A stretch of 64,000 nt of DNA, taken from positions 310,001-374,000 of the forward strand of contig NZ_JACHIR010000001.1 in the NCBI RefSeq assembly GCF_014203355.1, in the 5' to 3' direction. The notes beneath the pieces were generated by a model. The model searched no databases, was not told the origin of the DNA, and saw only the letters and a list, made by a program, of their open reading frames with translations. Below, piece by piece: positions 1 through 64,000 of this stretch. A program made the position numbers and the translations under genes. The stretch comes from Kutzneria kofuensis. GTDB lineage: Bacteria > Actinomycetota > Actinomycetes > Mycobacteriales > Pseudonocardiaceae. The number at the start of each line of letters is the position of its first letter. The stretch's first letter is position 1.

Positions 1-292
1 CCTTGGCGTGGAACCGCGGCGACGCCTCCGAGGCGTTCACCTGCGGCGACCCGCCGGCGTTGTTGACGAGCACGTCCAGCCGCCCATGCCGATCGACGAC
101 CGTGCCGATCAACGCCGACACCTGGTCGGGTTCGCGCACGTCACAGGCGACGAAACCCGGGTCCTCACGGTCCGGCGGGCGGCGCGCGCAGGTGACGACG
201 GTGGCCCCGGCGTCCCGGAACACCCGGGTGATCCCGGCCCCCACCCCCCTGGTGCCGCCGGTCACGAGCACCACACGGTCGCTCAGTCTCAT
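1..292 (-). CDS. Short-chain dehydrogenase/reductase (SDR), partial
   Basis: N-terminal 97 residues of a classical NAD(P)-dependent short-chain dehydrogenase; the rest lies left of the window. The cofactor motif TGGTRGVG is at residues 11-18, an acidic DV that ends the adenine pocket is at 51-52, and the structural NNAG motif is at 77-80. The ATG at 292 is preceded by GGAAG. It is transcribed divergently from echA20-ipdABC, as is the SDR Rv3549c in the mycobacterial cholesterol C/D-ring cluster, so a role in steroid ring oxidation or reduction is inferred from context. The substrate cannot be read from this fragment. Confidence 0.85.
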   Translation of the reverse strand, partial: MRLSDRVVLVTGGTRGVGAGITRVFRDAGATVVTCARRPPDREDPGFVACDVREPDQVSALIGTVVDRHGRLDVLVNNAGGSPQVNASEASPRFHAK

Positions 293-327
293 GGGCACTT
301 CCAAGGTCCGCTGATGCCTGTTAACGT

Positions 328-345
328 ACCAAGCAACCGCTAGGT
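328..345. promoter_or_regulatory. Candidate TetR-type operator in the steroid divergent promoter
   Basis: The 68-bp gap between the SDR and echA20 holds an imperfect inverted repeat: ACCAAGC, 4 bp, then GCTAGGT (6 of 7 arm positions pair). Mycobacterial KstR2 binds AnCAAGnnCTTGnT between the equivalent genes. Here the CAAG half-site is present but the CTTG half is not at the expected spacing, so this is a candidate site for a KstR2-like repressor, not a clear match. Confidence 0.35.
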
Positions 346-360
346 TGGGAAGGAGTGCCG

Positions 361-1101
361 ATGGGCATCTCCAGCAGCCACACCGGATCCGGCGTCACCA
401 TGATCACCATCGACTACCCGCCGGTGAACGCCGTCCCGGTGCGCGGCTGGTTCGACCTGGCCGACGAGCTGGTCGCCGCCGGCCGGCGGCCGGACACCCA
501 CGTGGTGGTGCTGCGGGCCGAGGGCCGGGGCTTCTGCGCGGGCGTGGACATCAAGGAGATACAGCGGACCGAGGGCTTCGACGCGCTGATCGGCGCGAAC
601 CGGGGCTGCGCGGCGGCGTTCTCCGCCGTCTACGACTGCGAGGTGCCGGTTGTCGCCGCGGTCAACGGCTTCTGCCTCGGCGGCGGCGTCGGCCTCGTCG
701 GCAACGCCGACATCGTCGTGGCGGCGACGGATGCCACCTTCGGACTGCCCGAAGTGGACAGAGGAGCGCTCGGCGCGGCGACTCACCTCGCAAGACTGGT
801 GCCGCCGCACCTGATGCGCACCCTCTACTACACGGCCAGGCGGATCTCGGCCGAGCAGTTGCACCACCACGGTTCCGTGTACGAGGTCGTGCCGCCGGAC
901 AAGCTGGACGCGGCCGCGACGGCGCTGGCGGAGGAGATCGCCGCCAAGGACACCCGGGTGATCCGCTGCGCCAAGGAGGCGCTCAACGGCATCGACCCGC
1001 AGCACGTGCACCGCAGCTACCGCTACGAGCAGGGTTTCACCTTCGAGCTGAACCTGTCCGGTGTGTCCGACGCGGCGCGGCGGGCCTTCCTGGAGGGATG
1101 A
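361..1101 (+). CDS. echA20: Enoyl-CoA hydratase/isomerase family, EchA20-like steroid ring hydrolase
   Basis: A 246-residue crotonase-fold protein. The oxyanion-hole segments are visible as AGVDIKEI (about residues 60-67) and NGFCLGGGVGL (about 102-112). The ATG at 361 follows GGAAGGAG at 348-355; the in-frame GTG at 355 would overlap that ribosome site and is rejected. The gene directly precedes ipdA, ipdB and ipdC, the order found at Rv3550-Rv3553 in M. tuberculosis, where EchA20 opens the last-but-one steroid ring of the cholesterol C/D-ring intermediate as a CoA thioester. The family is clear; the specific role is inferred from gene order. Confidence 0.82.
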   Translation: MGISSSHTGSGVTMITIDYPPVNAVPVRGWFDLADELVAAGRRPDTHVVVLRAEGRGFCAGVDIKEIQRTEGFDALIGANRGCAAAFSAVYDCEVPVVAAVNGFCLGGGVGLVGNADIVVAATDATFGLPEVDRGALGAATHLARLVPPHLMRTLYYTARRISAEQLHHHGSVYEVVPPDKLDAAATALAEEIAAKDTRVIRCAKEALNGIDPQHVHRSYRYEQGFTFELNLSGVSDAARRAFLEG

Positions 1102-1102
1102 C

Positions 1103-1945
1103 ATGCGGGACAAGCGGATGACCGCCGCCGACGTGGTCGCCGAGCTGTCCGACGGGATGACCGTCGGCATCGGCGGCTGGGGCTCGCGGCGCAAACCGAT
1201 GGCCCTGGTGCGGGCCATCCTCGACTCTCCGGTGCGTGACCTGACGATCGTCTCCTACGGCGGCCCGGACGTCGGCCTGCTGTGCGCCGCCGGCAAGGTC
1301 CGCCGCCTGGTGTTCGGATTCGTCTCCCTGGACAGCATCCCGTACGACCCCTGGTTCCAGCGCGTGCGCCAGCAGGGCGGCATCGAGGTCCGCGAGTTCG
1401 ACGAGGGCATGTTCTACAGTGGACTGCTCGCGGCGTCGCACCGCCTGCCGTTCCTGCCGATCCGCGCCGGCCTCGGCTCGGACGTCCTGCGCGTCAACCC
1501 CGACCTGAAGACCGTCCGCTCCCCGTACGACGACGAGGAACTCGTCGCCATGCCGGCCTTGTCGCTCGACGTGGCGTTGATCCACCTCAACCGCGCCGAC
1601 CGGCACGGCAACGGCCAGTACCTCGGCCCCGACCCGTACTTCGACGACCTGTTCTGCATGGCCGCCAAGCGCCGTTTCCTGTCGTGCGAACGGATCGTGG
1701 ACACCTCCGAGCTCGATGGGCCGCCGCAGTCGTTGCTCACCAACCGGATGATGGTCGACGGTGTGGTGGAGACCCCGAACGGCGCCCACTTCACCTCCTG
1801 CGTCCCCGACTACGGCCGCGACGAGGCGTTCCAGCGCCACTACGCCAAGTCCGCCTCGGACGAGGACCTCTGGCCGTCGTTCGTGGACCAGTTCCTGTCC
1901 CGGGGCGAGACCGGCTACCAGCTCGCCGTGCAGGGCATGTCATGA
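1103..1945 (+). CDS. ipdA: CoA-transferase family, alpha subunit, IpdA-like
   Basis: A 280-residue subunit with the class I CoA-transferase fold (N-terminal VGIGGWGSRRKPMALVR region binding CoA). The ATG at 1103 lies one base after the echA20 stop. In cholesterol-degrading actinobacteria IpdA pairs with IpdB to hydrolyse the last carbocyclic ring of the steroid-CoA intermediate (COCHEA-CoA) in the cytoplasm, not to transfer CoA. The neighbours echA20 and ipdC support that assignment over a generic 3-oxoacid CoA-transferase. The stop codon overlaps the ipdB start (ATGA), consistent with stoichiometric expression of a heterodimer. Confidence 0.85.
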   Translation: MRDKRMTAADVVAELSDGMTVGIGGWGSRRKPMALVRAILDSPVRDLTIVSYGGPDVGLLCAAGKVRRLVFGFVSLDSIPYDPWFQRVRQQGGIEVREFDEGMFYSGLLAASHRLPFLPIRAGLGSDVLRVNPDLKTVRSPYDDEELVAMPALSLDVALIHLNRADRHGNGQYLGPDPYFDDLFCMAAKRRFLSCERIVDTSELDGPPQSLLTNRMMVDGVVETPNGAHFTSCVPDYGRDEAFQRHYAKSASDEDLWPSFVDQFLSRGETGYQLAVQGMS

Positions 1946-2616
1946 GTCGCATCGACGTGTGCGTGGCCGCCTGCGCCGATCTGTTCCTCGGCAGCGGCGA
2001 GATCCTGGCCAGCCCCATGGGGTTGATCCCCCAGCTCGGCGCGAAGCTGGCCCGCCTGACCAACGAGCCGGACCTGCTGCTGTCCGACGGCGAGGCGTAC
2101 CTGTTGGGCGAGAACGGAATCGAGGGCTGGCTGCCGTACCGCAAGGTGTTCGACGTCGTCGCCCACGGCCGCCGGCACGTGGTGATGGGCGCCAACCAGC
2201 TCGACCGCTTCGGCAACCAGAACATCTCGTGCATCGGCGACCACGACAAGCCGACGCGGCAGCTGCTGGGTTTCCGCGGCGCACCCGGCAACACCGTCAA
2301 CCACCGCACCAGCTACTGGGTTCCCAAGCACAGCAAGCGGGTCTTCGTGCCCCGGGTCGACGTGGTCAGCGGCGTCGGCCATGACCGCGGCTTCCACCAC
2401 GTGTACCGGGTCGTCACCAACCTGTGCGTGCTGGACTTCGACACGCCGGACGGCTCGATGCGGCTGGTGTCCACCCATCCCGGCGTCACCGTCGAGGAAG
2501 TCCTCGACAACACGGGCTTTCCGCTTGACATCGGCGAAGCGGGCCGGACCAGGGAGCCGACGCCGCGGGAATTGGAGCTCATCGACAAGCTGGATCCCGA
2601 TCATGCTCGCGACTGA
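1942..2616 (+). CDS. ipdB: CoA-transferase family, beta subunit, IpdB-like
   Basis: A 224-residue partner of IpdA. The N-terminus (CVAACADLFLGSGEI, about residues 6-20) and the NQLDRFGNQN segment are typical of the beta subunit of this hydrolase pair. The ATG at 1942 overlaps the ipdA stop by 4 nt, so the two are translationally coupled. Together IpdAB open steroid ring C of the cholesterol catabolite after EchA20 acts. The start of ipdC lies inside its last codons (14-nt overlap), so echA20-ipdA-ipdB-ipdC is one transcript. The assignment rests on family and conserved gene order. Confidence 0.85.
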   Translation: MSRIDVCVAACADLFLGSGEILASPMGLIPQLGAKLARLTNEPDLLLSDGEAYLLGENGIEGWLPYRKVFDVVAHGRRHVVMGANQLDRFGNQNISCIGDHDKPTRQLLGFRGAPGNTVNHRTSYWVPKHSKRVFVPRVDVVSGVGHDRGFHHVYRVVTNLCVLDFDTPDGSMRLVSTHPGVTVEEVLDNTGFPLDIGEAGRTREPTPRELELIDKLDPDHARD

Positions 2617-3691
2617 CCTGACCCGCCTGGTCGGCGTGCGGCATCCGATTGTGCAGACGGGTATGGGCTGGGTCGCCGGCCCGCGCCTGGTGTCGGCGAC
2701 GGCCAACGCCGGCGGCCTGGGCATCATCGCCTCGGCCACGATGACGCTGGAGGAACTCCGAGCGGCGATCGTGGAGACCAAGCGCCGTACCGACAATCCG
2801 TTCGGCGTCAACCTCCGTTCGGACGCGGCCGACGCGATCGACCGGGTCGATCTGCTGATCGAACACGGCGTCAAGGTGGCATCCTTCGCACTGGCCCCGA
2901 AACGGGACCTGATCGCCAAGCTGAAGGACCACGGCGTCGTGGTGATGCCGTCGATCGGCGCCGTTCGGCACGCCGAGAAGGTCGCCGCCTGGGGCGTCGA
3001 CGCCGTTGTCGTGCAGGGCGGCGAGGGCGGTGGCCACACCGGCGCCGTAGCAACGACATTGCTGCTACCCAGCGTTGTCGACGCCGTGGACATCCCCGTG
3101 GTGGCGGCCGGCGGGTTCTACGACGGCCGAGGTCTGGCGGCGGCGCTGGCCTATGGCGCGGCCGGCATCGCGATGGGCACGCGATTCCTGCTGACCAGCG
3201 ACAGTCCGGTGCCGGACGACGTCAAGCGGCTCTACCTGGAACGCGGCCTGGACGGCACGGTCGTGACGACCAAGGTCGACGGCGTGCCGCATCGGGTGCT
3301 GCGCACGGATCTCGTCAACCGGCTGGAGCACGCCGGGCGGGTGCGGTCGCTGCTCGGCGCGCTGGCCAACGCCCGCCGGTTCAAGGCGCTGACCGGCATG
3401 AACTGGCGCACCATGATCGGCGACGGGCTGCGGCTCAAGCACGGCCGCGAGCTGAGCTGGTCGCAGGTGATCATGGCCGCGAACACGCCGATGCTGCTGC
3501 GATCCGGCCTGGTCCAGGGCAACACCGACGCGGGCGTGCTGGCCGCCGGCCAGGTGGTCGGTGTGCTGCGCGATCTGCCAAGCTGCGAGGAACTGATCAC
3601 CACCATCGTGGCGCAGGCGACCGAGGTGATCGACCGACTGGCCGGAGGACAACGGTGGCAGAACAGCGACGTGGCCGACGCATCGCCATGA
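2603..3691 (+). CDS. ipdC: Nitronate monooxygenase-like flavoprotein, IpdC-like
   Basis: A 362-residue TIM-barrel FMN enzyme of the nitronate monooxygenase/2-nitropropane dioxygenase family. FMN-phosphate contacts are seen in GGEGGGHTGAVATTLL (about residues 140-155) and in the AAGGFYDGRGLAAAL and GIAMGTRFL segments (about 170-200). The ATG at 2603 overlaps ipdB. In the cholesterol C/D-ring pathway IpdC is a flavin-dependent enzyme that acts on the indanone-CoA intermediate (5-OH-HIC-CoA) before EchA20, and its place after ipdB matches that system. A generic nitronate monooxygenase role is possible but less likely here. Confidence 0.82.
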   Translation: MLATDLTRLVGVRHPIVQTGMGWVAGPRLVSATANAGGLGIIASATMTLEELRAAIVETKRRTDNPFGVNLRSDAADAIDRVDLLIEHGVKVASFALAPKRDLIAKLKDHGVVVMPSIGAVRHAEKVAAWGVDAVVVQGGEGGGHTGAVATTLLLPSVVDAVDIPVVAAGGFYDGRGLAAALAYGAAGIAMGTRFLLTSDSPVPDDVKRLYLERGLDGTVVTTKVDGVPHRVLRTDLVNRLEHAGRVRSLLGALANARRFKALTGMNWRTMIGDGLRLKHGRELSWSQVIMAANTPMLLRSGLVQGNTDAGVLAAGQVVGVLRDLPSCEELITTIVAQATEVIDRLAGGQRWQNSDVADASP

Positions 3692-4110
3692 GCGACGCGG
3701 AACTCGACGAGTTCCTCGCGGCGGAACGCACGTGCCGGGTCGCGACGGCCGGCCCGGACGGCCCGCACCTCACCGCGCTGTGGTTTCTCTGGCACGACAA
3801 GACCCTGTGGCTCACGTCGATCACCCGGGCCAAGCGGTGGGCGCAGCTCAAGCGCGATCCGAAAGTTTCAGTTCTGGTCGACGCCGGCCAGGAATACGGC
3901 GAGCTGCGCGGCGCGGAACTGCGCGGCGAAGTCGAGTTCGTCGGCGAGGCGCCGCGCACCGGCGAACCCGTGCCTGAGCTGGTCGAACCGGAGAAGTTGT
4001 TCGCCCGCAAGTACTTCGGCGGCGACGTGATGCACCACGACGGGCGGCACGCGTGGTTGCGGCTGCGGCCGCACACCGTAGTCTCCTGGGACTTCCGCAA
4101 ACTCGGGTAA
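3655..4110 (+). CDS. Pyridoxamine 5'-phosphate oxidase-fold flavin/F420-binding protein
   Basis: A 151-residue split-barrel protein (PNPOx-like). The segment TCRVATAGPDGPHLTALWF (about residues 26-44) followed by KRDPKVSVLVDAG is the usual core of this family, whose actinobacterial members use FMN or F420. The GTG at 3655 has GGAGG seven bases upstream. An ATG at 3688 overlapping the ipdC stop as ATGA is the alternative start, but it lacks a ribosome site and would remove the RGRRIAMS lead-in that related proteins keep. It overlaps the ipdC end and probably belongs to the same transcript. The substrate is unknown. Confidence 0.8.
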   Translation: MAEQRRGRRIAMSDAELDEFLAAERTCRVATAGPDGPHLTALWFLWHDKTLWLTSITRAKRWAQLKRDPKVSVLVDAGQEYGELRGAELRGEVEFVGEAPRTGEPVPELVEPEKLFARKYFGGDVMHHDGRHAWLRLRPHTVVSWDFRKLG

Positions 4111-4217
4111 AGGGTCGGAAAAGGTACCGACGATCGTCGGGTGCCGTCCGCGCTCACACGGGGCTAGCTTTCGGTTACGCACGACTGTCCCTGCCAGTCG
4201 CCGAAAGGTGTACACCC

Positions 4218-4925
4218 ATGCGTAAGTCTCTTGTCGCGGCAACCATCGCCGGCGCCGCTCTCGCCGCCGGTCTGGCCGCGGCACCGGCCCAGGCCGACGT
4301 CAGCCCCAACATCATCGGGGGCGGCGCGGCCAGCAACATTCCCTACGGCGCCCAGATCTACTGGACCAACGCGGGCTCCGGCAACGGCTTCGAGTGCTCC
4401 GGCACGATCATCGCGCCGCAGTGGGTGCTGACCGCGCGCCACTGCCAGAACAACCCCGGCATGTACGTCCTGGTCGGCAGCCTGAACCTGGGCCAGGGCA
4501 CGCGCGCCACCGTGGACCGCCAGGTGCCGTCCCCCAACGGCGACATCCTGTTGGTGCACCTGACCACCGCCATCAACACCACGTACAGCCGGCTCGGCAG
4601 CGCGGACCCGGCGGTCGGCTCCACCAACCAGATCTACGGCTGGGGCCGCACCCAGGGCAGCAACCCGCCGTCCCCGGTGCTGAAGGTCGCCAACGTGCGG
4701 GTCACCGGCACCAGCTCCGACGCGTTCGGCGGCCGGGCCATCGCCAGCGTCGGCATCAACGGCGCCGCCTGGCACGGCGACTCGGGCGGCCCCGAGGTGT
4801 CCAACGGCGTACAGGTCGGCGTCTGCTCGACCGGCAACAACAGCGGCTCCAACCCCCAGGGCACGCAGAACTACGCCAGCGTCGCCTCGAGCCGCTCGTT
4901 CATCCGCAGCACCGCGGGGGTCTGA
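4218..4925 (+). CDS. Secreted trypsin-like serine protease (S1), copy A
   Basis: A 235-residue exported protease with a Sec signal peptide (MRKSLVAATIAGAALAAGLA, cut near AQA at about 25-27), a short pro-segment and an activation-type IIGG at 32-35. The catalytic triad is His75 (TARHC in place of the usual TAAHC), Asp109 (GDILLVHL) and Ser189 (GDSGGP); Cys60 and Cys76 would form the His-loop disulfide. The ATG at 4218 was chosen because it begins the signal peptide. The next gene is a close paralogue whose start overlaps this stop. Likely an extracellular nutritional protease. Confidence 0.9.
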   Translation: MRKSLVAATIAGAALAAGLAAAPAQADVSPNIIGGGAASNIPYGAQIYWTNAGSGNGFECSGTIIAPQWVLTARHCQNNPGMYVLVGSLNLGQGTRATVDRQVPSPNGDILLVHLTTAINTTYSRLGSADPAVGSTNQIYGWGRTQGSNPPSPVLKVANVRVTGTSSDAFGGRAIASVGINGAAWHGDSGGPEVSNGVQVGVCSTGNNSGSNPQGTQNYASVASSRSFIRSTAGV

Positions 4926-5635
4926 TGCGCGGCACCGTGGTGGCGGCCGCACTCGTCGGCGCGGCCCTGGTGGCCGCGCCGGCGGCGCCGGCCTCGGCGT
5001 CGTCGGCGAGTCCGAACATCATCGGCGGCACGCAGGTGAGTTCGGCCCCGTGGGGCGCGCAGATCTACTGGAACAGCGGCGGCAGCGAGTTCGATGGATT
5101 CGAGTGCTCCGGGACGATCATCGCGGCGCAGTGGGTGGTCACGGCGCATCACTGCCAGAGCAGCTCCGGGATGCACGTCAAGATCGGTGACGTGCGATTC
5201 GACCAGGGCACGAATGTGGCCGTGGACCGCCAGTACACGTCCCCGAACGGCGACATCGCCTTGCTGCACCTGGCTTCCGCCGTGCAGACCACGTACATGA
5301 AGCTGGGGACGGCCGATCCGCCCACCGGATCCACCAACCAGATCTACGGTTGGGGTCGGACGCTGAACCAGAGCCCGCCGGCGTCGATCCTGCGGACGGC
5401 CGACGTACGGGTGACCGGGCGGAGCGTCGACGCCTACGGCGGGCGGGCCATCGCCAGCCAGGGCATCAACGGCGCCGCCTGGCACGGGGATTCCGGTGGG
5501 CCCGAGGTGTACAACGGCGTCGAAGTGGGCGTCGCGTCGACCGCCGGGAACAGCGGGTCGAACACGCACGGGACGCAGAACTACGCCAGCATCGCGGCCA
5601 GTCGGAGTTGGATTCGGTCGACCGCCGGGGTGTGA
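4925..5635 (+). CDS. Secreted trypsin-like serine protease (S1), copy B
   Basis: A 236-residue paralogue of the upstream protease, from a tandem duplication. It has its own signal peptide (VVAAALVGAALVAAPAAPAS, cut near SAS), IIGG at 32-35 and the triad His76 (TAHHC), Asp110 (GDIALLHL) and Ser190 (GDSGGP). The stop of copy A and the start of copy B share one base (TGATG), so translation is coupled. The two differ most near the signal peptide and in surface loops, while blocks such as TNQIYGWGRT and INGAAWHGDSGGPEV are almost identical. Confidence 0.9.
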   Translation: MRGTVVAAALVGAALVAAPAAPASASSASPNIIGGTQVSSAPWGAQIYWNSGGSEFDGFECSGTIIAAQWVVTAHHCQSSSGMHVKIGDVRFDQGTNVAVDRQYTSPNGDIALLHLASAVQTTYMKLGTADPPTGSTNQIYGWGRTLNQSPPASILRTADVRVTGRSVDAYGGRAIASQGINGAAWHGDSGGPEVYNGVEVGVASTAGNSGSNTHGTQNYASIAASRSWIRSTAGV

Positions 5636-5650
5636 GGATCTGTGACGGGG

Positions 5651-5682
5651 GCGGGGTCGTCTGGTGGCGGCCCCGCTCTTTT
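5651..5682 (+). terminator. Rho-independent terminator after the protease pair
   Basis: GCGGGG (5651-5656) pairs with CCCCGC (5671-5676), followed directly by TCTTTTG. It sits 16 bp after the copy B stop codon. Confidence 0.6.
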
Positions 5683-5723
5683 GTGGTTGGGCGGGTTGGA
5701 GGCGGGTTTTTGCGGTGGGGGTC

Positions 5724-5843
5724 GCGTGGATTTTGTGTGGAGCCTCTGGACGATGGCCTACGAGGGGCAATTCCGGGGCAGGCTCCGCCTGCCCCTCGCG
5801 CGGACAGCTTAGGCCATCGTCCACCTCCACACAAAATCCACGC
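5724..5843. repeat. 120-bp palindromic element, copy 1
   Basis: A nested palindrome. The outer arms 5724-5742 and 5825-5843 are 19 bp and perfectly complementary; a second arm pair is GGACGATGGCCTA (5748-5760) with TAGGCCATCGTCC (5810-5822); the centre is a hairpin of GGGGCAGG with CCTGCCCC around 5774-5794. The same 120-bp unit recurs in inverted orientation right of the HNH gene (7196-7230 joined to 9482-9566). It has no coding potential and looks like a REP/MITE-type element or the end of a larger HNH-carrying mobile unit. Confidence 0.9.
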
Positions 5844-5953
5844 TCGGGTATTGAGTGGCGTCTGCGAGGCGAGGGGATGCGGGCGTGATTGTGTGCGAAC
5901 AGTCGGCGGGTACGCGATTATGCATGGAACAATCACCCGTTAGTGATTCGAGT

Positions 5954-5969
5954 TCGATCATGTGTGCGA
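5954..5969. promoter_or_regulatory. SOS (LexA)-like box upstream of the HNH gene
   Basis: The 16-mer TCGATCATGTGTGCGA matches 10 of 12 fixed positions of the actinobacterial LexA box TCGAACnnnnGTTCGA. It ends just before the -10 hexamer, where repressor would block RNA polymerase. Several mycobacterial 13E12/DUF222 genes are LexA-controlled, which makes this site credible. Confidence 0.5.
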
Positions 5970-5970
5970 G

Positions 5971-5976
5971 TATTCT
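5971..5976 (+). promoter_or_regulatory. -10 element of a leaderless promoter for the HNH gene
   Basis: TATTCT lies 6 bp before the ATG at 5983, the spacing expected when transcription starts at the start codon. No Shine-Dalgarno is present. TTCGAG at 5947-5952 could be the -35 (18-bp spacer). Confidence 0.45.
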
Positions 5977-5982
5977 GGACAC

Positions 5983-7126
5983 ATGGAAGAACTCACCCGT
6001 GAACTAGAGAATCAGGAACCGAGTGGGGACCTGTTCGATATGATCATGGGTGTGGACTGGGCCAGGCTGGACACCGACCAACTGGTGACGGTGTCCATCC
6101 TCGCCCGGAAGATCAAGGCCTTTGCCGAGTGGGTCGAACTGGCCGCACTGCGCCGGGTCGAGGACATCACCGAGTTGGCGATGGCCCTCACCGAGCCGGA
6201 GCAGACCGTGGCCCGGAGGAAGGAAGCCAGCGAAGTCCTGGAGACGCTACCTCGGTTGGCCGAGCTGCTACGGCGCGGCGAGTTGGACTTCCGCCGGCTG
6301 GACGCCGTGCGGGAACGGGTCCAGCACCTGTCCCCCGACCTGGTCACCCAGGTTGAAGATGCCCTGGTCGAGGTGGCGGCCGGGTTGAACCGGACCCAGC
6401 TGTGCCGCAAGACCACCGCCCTGGTCGCCCAGGCCGACCCCGAGGGCTACGAGCAGCGCTGCCACAAGGCCACCAAGAACCGCCGGGTCGAATTCTCCCC
6501 ACTACCCGACGGCATGGCCAAGCTGACCTGGATCCTGCCCGCCACCGACGCCCACGTGGTGTTCCAGCAGCTCTGCAAAGACGCCCGATCCCTGCCCACC
6601 GACGACCGCACCACCGATCAGAAGCGGTCGGATGTCCTGCTCGACCGGTTGCGGGGCACGTCTCGGGACTGGAACGTCCGAACCTTCGTCACCATCTCCA
6701 TGGAAACCCTGATGGGCCTGACCAACGACCCCGGCCACCTCGCCGGCTACGGACCCATCGCCGCCGACACCGCCCGCTCCCTGGCCATGCACGGCCCCTG
6801 GCGCGGCATCCTGCTCGACCAGTACCGCCACGCCACCGCCATCACCACCGACACCTACCGCCCCACCGCGTTGATGAAGGAATTCGGCCACGTCCAGGCA
6901 GGCGGCACCTGCACCGCCCCCGGCTGCGCCAGCCCCATCCAGGAATACGACCACATCACCCCCCTGGCCAGCTGGCCATACCGAGCCCGCCAATCTTCAG
7001 GGCCTCTGCCGGTGGCACCACCACCGCAAACACGACAACTACACCGTCACCCGCGATTCCGACGGCACTTCACACTGGACCACCCCGAACGGCCGCCACT
7101 ACACAACCAGCCCCACCAAATACTGA
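5983..7126 (+). pseudogene. DUF222/HNH endonuclease (13E12-type), frameshifted in the HNH domain
   Basis: A DUF222 domain fills most of the protein (about residues 20-300) and an HNH nuclease domain should end it. The frame from the leaderless ATG at 5983 runs through CTAPGCASPIQEYDHITPLA, giving the zinc-type cysteines and the first His, and then goes out of frame near 6966-6980, continuing to a stop at 7143. The expected HNH tail, HTEPANLQGLCRWHHHRKH, is intact in the +1 frame and ends at the TGA at 7124-7126. A single-base indel has therefore removed the Asn and second His of the nuclease site. It is either a real pseudogene or a sequence error. Inverted palindromes flank the gene. Confidence 0.85.
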
Positions 7127-7195
7127 CCGCCCCTGTTCTTTGACAACTCCACAGCGACCGACAACCGCCAACCCATCACCCTAAACAATGCACTT

Positions 7196-7230
7196 GGGCC
7201 GATTTTGTGTGGAGGTGGACGATGGCCTAA
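7196..7230. repeat. Palindromic element copy 2, left fragment
   Basis: The first 35 bp of a second copy of the 120-bp palindrome, inverted relative to copy 1. It breaks off at the TAA at 7228-7230, where the IS5-family element begins. Joined to 9482-9566 it rebuilds a 120-bp unit that differs from copy 1 by very few core bases, plus the outer tips. Confidence 0.88.
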
Positions 7231-8106
7231 GAGCTCGTCTCACGTGGATCTTGCTCGGCCGCTGCCATGATCAGACGTTGTGACGGATGCGTTGTCGCAG
7301 CGGCTGGTGCCCGACGAGTTGTGGGCACTGGTCGCGCCGTTGGTCCCACAGTTCACGCCGCGTCGGCAGGGCGGTGGGACGACGCCGGTGGACGACCGGG
7401 CGGTGTTCACCGCGATCGTGTTCGTGTTGACCAGCGGCTGCGCCTGGCGGCATCTACCGCCGTCGTTCGGGGTCACAGTGCCGACCGCGCACCGCAGGTT
7501 CACCGAGTGGACCAAAGCGGGCCTGTGGCCACGGGTGCATCGGGCGGTCTTGGACGAGTTGGGCGGCCAGGGCTTGATCGATTGGTCGCGGGTGGTGGTG
7601 GACGCGGCGGCGGTGCGGGCGAAAAAGGGGGATCGTTGACCGGTCCGAGCCCGGTCGATCGAGGCAAGCCGGGCTCGAAGATCCACGCGCTGTCCGACCG
7701 GGCCGGTCTGCCGTTGTCGGTGGCGGTGTCGGCGGCCAACACCAACGACGCCTACGGGCTCAAACCGTTGGTGCGGGCGATCCCCGCAGTGAAGTCGCGG
7801 CGTGGTCCCCGTCGGCGCAAGCCGGCGAAGTTGCACGCGGACAAGGCCTACGACATCAAGGAGTTACGGGCGTGGGTACGCGAGCAGGGGATCGCGGTGC
7901 GGATCGCCCGCAAAGACACTGAGTCCAGCGCGCGGCTGGGTCGGCACCGGTGGGTCATCGAACGCACGATCGCCTGGTTGTTCGGGTACCGCCGACTCGC
8001 GATGCGGTACGAGCGCAAGGCGAACCACTTCTGCGCGTTCCTGACGTTGGCGGCGGCCTTGACTTGCTTCAAGAGGCTCGCCAAGGCCGCCACGTAAGAC
8101 ACCCTC
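7231..8106 (+). mobile_element. IS5-family insertion sequence (IS427-like), 876 bp
   Basis: Bounded by 17-bp imperfect terminal inverted repeats (GAGCTCGTCTCACGTGG at the left; GAGGGTGTCTTACGTGG as the reverse complement of the right end; 13 of 17 match) and by a 3-bp target duplication TAA (7228-7230 and 8107-8109). The target was the centre-left of the palindromic repeat. It carries one transposase in two overlapping frames. Confidence 0.88.
7280..8097 (+). CDS. IS5-family DDE transposase, two frames joined by -1 frameshift
   Basis: The first frame starts at the GTG at 7280 (MTDALSQRLVPDELWALVAP) and ends at 7639; the second takes over about 7620 and ends at the TAA at 8095-8097 inside the right inverted repeat. 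They overlap at AAAAAGGGGG (about 7622-7631), a slippery run suited to programmed -1 frameshifting, which is common in this IS group. Catalytic residues of the DDE site lie in VVVDAAAVRAKKG (frame 1), HADKAYD and VIERTIAWLFGYRRL (frame 2). Both halves look intact, so the element may be active. Confidence 0.85.
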
Positions 8107-9424
8107 TAATACGACAACGACAGGTCGTGATGTTGTCTCCGGTGGTGGCTAGCTCGGGCACGGGCCTGGCTAACCAACCGCCACCGTGACCAGTGCAGGA
8201 TGTGATCGACGGTGTGGGCGGAACGGACCACGACCCGGTTCCATAACCGGCGAACCTCGTTGACCGACAACGGGATCACGGTCTGACCATCGCCAGCAAC
8301 GGAGCCCCCTTTTCAACGGTTGGCCGTGTGATCACCAGGAACGCCAACGCCGTCATCGACAGCGTGACGTGCCGGTACCACGCCTGGTAACCCCGCGCCT
8401 GGTAGTGATCCAGACCGGTCTCGTTCTTCGCCGTCTGGAAACACTCCTCGATCGCCCAGCGGCTGCCCGCGACACGAACCAGCTCCGCCAAGCTGGTATC
8501 GGCAGGCCCGAAACACACGTAGTAGGCGATGTCGGTCGGATCGCTGACCGAACGCCGAGCCAGCAGCCAGTGCCCCCAACCCCGCCGGCGCAACGGCCGG
8601 ATCTCCACCGCCGTCCAGTCCGACACCCGAGGGCCACGAACTCCGTCCCCGCAGCTGAGCCGCTGCCAATCTGCGTCCGCGACGTCCGCAATCATCCGCG
8701 CAACCCGGACCTTGGCCAAGTGCATCGACACCACCATCGCCGACTTGGGCACCGCCACCACATGCGGGACGTCCACGGTCTCCAACCACAGCCGGAACTT
8801 CGTGTCCTGCCCGTACAACTCGTCGGCGGTCACCCATCCGAACGGCACCTCCGTCGCGAGCGCACGCTCGATCATCCGGCGGGCCAGCACCTGTTTGGTC
8901 GCGAACTCCACCTCGTCATCAATGCCAGCCGCCCGGCACCGGTCACGATCATCGGTCCAGTCCTTGGGCAGATACAACTCCCGATCAATCAGCGCACGAC
9001 CGCGTGGTGAGGCATACGCCAGAAATACCCCGATCTGCGAGTTCTCGATCCGGCCGGCAGTGCCCGAGTACTGCCGTGCGACTCCTGCGGAGTGGGCACC
9101 CTTCTTCAGAAAGCCGGTCTCGTCGACGATGAGCACCCCCTGCTCACCGTCACCGATGCGTTCCACAACCGCGGCACGCACGTCGTCACGCAAGCCATCG
9201 GTGTCCCACGCGTAGAAGTTCAGCAACCGCTGCATGCCTTCCGGCCCCGCATCCCCGGCGGCCTCGGCCAGCGTCCACCCGTTCTTCCGCTCGATCTCGG
9301 CGAGCAATCCCTTGACATACCAGCGCATCCGGCGCCGCGACTCCACTCGGGGGAACCTGCCGGCGAACCGGCCCAGAAACGCCTCGAAGCTCGCCGACCA
9401 GTCCGCCACCATCTCCGCCAACAC
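8106..9424 (-). pseudogene. IS701-family transposase, C-terminus in a shifted frame
   Basis: A DDE transposase of the IS701 family beginning at the GTG at 9424 (or the ATG at 9412). The catalytic motifs are visible: VDETGFLKKG, TADELYG and EECFQTAKNETGLDHY. The frame stops at 8276 after LLAMVRP, but the family's usual C-terminal tail (VIPLSVNEVRRLW and about 45 more residues) continues in the -1 frame down to 8106. The switch point is a homopolymer pair (five G then four A on this strand's complement, 8305-8313). The extended frame takes its stop codon TAG from the CTAA target duplication. A one-base indel, a sequence error or programmed frameshifting could each explain it. Confidence 0.8.
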
Positions 9425-9477
9425 AACAAGATCAACTACCAGAGTCCGGACCTAGATTACAACCTGTCGTTGTCGTA
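8110..9477 (-). mobile_element. IS701-family insertion sequence, 1368 bp
   Basis: Both ends carry the same 15-bp terminal inverted repeat, TACGACAACGACAGG (8110-8124, and as reverse complement 9463-9477), with further similarity inward. A 4-bp target duplication CTAA flanks it (8106-8109 and 9478-9481), the size and type expected for IS701. Its target was made by the end of the IS5 element (C) plus the IS5 target duplicate (TAA), so it arrived after the IS5 element. Confidence 0.92.
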
Positions 9478-9481
9478 CTAA

Positions 9482-9566
9482 GCTCTCCGCGCGAGGGGCA
9501 GGCGGAGCCTGCCCCGGAAATGCCCCTCGTAGGCCATCGTCCAGAGGCTCCACACAAAATCGGCCC
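9482..9566. repeat. Palindromic element copy 2, right fragment
   Basis: The last 85 bp of copy 2, continuing from GCTCTCCGCGCGAGG to the outer arm CTCCACACAAAATCGGCCC (9548-9566), which pairs perfectly with GGGCCGATTTTGTGTGGAG at 7196-7214. It is separated from its left part by 2.25 kb of IS DNA. Confidence 0.88.
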
Positions 9567-9654
9567 ACCCGCCACGACTAATCTCCACCCCAACCCCCCA
9601 TCCACCATCCGAGACGCCCGGCATCCCGCCGCCTCACGTACGACAATGGTCTCC

Positions 9655-10626
9655 ATGGAGTACACGCACCTCGGCAGGACCGGCCTTTCCGTCTCCCGCC
9701 TCTGCCTGGGCACCATGAACTTCGGCTCCCAGACCGACGAGCCGACCGCCCACCACATCATGGACAACGCCCTCGACCAGGGCATCAACTTCTTCGACAC
9801 GTCCAACACCTACGGCGGCGCCGCCGGCAAGGGCCGCACCGAGGAGATCATCGGCACCTGGTTCGCCGGCAACAGCGTCCGCCGCGAGCGCACGGTCATC
9901 GCCACCAAGCTGTACGGCGCCATGGGTGACTGGCCCAACGAGGGCAAGCTTTCCGCCCTGAACATCCGCCGCGCGATCGACGCGTCGCTGCGCCGCCTGC
10001 AGACCGACTACGTGGATCTGTACCAGTTCCACCACATCGACCGCGACACGCCGTGGGAAGAACTGTGGCAGGCGTGTGAAACCCTTGTCGCCCAAGGCAA
10101 GGTGTTGTACTTCGGCTCCTCCAACTTCGCCGGCTGGCATCTCGCGGTCGCGCAGGCCGAGGCCGCGAAGCGCAACTTCCTCGGCCTGGTCAGCGAACAG
10201 TCGCACTACAACCTGCTCACCCGCGAGGTCGAGCTGGAGGTTCTGCCGGCCGCGCAGGCGCTTGGCATCGGCGTGATCCCGTGGAGCCCGCTGGCTTCGG
10301 GTCTGCTCGGCGGCTCGGTGCGCAAGCAGCGTGACGGGAAGCGCCGCTACAGCGATTTCCTGGCCAAGAGCCTGGAGAAGCACCGCGAGCAGCTCGGCGC
10401 GTACGAGGACTTCGCCGAGAAGCTCGGCCACGAACCCGGTGATCTGGCCCTGGCCTGGCTGCTGCACCAGCCGGCGGTCACCGCGCCGATCATCGGCCCG
10501 CGCACCCCGGAGCAGCTCGCCGGCGGCCTGAAGGCGTTGGACATCAAGCTTTCCGCCGACGATCTCGCCGCGCTGGACGAGATCTTCCCGGGCTACCGAC
10601 CCGCCCCCGAGCACTACGCCTGGTGA
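9655..10626 (+). CDS. Aldo/keto reductase
   Basis: A 323-residue NADPH-dependent aldo/keto reductase beginning MEYTHLGRTGLSVSRLCLGT. The catalytic tetrad residues are seen in FFDTSNTYGG (Asp, Tyr), ATKLYG (Lys) and YQFHHIDRDTPW (His). NADP contacts are likely in the WSPLASGLLGG and the late APIIGPRTPEQLAGG segments. An in-frame ATG nine bases upstream (9646) is possible; neither start has a good ribosome site. The 3' end overlaps the convergent udgX by 13 nt. The substrate is not predictable. Confidence 0.85.
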   Translation: MEYTHLGRTGLSVSRLCLGTMNFGSQTDEPTAHHIMDNALDQGINFFDTSNTYGGAAGKGRTEEIIGTWFAGNSVRRERTVIATKLYGAMGDWPNEGKLSALNIRRAIDASLRRLQTDYVDLYQFHHIDRDTPWEELWQACETLVAQGKVLYFGSSNFAGWHLAVAQAEAAKRNFLGLVSEQSHYNLLTREVELEVLPAAQALGIGVIPWSPLASGLLGGSVRKQRDGKRRYSDFLAKSLEKHREQLGAYEDFAEKLGHEPGDLALAWLLHQPAVTAPIIGPRTPEQLAGGLKALDIKLSADDLAALDEIFPGYRPAPEHYAW

Positions 10627-11231
10627 CGGGCCACGACCGCGAGGTCGGCGACCAGTCCCTGGTACGCCTCCTCACGGTCGGGCGCCCGCAACACCGCCGA
10701 CGGGTGCACGGTCGCCAACGCCGGAATCCCCGAACCGTCAGGAAGCGACACGATCTCCCCGCGCTGCCTGGTCAGCCGGAATCCCGAGCCGAGCAGCGCC
10801 GATGCCGCCGTCGCCCCCAGGCACACAACGAGTTCCGGCTTCACCCGGTCCAGCTCCGCCTGCAGCCACGGCCGGCACGCCGTCACCTCGCCCTGGCTGG
10901 GCTTCTTGTGGATCCGGCGCTTTCCCCGCTCCGGCAACGTGAACTTGAAGTGCTTGACGGCGTTGGTCAGGTAGACCTCGGCCCGATCGATGCCGGCCTC
11001 CTTGAGCGCCCGGTCCAGCAACTTCCCGGCGGGGCCGACAAACGGCTCGCCCTCGACGTCTTCCCGGTCGCCGGGCTGCTCGCCGACGAGCATCAGCCGT
11101 GCGTCGCTCGGTCCCTCGCCGAACACCGTCTGCGTGGCGTCCTTGTACAGGGCACAGCCGTGGCAGTCCGCGGCGGCCCGGCGCAACGCTGCCAGGCCGC
11201 CGCGGGCCGGCACGTAGTCAGCCGCCGTCAT
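10614..11231 (-). CDS. udgX: UdgX-type uracil-DNA glycosylase/uracil-DNA binding protein
   Basis: A 205-residue member of the uracil-DNA glycosylase superfamily. Motif A is GEQPGDREDVEGEPFVGPAG (about residues 46-65) and motif B contains HPSAVLR. Between them is the diagnostic KRRIH loop, whose His in UdgX forms a covalent bond with the abasic sugar, leaving the protein tightly linked to uracil-containing DNA. Four cysteines fit the family's iron-sulfur cluster. The ATG at 11231 overlaps the stop of the upstream doxX gene (ATGA), so the two are co-translated. Confidence 0.9.
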   Translation of the reverse strand: MTAADYVPARGGLAALRRAAADCHGCALYKDATQTVFGEGPSDARLMLVGEQPGDREDVEGEPFVGPAGKLLDRALKEAGIDRAEVYLTNAVKHFKFTLPERGKRRIHKKPSQGEVTACRPWLQAELDRVKPELVVCLGATAASALLGSGFRLTRQRGEIVSLPDGSGIPALATVHPSAVLRAPDREEAYQGLVADLAVVARHQA

Positions 11232-11608
11232 ATCGTCGCCAGCAGCCCACCGAGCACGGCGACGTTCTTCAGGAAGTGCGTGCGCTCCTCCGGGTCGCCG
11301 GATTCCCAGATCCGGTGCCCCACCAGCGTGGTCGGCACCAGGTCCGCCGCCAGCACGAACGCCGCCAACTTCGGCATCCGTCCCGCCGCGAGCAGCACGC
11401 TGCACCCGAGTTTCACGCCCGCGTCGACACGAACCAGCGTCTTCGCGTCCGTCGGCACCCACTCGGGCACCCAGTCCGGCAGCAGCTTCCGATAGCGTTC
11501 GATCATCGGCTCCGCGTGTTTGGCCAGCGGGGCCGGGTCCTTCAGCGTCTCCCATGCGCTCGTCATGAACACCGCCGACAGCATGGGCCTGGCCAGCACT
11601 TTCAGCAT
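11228..11608 (-). CDS. DoxX family membrane protein
   Basis: A 126-residue protein with about four hydrophobic segments and the DoxX-type RPMLSAVFMTSAWETLKDP N-terminus. AAGGAGA sits ahead of the ATG at 11608. DoxX-like proteins are linked to thiol and oxidative-stress balance at the membrane in actinobacteria, but the biochemical role is poorly defined. It is the first gene of a two-gene unit with udgX. Confidence 0.8.
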   Translation of the reverse strand: MLKVLARPMLSAVFMTSAWETLKDPAPLAKHAEPMIERYRKLLPDWVPEWVPTDAKTLVRVDAGVKLGCSVLLAAGRMPKLAAFVLAADLVPTTLVGHRIWESGDPEERTHFLKNVAVLGGLLATI

Positions 11609-11673
11609 CGTCGGTCTCCTTGTCGGGTCACCGGTGGGGTAACCCGCCGATGACCCGACAAACCGTCAGCCAG

Positions 11674-12006
11674 TCAGTGCAGGCCGCACTTTCGGGCGCA
11701 ATTGGCCCAGGGACGCCAGCCGCGCTGCCGCCACAGCGCCATCGCCTTCGCGTCCTGCACCTCGGGCGCCGCGCGATGCGGGTAGCCGACGCCGCCGAGG
11801 CCCCGCCAGGTCGGCAGGGTGAACTGGTAGGCGCCGTACTCGCCGTTGCCGGTGTTCAGGTCGTACCGGTTGCCGGACTCGCATCTGCGCAGCTTCAGCC
11901 AGTCGCTCGCGCTGGGATCGGCCGACGCCGGCGACGCGGCGAGCAGCAGCAGCCCGCACACCGCCGCCGACAGCACGGCCATCCTCGAACCTCGTCCTGG
12001 TGCCAT
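11674..12006 (-). CDS. Secreted Rpf-like transglycosylase domain protein
   Basis: A 110-residue secreted protein with a signal peptide (MAVLSAAVCGLLLLAASPAS, cut near ASA at about 27-29) followed directly by a resuscitation-promoting-factor domain. The conserved core RCESGNRYDLNTGNGEYGAY gives the catalytic Glu43 next to Cys42, and the ending RPWANCARKC supplies the partner cysteine. It is a minimal Rpf with no LysM or G5 domain, expected to cleave peptidoglycan outside the cell during regrowth. The 324-bp gap upstream is described separately. Confidence 0.88.
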   Translation of the reverse strand: MAPGRGSRMAVLSAAVCGLLLLAASPASADPSASDWLKLRRCESGNRYDLNTGNGEYGAYQFTLPTWRGLGGVGYPHRAAPEVQDAKAMALWRQRGWRPWANCARKCGLH

Positions 12007-12331
12007 GGGGCCGGACGTAAGCAGACGCCCGCGGCGGCCACCACCGGTGCCCGGATCCGGTCACATACCGTGATCACTCGGTCCAGCTACCGTCGCGCCG
12101 CCCGCCGGGACGGCGCGGCGAAGATCGTCTTTCGCTCCGACCGCAAATCCGGGATCCCTTGGCGCATTACCAGATCCGGCGCGCCGCTGCCCGCCGGAGC
12201 CCGCTCGCCGCGTGGGGCAACTTCACCCGAACGGCGGGGCGGCGCCCTTCGCCGGAAGAGGACCGTTCCGGACTCGAGGCCGAATCTCGCATCCGTTGCT
12301 TATATAAGCCCATGCTGATACTTTGCCTGCC
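12007..12331. other. Divergent intergenic region between rpf-like and SRPBCC genes
   Basis: A 325-bp region without a convincing gene. It must hold both divergent promoters. A perfect 12-bp AT-rich palindrome lies near the SRPBCC end (12298-12309). I looked for a c-di-AMP riboswitch on the rpf side and did not find its conserved core. Confidence 0.6.
12298..12309. promoter_or_regulatory. Perfect palindrome GCTTATATAAGC, candidate operator
   Basis: A 12-bp perfect inverted repeat in an otherwise GC-rich gap, 22 bp before the SRPBCC start, where it would overlap the core promoter. Its symmetry suits a dimeric ArsR/MarR-type repressor; no regulator gene adjoins it. Confidence 0.4.
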
Positions 12332-12958
12332 ATGTTCGACGTGAAGCAGCAGATCAATGCCGTGAGCCGCCAGGTCGGCAGCCGGACGCTGGCCGCGGGC
12401 GAGGCTCGCACCGTCACCGTCAGCCAGACGTACAAGACCGACATCGACGACCTGTGGGACGCCGTGACCAGTGCGGAGCGCATCGGCCGCTGGTTCATGC
12501 CCGTCACCGGCGAGCTCAAGCTCGGCGGGCACTACCAGCTGCAGGGCAACGCCGGCGGCACCGTCACCGCGTGCGAGCCGCCGACGGCGTTCGACGCCAC
12601 CTGGGAGATGGGCGACCAGGTCAGCTGGATCGAGCTGCGGCTCACCCCGGTCGACGGCGGCACCCGGTTCGAGCTGCACCACATCGCGATCGTCGGCGAC
12701 CACTGGGACACCTACGGACCCGGCGCGGTCGGCATCGGCTGGGACGGCGCCGTGCTGGGACTGGCGATGCACCTGGAGACCGGCGAGGGGATGTCCCCGG
12801 AGGCCGCCGCCGAGTGGATGGCCTCCGACGAGGCCAAGGAGTTCTACACCGCCAGCGGCCGGCGGTGGACGGAGGCCGACATCGCCTTCGGCACCGATCC
12901 CGCCAAGGCGAAAGAGGTCGGCGACCGGACCATCGCCTTCTACACCGGCGGCGCGTGA
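12332..12958 (+). CDS. SRPBCC/AHSA1-domain protein
   Basis: A 208-residue helix-grip (START-like) protein. SQTYKTDIDDLWDAVTSAER and GRWFMPVTGELKLGG are the usual opening of the AHSA1 family, followed by the strand GGTVTACEPPTAFDATWEMG. Such proteins bind small hydrophobic ligands and are often controlled by ArsR regulators. The ATG at 12332 is preferred over a TTG three codons upstream. A small frame overlaps its stop. Confidence 0.8.
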   Translation: MFDVKQQINAVSRQVGSRTLAAGEARTVTVSQTYKTDIDDLWDAVTSAERIGRWFMPVTGELKLGGHYQLQGNAGGTVTACEPPTAFDATWEMGDQVSWIELRLTPVDGGTRFELHHIAIVGDHWDTYGPGAVGIGWDGAVLGLAMHLETGEGMSPEAAAEWMASDEAKEFYTASGRRWTEADIAFGTDPAKAKEVGDRTIAFYTGGA

Positions 12959-13119
12959 TCGGAACGCTCCGCGACGCCGGCACGGGGATCGCGCCACCGC
13001 GCCGTCCCCGCGCCGGCGAGTGGCTCGACGCCCGGACCGACAACGCCCACACCGGCCGGTGGGACCGCCTCGCCCGCAACGCCGCCCAGACGGCGGTCCT
13101 GATCGCCGCACGATTTTAG
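12955..13119 (+). CDS. Small overlapping ORF, 54 residues, uncertain
   Basis: A GTG at 12955 overlaps the preceding stop by 4 nt (GTGA) and opens a 54-residue frame, IGTLRDAGTGIAPP to LIAARF, with almost uniformly G/C third positions as in true genes here. No family is recognised. It may be a coupled small protein or chance coding-like sequence. The 218 bp after it, up to clpP, hold nothing else I can name beyond the clpP promoter. Confidence 0.3.
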   Translation: MIGTLRDAGTGIAPPRRPRAGEWLDARTDNAHTGRWDRLARNAAQTAVLIAARF

Positions 13120-13337
13120 TGTCGAAAAACAATTCCGCCGAACGCGAACGCGTAATTGGCGCGACGCGCCGCCCGACACCGGGCGACGGACCGTTCAAGC
13201 AGGTCAGAGCGGCCATCAACGGGTGGTGTACTGCTGTGGGCGAACACGGCCGTGCCGCCGAACTCCGCCGCGATCCGCTCGGCTAGAGTAGCGAGCAGGA
13301 ATCAGGAGTCCTGGCTTTCAAGAAGAGGCGGACAGAA

Positions 13338-13940
13338 GTGGAACACCACGCCAACGCGGACCTCGTGGCGCGCGCCGCGTCCGGGATGAACCTCACCGAC
13401 TCGGTCTACGAGCGCCTGCTCCGCGACCGGATCATCGTGCTCGGCTCCGAGGTCGACGACGACGTGGCGAACCGGATCGTCGCTCAGCTGCTGCTGCTGA
13501 CCGCGGAGAACCCCGAAGAGGACATCAAGCTCTACATCAACTCCCCCGGCGGCTCCGTGACCGCGGGCTTCGCGATCTACGACACCATGCAGTTCGTGCA
13601 GCCCGACGTGCAGACCTACGCCATGGGTCTGGCCGCGTCCATGGGGCAGTTCCTGCTCTCCTCCGGCGCGCCCGGCAAGCGCTACGCGTTGCCCTACGCC
13701 CGGATCATGATGCACCAGCCGTCCGGCGGCGTCGGCGGCACCGCGTCGGACATCAAGATCCGCGCCGAGGTGTACGCGCTCTGGAAGAAGGAGCTCGCCG
13801 AGATCACCGCGCGGCAGACCGGCCAGCCCGTCGAGGCCATCATCCGCGACGGTGACCGCGACCGCTGGTTCACCGCCAAGGACGCGCTGGCCTACGGCTT
13901 CATCGACCACGTGATCGAGCGCTCCCCGGATCGCGTCTGA
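13338..13940 (+). CDS. clpP: ATP-dependent Clp protease proteolytic subunit
   Basis: A 200-residue ClpP-family serine protease. The triad is Ser101 ([11 protein letters not shown]), His126 (MMHQPSGG) and Asp171 ([11 protein letters not shown]), and the [19 protein letters not shown] strand is conserved. Actinobacteria normally have an essential clpP1-clpP2 pair next to clpX. This gene stands alone with no second clpP or chaperone beside it, so it is probably an additional ClpP (ClpP3-like) that may form mixed or regulatory rings. The start is the GTG at 13338. Confidence 0.9.
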
Positions 13941-13948
13941 GCTGACCC

Positions 13949-13983
13949 GAAGGGGGCCTTCCCGCGCCGGGAAGGCCCCCTTC
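13949..13983. terminator. Strong bidirectional terminator hairpin
   Basis: GAAGGGGGCCTTCCC (13949-13963) pairs perfectly with GGGAAGGCCCCCTTC (13969-13983) across a 5-nt loop. It lies between clpP and the convergent small gene and can serve both strands. Confidence 0.85.
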
Positions 13984-13984
13984 G

Positions 13985-14377
13985 TCATATGCGTCTGCGC
14001 CACCACGGGTCACCGCGGGCCGCGAACGGGTCGTTCGAGGTGTTGGCCAGGTAGATCTCGTCCAGCGGCCGCACCAGTTCCCGCAGTTCACGGGCGGCGC
14101 GGGGCGGCAGCCGGCACAGCGCCCGCTCCAGGATCTCGCGTTGCTCGAAGGGGAACTCGCACCACTTCTCGTGGCTCACACCGGGGCCGGGCCCGCGGAC
14201 CACCTGCGCCCAGATCCGCAGCGCCACCGCCACGGTCCCGGACGACAACCGGTCTTGTTCCATCCGGCGAACCGCCCCGATCAAGCTGGCGGAACCGCGC
14301 GGCAGGCCGGGCCCAGAACGTTGATCGCCGCGGCGGACTCGCATGCCCCGCAGCTCACCGGGCCGCCTACGCGGCAT
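13985..14377 (-). CDS. Hypothetical protein
   Basis: A 130-residue (or shorter, ATG at 14344) arginine-rich protein of no recognised family. The clearest conserved-looking stretch is SHEKWCEFPFEQREILERAL followed by LDEIYLANTSNDPFAARG. Its end abuts the shared terminator. It may be transcribed alone or from the weak gap after the MpaB-like gene on the same strand (33 bp). Codon use is normal for the window, which supports it being real. Confidence 0.55.
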   Translation of the reverse strand: MPRRRPGELRGMRVRRGDQRSGPGLPRGSASLIGAVRRMEQDRLSSGTVAVALRIWAQVVRGPGPGVSHEKWCEFPFEQREILERALCRLPPRAARELRELVRPLDEIYLANTSNDPFAARGDPWWRRRI

Positions 14378-14409
14378 GGCCCTTTCGGAAGATCGTCATG
14401 CCGACGACT

Positions 14410-15294
14410 CTACCGCCGCAGCAGCGTCGGGTCGATGTCCTTCGGCGGGTCGCCGGCACCGAGGTCGGACGGGTCGTAGCCGGTGGGATAGCCGGGATAC
14501 GAACGGTTACGAGGATCCCAGGCCAGCTTGGAACGGCGCCGAGGCGGCAGCTCACGCACGACGGCCGACCGGAGCCGGACGCCGGCCTCGGACACGGCCG
14601 TCAGCCACGACGGCGCCGGCGGGAAGCCGAAGGCGTCCAGGAGCGGGCGGTCCATCAGGGAGCGCAGAGCGGGGCGGATCAGCGGCCGGGAGAAGGCCGG
14701 GTACCAGGAGCAGAACAGCTCCAGGGTGTAGCCGCCGATGGCGGCATTGGTCGACGAGTACACGAAGTTCTGCCGCTCGTAGTCCACATTGAACTGTTCG
14801 AACTCCGCGTAGCCCGAGGGAATGTCGCGGATGCCCATGCGGGCGCCGACGGCGCGGTAGAAGTGGAAGGCGGCGAGGCGTTCGTGTTCCGAGAGCCGAC
14901 GCCAGCCGAACCGGTCGAGCCAGCGGACCGGCTCGTAGACGAAGGTGGACAGCACGTACAGCATGTCCTCGTTGGAAATCCGGTACCGGCCATGGGCCCG
15001 GTTGATCGAACGCAGGGCGGCCTTGCCACGGACCGAGTCGTAGCCGTGCTCCATCATCTCGGCGATGAGCAGCGCGGTGTCGTCGTACCGGCGCTGCGGC
15101 CGCAGCTCGAACTCGCGGGTGGCGGCGAGCAGCCGGGAGATCGACGGCACGCAGTAGGTGCGGAACAGGGCGAACTCCATGGACCGCTGGTAGTCCCACG
15201 GGAACTCGAACCCGGCGGACAGGCGGTAGATCTCCTGGTGGTCACGCTCGGGATCCAGCGACAGGATGCGCCTGAGGTTGTCCCAGCGGCCCAC
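14410..15294 (-). CDS. MpaB-type oxygenase, DUF2236 family
   Basis: A 294-residue member of the DUF2236/MpaB' family. The conserved block RRYDDTALLIAEMMEHGYDS and the helix RGKAALRSINRAHGRYRISN with nearby His residues are typical; relatives such as latex-clearing protein bind haem through this region and carry out oxidative cleavage or hydroxylation. No signal peptide is seen. The GTG at 15294 lies 3 bp after the stop of the LLM oxidoreductase, so both form one operon under the divergent promoter shared with the GntR gene. The substrate is unknown. Confidence 0.82.
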   Translation of the reverse strand: MGRWDNLRRILSLDPERDHQEIYRLSAGFEFPWDYQRSMEFALFRTYCVPSISRLLAATREFELRPQRRYDDTALLIAEMMEHGYDSVRGKAALRSINRAHGRYRISNEDMLYVLSTFVYEPVRWLDRFGWRRLSEHERLAAFHFYRAVGARMGIRDIPSGYAEFEQFNVDYERQNFVYSSTNAAIGGYTLELFCSWYPAFSRPLIRPALRSLMDRPLLDAFGFPPAPSWLTAVSEAGVRLRSAVVRELPPRRRSKLAWDPRNRSYPGYPTGYDPSDLGAGDPPKDIDPTLLRR

Positions 15295-15297
15295 GGG

Positions 15298-16311
15298 TCA
15301 GCCCAGCCACTCGCGCAGGGTGCGCACGTCCCCGACCGGATCCGGCCCGACGGGCGTGACGTTCAGCATCGTCACGCCGGCTTCCCGATACGCCTCGACC
15401 CGCTCCTTGACGTGTCCGGCCGGCCCGACCAGCGAGCTGAGCTCCAGGAACTCGGCCGGCACCGCGGCGGCGGCCTCCTCCTTGCGCCCGGCCAGGTACA
15501 GGTCCTGGATGGTCCGCGCCTCGGCCTCGTAGCCGTACCGCCGCATCAGGTCGTTGTAGAAGTTGCGGTCCCGAGCGCCCATGCCGCCGACGTACAGCGC
15601 GACCGTCGGCCGGGCCAGCTCCCGCAGCGCCGTCACGTCCTCGCCGATGGCCAGCAGGCCGCCGGCGACAACGTCCAACGGCGTCGCCACTGAGCGACGG
15701 GCCCGGCCGGCTGCCAAAGCCTTGCCCCACACCGAAGACGCCTTCTCCGGCAGGAACAACGTCGGCAGCCAGCCGTCGGCGATCTCGGCGGTGAGCTCCA
15801 CGTTCTTGTCGCCGAGCGACGCCAGGTACACGGGGATCGCGTCGCGGACCGGACGGGTCAGCATCTTCAACGGCTTGCCCAGGCCGTCGGGCAGCGGCAG
15901 CTGGTAGATGCCGTCGTTGGTGATCACCTCACGACGCCAGATGCGCCGGCACAGGTCGACAACCTCGCGGGTACGCGCGAGCGGCCGGTCGTAGCGGACG
16001 CCGTGCCAGCCCTCGATCACCTGCGGCCCGGAGGCGCCGAGGCCGAGCAGCGCCCGCCCACCGGACACGGCGTCGAGGCCCGCGGCGGTCTGCGCGATCA
16101 GCGCCGGGGTACGGGTGTAGATCGGCAGGATCGCGGAGCCGATGAGCAGCCGCTCGGTCCGCGCGGCCAGGAAGCCCATCAGGGTCGGCGAGTCGAAGCC
16201 GTACGCCTCGGCCACCCACACCGCGTCCAGGCCGGCCCGCTCCAGCGCGACCACCTGCTCCATGAGCTGGACCGGGTCGCCGGCGTACTGCAGGGGCACG
16301 CTGAGCCGCAT
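15298..16311 (-). CDS. LLM-class (F420-dependent) oxidoreductase
   Basis: A 337-residue luciferase-like TIM-barrel protein starting MRLSVPLQYAGDPVQLMEQV, with LERAGLDAVWVAEAYGFDSP and LGLGASGPQVIEGWHG as family markers. Actinobacterial members with this opening usually use cofactor F420. The ATG at 16311 follows GAGGAGG. It leads an operon with the MpaB-like gene and is divergent from a GntR repressor 53 bp away, so the pair probably degrades or modifies a compound sensed by that repressor. Confidence 0.85.
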   Translation of the reverse strand: MRLSVPLQYAGDPVQLMEQVVALERAGLDAVWVAEAYGFDSPTLMGFLAARTERLLIGSAILPIYTRTPALIAQTAAGLDAVSGGRALLGLGASGPQVIEGWHGVRYDRPLARTREVVDLCRRIWRREVITNDGIYQLPLPDGLGKPLKMLTRPVRDAIPVYLASLGDKNVELTAEIADGWLPTLFLPEKASSVWGKALAAGRARRSVATPLDVVAGGLLAIGEDVTALRELARPTVALYVGGMGARDRNFYNDLMRRYGYEAEARTIQDLYLAGRKEEAAAAVPAEFLELSSLVGPAGHVKERVEAYREAGVTMLNVTPVGPDPVGDVRTLREWLG

Positions 16312-16348
16312 GGCCGACCTCCTCGTCGCCGCGGGAATCACCCGGCGG

Positions 16349-16364
16349 ACATATAATATATCTT
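16349..16364. promoter_or_regulatory. AT-rich bidirectional promoter with TATAAT
   Basis: ACATATAATATATCTT is strikingly AT-rich for this genome. TATAAT at 16352-16357 is 7 bp from the ATG of the GntR gene, as in leaderless promoters. The complementary strand offers TATATT for the LLM operon. Overlapping near-palindromes such as AATATATCTT suggest GntR autoregulation here. Confidence 0.6.
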
Positions 16365-17033
16365 ATGGCCAGACCCTTGTCGTCCCGCCCGCAGCTGTCC
16401 GACGAGGTCGCCGCGCATCTCCGTGAGGCGATCATGTCCGGCGCGCTGCAGCCCGGGCAGTTCGTCCGCCTCGACTCGGTCGCCGCCGAGCTGGGCGTGA
16501 GCGTCACCCCGGTCCGCGAGGCCCTGCTGGCGCTGCGCGGCGAGGACATGGTGGAGCTGGAGCCCCGGCGCGGCTTCGTGGTCAGCCCGCTGTCCCGCCG
16601 CGACGTCGAGGACATGTTCCAGCTCCAGGCCGATCTCGCCGCCCGGCTCGTCGCCCGCGCCACCGAGCTGATCAACGACCAGCTGCTCGACCACGTGGAG
16701 CGGGTCGCCGCCGAACTGGCCGCGGCCGAGGGGCACCAGGAGCTGAGCGCGCTGGAGTACGAGTTCCACCGGCTGATCAACAAGGCCGCCGGTTCCCGGA
16801 AGCTGGCCCGGTTCCTGGACATGGCCAGCCGCTACACGCCCGCCCGCGTCTACACCGGCGATCCGCAGTGGCGGGTGCAGGTGGTCGACGACCACGCCGC
16901 CATCGTCGCCGCCCTGCGCGCCCGGGACGCCGACGCGGCCCGCGAGGCGGTGTTCCGGCACGTCAAGGACGGTGAGCGGCGGCTGCTGCGGCACCTGGAC
17001 GGCGTCGGCATGTGGTCCGCCGGCACGCCGTAG
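16365..17033 (+). CDS. GntR-family regulator (FadR/FCD type)
   Basis: A 222-residue repressor: an N-terminal winged helix (LSDEVAAHLREAIMSGALQP, LGVSVTPVREALLALRG, about residues 10-65) and a C-terminal all-helical FCD ligand domain with metal-type His residues in EFHRLINKAAG and VVDDHAAIVAAL. It is divergent from, and probably controls, the LLM/MpaB operon and itself. The ATG at 16365 is likely the first transcribed codon. The ligand is unknown. Confidence 0.87.
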   Translation: MARPLSSRPQLSDEVAAHLREAIMSGALQPGQFVRLDSVAAELGVSVTPVREALLALRGEDMVELEPRRGFVVSPLSRRDVEDMFQLQADLAARLVARATELINDQLLDHVERVAAELAAAEGHQELSALEYEFHRLINKAAGSRKLARFLDMASRYTPARVYTGDPQWRVQVVDDHAAIVAALRARDADAAREAVFRHVKDGERRLLRHLDGVGMWSAGTP

Positions 17034-17189
17034 CCGAGCCCCCCTCGGCGGTGAGCGGAACCGCCTCGTTCTACATCCTGGGAGAAAGGACCTTGATCGG
17101 GCCCGTCGGCGTCGTTTGCCGAGGTCATGCCCTTCTCGATCCGGGTTTCTGGTGAGGCTCGAGGTGATTCCGGTAATCTTGGGGTCAGG

Positions 17190-17270
17190 TCGAGAGGCGC
17201 TGCAACGGGCTCGGGCCCGCCACGCTCGGCCTAGGACCGTGACCCAAGGGCGCCTCCCACGACAGGGAGG
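17190..17270 (+). ncRNA. S-adenosylhomocysteine (SAH) riboswitch with anti-Shine-Dalgarno switch
   Basis: The metH leader contains the SAH-riboswitch core: GAGGCGC (17194-17200) running into GCTGCAAC, a hairpin GGGCTCGGGCCC, the GCTCGG segment that pairs back to the 5' CGAG as a pseudoknot, and the closing strand GCGCCTC (17250-17256) that forms P1. CCTCCC (17253-17258) can instead pair with GGGAGG (17265-17270), the metH ribosome site. Ligand-bound P1 should hold part of CCTCCC and free the ribosome site, giving translation ON when SAH is high. The class is assigned by motif; a covariance search would settle it. Confidence 0.82.
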
Positions 17271-17276
17271 CTTGGT

Positions 17277-20879
<3,603 letters not shown>

Positions 20880-20885
20880 CCCCGG

Positions 20886-20971
20886 CGCTACGTGAGTGGC
20901 TCACTTCGCATTTTCGCCGCACCTGAGTGGCTCAGGTGGCCGAGAAGCGAAAATGAGCCACTCACGTAGCG
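20886..20971. terminator. Long hairpin between metH and the AfsR-like gene
   Basis: CGCTACGTGAGTGGCTCA (20886-20903) pairs perfectly with TGAGCCACTCACGTAGCG (20954-20971). Inside it, ATTTTCGC pairs with GCGAAAAT and ACCTGAG with CTCAGGT. The three GAGTGGCTCA-type arms are near copies of each other, so this may be a repeat-derived terminator serving both convergent genes. Confidence 0.75.
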
Positions 20972-20977
20972 AAAAAC

Positions 20978-23857
20978 TCAGGGGTGTTCGGCGTCGAGTT
21001 GGGCGAGTTCGGCCTCGACGGTCTCCAGCTCGGGGGACTCGAGGGCGGTGAGGATCGGCAGCGCCTGGCGGTAGGACTCCCGGGCCTCGTCGACGCGGCC
21101 GGCCCGCCACTCGGCCAAGGCCTTGCCCCGCAAGGCGTTGGCGATGCCGAAGCGGTCGTTGATGGACTGCCGGGCCTGCACGGCCTGGTCGTAGTAGTCG
21201 ATGGCGGCTTCGTAGTCGCCGGCGGCGAGGTGGATCTCGCCGAGCAGATTCAGGCCCGAGCCGATGCCGTGGGTGTAGTCGACGTCGTGCCAGGCGGCGA
21301 GGGTCAGCAGCCCGTACTCCAGCGCCTTTTCGTGGTCCCCCATGGCGTTGTACGCCGAAGCGGTGCCCTGCAGCGCCCAAGCCCGACCCCAGGTGTTGCC
21401 GATCTCCTCGTACGCCTCGGCTGCCTGTCTGAGGGCGGCCATGGCCTCGGGCAGCTTGCCCATGCCGACGTAGGTGTGGCCGAGGGAGTTGTACGTGATG
21501 CCGACCAGCCACTTCTCGTCGATCCGCGGGAACAGCGCGATCGCCCGGTGGTAGTGGTCGACGGCCTCCTCGTAGCGCCGGAGGTCGTTGGCGACGATGC
21601 CGAGGGACGAGTGCGCGGAGGCCTCGCCGTTGACGTCGCCGTCGAGAACGGCGTGCTCCAGGGAGATCCGGAGCATCTCGGCCCACAGCTCCCAGCGCTT
21701 GTTGTACACGTACCAGAAGCTGGACATGGTCTGCGGCAGCCGCCAGGCGACGGCGTGCTCGCCGAGCTCGACGGCCCGCCGGATGGCCTCGACGAGGTTG
21801 GTCTCCTCGGCCATGAACCACGCCTTGGCGTGCTCCGGGTCGGACTGCTCGGGGAAGCTCCAGTGCGCCGGCGGGTCGATGATGTTGTGCACCGGCTTGA
21901 ACGCCAGCATCGCCCGGTCGGCCTGGTTGGCGGCGTGCAGGTACCACCGCACGGCCCGCCGCGCGGCGGCGTCCCGCTCGTCGTCGGTCTCATCGCTGGT
22001 GGCCCGCTCCAACGCGTAGACCCGCAGCAGGTCGTGGAACTGGTAGCGGCCGTCCGTGCGCAGCTCCAGCAGGTGCGCCCGAACGAGTTCGTCCAGTTGG
22101 TGCCGGGCCTCGTCCTCGGTCACGTCCGCGAGCGCGCCGGCGGCGTGCCGGCTGACGTCGGGCCCGGTGTGCAGGCCGAGGAGCCGGAACATGCGCTTGG
22201 CGGCCGGGCTCAACGCGTCGTACGACCAGGAGAACACCGCCCGCACGCTGGACGCGGCGTCGTCGCCGGTGTCCAGGGCGTCCAGCCGGAAGTGAGCGTC
22301 CCTCAACTCGTCGACGAACTGCGCGAGCGGCAGGTTCGGGCTGCACCATGCCCGCGCGCCGACGATGCTCAGCGCCAGCGGCAGGCCGGCGCACAGCTTG
22401 AGCAGCTCGTCGAACGCCTCCCGCTCCTGCTCGACCCGCTCCGGGCTGAGGTAGCTGGCCAGCAGCGCGGACGAGTCGACCTCGTCGAACAGGCCGAGGG
22501 TGAGCTGCCGGCCGTCGCCGGTGGCGACGAGCCCGTCCAGCCGGTTGCGGCTGGTCACCAGCACGACGCAGCTCTGGTTGGCCGGCAGCAGCGGCGTGAC
22601 CTGGTCGGTGGACACGGCGTTGTCCAGCACCATCAACATCCGCCGGCCGGCGACGACGTTGCGCAGCATGGCGCTGCGCTCGTGGGTGCTCTGCGGAATC
22701 TTCTCCGACGGCACGCGAAACGCCGACAGCAATGTGAAAAGGGCGTCGTGCGGCTGGACCGGCTTGTCGGTGACGTCGAATCCGCGCAGGTTCAAATAGA
22801 CCTGGCCGTCCGGAAACAGGTCGCGAACCAAATGCGACCAATGCACGGCCAGCGAGGTCTTGCCGATTCCGGCGGTGCCCTCGATGGTCGTGATGACGAC
22901 CGTGCCGCCGCTGTTGACGGCCCCGGCCGCGGGCAGCAGCGCGTCCAGGCGGCGCAGCTCCTCGCCGCGCCCGGTGAACCGGCGGGTGTCGTGCGGCAGC
23001 TGCGACGGCACCACCCGCGGCAGCACCTCCGCGGCGGACGTGGTGTCGATCAGCGTCTCGTAGACGCGGCGCAGCGCCGGCCCCGGCTGCACGCCGAGGC
23101 GCTCGTCGAGCAGCCGGGCGCCGGCCTGGTAGACGGATTTCGCCTCGCCCTTGCGGCCCTCCCGGTGCAGCGCCGTGATCAGCAACGCCCGGGTGGACTC
23201 GCGCAGCGGATGGTCGTCCAGCACGGCCTTGAGCTCGCCGACGACCTCGGCCGGCCGGCGCAGCGTCAGCAGCAGGTCGGCGCGCTCCTCGATGACGTCA
23301 AGGCGCAGCTCGGCCAGCCGCTGCCGCTCGATGTCGGCGAACGGACCGCCGATGCTGCCCAGCGGCGTGCCGGCCCACAGCCCCAGCGCCAGGTCCAGCT
23401 CGGCCAGCGCGGCCTCCAGGTCACCGCCGGCCAGCAGCTGCCGCGCGGTCTGCCGGTGCCGCGCGAAGCGCTCGGCGTCGATGCCCTCGGGCTGAACCCG
23501 CAGGCTGTAGCCGGATCCGGCGCTGACCAGCACCTGGAACGTCTTGCGGGCCGGCTCCAGCGCCCGCCGCAGCCCGGCCACGTAGGTGTGCACGCTGCCG
23601 ACCGCGCTGGCCGGCGGCTCGGTGCCCCAGATGGCGTCGATCAGTTCGGAGCGGGAGATCACCTGGTTGGCGTTGGTGGCCAGGACCGCGAGCAGCGCCT
23701 GCTGGCGCGGCGGCCCGACCGGCACCTCGGTGTCGTCCAGCCACGCCCGAACGGGTCCGAGCAGGCCGATGCGGAGTTGCCCGAGATCGGTGCGGGCGGT
23801 CTCCTCGATGATCGTCAACGCGAAGACTCCGTGCGGTGAGAGCGGTTCCGGCATCAT
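20978..23857 (-). CDS. AfsR/SARP-type transcriptional regulator with NB-ARC and TPR domains
   Basis: About 959 residues. Order: an OmpR-like winged helix (LRIGLLGPVRAWLD and PRQQALLAVLATNANQVIS), a bacterial transcriptional activator domain (to about residue 270), an NB-ARC/STAND ATPase with Walker A GTAGIGKTS near 320 and RRMLMVLDNA as Walker B, and C-terminal tetratricopeptide repeats (AHSSLGIVANDLRRYEEAVD, YNSLGHTYVGMGKLPEAM and others). Such proteins activate secondary-metabolite or developmental genes. I chose the ATG at 23857 because codons upstream (TTA, ATA, TAT) look non-coding. Starts at 23911 or 23950 are possible and would add a rare TTA codon. No biosynthetic cluster adjoins it. 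Confidence 0.87.
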   Translation of the reverse strand: MMPEPLSPHGVFALTIIEETARTDLGQLRIGLLGPVRAWLDDTEVPVGPPRQQALLAVLATNANQVISRSELIDAIWGTEPPASAVGSVHTYVAGLRRALEPARKTFQVLVSAGSGYSLRVQPEGIDAERFARHRQTARQLLAGGDLEAALAELDLALGLWAGTPLGSIGGPFADIERQRLAELRLDVIEERADLLLTLRRPAEVVGELKAVLDDHPLRESTRALLITALHREGRKGEAKSVYQAGARLLDERLGVQPGPALRRVYETLIDTTSAAEVLPRVVPSQLPHDTRRFTGRGEELRRLDALLPAAGAVNSGGTVVITTIEGTAGIGKTSLAVHWSHLVRDLFPDGQVYLNLRGFDVTDKPVQPHDALFTLLSAFRVPSEKIPQSTHERSAMLRNVVAGRRMLMVLDNAVSTDQVTPLLPANQSCVVLVTSRNRLDGLVATGDGRQLTLGLFDEVDSSALLASYLSPERVEQEREAFDELLKLCAGLPLALSIVGARAWCSPNLPLAQFVDELRDAHFRLDALDTGDDAASSVRAVFSWSYDALSPAAKRMFRLLGLHTGPDVSRHAAGALADVTEDEARHQLDELVRAHLLELRTDGRYQFHDLLRVYALERATSDETDDERDAAARRAVRWYLHAANQADRAMLAFKPVHNIIDPPAHWSFPEQSDPEHAKAWFMAEETNLVEAIRRAVELGEHAVAWRLPQTMSSFWYVYNKRWELWAEMLRISLEHAVLDGDVNGEASAHSSLGIVANDLRRYEEAVDHYHRAIALFPRIDEKWLVGITYNSLGHTYVGMGKLPEAMAALRQAAEAYEEIGNTWGRAWALQGTASAYNAMGDHEKALEYGLLTLAAWHDVDYTHGIGSGLNLLGEIHLAAGDYEAAIDYYDQAVQARQSINDRFGIANALRGKALAEWRAGRVDEARESYRQALPILTALESPELETVEAELAQLDAEHP

Positions 23858-24145
23858 CACGCTATACCCGAACGGGTGAGTGAACGGTATTAACTCCTCG
23901 CGCGCCGTCATCGGGGGGTCACCGTCGGTCGACGGACACCTCGCGTTCATCTCGGCGAATTTCCCACCCGAATTGCGAGAAATTCATTTCACATATACGA
24001 ACTTCAGCCGGCACTGACGTCATCGTGAGACAAGAAGACGGTCCCGTTCTGTTCACCGATGTGAACCCGGAGAATGGTCATTGACGTGCGAAGAGCCGCC
24101 TTCTAGCTTTCCAGGTTCGGTAATCCTGCTCGAGGAGGCAGCTCG

Positions 24146-25012
24146 ATGATCCGTGGCGTGACGGCCGTGTTGTTCGCGGCCCTGCTGACCGCCGTCGCCG
24201 CACCGGCGGCCCTGGCCAACGAGGCACACCACGACGCCTGGCGCGTCGTCGACAAGATCACCGTCAGCGCGGCCGTCGGCGGCGAGGGCGTGGCGACGGT
24301 CAGACTGCCCGGCCAGCCGGTGCAGGTGTACTACACCGCGGGCAACACCATCCCCGCCAACCTCAAGGCCGAGGGCTGGGGCCACATCGGCGACTCCGAC
24401 TCGCTGCACGGCTACGTCTTCGACCCGTACCAGCAGACCACGGCCACCATCACGCAGAAGATGATGCTGGTGACCACGCCGACCGGCGAGAAGTACGAAT
24501 ACACCCACACCCTCGGCGCCGACGAGGTCGTGCCGAACGCCAACGCCTACACCGCCGTCACGCCGGACGGGCAGTGGCTGGTGTCCAGCGAGCTGGCGCA
24601 GGTCGACCGGCTGCTGGTGTTCCCGGCGCCGATCCTGAACAAGGCGCTGCCGGCGGGCGGCGGCGCCCTGCCGCTGGCCGCCAAGGTGTTGCTGGACAAG
24701 CCGGTCCGCAACCTGCAGGGCTGCGACTTCGTCACCGCGACCCGGCTGATCTGCGCGTCCGACGACTCCAACAACGACCTCTACCCCACCAGCAAGCCGC
24801 TGCTGCAGATCGACCTCCAGCATCAGCTGCGCGGCAAGGACGTCAGGGCGCACGTCACCTCGCTCGGGCAGCTGCCGCTGGCCAGCACCTGCGTCGGCGC
24901 GTACACCGCCGAGGGCGTCGACTACGACGCCGCGACCGGTGACCTGCGGGTCGAGGTGCTGCCGCCGAGCCCGTGCAACACCGACATCACCGTGTACACC
25001 TACCGACGCTGA
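24146..25012 (+). CDS. Secreted protein of unknown function
   Basis: A 288-residue exported protein with a signal peptide (VTAVLFAALLTAVAAPAALA, cut near ALA at about 22-24) and GAGGAGG ahead of the ATG. The body is rich in beta-strand-like alternation (VVDKITVSAAVGGEGVATVR, YTAGNTIPANLKAEGWGHIG) and could be a WD40/propeller-like or lectin-like fold; I do not recognise the family. Three cysteines are present (NLQGCDF, ATRLICAS, PSPCNTD). It stands alone, and its end overlaps the convergent formamidase gene by 13 nt. Confidence 0.75.
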   Translation: MIRGVTAVLFAALLTAVAAPAALANEAHHDAWRVVDKITVSAAVGGEGVATVRLPGQPVQVYYTAGNTIPANLKAEGWGHIGDSDSLHGYVFDPYQQTTATITQKMMLVTTPTGEKYEYTHTLGADEVVPNANAYTAVTPDGQWLVSSELAQVDRLLVFPAPILNKALPAGGGALPLAAKVLLDKPVRNLQGCDFVTATRLICASDDSNNDLYPTSKPLLQIDLQHQLRGKDVRAHVTSLGQLPLASTCVGAYTAEGVDYDAATGDLRVEVLPPSPCNTDITVYTYRR

Positions 25013-25656
25013 ATCGCCTCGACCGTGACCGCTGCTCCGGGGTTGACCGGCTCGAAGTGGTCGACCCCGGGCAGCACCACCAGCTCGGCGCCGCTCTTCT
25101 GGTGGTACCGCTGGGAAAGCTCCAGCGGCACGTCGGTGTCGGCGTCGCCGTGGATCAGGGTCACGGGTACGGGCGGCGGCACGCGGTCGCACGGGTCCGC
25201 CTCCGCCAGCAGACCGAGGTCGCCGCCCAGCAGCAGCGTCACGGCGTTGTCGCTCAACCCCAGCTCGTGCGCCCGCGCCAGGTCGCACAGGCCGCCGACG
25301 GCCACCACCTTGGCCACGCCCGGCCGGTCGGCCGCGAGCAGCGAGAGGTGCCCGCCGGCCGAGTGGCCGACGAGCACGATCCGCTTGCCCGGGAACAGTT
25401 CCACGGCCTTGTCCACGCCGGCGGTGACGTCCTGGATGATCACCGGCCACTCGCCGCCGTTGCCGACCCGCCGGTACTCCACCGACGCCACGGACAGGCC
25501 CTGCGCCACCAGGTATTCCGCGAACGGCACCAGGTAGGAGCGGTCGTAGACCGCGCGCCAGTAGCCGCCGTGCACGAGCACCGCGACGGTGTCGGCGTCG
25601 TTGTCCCAGACGTCGACGACCTGATCGGCGTGGTCGCCGTAGCTGACTGTCCTCAT
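25000..25656 (-). CDS. Alpha/beta hydrolase, probable N-formylkynurenine formamidase
   Basis: A 218-residue alpha/beta hydrolase with the oxyanion motif HGGYW (about residues 29-33) typical of arylformamidases, the nucleophile elbow GHSAGG, an acid in IHGDADTDVP and the catalytic His in PGVDHFEPV. It removes the formyl group of N-formylkynurenine, the middle step between KynA and KynU. It is not the metal-dependent KynB family. The ATG overlaps the kynU stop (ATGA), placing it third in the kynA-kynU-formamidase operon, which is the main support for its substrate. Confidence 0.85.
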   Translation of the reverse strand: MRTVSYGDHADQVVDVWDNDADTVAVLVHGGYWRAVYDRSYLVPFAEYLVAQGLSVASVEYRRVGNGGEWPVIIQDVTAGVDKAVELFPGKRIVLVGHSAGGHLSLLAADRPGVAKVVAVGGLCDLARAHELGLSDNAVTLLLGGDLGLLAEADPCDRVPPPVPVTLIHGDADTDVPLELSQRYHQKSGAELVVLPGVDHFEPVNPGAAVTVEAIQRR

Positions 25657-26828
25657 GCCAGGATCTCACCCAGGATTTCCGCCGCGCGCAAGGCGTCCGC
25701 GAACCGGGTGTAGAGCGGCGTGAAGCCGAAGCGCAGCAGGTCCGGCGGACGGTGATCGCCCACCACTCCCCGGGCGACCAGCTCGGCCATCACCCGCTCG
25801 GCGTCCACACAGGACAGTGAGACCTGGCTGCCGCGGTCCTCGCCGGCCGGCGTGACGCTCCGGGCCGCCGGAGCCAGCTGGTTGACGCAGTCGACGAAGA
25901 ACTCGGTCAGGGCCAGGCTTTTCGCCCGCAGCTGGCGCAGGTCGACGCCGTCCCAGACGTCCAGCGCCGCGTCCAGGGTCAGCAATGACACGATCTCCGG
26001 CGTGCCCGCGCGGGCCTTGGCGATGCCGTCCGCCGCGACGTATTCGGTGTCCATGGCGAACGGGTCGCGGTGCGAGCACCAGCCGCCGAGCGGTTGGTCC
26101 AGCCGCGGCAACAGGTCCGGCCGGATCGCGAAGAACGCCGGAGCGCCCGGGCCGCCGTTGAGGTACTTGTACGTGCAGCCGACCGCGAAATCCACGTTGT
26201 GGCTTCCGATGTCCACGGGCAGCGCCCCAGCGCTGTGCGACAGGTCCCAGACCACGCGCGCGCCGGCCTCGTGCACGGCGTCGGTGAGCGTGCCCATGTC
26301 GTGCAGGCGGCCCGAGCGGTAGTCCACGTGGTTGAGCAGCGCCACCGCCGTGTCGCCGCTCAGCGCGCCCGACACCTCCGCCGGATGGACCGCGCGGACC
26401 GTGGCGCCGGCCAGCCGCGCCGCCGAGGCCGCGATGTAGCCGTCGGTCGGGAAGGTCGTCGCGTCGACGAGGATCTCGGTGCGGCCCGGGGTCATCCGCA
26501 GCGCGGAGATGACCGCCCGGAACACGTTGACGCTGGTCGAATCGCCGACCACGACGTGGCCCGGGGCGGCGCCGATCAGCGGCGCGATGCGCTCGCCGAT
26601 CCGCTCCGGCGCGTCCCACCAACCGCCCTCGGTCCAGGACCGGATGCGCATCCGGCCCCACTGCCGGGTCAGCACGTCGGCGACCCGCGCCGGCACGTGC
26701 CGCGGCAGCGCCCCCAGCGAGTTGCCGTCCAGGTAGATCACGCCGTCGTCGAGGTCGAACAGGTCCCGGCGGTCGGCCAGCGGGTCGTCGGCGTCCAGTC
26801 GCGCGGCGCGCTCGGCCAGGTCAGACAT
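25653..26828 (-). CDS. kynU: Kynureninase
   Basis: A 391-residue fold-type I PLP enzyme that cleaves kynurenine to anthranilate and alanine. Family marks are IYLDGNSLGALPRHVPARV at about residues 30-48, the WDLSHSAGALPVDIG segment that holds the PLP-binding Asp, and the Schiff-base Lys in VGCTYKYLNGGPGAPAF. Its start lies 8 nt inside the end of kynA and its end overlaps the formamidase start, so all three are translationally linked. Confidence 0.95.
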   Translation of the reverse strand: MSDLAERAARLDADDPLADRRDLFDLDDGVIYLDGNSLGALPRHVPARVADVLTRQWGRMRIRSWTEGGWWDAPERIGERIAPLIGAAPGHVVVGDSTSVNVFRAVISALRMTPGRTEILVDATTFPTDGYIAASAARLAGATVRAVHPAEVSGALSGDTAVALLNHVDYRSGRLHDMGTLTDAVHEAGARVVWDLSHSAGALPVDIGSHNVDFAVGCTYKYLNGGPGAPAFFAIRPDLLPRLDQPLGGWCSHRDPFAMDTEYVAADGIAKARAGTPEIVSLLTLDAALDVWDGVDLRQLRAKSLALTEFFVDCVNQLAPAARSVTPAGEDRGSQVSLSCVDAERVMAELVARGVVGDHRPPDLLRFGFTPLYTRFADALRAAEILGEILA

Positions 26829-27630
26829 GGCTGCGGGCCGTCCAGAGCTCGGGGAACACGACCTTGTTCGCGCGCTTCTCCAGCCAGGCCACGCCCGCGG
26901 AGCCGCCGGTGCCCGGCTTGGCGCCCATCGCGCGGCGGGTGGCCAGCAGGTGGTCGGTGCGCCAGCGGCCGACCAGCTCCGCCACGTCCGTCAGTGCCTC
27001 TCCCAGTGTCACCAGATCATCATGGCGTGGATCCTGGTAGATCTCCGCCCACACCGCCTCGACGGCCGCGTTCTCCTGGTAGCGCTGCGAGACGTCCCGG
27101 TCCAGCACCTCCTGGGGGATGGCGAAGCCCCGGCGGTGCAGGAAGTTCAGCACCTCGTCGTACAGGCTCGGCTCGTGCAGCGCCTTCTCCAGCTCCTTGT
27201 GCACGGCCGGGACGGCCTTGTGCGGCTGGAGCAGGCTCGCGCTCTTGTCGCCGAGCACGAACTCCAGCTGGCGGTACATCGCCGACTGGAAGCCCGAGCC
27301 CTCGCCCAGGGCCGAGCGGTAGGAGTTGAACTGGCCCGGGGTCAGCGAGGCGATCGGCTGCCACGAGGCGTTGAGCGCCTTCAGCTGCGGGTGGCTGCGG
27401 CGCAGCGCCGCCAGCGCGTCGCCGAGGCGGTCCTGGCGCAGCGCGTCGCGGGCGGTGCGCCATTCGTGCACGAGCAGTGTGAACCACAGTTCCATCACCT
27501 GGGTGGTGATCAGGAACGCCATCTCGGCCGGGTCGTCCGACCAGGGCTGCTGTAGGGACGTCAGCACCGAGGCGTGCACGTACTGGTCGTACGGGCTCGG
27601 CTCGGCGAACTCCAGCTTCGGCTCGGTCAT
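26821..27630 (-). CDS. kynA: Tryptophan 2,3-dioxygenase
   Basis: A 269-residue haem dioxygenase that opens the indole ring of L-tryptophan to N-formylkynurenine, the committed step. Substrate-pocket segments are visible in YDQYVHASVLTSLQQPWSDD, FLITTQVMELWFTLLVHEW and GSGFQSAMYRQLEF, with the distal His in the first of these. The ATG at 27630 has GGAGG at the right spacing; a GTG one codon earlier is less well placed. It leads the operon and is divergent from an Lrp/AsnC regulator. Confidence 0.95.
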   Translation of the reverse strand: MTEPKLEFAEPSPYDQYVHASVLTSLQQPWSDDPAEMAFLITTQVMELWFTLLVHEWRTARDALRQDRLGDALAALRRSHPQLKALNASWQPIASLTPGQFNSYRSALGEGSGFQSAMYRQLEFVLGDKSASLLQPHKAVPAVHKELEKALHEPSLYDEVLNFLHRRGFAIPQEVLDRDVSQRYQENAAVEAVWAEIYQDPRHDDLVTLGEALTDVAELVGRWRTDHLLATRRAMGAKPGTGGSAGVAWLEKRANKVVFPELWTARSHV

Positions 27631-27732
27631 CACCCCTCCATCGTCGCTCGATCGGGTGACGTCCGGAATGGCCGTCGCGCCTCTTTGACGACCGTTTCAC
27701 TGCCGATCGTAAAGTCGTGAGCGGTTGCGGCT

Positions 27733-27738
27733 TACACT
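27733..27738 (+). promoter_or_regulatory. -10 element of a leaderless promoter for the Lrp gene
   Basis: TACACT ends 6 bp before the ATG at 27745, and no ribosome site is present. The 114-bp gap also carries the kynA promoter and separated ACGAC/GTCGT half-sites (about 27688-27718) that could bind the regulator. Confidence 0.45.
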
Positions 27739-27744
27739 CGTGAG

Positions 27745-28200
27745 ATGGAGCTGGACAACCTCGACTGGGGCTTGCTGGGCGAGCTCCAGGCCGACGCCCG
27801 GACCTCGTTCAACGAGCTCGCCCGCCGCCTCGGCGTCTCCTCCCCGACCGTCGCCCAGCGGGTGCGCCGCCTGGAGGAGGCCGGCGTGATCACCGGCTAC
27901 CGCGCCACCGTCGACGTCGCCGCCGTCGGCCTCGGCGTGCAGGCCCTGGTGTCCATGCGCTGCTACGGGCCGCGGTGCATCACCCTGCAGCCCGAGCGGG
28001 TCGCCGACTTCGCCGAGATCCTGTCCATCGTCCGGCTGACCGGCGACGTCTGTTCGATCGTGCACATCGCCGCCACCGACGTGCGGCAGCTCACCGCCGT
28101 GCTGGAGCGGCTGTGGGGCTACGGCGAGACCTCCAGCGCCATGATCCTGTCCTGGCCCGTGCCGTCACGGCCGGTGACGCGGGCGGCGCTGGGTTCTTAG
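27745..28200 (+). CDS. Lrp/AsnC-family regulator, likely controls tryptophan catabolism
   Basis: A 151-residue feast/famine regulator: an N-terminal winged helix (LGELQADARTSFNELARRLG, VSSPTVAQRVRRLEEAG, about residues 10-50) and a C-terminal ligand-binding RAM domain. It is divergent from kynA-kynU-formamidase, the arrangement seen for KynR-type activators that sense kynurenine or tryptophan. That role is inferred. Its end overlaps the convergent membrane glycosyltransferase gene by 4 nt. Confidence 0.88.
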   Translation: MELDNLDWGLLGELQADARTSFNELARRLGVSSPTVAQRVRRLEEAGVITGYRATVDVAAVGLGVQALVSMRCYGPRCITLQPERVADFAEILSIVRLTGDVCSIVHIAATDVRQLTAVLERLWGYGETSSAMILSWPVPSRPVTRAALGS

Positions 28201-29597
28201 CTCAGGTGCCGTAGCTTCGGCCACATCTGCGCCCAGCTGCCACGCGGACCGTCGCAGCGGAAGATGGTGGTGCGCCAGACGACCTCGTCGTTCTTGATGC
28301 CGTCCGGCAAGGTGATCGGCGCGATCGCCTGCACCCGCTGCCAGCCCTGCCGCAGCTGCTCGGCCTTGAACGCCCCTACCACCAACACGGTTTGCGAGGT
28401 GCCGGGCGGCGGGCCCCAGTCGCCGTACGAGTTCTGTCCACTGTAGACGTCGGGCAGGCCGCCGAGGATGGTGAGGGCGCCGGCCTCGCCGTAGTTGCTG
28501 GTGAAGATGGGCGTGCCCGGCGGCATGGTCTGCTCGACCTGCCTGACCTGGTCGACGAACTCCGGCCAGCCATAGGTCTCCATCGGCTCCGGGTCGACGG
28601 CCCGCAGAGTCGTCTGGACCGACGGCGGCAGCACCGGCAAGGTCAGGAACAGGGCCATCACGGCGGTCACGGCCACGGCGGTGAGCCATCCCTTGGACAG
28701 CTTGCCGATCCGCACCGCGCCGGCCGCGAACAGCACGGCCAGCACCGGGGCCGGGTAATAGGACTTGCCTCCGGCCAGCGTGAACACCACCGGCGTCAGG
28801 ATCACGACCACCAGCAGCCAGCGGTGCTTGGTCAGCTCACGGGCGCCGAGCACCCAGACGGCCACCAGCGGCGGCCCGGCTTGCAGGAAGGCCAGCACGG
28901 CCAACTGGGCCAGTGAGCCCAGCGTGCCGCCGGTGCGGTCCGACAACACCGCCGCCATCTCGAACTGCGGCCAGCCGTGCGCCGCCTGCCACACGATGTT
29001 CGGCAGCGCGATCAGCAGCGCCACGCCCGCCGCCAGCCACGGCCCCCACGTCCGGAGCACGTCCCGCCGGTACAGGAGCAGGCCGACGCCGATGCCGACC
29101 AGCAGCACCGCCACCGTGTCCTTGTTCTCCAGGCCAAGGCCCGCGATCACCCCCGGCCACAGCCACGCCCTGACCGCGCCGATCCGCAGTGCCCGCGCCG
29201 TCGTCAGGAAGACCCCGATCCACACCGCCTGGTCCAGCACCGTCGTGCCGAACAACAGCGACGCCCCCACGAAGATCGGGCACGCCGCGATCACCGCCGC
29301 CGCCAGCGTCTGCGCCTTCCGATCGCCGCCCAGCTCAGCGGCCAGCATCGCCGTCAGCACGATGCAGCCCACCTGTGCCGCGATCGCCAGGATCCGCAGC
29401 ACCACCAGGTTGCCGGCCAGCGCCGCCAGCAACGGCGTCAGCGGCGGCTGGTCGATGTAGCCGAACGCCGGATGCCGGCCCGCCGTCACGAAGTAGAACT
29501 CGTCGCGGTGCCAGCCGTAGCGCCACGCCACCGCCAGATGCACCACCGCCGCCACCGCCGCGACGATCAGAACCGAACGCCACCCCACGTTCCGCAT
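28197..29597 (-). CDS. GT39/ArnT-like membrane glycosyltransferase
   Basis: A 466-residue polytopic membrane protein with about 11 hydrophobic helices and a C-terminal extracytoplasmic domain. The first loop has the catalytic-type acidic pair in WRYGWHRDEFYFVTAGRHP followed by FGYIDQPPLTPLLA, typical of the PMT/ArnT family that uses polyprenyl-phosphate sugars. It probably mannosylates or otherwise glycosylates an envelope lipid or protein. It is a single gene with no operon partner. Confidence 0.82.
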   Translation of the reverse strand: MRNVGWRSVLIVAAVAAVVHLAVAWRYGWHRDEFYFVTAGRHPAFGYIDQPPLTPLLAALAGNLVVLRILAIAAQVGCIVLTAMLAAELGGDRKAQTLAAAVIAACPIFVGASLLFGTTVLDQAVWIGVFLTTARALRIGAVRAWLWPGVIAGLGLENKDTVAVLLVGIGVGLLLYRRDVLRTWGPWLAAGVALLIALPNIVWQAAHGWPQFEMAAVLSDRTGGTLGSLAQLAVLAFLQAGPPLVAVWVLGARELTKHRWLLVVVILTPVVFTLAGGKSYYPAPVLAVLFAAGAVRIGKLSKGWLTAVAVTAVMALFLTLPVLPPSVQTTLRAVDPEPMETYGWPEFVDQVRQVEQTMPPGTPIFTSNYGEAGALTILGGLPDVYSGQNSYGDWGPPPGTSQTVLVVGAFKAEQLRQGWQRVQAIAPITLPDGIKNDEVVWRTTIFRCDGPRGSWAQMWPKLRHLS

Positions 29598-29679
29598 GAC
29601 CGGGAATCATCCCGTGTCGGCGGCCAGCTGTCTGCCGAAAACCCACATTCGGTGTGCCGCTGACCGGGACTCGCGGGGG

Positions 29680-30609
29680 TCAGCTCTTGGTGGCCAGGGA
29701 GCGGAGGAAGAAGGCCACGTTGGCGGGGCGCTCGGCCAGGCGGCGCATGAAGTAGCCGTACCACTGGTCGCCGTAGGGGACGTAGACCCGCAGGGTCTTG
29801 CCGGCGGCGGCGATCTCACGCTGGGCGTCCGGGCGCACGCCGTAGAGCATCTGGTGCTCGTAGGTGTCGACGGTGCGGCCGGCGGCCGAGGCGACGTCGG
29901 CGGCGATGGCGACCAGGCGCGGGTCGTGCGAGGCGACCATGGGGTAGCCGGCGCCGTTCATGAGGATCCTCAGGCAGCGCACGTACGACCGGTCGACCTC
30001 CGACTTGTCCTGGTACGCAACGCTTTCCGGCTCCTTGTACGCGCCCTTGCACAGCCGCACCCGCGACCCGGCGCCGGACAGGTCCCGGCAGTCCTGCTCG
30101 GTGCGCCGCAGGTACGCCTGCAGCACGGCGCCGGTGGACGGGAAGTCGACCCGGAGGTCGCCGAGGATGCCCAGGGTGGAGTCCGTGGTGGTGTGGTCCT
30201 CCATGTCCAGCGTCACCGTCGTGCCGACGGCCGCGGCCGCCTCGCAGATCAGCCGGGCGTTGTCCAGGGCGATCTTCTCGCCGTCCTTCGGGAGCGACTG
30301 CCCGACGGCCGACAGCTTCACGGAAACCTCGGCGCCGTGGGCCAGGCCGGAGGAACCCAGCTCCGCGAGCAGCCGCTCGTACGCGTCCACGGTGGCGGCG
30401 GCCTGCGCGGCGTCCGTGGTGTCCTCGCCGAGGTGGTCGAGGGTGACCTTGCGGCCGTCGGCGATCAGCGACGCGGTCACGTCGACGGCCTCACGCAGCG
30501 AGGAGCCGGCCACGAACCTGCGCACCACCGGCCGGGCCAGTGGGGTGCGCTCGACGACCTGCCGGGCCAGCGGCGAGCGGGCGGCGGCCAGCAAAGCGGT
30601 GCGCAGCAT
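29680..30609 (-). CDS. putB: Proline dehydrogenase
   Basis: A 309-residue monofunctional FAD-dependent PRODH that oxidises proline to pyrroline-5-carboxylate and passes electrons to the membrane quinone pool. Signature segments are VTLDMEDHTTTDSTLGIL, RVRLCKGAYKEPESVAY and RVYVPYGDQWYGYFMRRLAE, with the paired arginines that bind the proline carboxylate. AAGGAGG precedes the ATG. It lies 25 bp after the P5C dehydrogenase gene in the same operon, which channels the product. Confidence 0.95.
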   Translation of the reverse strand: MLRTALLAAARSPLARQVVERTPLARPVVRRFVAGSSLREAVDVTASLIADGRKVTLDHLGEDTTDAAQAAATVDAYERLLAELGSSGLAHGAEVSVKLSAVGQSLPKDGEKIALDNARLICEAAAAVGTTVTLDMEDHTTTDSTLGILGDLRVDFPSTGAVLQAYLRRTEQDCRDLSGAGSRVRLCKGAYKEPESVAYQDKSEVDRSYVRCLRILMNGAGYPMVASHDPRLVAIAADVASAAGRTVDTYEHQMLYGVRPDAQREIAAAGKTLRVYVPYGDQWYGYFMRRLAERPANVAFFLRSLATKS

Positions 30610-30634
30610 GGGAATCCTCCTTCTGGGGTGTTGA

Positions 30635-32260
<1,626 letters not shown>

Positions 32261-32384
32261 TGGCACTCCTTCGGCGACGTCGTCGATGCGATGAGGCTAT
32301 GCATCGCGCGCGGGCGTCGTGTTGTACGAACGGCTAAGCTTGCGGGTACCAGATTGTGGAGACGGACAACTTCTACGGGTTTGG

Positions 32385-33950
32385 GTGAGCGTCATCAGCG
32401 GTTCGAGCATCCAGCAGCTGCTGCTCGCGCTCGGCGAGCCGTTCGTCGAGGTGCTGACCGCGCCCGACGGCCTGGACGCCGAGGTGCGTGACGTGGTCAT
32501 TCTCGACCCGGACGACGCCCCCGACTCCCGTGCCGGCGATCTTGTGCTGGTGATCGGCGCCCGCGGCAAGGCCGCCGCCGCGCACGTGCGGGCCGCCGGC
32601 AAGTGCGGGGCGACCGCCGTCGCCGTCAAGGACGCCGCGCCGCTGCGGCAGACCGCCGCCGACGCCGGCGTCGCGCTGCTGGACGTCCGCACCGAGGTGC
32701 GCTGGGAACAGCTGGAGTCGTTGGCGCGCAACGTGGTCAGCACCGCGCGGGGCACCGCCGACGCCGATGCCGGCGAGGTGCTCGGCGATCTGTTCTCGTT
32801 GGCGCAGACCATCGCCGCGCTGACCGGCGGCAGCGTCAGCATCGAGGACACCGCCAACCGGGTGCTGGCGTATTCGCGGTCCTCCGACGAGGTCGACGAG
32901 CTGCGCCGGCTGTCCATCCTCGGCCGGCAGGGGCCGGAGCCGTACCTGAAGATGCTCCGGGAATGGGGCGTCTACCAGCGGCTGCGATCCGGCGAGGACG
33001 TCGTGCACATCGACGAGCGCCCCGAGCTGGGCATCAAGCGCCGCATCGCCGTCGGCATCCACGCCGGGGCGCAGCCGCTCGGGACCGTGTGGGTGCAGGA
33101 GGGCAGCCATCCGCTGGCCGAGCACGCCGACCGGGCGCTGCTCGGCGCCGCCCGGATCACCGCGCTGTACCTCGTGCAGCACCGCAACACCACCAGCGCC
33201 GGCCTGCGGCTGCGGGAGAACCTCCTGGCCGGGGTGCTCGACGGGCGGATCACCGGCGCCTCCGTGGCCGGCCAGATCGGCGCCGACCCCTCGAAGCCCG
33301 CCGCTGTCGTGGCTTTCCTGTTGCGCAGCACCGATCGCACCCGTAGCGAGGTCGAACTCCACCGGGCGGAGATGGTCAGCATCATCTCCGTGCACGCCGC
33401 CTCGTATCGACGCTCCGCGCTCGTCACCCCCATCGGCGGCCGGGTGTACGTGCTGCTGCCCGAGGTCACCGACGCCGCCACCGTCACCGCCATGACCCGT
33501 GACGCCGTCGCCGCCACCCGGCGGCACCTGGGCGTCTCCGTGCAGGCCGGCATCGGCTCCGTCGTCGCCGGGCTGGAGGATGTGCCCGTCTCACGACAGG
33601 AGGCCGACCGGGTCCTCGACGCCATCGCCGGCCGTCCCGAGGTCGACGTCGCCGCCCTTGCCGACGTGCGGACCCAGGTCCTGCTCAGCGAGACCCTGAC
33701 CCTGCTCGCCGAGCATCCCCGTATCCGCGACCCCCGGCTCGATCCCTTGGCCGGCACCGACATCGGCCGTTCCCTGCTCGCCTACCTCGACGCCTTCGGC
33801 GACGTCCGCACCGCCGCCGCCGGCCTGCACGTGCACCCCAACACCCTGCGCTACCGCGTGCGGCGGGCCTGCGAGCTCAGCGGCCTCGACCTCTCCGACC
33901 CCGACCAGCGCCTCGTCGCCCAACTCCAACTCAGGCTGACCAGGCCGTGA
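32385..33950 (+). CDS. PucR-family regulator, likely of proline catabolism
   Basis: About 521 residues. It has a GAF/PucR-like sensory N-terminus, a degenerate GGDEF-like middle (PAAVVAFLLRSTDRTRSEVE) and the PucR C-terminal helix-turn-helix (DVRTAAAGLHVHPNTLRYRV). It is divergent from pruA-putB; proline-responsive PucR activators occupy this position in other actinobacteria, so that role is inferred. The GTG at 32385 (SVISGSSIQQLLLALGEPF) is the best start, though no ribosome site is evident; a TTG at 32319 is in frame. Confidence 0.85.
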   Translation: MSVISGSSIQQLLLALGEPFVEVLTAPDGLDAEVRDVVILDPDDAPDSRAGDLVLVIGARGKAAAAHVRAAGKCGATAVAVKDAAPLRQTAADAGVALLDVRTEVRWEQLESLARNVVSTARGTADADAGEVLGDLFSLAQTIAALTGGSVSIEDTANRVLAYSRSSDEVDELRRLSILGRQGPEPYLKMLREWGVYQRLRSGEDVVHIDERPELGIKRRIAVGIHAGAQPLGTVWVQEGSHPLAEHADRALLGAARITALYLVQHRNTTSAGLRLRENLLAGVLDGRITGASVAGQIGADPSKPAAVVAFLLRSTDRTRSEVELHRAEMVSIISVHAASYRRSALVTPIGGRVYVLLPEVTDAATVTAMTRDAVAATRRHLGVSVQAGIGSVVAGLEDVPVSRQEADRVLDAIAGRPEVDVAALADVRTQVLLSETLTLLAEHPRIRDPRLDPLAGTDIGRSLLAYLDAFGDVRTAAAGLHVHPNTLRYRVRRACELSGLDLSDPDQRLVAQLQLRLTRP

Positions 33951-34221
33951 ACGGACGCAACAGGACCTCCAAGAAGCGCCCACGTAGTCCCGAACGACGT
34001 GGGCGGCCCTGCTGCTCGACCCGCTTCGCCACGCGATCCTGACGTCGGTGCGAGCGCAGCAGGCGCACCAGCCGGCGGTGGCGAGCGCATCGCTCCGCTT
34101 CACGCATGTGGGCCTTGACCAGATCCTCGTACAGCATCATCTCGAACATCACGGGAACCTCTTCCGGGGCTGGATCAGCAATCGGCCATGCGCCGTACGG
34201 TGTTGGTCGCGTGGTATTCAT
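33931..34221 (-). CDS. Small charged helical protein, unknown
   Basis: Up to 96 residues. The ATG at 34221 overlaps the stop of the upstream small gene (ATGA). An alternative ATG at 34149, with GAAGAGG upstream, gives 72 residues beginning MFEMMLYEDLVKAHMREAER. The C-terminal half is very rich in Arg and predicted helical (RHRRLVRLLRSHRRQDRVAK), consistent with nucleic-acid or membrane binding. I do not recognise a family. The 3' end overlaps the convergent PucR gene by 20 nt. Confidence 0.5.
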   Translation of the reverse strand: MNTTRPTPYGAWPIADPAPEEVPVMFEMMLYEDLVKAHMREAERCARHRRLVRLLRSHRRQDRVAKRVEQQGRPRRSGLRGRFLEVLLRPFTAWSA

Positions 34222-34505
34222 GCGGCGGCCTGCCGGCGGGCGCTCATCAGTGCCGCGAGTACGACGTGGCCGGGGGCGGTGAGTTCGGCGGGAACGCGCT
34301 GCCCCTCCTGGGCGGGGCCGGCGGCGCGCACGAGACCCGCATGCGCGAGGTGGTGGGCGGCGCTCTGGTCGCAGCAGGCCAGACCGTCGATGAACAGGTC
34401 GGGTTCGCAACTGGTGGTGGTCTCGGCACGGCCGGCGGCGATGGCATGGAGCATCGCCAATTCACGGTGAGACAAGCTCACATGTGTCGGCGTCGCGGTG
34501 AACAC
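34218..34505 (-). CDS. Small Cys-containing actinobacterial protein, unknown
   Basis: A 95-residue protein starting at the GTG at 34505, seven bases after GAGGAGG. The motif SLSHRELAMLHAIAAGRAE, then SCEPDLFIDGLACCDQ and AAHHLAHAGLVRAAG, looks like a small winged-helix or metal-binding fold with three close cysteines; similar short proteins are common near regulators in Pseudonocardiales, by my recollection only. It is the first of two coupled small genes and divergent from the DUF218-like gene. Confidence 0.6.
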   Translation of the reverse strand: MFTATPTHVSLSHRELAMLHAIAAGRAETTTSCEPDLFIDGLACCDQSAAHHLAHAGLVRAAGPAQEGQRVPAELTAPGHVVLAALMSARRQAAA

Positions 34506-34617
34506 TGGCCGACCTCCTCGGAGTTGTGGTGTTTCCCGGGAACGACGGCGAGCGCCCGGCGAACTGTTCATGGATCACTCCTCTGCGAATGGGACACCGC
34601 ACTTTCCTCGGCGCCCC

Positions 34618-34712
34618 GGAATGAGCGACGCCAGGATGCCGTTGCCGCCGATGTCAGGTCGACAACCTTGAGCGAGGCGGAAAACGCTGTGGCCACCAAT
34701 GGCCGTAGCGGA
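34618..34712 (+). repeat. Duplicated leader region, copy A
   Basis: About 95 bp ahead of the DUF218-like gene that match 35947-36040 ahead of the winged-helix gene. The best-conserved part is AGGTCGACAAC, then TTG starting a frame that reads SEAENAVATNG here and NEMEKSLATNG in copy B. In this copy the frame has no early stop and runs into the next gene, so its peptide may be decayed. Confidence 0.7.
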
Positions 34713-34780
34713 TGTCGCACACCTGCGCCACGCTCACTGGCAAGCCCCACCCTTGTCGGCGGAGAGGAGAAGTCCCGGCG

Positions 34781-35722
34781 ATGGCGTCCCAACCGCTCAC
34801 GTTCGCTCCGGGCGACGACCCGATCGGCCGTGTGCGCGAGTTCGTCGGCAACCCCGCGCTGCGCGCGTTGGTCGAGCAGTTCGGCGGGAGCTGGCCCGCG
34901 GGAGACCTGCCGGAGATTCTGCGGGCACTGGTCGAGTTCTCCGCCGTGTGGGACCGCCGCAGGGGCGCGAGTCGGCTGGACATCCCGGACGATGCCGACT
35001 CCGACAGCGAGCGGGCCATGGCCGCGGTCGAGCAGCTGGGCCTCTGCGACTGCGCACCACCGCAGGAAAGGTCCTACGACTGGGTGCTCGTTCTCGGCGG
35101 CCTGGCAGCGGGCTGCCACAGGCGAACCAAGCACTTGGCCGGACTCCTGGCGGAGGGCGTCATCGAGACCGGCGGCATCTGCCTGCTCGGCTCGTTCCGT
35201 GCCCTACGGAAGGACGAACTCACATCGAGCACCCGCTTCGCCTCGAGCGCCACGACCGAAGCGGACCTGCTGCTGGAGTTGGCCACGCGGGAGTTCCGGT
35301 CCGAACGGACGTGGACGGTCGACGTTGACGGCGATCGGACAGTGACACCGCGCGTGACTCAGCTGCACGCACGGCGCGCCGGCAAACCCGAGGTGCACGT
35401 GTTCGCTGCCCGTAGCAGCCGGCCCGAGCAGCGCGCCGCCAACACCGCTGACACCTACGAGCAGGCCGCCCACGCGTTGAGGTTCCTCCCGAAAGCACGA
35501 CTGCTACTGGTGACAACGCACTTATATGCGCTCTACCAACACTTCGATGCCGTTCGCGTGTTGGGCCTACCGCACCAGGTGTGCCTGGAGACCATCGGCA
35601 CGCCACCGAGGACCGGCGACAGGATCTGGCCCGCCACCTGGTATCTACAGGAAGTTCGCAGCACACTCCAAGCAGGTCTTCGACTTGTCACCGCGGCCGA
35701 GTCGAGAAGGCCAACGCGATGA
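34781..35722 (+). CDS. DUF218 (YdcF/SanA-like) family protein, divergent
   Basis: A 313-residue protein. The segment SYDWVLVLGGLAAGCHRRTK, a later TEADLLLELA, ANTADTYEQAAHALRFLPKA and LLLVTTHLYALYQHFDAVRV follow the order of the DUF218 core (LGG, AE, SrNTyENA, LLVTs-yH), so a distant DUF218 protein is likely. That family is linked to envelope or vancomycin-type sensitivity functions and is biochemically unclear. The ATG at 34781 has GAGGAGA upstream. There is no signal peptide. The duplicated leader suggests shared control with the winged-helix gene at 36057. Confidence 0.6.
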   Translation: MASQPLTFAPGDDPIGRVREFVGNPALRALVEQFGGSWPAGDLPEILRALVEFSAVWDRRRGASRLDIPDDADSDSERAMAAVEQLGLCDCAPPQERSYDWVLVLGGLAAGCHRRTKHLAGLLAEGVIETGGICLLGSFRALRKDELTSSTRFASSATTEADLLLELATREFRSERTWTVDVDGDRTVTPRVTQLHARRAGKPEVHVFAARSSRPEQRAANTADTYEQAAHALRFLPKARLLLVTTHLYALYQHFDAVRVLGLPHQVCLETIGTPPRTGDRIWPATWYLQEVRSTLQAGLRLVTAAESRRPTR

Positions 35723-35833
35723 GCGACTCCGCCGGGCCTGCGCTCTGGCCGCCATGGTCCTCAGTGGGCTGATGCGTTGCCGCCGCAGTGCCGGTGGGAC
35801 AGGGCGGGCCAGGCGAACTTGAGCCGCTGTCGC

Positions 35834-35873
35834 GTCTGGTTCCGGCGCCCCCCTCGGCGCGCCGGAACCAGAC
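35834..35873 (+). terminator. Terminator hairpin after the DUF218-like gene
   Basis: GTCTGGTTCCGGCG (35834-35847) pairs perfectly with CGCCGGAACCAGAC (35860-35873) across a 12-nt loop. It isolates the DUF218-like gene from the next leader. The remaining gap to 36056 holds only leader copy B. Confidence 0.7.
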
Positions 35874-35946
35874 TCATGACAGGTACGTCGCAGGGGACAC
35901 ACTGTCACGTCCGGCTCCGGAACTCCCCCTCTGTCTTCAGCCCTCG

Positions 35947-36040
35947 GAACCGGCCACACCAGAGTGCCGCTGCATCCGATTGGAGGTCGACAACGTTGAA
36001 CGAGATGGAAAAATCGTTGGCCACGAACGGTCACAGAGGC
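35947..36040 (+). repeat. Duplicated leader region, copy B
   Basis: Counterpart of 34618-34712. Differences from copy A fall mostly at third codon positions of the frame that begins at the TTG at 35996 (ACC/ACG, AAT/AAC, GGC/GGT), which argues for selection on a peptide as well as on DNA. Confidence 0.7.
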
Positions 36041-36088
36041 GCACCGAAGGATCCTGATGGCGCTGCGGCTGCATTTCACCGCGGATGA
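35996..36088 (+). CDS. Possible 30-residue micro-peptide overlapping the regulator start
   Basis: A TTG start nine bases after GGAGG opens MNEMEKSLATNGHRGAPKDP and ends at the TGA at 36086-36088, overlapping the start of the next gene out of frame by 32 nt. The first 12 residues are shared with the peptide frame of leader copy A. It could be a regulatory leader peptide (translation controlling the overlapping gene), a signalling peptide or a modified-peptide precursor; no modification enzyme is nearby. Confidence 0.35.
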   Translation: MNEMEKSLATNGHRGAPKDPDGAAAAFHRG

Positions 36089-37088
36089 CCTGGCCCGTAC
36101 CCGCATCATCAGCCACCCGCATCCGACCTGGGAACTGGTGAACAGCCTGCACATCGTCCAGGCCGGTCACACCGTGTCCCGGCACGCGTTGTGGCGGGAG
36201 TCGTCGCTGGCACGGTTGACCCGCCACCCCGACGCTCGCCGCCACCTGGACCTGCTGACCGCGCTGGTGCCGCCACGGGGAAGCTTCCCGGACTTCCTCA
36301 CGCCACACCAGGACTGCGACGACTTCGCCACCTCGTTGGACATCGTGCTCAGCACGCCGACCAGCCGCCTGGCCGTCGAGGTGGCACCGTCCTACCTCAT
36401 GCGGCAGCCACCAGCCGTGACCCGCGACCTCGCCACCGGCGGTCTTGACGCGCTGCACGCGCTGGGCGACGCGATGTCCTGGTATCACAACCTGGTCTTG
36501 GCACCGCACTGGCCCGGCATCGACCGGGCGGTCCGCGGCGACCGAACCGTGCGCGCCGAGGACGTCGCCGCCGGTGGTATCGAAGGACTGCTCAGCAACC
36601 TGGCGGAATGCATCCGATGGACACCCCCTGTCCTGCATGCCCGATACCCGGTCGACCACGACATCGAGTTGGCCGGCCGGGGCCTGACGCTCATCCCCTC
36701 CTACTTCTGCCACGGCACACCCGTCGCGTTCATCGATCCCGGACTCCCACCCGTTCTGGTCTATCCGGTCAGCGAGGTCCAGACCCCAGCCGCCGACCTC
36801 GCCGCACTGGCCAGTCTCATCGGCGACACTCGCGCACGCGTCCTGTACGCCTTGCGCGTGCCACGCTCGACGACCAACCTCGCGGAACACATCCACGCCT
36901 CGCTCGCCGCCGCCAGCAAGCACGCCACCGTCCTGCGCCAAGCCGGCTTGATCAGCAGCACCCGACGCGGCAACACCGTGCGCCACTTCGTGACCGCTCT
37001 CGGGGAACAGTTGTTGGACACCTGCCACGAGCAGACCGCCAGTGGCCTCCTGCTCGCCTCAGCCTCCGGCCGTCGCAGGTGGGCCTGA
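36057..37088 (+). CDS. Winged-helix (ArsR-like, DUF5937-type) transcriptional regulator
   Basis: A 343-residue regulator. The N-terminal MALRLHFTADDLARTRII and the following HPTWELVNSLHIVQ are typical of the DUF5937 domain, and the C-terminus holds an ArsR-type helix-turn-helix (TTNLAEHIHASLAAASKHAT, VLRQAGLISSTRRGNTVRHF, about residues 265-310). The ATG at 36057 lies in the duplicated leader context. Its target is unknown; co-regulation with the DUF218-like gene is inferred from the shared leader. Confidence 0.8.
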   Translation: MALRLHFTADDLARTRIISHPHPTWELVNSLHIVQAGHTVSRHALWRESSLARLTRHPDARRHLDLLTALVPPRGSFPDFLTPHQDCDDFATSLDIVLSTPTSRLAVEVAPSYLMRQPPAVTRDLATGGLDALHALGDAMSWYHNLVLAPHWPGIDRAVRGDRTVRAEDVAAGGIEGLLSNLAECIRWTPPVLHARYPVDHDIELAGRGLTLIPSYFCHGTPVAFIDPGLPPVLVYPVSEVQTPAADLAALASLIGDTRARVLYALRVPRSTTNLAEHIHASLAAASKHATVLRQAGLISSTRRGNTVRHFVTALGEQLLDTCHEQTASGLLLASASGRRRWA

Positions 37089-37136
37089 CCGGCGTTGCCG
37101 GACACCGACCACGCCGGCAGTCGGCGTCAGCCGAGG

Positions 37137-37233
37137 CGGGATCGGAACACGTCGTAGGCGTGCTGTCCGAAGAGGACGAAGCGGACCGTCCACACGGGGC
37201 GGTGATGTCGCCCTCGACGACCTCGATGCCCAC
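37137..37233 (-). pseudogene. Macro-domain protein remnant (internal deletion)
   Basis: A GTG at 37233, two bases after the phosphoribosyltransferase stop, begins GIEVVEGDITAP, the standard opening of an ADP-ribose-binding macro domain. The sequence then jumps, with a change of frame, to VWTVRFVLFGQHAYDVFRSR and a stop at 37137, a typical macro-domain C-terminus. Over 100 central residues, including the ligand-binding loops, are missing. It is a decayed second gene of the phosphoribosyltransferase operon. Confidence 0.65.
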
Positions 37234-37234
37234 C

Positions 37235-37732
37235 TCAGGCCTCGAGGACCTGGCCGCGGCGCTGGACGACCGGGGGCAGGGTGGACCAGGGGAAGTTGAT
37301 CCAGCGGTCGGTGTGCCGCCACACGTACTCGCACTTGACGGTGGAGTGCGGCTTCTCGTAGACGACGGCGCAGCGGACGTCGGCGACCTTGTCGAGGCAG
37401 AAGTCGCGGACGAGTTTCAGCGTCGCTCCGGTGTCGGCGACGTCGTCGCAGACGAGGACCTTGGCGCCGTGGAGGTCGACGGCGTTGGGCACCGGGGGAA
37501 GCATGACGGGCAGGTCGAGGCGCTGGTCGACGCCGGTGTAGAACTCGACGTTCATGACGTGCAGGTTCTTGACGTCCAGCGCGTAGCCGAGGGCGCCGGC
37601 GACGAAGAGGCCCCCACGGGCGATGGACAGCAGCAGGTCGGGCTCGAAGCCGTCGGCGGCGACGGTCTCGGCCAGCTCGCGGCTCGCGGAGCCGAACAAC
37701 TCCCAGGTCAGCACCTCACGCTGATCGTTCAT
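37235..37732 (-). CDS. Phosphoribosyltransferase (xanthine/guanine-PRT-like)
   Basis: A 165-residue type I phosphoribosyltransferase. The PRPP loop is VLVCDDVADTGATLKL (about residues 100-115) and the earlier FEPDLLLSIARGGLFVAGAL provides the pyrophosphate contact. It probably salvages a purine base. The ATG at 37732 is favoured over a start six codons upstream. The next gene of its transcript, a macro-domain protein, is reduced to a remnant. Confidence 0.85.
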   Translation of the reverse strand: MNDQREVLTWELFGSASRELAETVAADGFEPDLLLSIARGGLFVAGALGYALDVKNLHVMNVEFYTGVDQRLDLPVMLPPVPNAVDLHGAKVLVCDDVADTGATLKLVRDFCLDKVADVRCAVVYEKPHSTVKCEYVWRHTDRWINFPWSTLPPVVQRRGQVLEA

Positions 37733-37780
37733 GGCGGTCAGCCTATCCACCCGAAACAGTTATAGCTTTACAACCATGGG

Positions 37781-37799
37781 TTAGGTCAGGCTAAGCTGG
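37781..37799. promoter_or_regulatory. Iron box (IdeR/DmdR-type)
   Basis: TTAGGTCAGGCTAAGCTGG matches 15 of 19 bases of the actinobacterial iron box TTAGGTTAGGCTAACCTAA and lies 5 bp before the siderophore-interacting protein start, overlapping the transcription start region. Iron-loaded repressor should shut the gene off. Confidence 0.75.
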
Positions 37800-37803
37800 G
37801 GCA

Positions 37804-38526
37804 ATGCCAGCGACCCGCATTCTGGTCCGCCGCACCGAGCGGATCACGCCGCACATGGTCCGAGTGACCTTCGACGGCGAGAACCTCGCCGTCGACAACG
37901 GTTTCACCGACCGCTACGTCAAGTTGCTGTTCCCGATCGACGGCGGCTACCCCGACAACCTCGACGCCCTCCCCCGGGATCAGATGCCGCCCCGCCGCAC
38001 GTACACCATCCGATCCGCCACGGCCACCGAGCTCACGATCGACTTCGTCCACCACGGCGACACCGGCCTCGCGGGGCCGTGGGCGGCCAACGCCAAGCCG
38101 GGCGACGAGCTGTACTTCCTCGGCCCGGGCGGCGCGTACGCCCCGGACCCGGCCGCGGACTGGCACCTGCTGGTCGGCGACGAGAGCGCGCTGCCGGCGA
38201 TCGGCGCCGCGCTGGAACAGCTCCCGGCCGACGCCAAGGTGATCGCGGTGGTCGGCAGCGCGGAGCCGCAGCGGCTGCCGCACGACGTCACCTGGGTCGA
38301 CCCGGCGGACGTCGTCGACACGGTGCGCAAGCTGACCTTCCCGGCCGGCCGCGTGCACGCCTTCGTGCACGGCGAGGCGGGCCTGGTCAAGCAGCTGCGC
38401 GACCACCTGACGGCCGACCGCGGCGTCACCCGCGAACAGCTGTCGATCTCCGGCTACTGGCGCCGCGGCCTGCACGAGGACGCGTTCCAGGCGGAGAAGC
38501 GCGCTACAGCCGCCGCAGCCCGCTGA
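37804..38526 (+). CDS. Siderophore-interacting protein (FAD-dependent ferric-siderophore reductase)
   Basis: A 240-residue SIP-family flavoprotein. The FAD-binding motif is RRTYTIRSATATELTIDFVH (about residues 63-82) and the NAD(P)H domain includes HLLVGDESALPAIGAALEQL. It reduces imported ferric siderophores in the cytoplasm to release iron. An iron box overlaps its promoter. No transporter or siderophore genes adjoin it, so it serves systems coded elsewhere. Its 3' end overlaps the convergent conservon gene by 23 nt. Confidence 0.92.
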   Translation: MPATRILVRRTERITPHMVRVTFDGENLAVDNGFTDRYVKLLFPIDGGYPDNLDALPRDQMPPRRTYTIRSATATELTIDFVHHGDTGLAGPWAANAKPGDELYFLGPGGAYAPDPAADWHLLVGDESALPAIGAALEQLPADAKVIAVVGSAEPQRLPHDVTWVDPADVVDTVRKLTFPAGRVHAFVHGEAGLVKQLRDHLTADRGVTREQLSISGYWRRGLHEDAFQAEKRATAAAAR

Positions 38527-39034
38527 GCACCCGCTCCATCAGCCCCAGGTTGGGCACGCCGTCGCCGGTGCTGTCGGCGGCGTGCACGAAAACCAGCCCC
38601 AGGCTGGCCATGTCGCCGACGAGCACCTTGGACACGCCGAGCGGGATGGACAGCAGCGCGGCGATCTCGGCCACCGACCGGGTCTGCGCGCACAGGTCGG
38701 CGATGGCCCGGTACTCGGCCTGCAGCGGCTCGCTCGTGGTGCTGCCGTGCTCGCTCGTCGAGACCAGGGTCTCGATCTGCAGCGGCACCTCGGACCGTGT
38801 TCGGCCGCCGGTCCAGGCGTAGGCGCGCACGATCGCGGCCGACGACTCTTCCTGCTCGGCGGCCTGCTGGTCGGGCGGCGGCTCGGGCGCCGCCGGCTGC
38901 TGCTCGACGTGCCGGCCGTCACGCTCAGGCCGGCCGCGGCGGCTCCGGCCGCTGCCACCGCTGAGCGTGAAACCGTTGAGCACGTCCGCGAACGTGCTCT
39001 CCGCGGGGTCTTCGCCCCAGTCCTCGGTGCTCAT
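38504..39034 (-). CDS. cvnC: DUF742 conservon protein (CvnC)
   Basis: A 176-residue protein with a variable, proline-rich N-terminal half and the DUF742 domain (VRAYAWTGGRTRSEVPLQIE, then YRAIADLCAQTRSVAEIAAL, SIPLGVSKVLVGDMASLGLV), a winged-helix-like module. In streptomycete conservons CvnC acts with CvnA, CvnB and the GTPase CvnD in a membrane signalling complex. GGTGGAG precedes the ATG at 39034. It is the last gene here; no cvnD follows. Confidence 0.9.
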   Translation of the reverse strand: MSTEDWGEDPAESTFADVLNGFTLSGGSGRSRRGRPERDGRHVEQQPAAPEPPPDQQAAEQEESSAAIVRAYAWTGGRTRSEVPLQIETLVSTSEHGSTTSEPLQAEYRAIADLCAQTRSVAEIAALLSIPLGVSKVLVGDMASLGLVFVHAADSTGDGVPNLGLMERVLSGLRRL

Positions 39035-39042
39035 CTCCACCC

Positions 39043-39486
39043 TCAGACGGGCTGGCTGTCCATGGCCTGCTTGGCGACCTTCAGCTCGGCGCGCAGCTCC
39101 GGTGTGAGCAGCGGACCGACCTGGTCGACGAGGACGGTCATCTCGTAGGCCACCTGGCCGACGTCGCAGTTCGGCGCGGCCAGCACCGCCAGACACGAAC
39201 CATCCATGATCGTCATCAGCAGCATGATGCCACCCTGCATCTCGACGACGGTGCGACGCACCGGTCCCCCGTCGAAACAGCGGGACGCGCCCTGGGTCAG
39301 GCTGACCGCGCCGGCCGCGATCGCCGCGACCTGTTCGGCCCGCTCCGCGGGCAGCCGCGCGGACGAGGTGAGCAGCACCCCGTCCACGGAGACGACGACC
39401 GCGTGCGCGACGCCCGGCACATGCTCGGCGAAGTTGTTGACCAACCAGCCGAACTGGTTCACCTGCCGCGACTGGGGTGCGGTCAT
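39043..39486 (-). CDS. cvnB: Roadblock/LC7 domain protein (CvnB)
   Basis: A 147-residue Roadblock/LC7 protein, related to MglB-type GTPase-activating proteins. Core segments are FGWLVNNFAEHVPGVAHAVV, VSVDGVLLTSSARLPAERAE and QGGIMLLMTIMDGSCLAVLA. Its start overlaps the kinase stop (ATGA). It would normally regulate the CvnD GTPase, which is missing from this locus. Confidence 0.93.
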   Translation of the reverse strand: MTAPQSRQVNQFGWLVNNFAEHVPGVAHAVVVSVDGVLLTSSARLPAERAEQVAAIAAGAVSLTQGASRCFDGGPVRRTVVEMQGGIMLLMTIMDGSCLAVLAAPNCDVGQVAYEMTVLVDQVGPLLTPELRAELKVAKQAMDSQPV

Positions 39487-42353
39487 GGGCTCTCCTGCCC
39501 CCGTTCGTTCTCACTCGACGCTGCTGCACCAGTGTGGTCCTGACGGATACCAGACTGGTAACTGGCAAGGAACCCGCGTGTCCGGTTGGGATCGCGGTGC
39601 GCGGCACCGGCCGCGGGACCGGCCGCCGGCGCGCCCGTGGCCGGGAACAGCCCCGCCTTGGGCACGCGTTTGGGCAGGCCAGCCCCGTTCTGGTTGCCCT
39701 GGGGACGAGGCTGCGGCGCGGGTGGCGCCGCCGGTTGCTCGGTCGGCCAGGCCGGCTCCGGCGTCGCCGTCGGGGCCGGATCGGGCGCGGTCGCGCCCGA
39801 CGGGTTCACCTGAACGGGGGATCCGTTTTCCGGTCCCTCGGACATGTGCTCGAACCAAGCGTAGCTGGTGGGCTCCAGCGAAACCTCCGGTCGTAGGACG
39901 GATTCTGAGTCCTGACGCGTCGGCGGATCCGCGTTGGGGGGCGTGTTGGCCATGAACCAGCCCGACGCGGCGGGGGCGGGCGGCTGCACCGCGGGCGGCG
40001 GGCTGAACGTCCGCCGCGGCAGATCGCCGGCGGGCGCCGGCGTGGAGCCGGTCTGCAGCGTCGGCGGCTCGACGGGGTCGACGGGCCGCCGCGGCCCCTT
40101 GCGGGTGGGCAGCGGCGTCGGCGACGGGTCGATCGCCTTCACCACGTTCGGCGGGGTGTCGGGCACGACGGGCGTGTTCCGCTGCGGCGGGTCCCACGGC
40201 TCGTCCTCGACGTTGTCGGTCGGCCAGACGACCTCGTCCTCGATGCGGTTCAGGCGACGCGTGTCGTCGGGCACGAGGCGCGGCGCCGGGGCGTTGCCGG
40301 TCAGCGGCGCCGGGCCGTTCCCGTTCAGCGCGGCCTCGGGCGGCACGCCCGGCTTGGCCAGCGGCCGTTCCCGGTCGCCGCTGCCGCGGACGACCAGCTC
40401 GGCCGGCACGGTGACCACCGCGGCCAGGCCGTCGCCGCCCTGGCGCTGCTCGAACTGGACGCGGAAGGAGTGCCGGCTGGCCAGCCGGCCGACCACGAAC
40501 AGACCCATCTGGCGGGACACCGGCACCTCGACCGCGGCGCCGGCGGAGACGCGCTTGTTGGCCTCGGACAGTTCGGTGTCGCCCATGCCGATGCCCTGGT
40601 CGACGACCTGGATGGTGATGTCGCCGTTGGGTTCGCGGTGGCTGTCGACGGTGACCTGGGTGTCCGGCCGGGAGAACGCGGTGGCGTTGTCCAGCAGCTC
40701 CGCGATCAGGCGCACGAGGTCGCCGGCGGCGTAGCCGACGACGGTCGCGGTCGGCGCGGAGCGGACGACCGCGCGCTGGTAGTGCTCGATCTCGGAGACG
40801 GCGGCGCGCAGCACGTCGCCCAGCGGCAGCGGCTTGGTGAACCGGCGGGACAGGTCGAGACCCGAGAGAACCATCAGGTTCTCGTTGTTGCGCCGCATGC
40901 GGGTGGCCAGGTGGTCCAGCTTGAACAGGTTGGCCAGCTGCTCGGGGTTCTCCTCGTGCCGCTCCAGCTGCTCCATCAGCCGCAGCTGCCGTTCCACCAG
41001 GCCCTGGCTGCGGCGGGACAGGTTGACGAAGATGTTGCCCAGGTTGCTGCGCAGGCTGGCCTGCTCGGCCGCGGACTTGACGGCCTGCCCGTGCACCTCG
41101 TCGAAGGCCCGGGCCACCTGGCCGAACTCCTCGGTGGTGTACACCGGCACGGGATCGATCGTGACGTCCTCGCCGCGGCCCTCGCGGATCTTGGCCACGG
41201 CCTCCGGCAGCCGGCGGGACGCGACGTCGAGGGCGGTGCGGCGGAGCACGCCGAGCGAACCCAGCAGGTAGCGGCCGACGACGAGGCCGATGCCGCCGGC
41301 CAGCAACACGGTCACGACCAGCACCACGGACTCGAGGCCGGCCCGGTCGCTGCTGGACTCCTGCAGGTCGGTGGCGGTGTTGCGGACCTGCGCCGCGATG
41401 CCGTTGGCGACCTTCTCCACCAGCGCGACGGTGGCGTCCGAGGTCCGGTTCCACTCGTCCTGCGGGATGGTCAGCCCGCTCGGCGGCGGCGCGCTGTGCA
41501 CGCCGGTGGTCTTCTTGGCCGAGCCCTGCGCCGGGGCGGCCTGCCCGATCGGCTGGGTGGCGGCGAAGTCGAGCAGCTGCCGCCGGGTGCCGACGTCGAC
41601 GCCGGCCACCGTCTGCTGGTACGCCTGCTGCCATTCGGGCGAGGCGACCGCCTGGAAGTTGGCGACGTTGTCGTCGAACCGGGTCTCGGAGGCGGCCAGC
41701 ATCTTGGCCTCGGCGTCCACCAGGTGGCCGCGGGTGATGCCGACGAGCACGACGGCCTGCTCCAGCCGGATCTGCTCCTGCGCGCCCTCCAGGTCCAGCA
41801 GCGCGGTGGCCGGGCTGGACAGCGACGGGTCGCCGAGCTGCACCACCAGCGCCTGGTCGAAGTTCAGCGCGGTGCCGATGATCTGGGTGTACGCCGAGAC
41901 GGCGTCGGTGTCGTTGTCCTGGGACTGCTCGACCGGGCGGCGGATGGCCGGCAGCTGGCCGAGCGACAGCTCCAGGTCGTTGAACCAGGCCGAGGCGGCC
42001 GGGGACAGGCCGGCCGTGCGGTGCGCGGTGTCGGCGAGCTTGCTCGCCGCGTCGTCCACGACCTTGGCCTGCGCGTGGTACGTGGTCACGCCCTGGGTGG
42101 GCACCTGGGCGGCCAGCGTGCGCTCGCGCTGCAGCTGCGAGGTCAGCGGCGTGATCGCGTCACGCAGCGCGATGACCCGCTGCACGGTGGTGTAGGTGTC
42201 GGCCTGCCGGATCTCGCTGCGCACCTGGAGGAAGCCGAGTGTCACGGCGACCACGACCGGGACCACCAGCACCGCGGCCAGCTTGACCAGCACCGGCCAG
42301 TTGCGCCACCGGGCGACCGTGTGCCACCACGGACCCGGGCTGGGCTGAACCAC
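39483..42353 (-). CDS. cvnA: Conservon sensor kinase (CvnA)
   Basis: A 956-residue membrane sensor kinase. TM1 is near residues 22-42; an extracellular nitrate/nitrite-sensing (NIT) type four-helix domain runs to about 320; TM2 follows (ESVVLVVTVLLAGGIGLVVG), then a HAMP linker, an atypical phosphoacceptor region (KLDHLATRMRRNNENLMVLS) and a HATPase_c domain (DLVRLIAELLDNATAFSRPD, VDQGIGMGDTELSEAN). The last 300 residues are proline-rich and disordered. The GTG at 42353 has GGAAGGA upstream. It is divergent from the DUF485/symporter operon. Confidence 0.9.
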   Translation of the reverse strand: MVQPSPGPWWHTVARWRNWPVLVKLAAVLVVPVVVAVTLGFLQVRSEIRQADTYTTVQRVIALRDAITPLTSQLQRERTLAAQVPTQGVTTYHAQAKVVDDAASKLADTAHRTAGLSPAASAWFNDLELSLGQLPAIRRPVEQSQDNDTDAVSAYTQIIGTALNFDQALVVQLGDPSLSSPATALLDLEGAQEQIRLEQAVVLVGITRGHLVDAEAKMLAASETRFDDNVANFQAVASPEWQQAYQQTVAGVDVGTRRQLLDFAATQPIGQAAPAQGSAKKTTGVHSAPPPSGLTIPQDEWNRTSDATVALVEKVANGIAAQVRNTATDLQESSSDRAGLESVVLVVTVLLAGGIGLVVGRYLLGSLGVLRRTALDVASRRLPEAVAKIREGRGEDVTIDPVPVYTTEEFGQVARAFDEVHGQAVKSAAEQASLRSNLGNIFVNLSRRSQGLVERQLRLMEQLERHEENPEQLANLFKLDHLATRMRRNNENLMVLSGLDLSRRFTKPLPLGDVLRAAVSEIEHYQRAVVRSAPTATVVGYAAGDLVRLIAELLDNATAFSRPDTQVTVDSHREPNGDITIQVVDQGIGMGDTELSEANKRVSAGAAVEVPVSRQMGLFVVGRLASRHSFRVQFEQRQGGDGLAAVVTVPAELVVRGSGDRERPLAKPGVPPEAALNGNGPAPLTGNAPAPRLVPDDTRRLNRIEDEVVWPTDNVEDEPWDPPQRNTPVVPDTPPNVVKAIDPSPTPLPTRKGPRRPVDPVEPPTLQTGSTPAPAGDLPRRTFSPPPAVQPPAPAASGWFMANTPPNADPPTRQDSESVLRPEVSLEPTSYAWFEHMSEGPENGSPVQVNPSGATAPDPAPTATPEPAWPTEQPAAPPAPQPRPQGNQNGAGLPKRVPKAGLFPATGAPAAGPAAGAAHRDPNRTRGFLASYQSGIRQDHTGAAASSENERGQESP

Positions 42354-42659
42354 GATGCGTCCTTCCTCGTTTTCTCGGGGCGCGGCAGTCGCACCGCGGT
42401 CGTCCGGCTTCCCCTTGTTCGGTTGTCTGCCGAGACGGGAAACGTGTTACGGACTTCTGGCCGCTGCTGGGGTGTACTCCAGCGCGAATTCCGCTGTCAA
42501 GGCCGACACGTCCGCGGGAGCCATTACCGCGCACAGGAATGGGCCGGCCACCCCTTGTCACTACCCCGGTCGGCGGCGGGTCCGGCCTGCGGTTGACTCC
42601 GATCACACCCCCGTTACAGTTGGCCGTCTTCATCCGTGTCGGCTCGTCCTGGAGGACAG
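42354..42659. other. Divergent intergenic region, cvnA and symporter operon
   Basis: A 306-bp non-coding gap that carries the cvnA promoter on the left and a clear sigma-70-type promoter for the symporter operon on the right (described separately). Nothing else is recognised in it. Confidence 0.6.
42593..42620 (+). promoter_or_regulatory. Sigma-70-type promoter of the DUF485-symporter operon
   Basis: TTGACT (42593-42598) and TACAGT (42615-42620) with a 16-bp spacer, about 40 bp before the first start codon. Confidence 0.6.
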
Positions 42660-43055
42660 GTGACCACAGCGTCGACGACGGGTCGGCACGCGGCAGTCGA
42701 ACCGGACCAGCCGGTGTTCGGCGGGCGGCCGTCCACCGGCCCGCAGCGTCCGGACTTCGGGGCCATCCAGGACAGCGCGGAGTTCACCGAGCTGCGTCGG
42801 CGGCTGCGCCGCTTCATCTTCCCGATGACGGCCCTGTTCCTCGTCTGGTACCTCACCTACGTGCTGCTGTCGGCCTACGCCCACGAGTTCATGGCCACGC
42901 CGGTGTTCGGCCTGGTGAACGTCGGCCTGCTGCTCGGCCTCGGCCAGTTCGTCTCGACGGTGCTGATCACGTTGGCGTACAACAGGTTCGCCCGCCGGCG
43001 CATCGACCCGCAGGTGGCCCTGATCCGCGCGCAGGCCGGGGTGGGAACGAAGTGA
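42660..43055 (+). CDS. DUF485 membrane protein, partner of the symporter
   Basis: A 131-residue protein with a soluble N-terminus and two transmembrane helices (FIFPMTALFLVWYLTYVLLS, FGLVNVGLLLGLGQFVSTVL), the YjcH/DUF485 family that regularly precedes ActP-type transporters. GGAGG sits ahead of the GTG at 42660. The stop overlaps the next start (GTGA). Confidence 0.9.
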   Translation: MTTASTTGRHAAVEPDQPVFGGRPSTGPQRPDFGAIQDSAEFTELRRRLRRFIFPMTALFLVWYLTYVLLSAYAHEFMATPVFGLVNVGLLLGLGQFVSTVLITLAYNRFARRRIDPQVALIRAQAGVGTK

Positions 43056-44638
43056 AGGTGCTCGCCGACGGGACCGCGACCGGGAACCCGCTGATCAACC
43101 TCAGCGTCTTCGTGCTGTTCGCGGCCGTGACGCTCTACATCGTCTACCGCGTCAGCAACGGCAACGCGACGACGTCGGACTACTACGCGGCCGGCGGCGC
43201 CTTCACCGGGGCCCAGAACGGCATCGCGCTGTCCGGTGACTTCCTGTCCGCCGCGTCGTTCCTGGGCATCGCCGGCGGCATCGCGGTGCACGGCTACGAC
43301 GGCTTCCTGTACTCGGTGGGCTGGGTGGTGGCCTGGCTGGTCGGCCTGCTGCTGATCGGCGAGATGCTGCGCAACACCGGCCGGTTCACCATGGGCGACG
43401 TGGTGGCGTTCCGGATGCGGCAGCGTCCGGTGCGCGCCGCCGCGGCGATCTCCACGCTCGTCATCTCGTTCTTCTACATGCTGGCCCAGATGGCCGGCGC
43501 CGGCGGCCTGGTGGCGCTGCTGCTCAACGTCACCGACCGGGCCGGGCAGTCGCTGGTGATCGTCGTCGTCGGCGCGATCATGATCTTCTACGTGCTGGTC
43601 GGCGGCATGAAGGGCACCACATGGGTGCAGATCATCAAGGCCGTGCTCCTGCTGCTGTGCGTGACCCTGATCAGCGTGTTCATGCTGGGCAAGTTCGGCT
43701 TCGACTTCTCGGCGATCCTGGACCGGGCCACCCAGAACAACAAGCTCGGCACCGCGATCCTCGGGCCGGGCGCGCAGTACGGCCGCAACGAGCTGGACTT
43801 CGTGTCCCTGGCGCTGGCGCTGGTGCTGGGCATCTGCAGCCTGCCGCACGTGCTGATGCGGTTCTACACGGTGCCGGACGCCAAGCAGGCGCGGCGCTCG
43901 GTGGTGTGGGCGATCTGGACGATGTTCGTGTTCTACCTGTGCACGCTCGTCGTCGGCTACGGCTCGGCCGCGCTGGTCGGCTCCGACGCCATCCTGCACG
44001 CGCCCGGCGGCGAGAACTCGGCCGCGCCGCTGCTGGCGTTCCGGGTCGGCGGGGCCGTGCTGCTGGGCGTGGTGTCGGCGGTCGCGTTCGCCACCATTCT
44101 CGCCGTCGTCGCCGGCCTGACGCTGGCGGCGTCGGCCTCGTTCGCGCACGACGTCTACGCCAACATCATCAAGCACGGCAAGGCCGACCCGCGCCGTGAG
44201 GTCCGGGTGGCCCGGCAGACCGCCGTCGCCGTCGGCGCGCTGGCGATCATCGGCGGCATCGCCGCCAACGGCCAGAACGTCGCCTTCCTGGTGGCGCTGG
44301 CGCTGGCGCTGGCCGCGTCGGCGAACCTGTCGACCATCCTGTTCGCGCTGTTCTGGAAGCGGTTCAACACCACCGGAACGCTGTTCAGCATGTACGGCGG
44401 CCTGGGCTCGTGCCTGGTGCTGATCATCTTCTCGCCGGTGATGTCCGGGGCGTCGACCTCGCTGATCGCCGGCGCCGACTTCCACTGGTTCCCGCTGAGC
44501 AACCCCGGCATCGTGTCGATCCCGTTCTCCTTCCTGTGCGGCGTGGTCGGCACGTACGTCGGCGGCCGCAAGGGCGACCCCGACAAGCAGGCGGAGATGG
44601 AGGTCCGGGCGCTGACCGGCATCGGCGCCAGGATCTGA
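43052..44638 (+). CDS. actP: Sodium:solute symporter, cation/acetate type
   Basis: A 528-residue transporter of the SSS family with about 13 helices. Family marks are SDYYAAGGAFTGAQNGIALS with GDFLSAASFLGIAGGIAVHG, and the LSTILFALFWKRFNTTGTLF region. It probably imports acetate or another short monocarboxylate with Na+ or H+. It is coupled to the DUF485 gene by a 4-nt overlap and ends 4 bp before the convergent membrane gene. Confidence 0.9.
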   Translation: MKVLADGTATGNPLINLSVFVLFAAVTLYIVYRVSNGNATTSDYYAAGGAFTGAQNGIALSGDFLSAASFLGIAGGIAVHGYDGFLYSVGWVVAWLVGLLLIGEMLRNTGRFTMGDVVAFRMRQRPVRAAAAISTLVISFFYMLAQMAGAGGLVALLLNVTDRAGQSLVIVVVGAIMIFYVLVGGMKGTTWVQIIKAVLLLLCVTLISVFMLGKFGFDFSAILDRATQNNKLGTAILGPGAQYGRNELDFVSLALALVLGICSLPHVLMRFYTVPDAKQARRSVVWAIWTMFVFYLCTLVVGYGSAALVGSDAILHAPGGENSAAPLLAFRVGGAVLLGVVSAVAFATILAVVAGLTLAASASFAHDVYANIIKHGKADPRREVRVARQTAVAVGALAIIGGIAANGQNVAFLVALALALAASANLSTILFALFWKRFNTTGTLFSMYGGLGSCLVLIIFSPVMSGASTSLIAGADFHWFPLSNPGIVSIPFSFLCGVVGTYVGGRKGDPDKQAEMEVRALTGIGARI

Positions 44639-44642
44639 CCGG

Positions 44643-45573
44643 TCAGCGGCCGGCGGCCACCAGCAGGGCGACGACGGAGACCAGCAGGCTGATCCAGGAG
44701 GCCAGCGGGAGCACGAAGTCCTTGACCACCTCCCAGCCCGCGGTTGCGCATCGGGTCGAGGTAGAGGATGTCGCGGTCGCCGCTGCCGTCGGGCCGGCGC
44801 GGAATCATGTCGTACCTCGCGCGGACGGCCGGAATCAGGTCCTCCCGCCGGGCGACGACCACGATCACGACGTCGTAGAGGAAGCTGAACAACGCCTCTC
44901 CACCGCTGCCCGGCCGCTCGTCCACCTCGATGTCGAGCAGGGGCCGGGTCAGTCGCAGCGCGCGGTCGGCCACGGCCGGCGGCGACACCCAGGTCCACCG
45001 CCTGCGTTGCAGTGAGAGGAACAGCCCGCGGGCCGCCAGCCCGATGACGTTCTGGGTGACGACCACGTGGTATCCGGTCGCGAACGCCAACCCGGCCGCG
45101 CGGAAGAACCGGTGTCGGGCGATCCGCTCGGTTCCCCGCATCCGGTACCACGTTCCCGGCGTCCTCACCCGGGTGTGGATGTTGAGTCCCAGCAGCACGG
45201 CGAAAAGCACGCCGACCACCGCCCACCAGACCCATGATCCCGGTCCCTCGCCCAGATAGGCCGCAACGGCCTCCTGGAGGCTGTTGCTCACCACGGCCTC
45301 CACGACCAGCGGCGCGACACCGAACACGAGGGCAACTGCCGCCACCGACACCTTTTCCGCCGACTGCCGGTCACGAAGCATGCGGTATTCGTTGAGCCGC
45401 CACTGAAGCGAGAAATCCTGCTCCGACACGCCGTACAGCTCCAGCCTCGTTCGCATGGTCTCCAGGTCGACGTGCGGATACCGGCCGAAGAACCAGGGCA
45501 TCGTCGTCGGCGCGACCAGTGGAATCGAGGCGCCGTCGCCCGGCGCGCGAGGACGATCGACGTCTTCGGCCAT
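44643..45573 (-). pseudogene. Membrane protein of unknown function, C-terminal frameshift
   Basis: A roughly 310-residue protein with a soluble N-terminus (PWFFGRYPHVDLETMRTRLE), two central hydrophobic helices (VSVAAVALVFGVAPLVVEAV, WAVVGVLFAVLLGLNIHTRV) and a DUF-like C-terminal domain. The frame is lost after DPMRNRG: one extra base near 44736 moves the expected ending, WEVVKDFVLPLASWISLLVS and the stop at 44643, into another frame. Without repair the frame reads on to 44155 through the symporter gene. It is a recent mutation or a sequence error. I do not recognise the family. Confidence 0.7.
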
Positions 45574-45761
45574 CCGGTCAGGCTAGGGCCGATCCGCCGA
45601 GCTGCCGCGCAGGATCGCCACACCGTCGCCGATGCGGACCAAGGGACCGGAACCCTCGCCGACACGGCCCGCGCTGTCGGATTTCGACAATATCGACGAC
45701 CGGGCCCGCCCTCACTCGATCGGCCCTCGATGGTCAACCAAGCGTTTGCTAGGTTTCCAGC

Positions 45762-46835
45762 ATGATAGCCACGGTTGTCTGGGGCACAGGCAACATCGGC
45801 CGCGCGGCCATCCGTGCCGTCGAGGCCCATCCGGCGCTGAAACTCACCGCGGTCCTCGTGCACGACCCGGACAAGGTCGGCCGCGACGCCGGCGAGCTGG
45901 CCGGGCTCGACGTCGAGCTGGGCGTGGCCGCGACCGACGACGTCGACGCGGTGCTGGCCGCCAACCCGAGGGCCGTGGTGTACGCGGCCTCCGGCGACGT
46001 CCGCGGCCTCGAGGCGCTCGCGGACATCGTCAGGGCGGTCGGATCCGGGGCCGTTGTCGTCTCCCCCTCGCTGTACCCGCTCTACGACCACCGCAACGCG
46101 CCGGCGGAACTGCGCGACCCGGTGCTGGCCGCGATCGCCGCCGGCGGCGGCTCGCTGTTCGTCTCCGGCGTCGACCCGGGCTGGGGCAACGACGTGCTGC
46201 CGCTGCTGATCAGCGGCCTCGGCAGCACCATCGACGCGATCCGCTGCCAGGAGATCTTCGACTACTCCACCTACGAGCAGCCCGACTCCGTCCGCTACCT
46301 GGTCGGAATGGGGCAGCCGATGGACTACCAGGCGCCGATGCTGATCGCGACGGTGCCGACGATGGTGTGGGGCGGCCAGGTCCGGATGATCGCCCGGGCG
46401 CTCGGCGTCGAACTGGACGAGATCCGCGAGACCATGGACCGCCGCCCGCTGGAGACCACCGTGACCACCCGGACCATGGGCGAGTTCGAGGCCGGCACCC
46501 AGGGCGCGGTGCGGTTCGAGGTGCAGGGCATCGTCAACGGCGAGGCCCGGATCGTCATCGAGCACGTCACCCGCATCCACCCCTCGTGCGCCCCGGACTG
46601 GCCGATGCCGCCCAGCGGCGACGGGGCGCACCGCGTGATCATCGAGGGGCGGCCGCGCATCGAGGTCACCGTCGAGGCGACCGACGAGAGCGAGAACCGC
46701 TCGGCCGGCGGCAACGCCACCGCGGTGGGCCGGCTGGTCAACGCCATCGACTGGCTCGCCGACGCCGAGCCGGGCCTGTACGACGCGCTCGACGTGCCGC
46801 TGCGGCCGGCCATCGGCAAGCTGAACCGCCCCTGA
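45762..46835 (+). CDS. Dihydrodipicolinate reductase-like NAD(P)-dependent amine dehydrogenase
   Basis: A 357-residue Rossmann protein with the nucleotide motif VVWGTGNIGRAAIRAV (about residues 5-20). It resembles 2,4-diaminopentanoate dehydrogenase and the many actinobacterial proteins annotated as dihydrodipicolinate reductases, and it is longer than true DapB. SGVDPGWGNDVLPLL and VRYLVGMGQPMDYQ are conserved in that group. The gene 22 bp downstream encodes an AhpD-like protein, probably in the same transcript. The substrate is not established. Confidence 0.8.
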   Translation: MIATVVWGTGNIGRAAIRAVEAHPALKLTAVLVHDPDKVGRDAGELAGLDVELGVAATDDVDAVLAANPRAVVYAASGDVRGLEALADIVRAVGSGAVVVSPSLYPLYDHRNAPAELRDPVLAAIAAGGGSLFVSGVDPGWGNDVLPLLISGLGSTIDAIRCQEIFDYSTYEQPDSVRYLVGMGQPMDYQAPMLIATVPTMVWGGQVRMIARALGVELDEIRETMDRRPLETTVTTRTMGEFEAGTQGAVRFEVQGIVNGEARIVIEHVTRIHPSCAPDWPMPPSGDGAHRVIIEGRPRIEVTVEATDESENRSAGGNATAVGRLVNAIDWLADAEPGLYDALDVPLRPAIGKLNRP

Positions 46836-46857
46836 CCGCCGGCGAAAGGACATCGCG

Positions 46858-47337
46858 ATGAACATCGACATCCCGCCGGGCAAGGACGCGATCGGCTACG
46901 TGTGGGGCGAGATGGTCCCCGGCATCGGGACGGCGGCCGCGAACTTCTCGCTGGCGGTGTACCAGCACAGCACGTTGGGGCTGCGGGAGTTCGAGGCGGC
47001 GCGCCTGCGGATCGCCCAGATCAACGGGTGCCTGTTCTGCCTGGACTGGCGGACCGAGCGGGACGGGCAGAAGGTCGAGGAGGAGTTCCTCGACGCGGTG
47101 GCCGACTGGCGCACCACCGAGGCGTTCGACGACCGCGCCCGGCTGGCCGCCGAGTACGCCGAGCGGTACGCCCTGGACCACCACAACATCGACGACGAGT
47201 TCTGGACGCGGATGTCCGCGCACTACAGCCAGCGGGAGATCGTGGAGCTGAGCATGAGCATCGGTTCCTGGCTGGCGTTCGGGCGGCTCAACCACGTGCT
47301 GGGCATCGACACCGTGTGCGTGCTGCCGGGGCACTGA
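46858..47337 (+). CDS. Carboxymuconolactone decarboxylase/AhpD-like protein
   Basis: A 159-residue all-helical protein with the AhpD-type redox motif CxxC at Cys58-Cys61 (INGCLFCLDWRTERDGQKVE) and a conserved His in the following helix. Members act as alkylhydroperoxidase-type thiol reductases or lactone decarboxylases. A ribosome site (GAAAGGA) lies ahead of the ATG. It is co-transcribed with the amine-dehydrogenase-like gene and convergent with the cholesterol oxidase gene. Confidence 0.85.
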   Translation: MNIDIPPGKDAIGYVWGEMVPGIGTAAANFSLAVYQHSTLGLREFEAARLRIAQINGCLFCLDWRTERDGQKVEEEFLDAVADWRTTEAFDDRARLAAEYAERYALDHHNIDDEFWTRMSAHYSQREIVELSMSIGSWLAFGRLNHVLGIDTVCVLPGH

Positions 47338-47357
47338 CGTGACCCCGGCGGCCGCGG

Positions 47358-49016
<1,659 letters not shown>

Positions 49017-49017
49017 T

Positions 49018-49031
49018 TAGAACAAGTTATA
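49018..49031. promoter_or_regulatory. KstR operator upstream of choA
   Basis: TAGAACAAGTTATA is a perfect match (8 of 8 fixed bases) to the KstR consensus TnnAACnnGTTnnA, 26 bp from the choA start codon. KstR represses cholesterol side-chain and A/B-ring genes until a cholestenoyl-CoA inducer forms. Confidence 0.8.
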
Positions 49032-49095
49032 CGTACGGTGAGCCGCCTAGTCACTACGTACTGGCGAGTAACTTCTGGTCAAGTCGCCGCAGCGT

Positions 49096-49124
49096 CGCCG
49101 ACCGTCCACCGTGGACGGTCGGCG
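49096..49124 (-). terminator. Terminator hairpin downstream of the TetR gene
   Basis: CGCCGACCGTCC (49096-49107) pairs perfectly with GGACGGTCGGCG (49113-49124) across ACCGT, between the TetR stop and the choA promoter. Confidence 0.65.
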
Positions 49125-49167
49125 TTGTCCCCCGCCGACAAGGGCGAGGGTCGTTCGTGTTGTCCGA

Positions 49168-49761
49168 CTACGCCAGCGCGGCGCGGGTGAGGGTGGTGGC
49201 GGTGTGCACGATGCTGGCGATGGCCGCCTCGGGAGCCATGCCGTGCAAGTCGATCAGGGCGAACAGGGCCTCGGCCGCGACCACGACGGCGAGGTCGTTC
49301 TTGAGCTGGGCCAGCGCCCCGGGATCGCGGCCGCCGAGCGTGCCGGCCAGCGGCGCCAGCGCGTAGTCGATGAGCCCGAAGCGCATGCCGGGACGGGCGT
49401 GGGCCTGCTCGGGCCGGACGATGGTGGCGGCGATCATGGCGCGGACGACGCCCTGCCGGGCCAGCACGTGGCGGAGCAGGAACTCGGTGGCGGCGGCGAC
49501 CCGCACGACGGGGTCGACGGAGTCGGCCACCGGGGCCAGCGCCTCCTCGGGACTGGGCAGCTGGCCGGCGATGGCCTCCCGGAGCAGGCTGGCGAGGTCG
49601 GGGAAGTAGCGGTAGGCGGTGGCCTCCGAGACCAGGGCGACCTTGGCGACCTCGGACATGCTCACCTCACGGCCGGTGCGGCTGAGCTCGGCCGCCGCCT
49701 GCACGATGGCGTTGCGGGTCCGGGTCTTCTGGTTGACCCGACCGCCCGTGGTCTGCGTCAT
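49168..49761 (-). CDS. TetR-family regulator
   Basis: A 197-residue repressor. The N-terminal helix-turn-helix is RNAIVQAAAELSRTGREVSM, SEVAKVALVSEATAYRYFPD (about residues 17-56) and the C-terminal helices form the ligand domain. The ATG at 49761 has GGGAGG five bases upstream; an in-frame ATG at 49794 would lie inside the operator region. It is divergent from the cupin gene, and similar CTC...GAG half-sites occur again before the alpha/beta hydrolase gene, so it probably controls both. The ligand is unknown. Confidence 0.85.
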   Translation of the reverse strand: MTQTTGGRVNQKTRTRNAIVQAAAELSRTGREVSMSEVAKVALVSEATAYRYFPDLASLLREAIAGQLPSPEEALAPVADSVDPVVRVAAATEFLLRHVLARQGVVRAMIAATIVRPEQAHARPGMRFGLIDYALAPLAGTLGGRDPGALAQLKNDLAVVVAAEALFALIDLHGMAPEAAIASIVHTATTLTRAALA

Positions 49762-49785
49762 CGAAACCTCCCGTCGGGAGTTTAC

Positions 49786-49797
49786 CTCATTCATGAG
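49786..49797. promoter_or_regulatory. Palindrome CTCATTCATGAG, candidate TetR operator
   Basis: CTCAT, 2 bp, ATGAG: perfect arms in the TetR-cupin divergent gap, 24 bp from the TetR start. A second palindrome, CTCCCGACGGGAG, overlaps the TetR ribosome site. Confidence 0.45.
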
Positions 49798-49868
49798 AGC
49801 ACACTTGCATCACTGTGTGAGACACGCCTAGCCTCGTGCGAGTCAGCTATCACGAAGGAGATGGTCAG

Positions 49869-50327
49869 GTGAACAAGGTCTCGATCACCGGTCCGGACGG
49901 CGGCGAGGTCATCGAGCTGGGGCCGGCCCGGATGCGGATCATGGAGGACGGCGGCGTCACCGAGCACCGGCTGGGCATCGGGGAGATCACCCTGGCCCCG
50001 CGCAGCAGCGGCCCGCCGCAGCACCGGCACGCCGAGCACGACGAGGGTTTCTACGTCGTCTCCGGCACGGCCAGGTTCACGGTCGGCGACACCGATCACG
50101 ACGCACCGAAGGGCACCCTGGTGATGGTGCCGCCGGGTGTGCCGCACACGTTCGCCAACCCGGGCGACGAGCCCGTGGTCATGCTGAACACCTTCACGCC
50201 CGACCTGTACGTGCAGTACTTCCGCGACCTGCGCGACACGATCGCCGCCGGCGGCGCGCTGACGCCGGCCGCGACGGTCGAGGTGATGGGCCGCTACGCG
50301 ACCACGCCGGCCACCGATTTCGCTTAG
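49869..50327 (+). CDS. Cupin-domain protein
   Basis: A 152-residue single-domain cupin. Motif 1 is PPQHRHAEHDEGFYVVSGTA (His residues and Glu binding the metal, about residues 55-74) and motif 2 is GTLVMVPPGVPHTFANPGDE. It is probably a quercetinase-like dioxygenase or a metal-dependent isomerase. The GTG at 49869 follows AAGGAG. It is divergent from the TetR gene and convergent with an alpha/beta hydrolase, a grouping that suggests joint breakdown of one compound. Confidence 0.85.
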   Translation: MNKVSITGPDGGEVIELGPARMRIMEDGGVTEHRLGIGEITLAPRSSGPPQHRHAEHDEGFYVVSGTARFTVGDTDHDAPKGTLVMVPPGVPHTFANPGDEPVVMLNTFTPDLYVQYFRDLRDTIAAGGALTPAATVEVMGRYATTPATDFA

Positions 50328-50333
50328 TCGACC

Positions 50334-50363
50334 AGGAGCCCTGGAGCACCGTCCAGGGCTCCT
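50334..50363. terminator. Bidirectional terminator, cupin/hydrolase
   Basis: AGGAGCCCTGGA (50334-50345) pairs perfectly with TCCAGGGCTCCT (50352-50363), between two convergent genes. Confidence 0.8.
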
Positions 50364-50371
50364 CGCCGAGT

Positions 50372-51163
50372 TCAGAGTTCCTGCCGGACGAACTCCTCGA
50401 TCGCCGCCGCGGTCAGCGCGGCCGCCTCGATGTGCGGGAAGTGCCCCGCCCCCGGCGCCAGCACGAACCGTCCGCGCGGGAACGCCTCCGAGTAGGACCG
50501 TCCATAGTCGACGGTCGCGATGCCGTCCTGCTCGCCCCACACCACCAGCGCCGGCGCCTGCACCCGGCGCAGCCGGCGGCGCAGCTTCGGGTCGTACATG
50601 AACGGCTCGCCCGCGTACACGGCCAGCGCCTGCTGATTGGCCGCGCCGACCGCTCGCTGCTCGTCGGTCAGCGTCGCGGGATCGAGTCGCAGCGCCGGGT
50701 TCACGAAGGCGAGTTCGCCGAGCCGGACCGGGCTCAGTCCGCGGGTGTCGGTCAGTTCGCCGGCGGCCGGGTCGATGCCCACGGCGTTGAGCAGCACCAG
50801 GCCGCCGATCCGGCCCCGGGTGTCGCGGTGCGCCATCTCGGCCGCGACCCAGCCGCCGATGGAACTGCCGACCACCAGCACGCGGTCGAGTTCCAGCCGG
50901 TCGAGCAGGTCCAGGTAGGCCACGGCGAGGTCGGCCACGGTGTCGAACCACCCCGGCCGCGGCTGCCCGTCGAAGCCGGGATGGGTGGGCGTCAGCACGG
51001 TCGGATCGCCGGGCAGCACACCGGCCACGCCGGCGACCGACCGCGGTCCGGCGCCGCCGTGCAGCACCAGCGCGGTCTCCCCCGAACCCTGGCGCTGGTC
51101 GACGGCCACGACCAGGCCCTCGCCGAGGTCGAACAGCCGGGAGGTGACGGCGGGCATGGTCAT
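50372..51163 (-). CDS. Alpha/beta hydrolase
   Basis: A 263-residue alpha/beta hydrolase. The oxyanion segment is LVLHGGAGPRSV, the nucleophile elbow VVGSSIGGWVAAE (Ser), the acid WGEQDGIATVDYG (Asp) and the His PGAGHFPHIEAAA. The ATG at 51163 follows AAGGAG. Two copies of CTCTCACGAGT lie just upstream. With the cupin and the TetR gene it forms a probable small catabolic unit; the substrate is unknown. Confidence 0.85.
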   Translation of the reverse strand: MTMPAVTSRLFDLGEGLVVAVDQRQGSGETALVLHGGAGPRSVAGVAGVLPGDPTVLTPTHPGFDGQPRPGWFDTVADLAVAYLDLLDRLELDRVLVVGSSIGGWVAAEMAHRDTRGRIGGLVLLNAVGIDPAAGELTDTRGLSPVRLGELAFVNPALRLDPATLTDEQRAVGAANQQALAVYAGEPFMYDPKLRRRLRRVQAPALVVWGEQDGIATVDYGRSYSEAFPRGRFVLAPGAGHFPHIEAAALTAAAIEEFVRQEL

Positions 51164-51189
51164 GATCGGTTCTCCTTCGTAAGAGTCAA

Positions 51190-51243
51190 CTCTCACGAGT
51201 CTAGGAACAATGGCTCTCTTTATGCAAGGACGCTCTCACGAGT
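51190..51243. promoter_or_regulatory. Two CTCTCACGAGT repeats, candidate operators
   Basis: Identical 11-mers at 51190-51200 and 51233-51243, 43 bp apart (four helical turns), each an inverted CTC/GAG half-site pair. They lie upstream of the hydrolase gene and resemble the site next to the TetR gene at 49786. Confidence 0.45.
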
Positions 51244-51362
51244 GCCAGCGATGACGAGCGGGGGCGCTGAGGAGCAGAAGCAGCGCATGCCGGTAGTGGT
51301 GGCCCCGCGAAGGGCGCGGATCGCCGATTCGGACGTCGGTTGGCTGGTGGTGAGCCGGTCGG

Positions 51363-53258
51363 GTGATGATTTGCGGTGTGGAGATCGCGGCGGAGATAGT
51401 TGCCCTGGTGGTGGCGGTGCTGGCCGTCACCGCGCTGGCGCGGAGGCTGGACTGGTCGGCGCCGCTGTGCCTGATCGTGGTCGGCGTCGCCGCGTCGTTC
51501 GTGCCGGGCATCCCGGACTACCAGCTCGACCCCGAGGTGGTGCTGGTCGGCCTGCTGCCGCCGCTGCTGTACTCGACGGCGATCCAGACCTCACTGGTGG
51601 ACTTCCGGCGGCTGCGAGGGCCGATCGCGGTGTTGTCGGTGGGCCTGGTGCTGTTCACGACGGCGGGCGTGGGCCTGGTGGCCTGGGCGGTGATCCCGGG
51701 CCTGCCGCTCGCGGCGGGTTTCGCGCTGGGGGCGATCGTGGCGCCGCCGGACGCGGTGGCGGCGACGGCGGTGGCCCGCAGGGTGGCGATGCCCCGCAAG
51801 ATGGTGCGCCTGCTGGAGGGCGAGAGCCTGTTCAACGACGCGGCGGCGCTGGTCGCGCTGCGTACGAGCATCGCGGCGATGGCGGGGGCGATCTCGCTGT
51901 GGCAGGTGGGCCTGGACTTCGTGTGGGCGGCGGTGGGCGGCGCGGTGGCGGGCGTGGTGGTCGGCTACGTGGCCTCGTTCGTCCGGATCCGGCTGCTGCA
52001 GGAGCCGGTGGCGGACACGGCGCTGTCGTTCGCGGTGCCGTTCGTGGCCTACCTGCTCGGCGAGGTGGTGCACGGCTCGGGCGTGCTGGCGGTGGTGATC
52101 GCCGGCCTGTTGCTGGGCCACAAGTCGCCGCGCGTGCTGTCGGGGTCGGCCCGCACGGCCAGCCGGCACAACTGGCAGACGGTGCAGTACCTGCTGGAGA
52201 ACGCCGTATTCCTGCTGATCGGCCTGCAGCTGCGGCGCATCCTCACCGAGGTCGGGCGCAGCGGCCTGTCGGAGGGCATGCTGGTGCTGATCTGCGCGGC
52301 CGTGTTGGCGGCGACGATCGTGACCCGGCTGCTGTGGCTGATCGGCGTCGCCGCCGAGAAGCGGATCACGGCGGCGATGGGCCTCAAGCGCCGCAAGGCC
52401 TGGCCGTGGCGTTACTCGGTGGTGATCGGCTGGGCCGGCATGCGCGGGGTGGTGACGCTGGCGGCCGCCTTCGTGCTCCCGCCGGAGACGCCGGAGCGGG
52501 TGGTGCTGGTGCTCGCCGCCTTCGTCGTAGTGGCCGGCACGCTGCTCGTCCAGGGCACGACGCTGCCGATGCTGGTGCGGCGAATGGGCCTGCCCGGACC
52601 GGATCCGGCGCAGGATGCCTTGCAGGAAGCGGCCTTGCTGCACGACATGGTCCGCGCCGCGCTGGCCCGGCTGGACGAGATCACCACCCCGGAGGATCCG
52701 CCGGAGGTCGTGGAACGGCTGCGGGACCGGCTGCAGGGCCGCACCGACGCGGCGTGGGAGCAGCTGGGCCGGCAGAGCGCGCTGGTCGAGACCCCGAGCG
52801 ACGCCTACCGCCGGCTGCGGCTGGACCTGCTCAACGTGGAGCGCGAGCACTGCCTGAAGGCCCGGGACAACGGCATGGCCGACGACGTGGTGCTGCGCCG
52901 GGTGCTGGAGCGGCTCGACATCGAGGAGTCCATGCTGGACCGGGACGAGGAGGAGCCGCCGCAGGACGACCGCGAGCTCAGCGCCCCGGCGTCGATGGCG
53001 AACGCGTGCAAGCACCTCGCCCACGACTGGCGGGACGTCGAGCCGAGCAGCGAGGACAGCTGCGCCGCGTGCGTCGAGGAGGGCCTGACCTGGGTGCACC
53101 TGCGGATGTGCCTGAAGTGCGGCAACGTGGCCTGCTGCGACTCGTCGGTGGGCAAGCACGCCGACAAGCACTTCCGCGACACCCGCCACCCGGTGATGCG
53201 CAGCTACGAGCCGGGCGAGAGCTGGCGCTGGTGCTTCGTGGACAGGCAGCTGGGTTAG
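51363..53258 (+). CDS. Na+/H+ antiporter (CPA1) fused to a UBP-type zinc finger
   Basis: About 631 residues. Residues 1-410 are a CPA1 antiporter with some 12 helices; GAIVAPPDAVAATAVARRV and EGESLFNDAAALVALR contain the ion-binding Asp residues. A cytoplasmic helical region follows (about 415-560), then a UBP-type zinc finger: SEDSCAACVEEGLTWVHLRM, CLKCGNVACCDSSVGKHADK, HFRDTRHPV, with the expected Cys/His pattern. In eukaryotes this finger binds free ubiquitin C-termini; its bacterial partner is unknown. The start is GTG 51363, ATG 51366 or GTG 51375; no clear ribosome site separates them. Confidence 0.88.
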   Translation: MMICGVEIAAEIVALVVAVLAVTALARRLDWSAPLCLIVVGVAASFVPGIPDYQLDPEVVLVGLLPPLLYSTAIQTSLVDFRRLRGPIAVLSVGLVLFTTAGVGLVAWAVIPGLPLAAGFALGAIVAPPDAVAATAVARRVAMPRKMVRLLEGESLFNDAAALVALRTSIAAMAGAISLWQVGLDFVWAAVGGAVAGVVVGYVASFVRIRLLQEPVADTALSFAVPFVAYLLGEVVHGSGVLAVVIAGLLLGHKSPRVLSGSARTASRHNWQTVQYLLENAVFLLIGLQLRRILTEVGRSGLSEGMLVLICAAVLAATIVTRLLWLIGVAAEKRITAAMGLKRRKAWPWRYSVVIGWAGMRGVVTLAAAFVLPPETPERVVLVLAAFVVVAGTLLVQGTTLPMLVRRMGLPGPDPAQDALQEAALLHDMVRAALARLDEITTPEDPPEVVERLRDRLQGRTDAAWEQLGRQSALVETPSDAYRRLRLDLLNVEREHCLKARDNGMADDVVLRRVLERLDIEESMLDRDEEEPPQDDRELSAPASMANACKHLAHDWRDVEPSSEDSCAACVEEGLTWVHLRMCLKCGNVACCDSSVGKHADKHFRDTRHPVMRSYEPGESWRWCFVDRQLG

Positions 53259-53309
53259 TCCACCGGAACCGTGGCGTCGACGCCCGTGCCGACAATCCAC
53301 TCGGGACGG

Positions 53310-54047
53310 TCACACCGCCTCGCCGCCATGCCGGAACGGGCTGATGCCGCGCCGGGACGGCCCGGCCAGGAACTCCACCAGCTGCGCGACGGGACCGTCG
53401 GCCCAGGAATCGAGCTCGTGCCCGTCGCGTAACAGGTCGAACACGCGCCGCAGCGCGTGGTACTCCTGCGGCGGCATGCCGGATCGCTTCAACCCCACCG
53501 CGTTCAGCGCGCGGTGCGTCGCCGGGTTGCCGTCCACGCCGCAGAACGGCAGCACATCCCTTGTCACCTTGGACATCGCGCCGACCATCGCCTGCCGGCC
53601 GATCCGAACATGCTGCTGCACCAGGGACATTCCGCCGACGACCGCCCCGTCGCCGATCGTCACGTGGCCGCCGAGCGTGACCGCCTGCGACACGATCACG
53701 CCGTCGCCGAGCTGGCAGTCGTGCGCCACGTGCGCCTGCCCCATGACCAGGCAGCCGGCGCCGATCCTGGTCGGCGTCGACGTGGTCGACCGGTGCACGA
53801 TCGCCGCCTCACGGATCACCGTGTCCGGCCCGATCTCCACCGCGGTGGGGCCGCCGGTGAAGGTCAGGTCCTGCGGATCCCCGCCCAGCACGGCATGCGA
53901 GTCGACGCGCACGCCGGCGGCGAGGCGCACGCAGCCGTGCACCACCGCGTACGGACCGATGACGACGTCGTCGGCCAGCTCGGCCTCGGGCGCGACGACG
54001 GCCGACGGATGAACATGCACCAACAACCCCACCCCCGGGGCCATCAT
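53310..54047 (-). CDS. LpxA-like left-handed beta-helix acyltransferase
   Basis: A 245-residue protein matching UDP-GlcNAc O-acyltransferase: hexapeptide repeats from VHPSAVVAPEAELADDVVIG onward, the GGDPQDLTFTG loop, the catalytic His in MGQAHVAHDCQLGDGVIV and the C-terminal GNPATHRALNAVGLKRSGM tail. LpxA starts lipid A synthesis in Gram-negative bacteria, which this organism does not make, so it probably acylates a different nucleotide sugar for an envelope glycolipid or a metabolite. It follows a TetR gene by 7 bp on the same strand. Confidence 0.87.
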   Translation of the reverse strand: MMAPGVGLLVHVHPSAVVAPEAELADDVVIGPYAVVHGCVRLAAGVRVDSHAVLGGDPQDLTFTGGPTAVEIGPDTVIREAAIVHRSTTSTPTRIGAGCLVMGQAHVAHDCQLGDGVIVSQAVTLGGHVTIGDGAVVGGMSLVQQHVRIGRQAMVGAMSKVTRDVLPFCGVDGNPATHRALNAVGLKRSGMPPQEYHALRRVFDLLRDGHELDSWADGPVAQLVEFLAGPSRRGISPFRHGGEAV

Positions 54048-54054
54048 TCCACGG

Positions 54055-54678
54055 TCAATCCCGCAGCAGTCCCGACATCACCATGGTGGCCAACGAGTCC
54101 GCGGTAGCGCTGAGTTCCCGGTCGCTCACCGGCGGCGCACCGAACCGCCGGGCCAGCGGCCCCTGCGTCAGCGTCGCGATCGGCCCGGTGACCAGGGAGT
54201 ACAACTGGAACAGTGGCACGCGCCGCATCCGGCCCGCCGCAACGAGTTCCTCCACCGACGGCTCGCACAGCCGCAGGACCGGCGTGAGGAACCGCTCGTG
54301 CAGATAGTCCAGTCGGGCCGAATCCCGTGTCCCTTCGTACGCCATCAGCCGGCTCAGCTGCGGGCTGCGCACCGCCACCTGGTAGAACCGCCGCACGATC
54401 GAGGCCAGCCGCTCGGCCGGGTCGGCGAAGTCCTGCAGCAGCACGGGATCCAGCTGCCGGCGGGCGTCGGCCAGCGCGTAGTCCACCGCCGCCTCCCAGA
54501 ACGCGCCCTTGGAGCCGTAGCGGTCGTTGACGAAGTTGTGGCTGACACCGAGCCGATTGCCCAGCTCCCGCACGGAAGTCGCCTCGTAGCCGAGTTCGGC
54601 GAACGCGTCGAGGCCGCGGCGCAGTATCTCCGCCTCCGCGGGCAGCAGCACCGCCCGCCGCCGCTGCTCGATGGACAT
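54055..54678 (-). CDS. TetR-family regulator
   Basis: A 207-residue repressor with helix-turn-helix LRRGLDAFAELGYEATSVRE, LGNRLGVSHNFVNDRYGSKG (about residues 17-57). GGAAGG precedes the ATG at 54678. It is in an operon with the LpxA-like gene (7-bp gap) and divergent from a truncated haemoglobin gene, so it probably regulates its own operon and possibly the globin. Confidence 0.87.
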   Translation of the reverse strand: MSIEQRRRAVLLPAEAEILRRGLDAFAELGYEATSVRELGNRLGVSHNFVNDRYGSKGAFWEAAVDYALADARRQLDPVLLQDFADPAERLASIVRRFYQVAVRSPQLSRLMAYEGTRDSARLDYLHERFLTPVLRLCEPSVEELVAAGRMRRVPLFQLYSLVTGPIATLTQGPLARRFGAPPVSDRELSATADSLATMVMSGLLRD

Positions 54679-54863
54679 CCGCGTTTCCTTCCGGTGGTGA
54701 GGCCACAGATGCAACCACACGAACCGGCCGGTGGGACGGGAAAAACCGTCGAAACCGTCGAAAGTGACGGGTGAACCGATCCACCGCGTTTCGTCCGGGA
54801 CTCGAACAAACGCGGACGACGATGTCCATTCCGGACCCGCGGTCGGTGTGCCAGGCTGCCGGG

Positions 54864-55322
54864 ATGCGTCCCAGCCTCTACGAACACGCCGGCGGGGAGG
54901 CGGCCTTCCTGGCGTTGGCCGCCGCGCATCACCGGCGCTGCCTCGACGATCCCGAGCTCAACCACCCGTTCTCGCACCCGGGCCAGCATCCGCAGCACGT
55001 CGCGCGACTCGCCGCGTACTGGGCGGAGGTGCTGGGCGGGCCGCCCACGTACTCCACGACCATGAGCGACCACTCGTCCGTGCTGCTGATGCACGCCCAC
55101 AACGGCGGCGGGATGCACGACCTGGGCCGCCGGTTCGTGGACTGCTTCGTGGCGGCGATGGACGACGTGGGAATGCCCGATGACCCGGAGTTTCGCGCGG
55201 CGATGCGGGCGTACATGGAATGGGCGGTCAGCGATGTCCTGATCTACGCCCCGGTGGACAGCGCGGTGCCGAGCAACGCTCCCATGCCGCGGTGGACCTG
55301 GGCGGGCCTTTCGGCGGATTGA
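54864..55322 (+). CDS. Truncated haemoglobin (group II type)
   Basis: A 152-residue 2-on-2 globin: SLYEHAGGEAAFLALAAAHH at the start, the distal pocket in HPFSHPGQHPQHVARLAAYW, and the proximal haem His in SVLLMHAHNGGGMHDLGRRF. It binds oxygen or NO and is usually linked to oxidative or nitrosative stress. The ATG at 54864 fits the family N-terminus; an ATG 14 codons upstream is possible. It is divergent from the TetR-LpxA pair. Confidence 0.88.
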   Translation: MRPSLYEHAGGEAAFLALAAAHHRRCLDDPELNHPFSHPGQHPQHVARLAAYWAEVLGGPPTYSTTMSDHSSVLLMHAHNGGGMHDLGRRFVDCFVAAMDDVGMPDDPEFRAAMRAYMEWAVSDVLIYAPVDSAVPSNAPMPRWTWAGLSAD

Positions 55323-55334
55323 CGGATCAGGAAA

Positions 55335-55374
55335 CCGAACACGTCCGAAATACCCGACTTTCGGCCGTGTTCGG
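55335..55374 (+). terminator. Terminator hairpin after the globin gene
   Basis: CCGAACACGTCCGAAA (55335-55350) pairs with TTTCGGCCGTGTTCGG (55359-55374) at 15 of 16 positions across an 8-nt loop, 13 bp after the stop codon. A further ACACGTCCG direct copy follows at 55376-55384. Confidence 0.65.
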
Positions 55375-55478
55375 ACACGTCCGGCTGCTCCTACCTTGGG
55401 CGCACACCATCCGCTTGTGGCGCGCGGGAACCCTGACATCTCGCCCGGCGCCACCGGTCCCCTGTGGAGGCGTGCCCC

Positions 55479-56222
55479 TTGAAGATCAGCAGGCTTTCCG
55501 CCATCGCGGCGATGGCGCTGACGCTGCTCGGTTTCGCGACCGTGCCGGCGGAGGCCGCCAGCTCGCCGAACATCGTCGGCGGCAGCACCGTCACCACCGC
55601 CCCGTCCTGGGCGGCCGCGGTCGGCGACAGCTCCGGCATGTGGTGTAGCGGCGAGCTCGTCGCCAGCCAGTGGGTGCTCACCGCGGCGCACTGCGAAGGC
55701 GCCACCCAGATCCGCGTCGGCTCGAAGAACCTGAACAGCGGCGGCACGCTGGCCAGGGTCTCGAAGTGGGTGCGCAACCCCAAGTACAACGGCAGCGGCT
55801 ACGACTTCTCGCTGTACAAGCTGACCTCGGCGGTCAGCCAGACCCCGATCCAGATCGCCAGCAGCTCGCCGGCGGTGGGCACCAAGGTCACGCTGTACGG
55901 CTTCGGCCAGACGTGCGGCACGCGCGGCTGCGGCCCGATGAGCTCCACGCTCCGGCAGCTGTCGACCACCGTGTCCAGCGACAGCAACTGCGGCGGCATC
56001 ACCGGCAGCGTCGAGCTGTGCTTCGCCACGACGGTGTCCGGCACCGACTGCTACGGCGACTCCGGCGGCCCCGCCGTGGTCAACGGCCAGCTGGTCGGCA
56101 GCGACAGCCGTGGCGCGGACGGCCCCGGCGCCGACACCTGCGGCCGGACCAAGTCCATCTACGGTGACGCCTCCGTGACGGCCATCTCCTCCTGGGTGAA
56201 GTCGACGATCGCCGCCGGATGA
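55479..56222 (+). CDS. Secreted trypsin-like serine protease (S1), third copy
   Basis: A 247-residue exported protease with a signal peptide (MALTLLGFATVPAEA), IVGG at 32-35 and the triad His71 (TAAHC), Asp109 (GYDFSLYKL) and Ser195 (CYGDSGGP). It has more cysteines than the tandem pair at 4218-5635 (three probable disulfides) and is a separate subfamily closer to typical streptomycete trypsins. The TTG at 55479 has GGAGG eight bases upstream and gives a normal signal peptide. A strong terminator follows. Confidence 0.9.
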   Translation: MKISRLSAIAAMALTLLGFATVPAEAASSPNIVGGSTVTTAPSWAAAVGDSSGMWCSGELVASQWVLTAAHCEGATQIRVGSKNLNSGGTLARVSKWVRNPKYNGSGYDFSLYKLTSAVSQTPIQIASSSPAVGTKVTLYGFGQTCGTRGCGPMSSTLRQLSTTVSSDSNCGGITGSVELCFATTVSGTDCYGDSGGPAVVNGQLVGSDSRGADGPGADTCGRTKSIYGDASVTAISSWVKSTIAAG

Positions 56223-56236
56223 CCCGCCACCGCTCG

Positions 56237-56279
56237 GAAGGGGGCATTCCTGGCGTCCAACGCCAGGAATGCCCCCTTC
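56237..56279. terminator. Strong bidirectional terminator
   Basis: GAAGGGGGCATTCCTGGCG (56237-56255) pairs perfectly with CGCCAGGAATGCCCCCTTC (56261-56279), loop TCCAA, between the protease and the convergent DinB gene. Confidence 0.85.
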
Positions 56280-56285
56280 ACCGCG

Positions 56286-56846
56286 TCAGGCGTTGTCCGC
56301 CACGGCCTCCAGCCGGGTCAGGCGGGCCTGCCACCACTGCTCGTCCCGCGGCGCCATGAAGTCCTCGCCCCGGCGCAGGCCCACGGCCCCGTCGATCAGT
56401 TCCCGCACGATGTCGGCATGCCCCAGGTGGCGCTGGGTTTCCGCGACGACGTGGGCCAGCACGCGGTGCAGGGTCGCCCGCTGCTCCGGCCACCACACGA
56501 CCGTGCCGACGGCGTCCAGGTCCAGCTCCTCGATCGTGGCATCGGCGTGCCGGCACGCCTCCTGGTAGGCCCCGACGATGTAGTCGCGGGACTCGTCCGC
56601 CGTCGCCCACAGGTCGCTGTTGGGCTCCAGGTCCGGCCGCAGCCACGGAACCGGGTTCGTCGGGGGCCGGTCGAACACGATCCCGAAGTACAGGGACTCG
56701 ACCGTGGTGAGGTGCTTGACAAGCCCCAGCAGGTTGGTCCCGGTGCGCGTGAGCGGCCGCCGGATGTCGCGTTCCCCCAGGTCATCGAGCTTCCACAGCA
56801 TCGATGCGCGGGCGTCGCGCAGGTAGTGGCGCAGGTCTTCCTTCAT
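56286..56846 (-). CDS. DinB/DUF664 family protein
   Basis: A 186-residue four-helix-bundle protein. DLRHYLRDARASMLWKLDDL, TGTNLLGLVKHLTTVESLYF and RVLAHVVAETQRHLGHADIV supply the three His residues that bind metal in DinB-like proteins. Actinobacterial members are often mycothiol-dependent thiol transferases. The ATG is at 56846; it is divergent from the sigma factor gene 66 bp away and possibly under its control. Confidence 0.87.
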   Translation of the reverse strand: MKEDLRHYLRDARASMLWKLDDLGERDIRRPLTRTGTNLLGLVKHLTTVESLYFGIVFDRPPTNPVPWLRPDLEPNSDLWATADESRDYIVGAYQEACRHADATIEELDLDAVGTVVWWPEQRATLHRVLAHVVAETQRHLGHADIVRELIDGAVGLRRGEDFMAPRDEQWWQARLTRLEAVADNA

Positions 56847-56912
56847 GGCGGATCCTCTCCTCGAAACGCGTGCGAGGAGTAGGACCGGCCGGGTCCGGCA
56901 GAATCATCGGAC

Positions 56913-57863
56913 GTGAGCGAAGTTCCTCTCCTGGACACAGATCTTGCTGCCGCGCGCGGCGGGGACGACGCCGCGTTCACGCGACTCGTGCAGCCGTTGC
57001 GCGGCGAGTTGCACGCGCACTGCTACCGGATGCTGGGCTCCACGCACGACGCCGACGACGCCCTGCAGGACGCGCTGCTGCGCGCGTGGCGAGGCCTGGG
57101 CGGCTTCGAGGGGCGCAGCTCGCTGCGCTCGTGGCTGTACACGGTCGCCACGCGCGCGTGCCTGGACATGGTGGACGGCCGCAGCCGCCGCGCGTTACCG
57201 ATGGACTTCACCGGGGACGAGGCGTGGCTGGGGCCGTATCCGGACGCGCGATACGAGCAGCGCGAGGCCGTCGAGCTGGCGTTCGTCGCCGCTCTGCAGC
57301 ATTTGCCCGGCAACCAGCGGGCGGCGCTGCTGCTGTTCGAGGTGCTGGGCTTCTCCGCCGCCGAGATCGCCGACGTGATGGCGACATCGACGGCGTCGGT
57401 GAACAGCGCCTTGCAACGGGCCCGCGCGATCGTGACCGACAAGATTCCGGCGGCGAGCCAACAGCAGACCTTACGGAAGCTCGGCGACGCCCGGGTGCGG
57501 GAAATCGTCGCCGAATACGCCGGCGCGCTGGAACGCGGTGACGCCGACGCGTTGCTGGCGCTAATGACCGAAGACGTCACCTGGTCGATGCCGCCCATGA
57601 CGGAGTGGTACACGGGGCGGGAGTCCGTGATGGACTTCGCGGTGCGGGTGCCGCTCGGCTCCTGCGGCAGCTGGCGACATCGGAAAGTGACCGCGAACGG
57701 ACAGCCCGCGGTGGCGTTCTATCTCCGGCACGACGGCGACGGCCCCCATCTGGCCTGGTCGATCACCGTGCTGACGCTGCGCGACGACAGGATCGCGGAG
57801 TTGACCTCGTTCCTCGGCGCGGAGCATTTCCCTTTGTTCGACCTGCCGAACGAGTTGAGCTGA
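56913..57863 (+). CDS. sigG: ECF sigma factor with SnoaL-like C-terminus (SigG-type)
   Basis: A 316-residue extracytoplasmic-function sigma factor. Region 2 is HCYRMLGSTHDADDALQDAL (about residues 35-54) and region 4 LPGNQRAALLLFEVLGFSAA to MATSTASVNSALQRARAIV (about 135-175). A C-terminal SnoaL-like domain (about 195-316) is fused on, as in SigG/ECF41-like factors, and may sense a ligand in place of an anti-sigma factor. No anti-sigma gene adjoins it. The GTG at 56913 is the start. Confidence 0.88.
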   Translation: MSEVPLLDTDLAAARGGDDAAFTRLVQPLRGELHAHCYRMLGSTHDADDALQDALLRAWRGLGGFEGRSSLRSWLYTVATRACLDMVDGRSRRALPMDFTGDEAWLGPYPDARYEQREAVELAFVAALQHLPGNQRAALLLFEVLGFSAAEIADVMATSTASVNSALQRARAIVTDKIPAASQQQTLRKLGDARVREIVAEYAGALERGDADALLALMTEDVTWSMPPMTEWYTGRESVMDFAVRVPLGSCGSWRHRKVTANGQPAVAFYLRHDGDGPHLAWSITVLTLRDDRIAELTSFLGAEHFPLFDLPNELS

Positions 57864-57936
57864 GAACCACCGCCTGACGGTGTCCTTACAAGCGACTGAT
57901 AGACATGACACTCCGAACGTGAGGGGGTTGTCCGGC

Positions 57937-59736
57937 GTGAACGAGGAAGCCACGCATCCCGACATCAATTGGCGTCGAGTCCGCCGGATCGGGTACGTGG
58001 TGGCAGCTGTCATCGTCGCGGTCCCGCTCATCGCGTTCGGCATCACCTACGCCGCGGTCGGCGCGCCCGATCCGAAGGCGGTCGCCGACCAGCAGCAGAC
58101 CGTGACCCTGTTCTACGCCGACGGCTCCGTGATGACCACGATCGGCCCGAGCACCGGCGGCACCCGCACCGTGGTCCGGATCGAGCAGATCCCGCCGGTC
58201 GTGCGGCACGCCGTCGAGGCCGCCGAGGACGAGGGCTTCGAGACCAACATCGGGCAGGGCGGCATCAGCACCCAGTTCGTGCGGCTGGCCACCGGCGAGG
58301 ATGCCCAGTCGCCGCCCCAGCAGTGGGTGCAGCTGGTGCGAGCGATCAAGCTGGGCCAGCAGCAGTCCAAGGACGACATCCTGGCCGGCTACCTGAACCT
58401 GGTGTACCTCGGCCGCGGCGCGTACGGCATCCAGGCCGCCGCGCAGGCGTACTTCGGCAAGGACGTGGGCCAGCTCGACGCGTCCGAGGCCGCGTTCCTG
58501 GCCGGCTGCATCGACCAGCCGGCGCGGGACGAGGACGACAAGTGGACCGAGCAGCAGTGGTCGCACGTGCTGGACCGGATGGTCGCCAACGGCTGGCTCG
58601 GCCAGGACGAGCGGGCCCGGTACCCCAGGCCGCCCAAGCCGATCCCGCCCACCAGCGGCTCGCTGCCGCCGGCGCGGACGTTCATCGTGCGGCAGGTGCT
58701 GGCCGAGGCCAAGGAGCAGGGCTTCGACGAGGACGCCCTGCGGCACAGCGGGGCGCAGGTGCACACCACCATCGACCCCAAGGCCCAGGCCATGGCCGAG
58801 GTGGCAGCGCAGTCGTTGAAGTCGGCCGACCCCGACGTCGGCGCCGCGCTCGTGTCGATCGACCCCGGGACCGGGGCGATCGTGTCCTGGTTCGGCGGCG
58901 ACAACCCCGAGCAGGCCATGCCCGACACCGCCGACACGGCCGCCCAGCCCGGCCCCACCTTCCAGCCGCTGGTGCTGATGGCCGCCGTGCGGGCCAACCC
59001 CCAGATCAACCTGTCCACCCAGTACAACGGCACCAGCCCGGTGGTGGTCGGCGGCGTCCAGGTGAAGAACTTCGGCGGCGCCGACTGCGGCCCGCAGTGC
59101 GCCGTCGCCGACGCCATGAAGAACAACACCAACACGGTCTTCTACAAGATGACCGACGACATCGGCCCGTCCCAGGTGCGCAACGCCGCCTTCACGGCCG
59201 GGATCGCCCCCACCCAGATCATCGGCGGCAAGTCCGGTCCCGCCCTCGTCTCCAGCGACGGCAAGCAGACCGCCGACATCATCGGCTCGGGCGGCTACCC
59301 CGTCCGTCCCCGGGACATGGCGCAGGCCTACGCCACCTTCGCCGCCGGCGGCAAGTACACACCCGCACACTTCATCACCAGCATCATCGGCACCGGCGGC
59401 AATGCCGTCTACGACGTCAAGGCCAACCCGAAGAGCGTGCCCACGCAGGTCTTCGAGCCGGCCCAGGCCCAGCTCGTCACCCAGTCCCTGCTCAGCGGGC
59501 CCGGCCTGGAGGGCGGCCGCCAGGTGGCGTCCAAGGCCGGCGCCACCGAGTTCCTCGACTCCCCCGACAACTCCGACGCGTGGGCCGTCGGCTACACCCC
59601 CCAGGTGGTCACCGCCGTCTGGGTCGGCCACCGCAAGGACCTCGCGCCGATGAAGGAGGGCGTGGACGTCCCCACCGGCATCTGGCAGCGCTACATGAAC
59701 GCCTACCTGCGGGACAAGCCGGCCTCCCAGTTCTAG
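57937..59736 (+). CDS. Class A penicillin-binding protein homologue lacking catalytic transpeptidase motifs
   Basis: About 599 residues: a short cytoplasmic tail, one TM helix (about 20-42), a GT51 glycosyltransferase-like domain and a transpeptidase-like domain. All three transpeptidase motifs are changed: SxxK is Pro340-TF-Gln343 (QPGPTFQPLVL), SxN is Asn397-T-Asn399 (KNNTNTVFYKM) and KTG is Lys533-Ala-Gly (VASKAGATEFL). The GT51 core is also shortened: Glu97-Asp98 (AAEDEGFETN) runs straight into QGGISTQFVRL, leaving out about 25 residues. It is probably non-catalytic. The GTG at 57937 is preferred; GTGs at 57919 and 57880 are in frame. Confidence 0.85.
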   Translation: MNEEATHPDINWRRVRRIGYVVAAVIVAVPLIAFGITYAAVGAPDPKAVADQQQTVTLFYADGSVMTTIGPSTGGTRTVVRIEQIPPVVRHAVEAAEDEGFETNIGQGGISTQFVRLATGEDAQSPPQQWVQLVRAIKLGQQQSKDDILAGYLNLVYLGRGAYGIQAAAQAYFGKDVGQLDASEAAFLAGCIDQPARDEDDKWTEQQWSHVLDRMVANGWLGQDERARYPRPPKPIPPTSGSLPPARTFIVRQVLAEAKEQGFDEDALRHSGAQVHTTIDPKAQAMAEVAAQSLKSADPDVGAALVSIDPGTGAIVSWFGGDNPEQAMPDTADTAAQPGPTFQPLVLMAAVRANPQINLSTQYNGTSPVVVGGVQVKNFGGADCGPQCAVADAMKNNTNTVFYKMTDDIGPSQVRNAAFTAGIAPTQIIGGKSGPALVSSDGKQTADIIGSGGYPVRPRDMAQAYATFAAGGKYTPAHFITSIIGTGGNAVYDVKANPKSVPTQVFEPAQAQLVTQSLLSGPGLEGGRQVASKAGATEFLDSPDNSDAWAVGYTPQVVTAVWVGHRKDLAPMKEGVDVPTGIWQRYMNAYLRDKPASQF

Positions 59737-61883
59737 CGCCACCAGGGCCGGTGCCGCTGGGCCGCCACCACCCCGGCCGGCTCCACCAGCTCCATCAGCC
59801 TCGGGGTCACGTGCTTGAGGTGCTCACCCACCCAGAGCGCGGTCGACAGGTCGGGCACGGTCGTCCCGTTGGGCAGGACGGGCTCGCGCAGCTGGGGCGG
59901 CGCGAGCATGGGGACGCCGCTGTGGTCGGCGCGGTCCAGACGGGACGCCAGGTGGTCGAACCAGGCGGCGACCTGGCCGGCGTGGTCGCCGAGTTGCTGG
60001 CGCAGCGGGTCGGGTTCGCCGGGAGCGGCCGGCAGCCCGGCCAGGGAGTGCGCGGTGAGCCGGGCCCGCAGGGCGCCGGCGACGAGCCGCCACAGGTACT
60101 CCTTGGGCACCCGCTTGGTGCCCTGCTCGGCGAGGAAGCTGCGCAGGGCCTCGTCGAGCCGGATGCCGGCGGCGATGGCCGCGGACGCGGCCGGGGCGTC
60201 GGCCCGCAGGCCGAGCGCCCAATGGGCGGCGTCGGAGAGGTAGAGGCCGCCGGTGCGGAAGGCGTCGGCGAGGTCGTCGGCGACGAGCGAGCCGGCCCCG
60301 CGCGGCCAGAACAGCACGCCGACAACGAAGCTCACGGCACAGCCGATCGCGACGTCCTCGATCCGCACCACGCCGATCTCCCAACCGGCCGGCACCAGCA
60401 GGTTGAACAGGATGCACACGACCAGCGTGAACGCGGCCTGGCCGGCGGCGAACGGCAGCACGGCCGGGGCGTACGCGGCGATGAGCACGGACAGCGGCAG
60501 CGCCGTCCACAACGCGGCGGTGCTGGAGCCGATGGCGATCAGCAGCGCGGCGCCGATGACAAAGCCGACGACGGTGCCAAGCAGCGCCCGCAGCACCGTC
60601 GAGCCGGTGGACGCGGCGCTGGTGCGCAGCACCGACAGCGTGCCGAGCACCACCCAGAAGCCGTGCTCCACGCCCGTCAGATCGGCGACGGCGACGGCGG
60701 CCGCCAGCGCGATCGCGCCCCGCGCGCTGTTCAGGAACCACACGGACCGCGGGTTGGCGTGCCGTGACACGGCGTTCGCGACCGTCGTCAGGCCGGCGAG
60801 GCGGCTCTCGCTGAGGGTGGGATCCGTGCCGTACCAACGCCTGCGGCCGTTGGACACGATCGCCGGGTCGGCGCGGTGCGAGGCGATGAGGGCGTCCGCC
60901 AGCGCCGTGTGCGCGGCGACGGCCGCCGTGCGCGCGTGGAACGACAGGTGCACGGCCGCTCCGAATTCCGCGCTGTCGCTGCGCAGTCGGCGCAGGTGCT
61001 CCACGCTGTCGGCGAGGCTGCGCTCCAGACAGTCCAGCTCCGGCTTGGTCGGCTCCCCTTCCAGCAGCGCGGCGACGTCCCGCAGCACCGTGGCGGTGTC
61101 CGCGAGCAGGCGGCGCTCGACCTCGTCGATGTGCGTGAGGTCGTCGTACTCGCTGAGGCTGTCGCAGATCACCGAAGTGCACCACTCCAGCAGCCCCACC
61201 AGGCTGTCCAGGGCCTGGTCGGCCGCGGCGAGACCGGTCGGCCGGTACGGCGTCGAGGTGAAGGTGCTCAGCAGGTTGTGCTTGCAGTCCAGCGAGCGCT
61301 GCCGGTACTTCGGGTCCCGGTCGCCGCGCAGCGCCGCCCCGAGCTGGTCCGCCAGCGCCCGGGCGTTCCTGGCCACGGCCAGCCGCAGCTCCGCCCCCGG
61401 CGGCTTCGGCGACAGCAGCAGCACCGCCACCGTGCCGACGATCGACGCCAGCCACCAGCCCGCCAGCCGGGCCGGCACCATGTCCATCGCCCCCGGCGAG
61501 GCCGCCGGCAGCACGTACGCCAGCAGCGCCGCCGTGCTCCCCGACGCCGCGTTCGGACCGCCGACGCCCGCGAACAACACCACGAACACCACCGGCAGCG
61601 TCACCACCGTCGCCAGCACCACCGAGGTGTTCACCGCCGTGCCGATCACGATCAGCACACTGCCGGCCAGCGCCAGCCCCAGATGCGCCACGACCTTGTC
61701 CCGTGCCCGGCCGCCGAACGCCGCCAGCACCAGCGTCGCGAACCCGCCGAACGCCGCGAACGTGGCCACCTGGAGGTCGCCGAGCACCCCGTAGCAGAAC
61801 GCGAACAAGCCCGGCACCACCAGCGTCGCGCGCACCGCGCGCAGCGCCGCCGGCGTCGACCACAGCCGCTGCAAGCTGGTCAT
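59733..61883 (-). CDS. FUSC-family membrane protein
   Basis: A 716-residue protein with two sets of about six transmembrane helices (residues about 20-160 and 385-520), each followed by a long cytoplasmic helical domain, the layout of the aromatic-acid exporter/FUSC family. It probably exports an organic acid or other toxic anion. The ATG at 61883 is chosen. Its stop overlaps that of the convergent PBP-like gene. It is 65 bp after a TetR gene on the same strand. Confidence 0.85.
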   Translation of the reverse strand: MTSLQRLWSTPAALRAVRATLVVPGLFAFCYGVLGDLQVATFAAFGGFATLVLAAFGGRARDKVVAHLGLALAGSVLIVIGTAVNTSVVLATVVTLPVVFVVLFAGVGGPNAASGSTAALLAYVLPAASPGAMDMVPARLAGWWLASIVGTVAVLLLSPKPPGAELRLAVARNARALADQLGAALRGDRDPKYRQRSLDCKHNLLSTFTSTPYRPTGLAAADQALDSLVGLLEWCTSVICDSLSEYDDLTHIDEVERRLLADTATVLRDVAALLEGEPTKPELDCLERSLADSVEHLRRLRSDSAEFGAAVHLSFHARTAAVAAHTALADALIASHRADPAIVSNGRRRWYGTDPTLSESRLAGLTTVANAVSRHANPRSVWFLNSARGAIALAAAVAVADLTGVEHGFWVVLGTLSVLRTSAASTGSTVLRALLGTVVGFVIGAALLIAIGSSTAALWTALPLSVLIAAYAPAVLPFAAGQAAFTLVVCILFNLLVPAGWEIGVVRIEDVAIGCAVSFVVGVLFWPRGAGSLVADDLADAFRTGGLYLSDAAHWALGLRADAPAASAAIAAGIRLDEALRSFLAEQGTKRVPKEYLWRLVAGALRARLTAHSLAGLPAAPGEPDPLRQQLGDHAGQVAAWFDHLASRLDRADHSGVPMLAPPQLREPVLPNGTTVPDLSTALWVGEHLKHVTPRLMELVEPAGVVAAQRHRPWWR

Positions 61884-61948
61884 TCGCCGAGCATATTTCC
61901 CGTCCCGGCCGAAGCACACGGTTCATCGCGCCCGGAACGGGCGTCCGT

Positions 61949-62590
61949 TCAGTCCAACCGGAACGGGCCGTCGGCGGACAGGCTGTCGGCATCCTCGGCC
62001 GGCAACGGCGGCAGGGGGCCGGTCGGGGTGCCGCGGAGCAGGTCGGCGAGCAGCACGAGGTAACGCCGCCAGCCGGCGCGGTCGTCGAACGGGATGGTGG
62101 CGGCGACCATGGCCAACAGCCGGGGCAGGTCGGCGGCGGCAAGGTCTGGGCGCACGCTGCCTTGTTCCTGTGCACGGGCGAGCAGGGCGCCGAGCCGATG
62201 GAAGAATGTCCGGGTGAGGTTGTCGGCGGCGGTGAGCCGCCGGGTGGTGATGACGACGCGCAGGTGCTGAGCGCGGATTTCCAGCGCGGCCTCGAAGCAG
62301 CGGAGCAGACCGCGCAATGCGTCGGGGTCGGCGTCCGCCTCGTCGAGGAGGGGAGCCACGTGTTCGTGATAACGCTCGCGGACCACGGCGGCGATCAGGT
62401 CGTCCTTGCTGGGGTAGTGCCGGTACAGGGTGGCGGGGCCGACGCCGGCGCGGCGGGCGATCTCCTCCAGCGGGACGTCGTGCCGGCCGGCGGCGAACAC
62501 GTCCTCGGCGACGGCCAGGATGCGCTCGGCGTTGCGCCGGGCGTCCGTGCGGGGAGCCCGCTGACCTGCGGAGTTCCGTGACACCGGCAC
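61949..62590 (-). CDS. TetR-family regulator
   Basis: A 213-residue repressor with an arginine-rich lead-in and helix-turn-helix AERILAVAEDVFAAGRHDVP, LEEIARRAGVGPATLYRHYP (about residues 21-60), SKDDL following. It is divergent from the P450 gene across an 82-bp gap with a near-perfect palindrome, and upstream of the FUSC gene on the same strand, so it may control both. Confidence 0.87.
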   Translation of the reverse strand: MPVSRNSAGQRAPRTDARRNAERILAVAEDVFAAGRHDVPLEEIARRAGVGPATLYRHYPSKDDLIAAVVRERYHEHVAPLLDEADADPDALRGLLRCFEAALEIRAQHLRVVITTRRLTAADNLTRTFFHRLGALLARAQEQGSVRPDLAAADLPRLLAMVAATIPFDDRAGWRRYLVLLADLLRGTPTGPLPPLPAEDADSLSADGPFRLD

Positions 62591-62606
62591 GCGGCGATGC
62601 TAGCAC

Positions 62607-62622
62607 TGATAGCGCGCTCTCA
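62607..62622. promoter_or_regulatory. Palindromic operator candidate between TetR and P450 genes
   Basis: TGATAGCGCGCTCTCA: a 16-bp palindrome with one mismatched pair and a perfect AGCGCGCT core, centred in the divergent gap, in the size range of TetR sites. Confidence 0.5.
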
Positions 62623-62672
62623 CTTTTGCTAGGCTTTTCTGAGAGTTCACTACCGCTTCTGGGGGCGCCCCG

Positions 62673-63824
62673 ATGACCACTCCCCTCGAGATGGCCCGCG
62701 ACCGCTTCGACCCCTCGCCCGCCCTGCGCGAGGTGGCGGCCCGCCCCGGCCTGCCCCGCATCACCTCGCTGTTCGGCCCGGCCCGGCTGGCCGTCCGGCA
62801 CGAGGACGTGCGGACCGTCTACGGCAACTCCGTCGAGTTCAGCAACGGGATCCAGTCGCGGTTGCAGGGGACCGAGGACGTCGGCTTCATCCTCGGCTAC
62901 GACCCGCCCGCGCACACCCGCCTGCGGCGGATGCTCACCCCCGAGTTCACGCTGCGCCGGATGCGGGCCATGCGCCCTCGCGTCGTCGAGATCGTGGACT
63001 CGGCGTTGTCGGCGATGGCCGCCGCCGGTCCTGGCGTGGACCTCGTCGCCGAGTTCGCGCTGCCCGTGCCGTCCCTGGTGATCTGCGAGCTGCTCGGCGT
63101 GCCGTACGAGGATCGGGCCACCTTCCAGCGCCTCACCAGCCGGCAGCTGGACTTCGCCGTGCCGCTGGCCGAACGCACCCAGGCCGGCGAGGAGATGGGG
63201 CAGTACCTGGCCGGGCTGGTCGAGCGGCACATGCGGGCGCCGGGCGAGGACGTGATCGGCACCCTGATCACCCTGCACGGCGACGACCTGTCGTTCGCGG
63301 AGCTGGTCGGCCTGGCCAACATGCTGCTGATCGCCGGCCACGAGACCACGTCGAACATGCTCGGCCTCGGTTCGCTGCTGCTGCTGGAGAATCCCGCGCA
63401 GCTGGCCCTGCTGCGGGACGACCCGGACGTGGTCGAGGGCGGCATCGAGGAACTGCTCCGCTACCTGTCGGTCGTCCACTTCGGCGTCCCGCGCGAAGTC
63501 GTCACCGACCTCACCGTCGGCGGCACCGCCCTCACCGCCGGCGAGCTCGTCCTGTGCTCGATCATCCTCGCCAACCGCGACCCCGCCCTCGTCCCCGACG
63601 CCGACCGCTTCGATGTCACCCGCAAACCCATGCCCCACCTCGCTTTCGGGCACGGCATCCACCACTGCGTCGGCGCTCCGCTGGCCCGCCTGGAGATGTC
63701 CGTCGCCTTCCCCGCGCTGCTCCGGAGGTTCCCCGGCCTGCGCCTCGCGGTGCCGTCCGCGGAGATCGAGTTCCGCACCACCAGCCCCGTCTACGGCGTC
63801 CAGGCCCTGCCCGTGGCCTGGTGA
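62673..63824 (+). CDS. Cytochrome P450
   Basis: A 383-residue soluble bacterial P450. The I-helix oxygen motif is AGHETTSNM (about residues 225-233), the ExxR pair is in EELLRYL, and the haem loop FGHGIHHCVGAPLAR has the thiolate Cys332. It resembles CYP105/CYP107-type monooxygenases of secondary metabolism or xenobiotic oxidation. No ferredoxin is adjacent. Regulation by the divergent TetR is likely. Confidence 0.93.
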   Translation: MTTPLEMARDRFDPSPALREVAARPGLPRITSLFGPARLAVRHEDVRTVYGNSVEFSNGIQSRLQGTEDVGFILGYDPPAHTRLRRMLTPEFTLRRMRAMRPRVVEIVDSALSAMAAAGPGVDLVAEFALPVPSLVICELLGVPYEDRATFQRLTSRQLDFAVPLAERTQAGEEMGQYLAGLVERHMRAPGEDVIGTLITLHGDDLSFAELVGLANMLLIAGHETTSNMLGLGSLLLLENPAQLALLRDDPDVVEGGIEELLRYLSVVHFGVPREVVTDLTVGGTALTAGELVLCSIILANRDPALVPDADRFDVTRKPMPHLAFGHGIHHCVGAPLARLEMSVAFPALLRRFPGLRLAVPSAEIEFRTTSPVYGVQALPVAW

Positions 63825-63952
63825 GGCTCGTCCTCGAGCCGGTCCGGTCCTCCCCGCCGGACACGGCCATCAGGCCGGCAAGCCTGCGTAGTGCCCTCCG
63901 GTGAAACCGGTCTGACACCGCCGCGGAACCGCCGGCCGGAACCGTGCGGGGC

Positions 63953-64000
63953 ATGACAACCACCGGCAACGCATTCGTGCACCACGACGAGCGCTCGGGC
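63953..64000 (+). CDS. Possible start of a gene running off the window
   Basis: An ATG at 63953 opens 16 codons, MTTTGNAFVHHDERSG, to the window edge, after a GCGGGG that could be a weak ribosome site. It is too short to identify. Confidence 0.3.
   Translation, partial: MTTTGNAFVHHDERSG

What the first reader, a model, noticed from the sequence alone, without database searches (positions are those of the whole stretch)
5724..9566. HNH endonuclease gene bracketed by two inverted copies of a 120-bp palindrome
A DUF222/HNH gene sits between two copies of the same nested palindrome placed in opposite orientation (5724-5843; 7196-7230 plus 9482-9566). Gene plus ends form a discrete unit with no transposase of its own, as expected for a nuclease-mobilised or nuclease-maintained palindromic element. 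Mycobacterial 13E12 repeats also carry DUF222/HNH genes, but I know of no description with such palindromic ends. That the nuclease cuts or mobilises the palindrome is inference.
Basis: partly seen in the sequence, partly recalled or inferred. Interest (0 to 1): 0.7.

Follow-up and report, generated by a model that had tools for sequence, protein, structure and literature searches.

The report
Palindrome-ended mobile element with lone nuclease
A small piece of jumping DNA in a soil bacterium carries a single gene, for a DNA-cutting enzyme of unknown role, between two large hairpin-forming ends; copies of it lie all over the genomes of this bacterium and several relatives, and it looks like a kind of mobile element that has not been described.

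Summary
The window lies in a Kutzneria genome (G000). All 34 palindrome ends found there pair up around 17 DUF222/HNH genes, with no solo palindrome. The unit is about 1.6 kb from foot to foot (GGTCGCGTG...GGCCCACC). Related units occur in four other genus genomes, mostly at other sites; five sites are empty in relatives. Two copies, 97.8% identical with homology ending at both feet, share one frameshift, so a defective copy was duplicated. Palindrome pairing is maintained by double changes and the genes are under purifying selection. Copies at shared sites mostly resemble copies of their own genome, not each other. No full-length Y1 transposase was found and no target duplication. A second genus has the same layout with unrelated palindrome sequence. 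Correction: two foreign IS elements split the window's right palindrome, and its nuclease gene is frameshifted. Best reading: a nuclease-driven element spread and homogenised by cutting plus host repair. The cutting is inferred, not shown.

The parts
5720..5728 (+). A-end foot GGTCGCGTG, outer limit of the conserved unit
   Evidence: Shared by the A ends of G000 copies with few changes; homology of L017 and L018 ends here; position checked.
5724..5843 (+). A-end structured palindrome
   Evidence: 19-bp perfect arms; pairing kept by double changes across five genomes.
5983..7143 (+). DUF222-HNH nuclease gene, frameshifted in the HNH part
   Evidence: Pfam DUF222 8e-16; alignment to intact copies stops at about residue 329; intact copies have the HNH motif.
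7196..7230 (-). First piece of the B-end palindrome
   Evidence: Inverted copy of the A-end palindrome.
9482..9566 (-). Second piece of the B-end palindrome
   Evidence: Inverted copy of the A-end palindrome, E 1.1e-34.
9562..9569 (-). B-end foot GGCCCACC, outer limit of the conserved unit
   Evidence: Shared by most B ends; homology of L017 and L018 ends here; position checked.
7231..8106 (+). IS5-family element inserted in the B palindrome (not part of the unit)
   Evidence: DUF4096 and DDE_Tnp_1 in two frames; TAA on both sides.
8110..9477 (-). IS701-like element inserted in the B palindrome (not part of the unit)
   Evidence: DDE_5 transposase; terminal inverted repeats; nine full-length copies; CTAA on both sides.

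Best explanation
The window holds a damaged copy of an otherwise autonomous mobile element of about 1.6 kb. Its only gene is a DUF222-HNH nuclease; each end is a structured palindrome of about 110-120 bp, the two in inverted orientation, with short feet just outside. Shown: many copies at mostly different sites, nearly constant boundaries, empty sites, duplication of an already frameshifted copy, selection on the nuclease and on palindrome pairing. Inferred: the nuclease recognises the ends, probably extruded as hairpins or a cruciform with conserved asymmetric bulges, and cuts at or near their base. Inferred too: host repair does the joining, end joining giving new insertions without target duplication, and recombination between copies converting ends and genes so that copies of one genome stay alike. 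The G/T-rich tails, read towards the element at both ends, would be favourable 3' single strands for RecA after such breaks (RecA's preference is recalled, not tested).
For: 17 of 17 palindrome pairs in G000 enclose a DUF222 gene, no solo end among the candidates scored (40 of 49; 40 of 40). 67 of 69 oriented loci from five genomes have the gene. L017 and L018: 97.8% identity over 1565 bp, ending at both feet, same frameshift. Empty sites for 5 sites. Pairing 96.0%, 13 of 41 pairs with double change, slid controls 40-46%. Median dN/dS 0.08-0.24. Rows group by genome in the protein tree and same-site copies are mostly no closer than other pairs between the genomes. Palindrome subtype goes with protein clade in G000 apart from two B ends. 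Y1 enzymes absent but for a 33-position fragment; Ku in 6 of 7 genus genomes; no target duplication over chance. Same layout in a second genus. Outside support: REP13E12 loci, a DUF222/HNH category, are reported with 87 gene-conversion events (PMC13061034, passages).
Against: No cutting or binding was tested. HNH nucleases are not known to join DNA (recalled). Most DUF222 loci looked at in the family lack a bracketing pair (28 of 29; G014 0 of 5), so the domain does not need such ends; G006 has the palindrome upstream only in the cases compared. Double changes in DNA palindromes can also arise by template switching between arms. Likeness within a genome could be repeated re-insertion at favoured sites rather than conversion; two same-site pairs (L014/L172 rank 6 of 30, L013/L088 rank 8 of 240) keep some likeness. 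Further pair types were not above shuffles.
Confidence: 0.6

Rival explanations
1. The unit is mobile but moved in trans by an unrelated transposase or recombinase of the host; the HNH protein is a passenger, such as a regulator, a stabiliser or a defence nuclease.
For: HNH enzymes are not known to do strand transfer (recalled). The genome has active IS elements. A frameshifted copy was duplicated, so the enzyme acted in trans.
Against: No full-length Y1 transposase in 7 of 7 genus genomes. Both palindrome subtypes in G000 go with their own protein clade, as expected if the protein reads the ends. No solo or gene-less pair in G000, unlike non-autonomous elements. Other transposase families were not searched for.
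Confidence: 0.2
2. A homing-type nuclease cassette: new sites are rare and old; what goes on now is only gene conversion between existing copies started by cutting of palindromes, not transposition.
For: Same-site copies cluster by genome; end types look swapped between subfamilies in G004 and at L008 and L011 in G000; REP13E12 loci convert often.
Against: L017 and L018 have unrelated flanks and nearly identical bodies, most sites are not shared between genomes, and five sites are empty in relatives.
Confidence: 0.15
3. The palindromes are only transcription terminators or insulators around an ordinary repeated nuclease gene.
For: 18 of 46 sites lie between convergent genes by a rough composition-based gene call, where terminators are expected.
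Against: Duplication ends at the feet with unrelated flanks; empty sites between intact neighbours; inverted 120-bp ends with invariant bulge letters; 9 of 46 sites lie between divergent genes.
Confidence: 0.03

Closest known systems
REP13E12 / 13E12 repeat family (DUF222-HNH genes of mycobacteria)
   Same: Multicopy genes described as HNH/DUF222 repeats (PMC10589994, passages); frequent gene conversion and no defined function (PMC13061034, passages).
   Different: No palindromic ends found described in the searches made; mycobacterial copies were not examined here.
REPIN/RAYT and IS200/IS605 elements
   Same: A gene next to inverted hairpin-forming ends, extragenic; folded ends with unpaired bases.
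   Different: Those use a Y1 (HUH) transposase, absent here; REPs are 20-40 bp (PMC3733652, abstract in listing) and scatter as solo copies (recalled); here 120 bp and no solo copies.
Free-standing HNH homing endonuclease genes
   Same: A lone HNH nuclease gene, no transposase, signs of gene conversion.
   Different: Many unrelated insertion sites within one genome, and large palindromes carried at both ends.
DDE insertion sequences
   Same: One gene, inverted ends, about 1.6 kb.
   Different: No DDE domain in the gene, no target duplication seen, ends are large palindromes.

Membership tests
DUF222 / 13E12 repeat family | DUF222 domain followed by an HNH motif | tested here: met
   Pfam DUF222 above cut-off in 3 of 3 intact proteins, Pfam HNH only sub-threshold in 1 of 3; PHROG HNH families in 3 of 3; HNH residues conserved in the 62-row alignment.
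DUF222 / 13E12 repeat family | Mycobacterial REP13E12 ends | not tested
   No mycobacterial genome was fetched.
IS200/IS605 or RAYT/REPIN | Y1 (HUH) transposase in the element or genome | tested here: not met
   1 of 7 genomes with a 33-position fragment, 6 of 7 none.
RAYT/REPIN | Many solo palindromes away from the gene | tested here: not met
   34 of 34 ends in G000 belong to gene-bearing pairs.
DDE insertion sequence | DDE transposase in the unit | tested here: not met
   Only DUF222 and HNH found; the DDE genes in the interval belong to the two inserted IS elements.
DDE insertion sequence | Target-site duplication | tested here: not met
   Longest match at the feet, own mean 0.16 against 0.23 shuffled, 50 copies, offsets of 0-3 bp outwards only.
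Homing endonuclease gene | One homing site, interrupted by the insertion | tested here: not met
   17 sites in one genome with different flanks.
Homing endonuclease gene | Nuclease cuts the target and is copied by repair | not testable with these tools
   Needs biochemistry.

The most novel reading that the evidence does not exclude
A new class of bacterial mobile element: a single DUF222-HNH nuclease recognises large folded palindromes at both ends of its own gene and spreads by cutting them and letting host repair paste and homogenise the copies. At least two very distant DUF222 lineages use the design, with unrelated palindrome sequences.
Probability: 0.55. Interest if true: 0.9.

Novelty: categorically new. 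Interest (0 to 1): 0.8.

Why it matters
DUF222 genes are common in this family (25 of 40 genomes hit, several with 43 matches, the number scored), yet the domain is still named 'of unknown function', and REP13E12 regions are said to 'lack defined biological function' (PMC13061034, passages). An element with defined ends makes the question testable: which structure is bound, where it is cut, and whether an HNH enzyme plus host repair is enough for mobility. It would also offer a cause for the frequent gene conversion of such loci.

Tried and rejected
Rejected: (1) Inversion of the gene inside the unit: one search seemed to show flipped copies, but this was contig orientation. (2) The palindrome as a solo REP or MITE family: no solo copy in G000. 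(3) Movement by a Y1 enzyme: none full-length. (4) The G/T-rich tails as a pre-existing repeated target: the 12 weak extra G002 hits to tail sequence (E up to 1e-5) all lie beside element copies; own-pair tails are not closer than others.

Led nowhere: structure prediction (two rows, mean pLDDT 38.4), so no fold search was run; solved structures (2 hits, best E 0.041, not credible); viral contigs (none); plasmids (1 record, 28% identity); phages (6 records, 30-40% identity over parts); genome contigs (1 locus); NCBIfam (none in 3 proteins); PADLOC (Csx19 at 2e-5 in 1 of 3 proteins, judged chance). Paper searches showed no description of such ends; only listings were seen, and passages of two papers.
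Full report
WHAT IS THERE. The left palindrome folds as nested stems: an outer 19-bp stem, an asymmetric bulge (CCTC against C), a middle stem and a GC-rich hairpin in the centre. The right copy is the same sequence inverted, split at CTAA first by an IS701-like element (8110-9477, CTAA on both sides) and then by an IS5-family element (7231-8106, TAA on both sides) (positions; families; the order is inferred from the nesting of the duplications). The IS701-like element has nine full-length near-identical copies in the genome. The window gene reads as DUF222 but shifts frame at about residue 329, in the HNH part.

THE GENOME. The window is C1:310001-374000 of a 10.4-Mb genome; seven genomes of its genus are held. 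One of them, G004, has the contig length of Kutzneria sp. CA-103260, NZ_CP073318.1, which names the genus. DUF222 rings at 19 places in G000; 17 (L002-L018) are bracketed by inverted palindromes, two (L001, L019) are not. Searches with both palindrome subtypes (40 of 49 candidates scored, 40 of 40) give the same 17 A ends and 17 B ends by my count, two B ends split (L008, L016) and one partial (L005), and nothing elsewhere. The two subtypes (6 and 11 copies) go with two protein clades (6 and 9 copies in the tree; L017 and L018 were not in it), except that the B ends of L008 and L011 look like the other subtype.

BOUNDARIES. Outside the palindromes the A ends share GGTCGCGTG and most B ends GGCCCACC(C), after which flanks differ. 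Among G000 copies identity falls from 0.87-0.96 in the first 10 bp to 0.36-0.54 in the next 20; in G002 and G004 it falls off over 50-100 bp. L017 and L018 are 97.8% identical over 1565 bp, from about 10 bp outside palindrome A to 8 bp outside palindrome B, with unrelated flanks, and break frame at the same place. So an already defective copy was duplicated, which suggests action in trans.

RELATIVES. Five of the seven genus genomes, G000 included, have the palindrome. Loci of G001-G004 were chosen by palindrome hits from a cut list. With G000 they make 69 oriented loci: 67 carry a DUF222 match (not L170, at a contig end, nor L171, decayed), 62 gave a frame for the tree, 50 have both palindromes recognised. 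Five sites are shared between genomes by flank similarity: L012/L079/L168, L013/L088, L014/L078/L172, L016/L142, L082/L156/L174.

EMPTY SITES. Joined flanks of 8 sites and 4 sites were searched in the genus. The window site is empty in G002 and G005; G003 has 100 N there and is not counted; G004 and G006 have other sequence; G001 has an element on the left side. The L014 site is empty in G004, the L092 site in G000, G006 and, with other spacer, G003, the L150 site in G002, the L144 site in G001 and, with other spacer, G000; the last six loci hold no palindrome or DUF222 match. The L004 and L011 sites have 0.45-3.4 kb of other sequence without the element in relatives; the L012 site holds other sequence in G004. 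L002 and L083 gave no usable pair, and L017 only two separate G005 hits. No target duplication over chance: own mean 0.16 bp, shuffled 0.23, 50 copies.

TAILS. The 60 bp outside each end are 78% G+T on the strand running towards the element, against 54% and 56% at 200-400 bp (50 copies). Tails are loosely alike within a genome, own pairs no more than others. At the L092 site about 30 bp left and 60 bp right of tail are absent from the empty sites; between L017 and L018 the tails are not shared, so the tails are not a fixed part of the moved unit.

SELECTION AND LIKENESS WITHIN A GENOME. Median dN/dS among paralogues is 0.18, 0.16, 0.20, 0.08 and 0.24 for the groups G000a, G000b, G001, G002 and G004, median dS 0.22-0.56; L016, L093, L158, L162 and L176 were left out of these groups. 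In the protein tree G004 (22), G002 (16) and G001 (7) each form one side of a branch, G000 two groups, and the two G003 rows do not group. At shared sites identity between genomes is 0.51-0.71, within the range of all pairs between those genomes; the nearest copy in the same genome is 0.92-0.97, but 0.67 in G003. Two same-site pairs rank high (L014/L172 6 of 30; L013/L088 8 of 240). In G002 the palindromes are almost identical among copies (0.98-1.00) while gene segments are 0.89-0.95 alike.

FOLD OF THE ENDS. On 24 of 97 distinct palindromes, chosen to cover types in five genomes, a hand-drawn structure of 41 pairs gives 96.0% paired cells, 13 pairs with double change and 84 doubly changed cells (shuffled mean 27.4); slid controls give 40-46%. 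Further pair types were not above shuffles (23 against 23.3). The structure was drawn from these sequences, so the percentage leans towards it. Double changes can also come from template switching between arms of a DNA palindrome; the kept asymmetric bulges argue for selection on the fold (inference).

BEYOND THESE GENOMES. In G013, another genus of the family, 5 of 5 fetched DUF222 loci lie between inverted ends (matches of 205-364 bp) holding a palindrome of about 135 bp of unrelated sequence, which recurs in that genome beside DUF222 genes in the pairs I compared (40 of 51 candidates scored). Its proteins were not hit by the Kutzneria proteins at E 1e-5. In G006, 14 of 22 palindrome hits lie 0.3-1.3 kb upstream of 13 DUF222 matches of the cut list, same orientation; the other 8 could not be placed. 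In G012, 5 of 5 loci have a 55-bp palindrome before the gene, 1 of 5 also one after it; in G014 0 of 5. Of 29 loci from the family search 1 (L194, G013) is bracketed.

MECHANISM. Shown: a mobile unit with defined ends, a conserved nuclease and foldable ends. Inferred: the nuclease reads and cuts the ends. For the joining I favour host repair: Ku is in G000-G005 and not found in G006; G005 has Ku but no palindrome, so this is weak. Conversion between copies fits the likeness within genomes, and REP13E12 loci are reported with 87 gene-conversion events (PMC13061034, passages).

KNOWN OR NEW. Searches on DUF222, 13E12, REP13E12, palindromes and HNH elements showed no such ends; the library lacks most subscription journals. 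The unit fails tested defining features of Y1 elements, DDE elements and homing genes, though it works partly like each.

Noticed in passing
window 7231-9477; G000 C2:634315-635252, C1:7380551-7381488, C1:7207091-7208028: IS701-like elements or relatives lie in or next to the B palindromes of four of 17 units (L016, L008, L010, L007), as if the palindromes attract them.
   Followed up: partly
G000 contigs C2 and C3 (L008, L009, L013, L015, L017, L018): Six of the 17 units lie on the two smaller contigs (688 and 604 kb), dense for 1.3 Mb compared with 11 on the 8.7-Mb contig.
   Followed up: no
L144 (G004 C1:810392-812123): One unit sits right beside a Ku gene (C1:812500-813042), the same site being empty in G000 and G001.
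   Followed up: no
L208-L212 (G006), upstream of the gene: Long degenerate repeats lie between or around the palindrome and the DUF222 gene.
   Followed up: no
window 4053-4925 and 4394-5635: Two neighbouring trypsin-like reading frames of similar sequence precede the unit.
   Followed up: no
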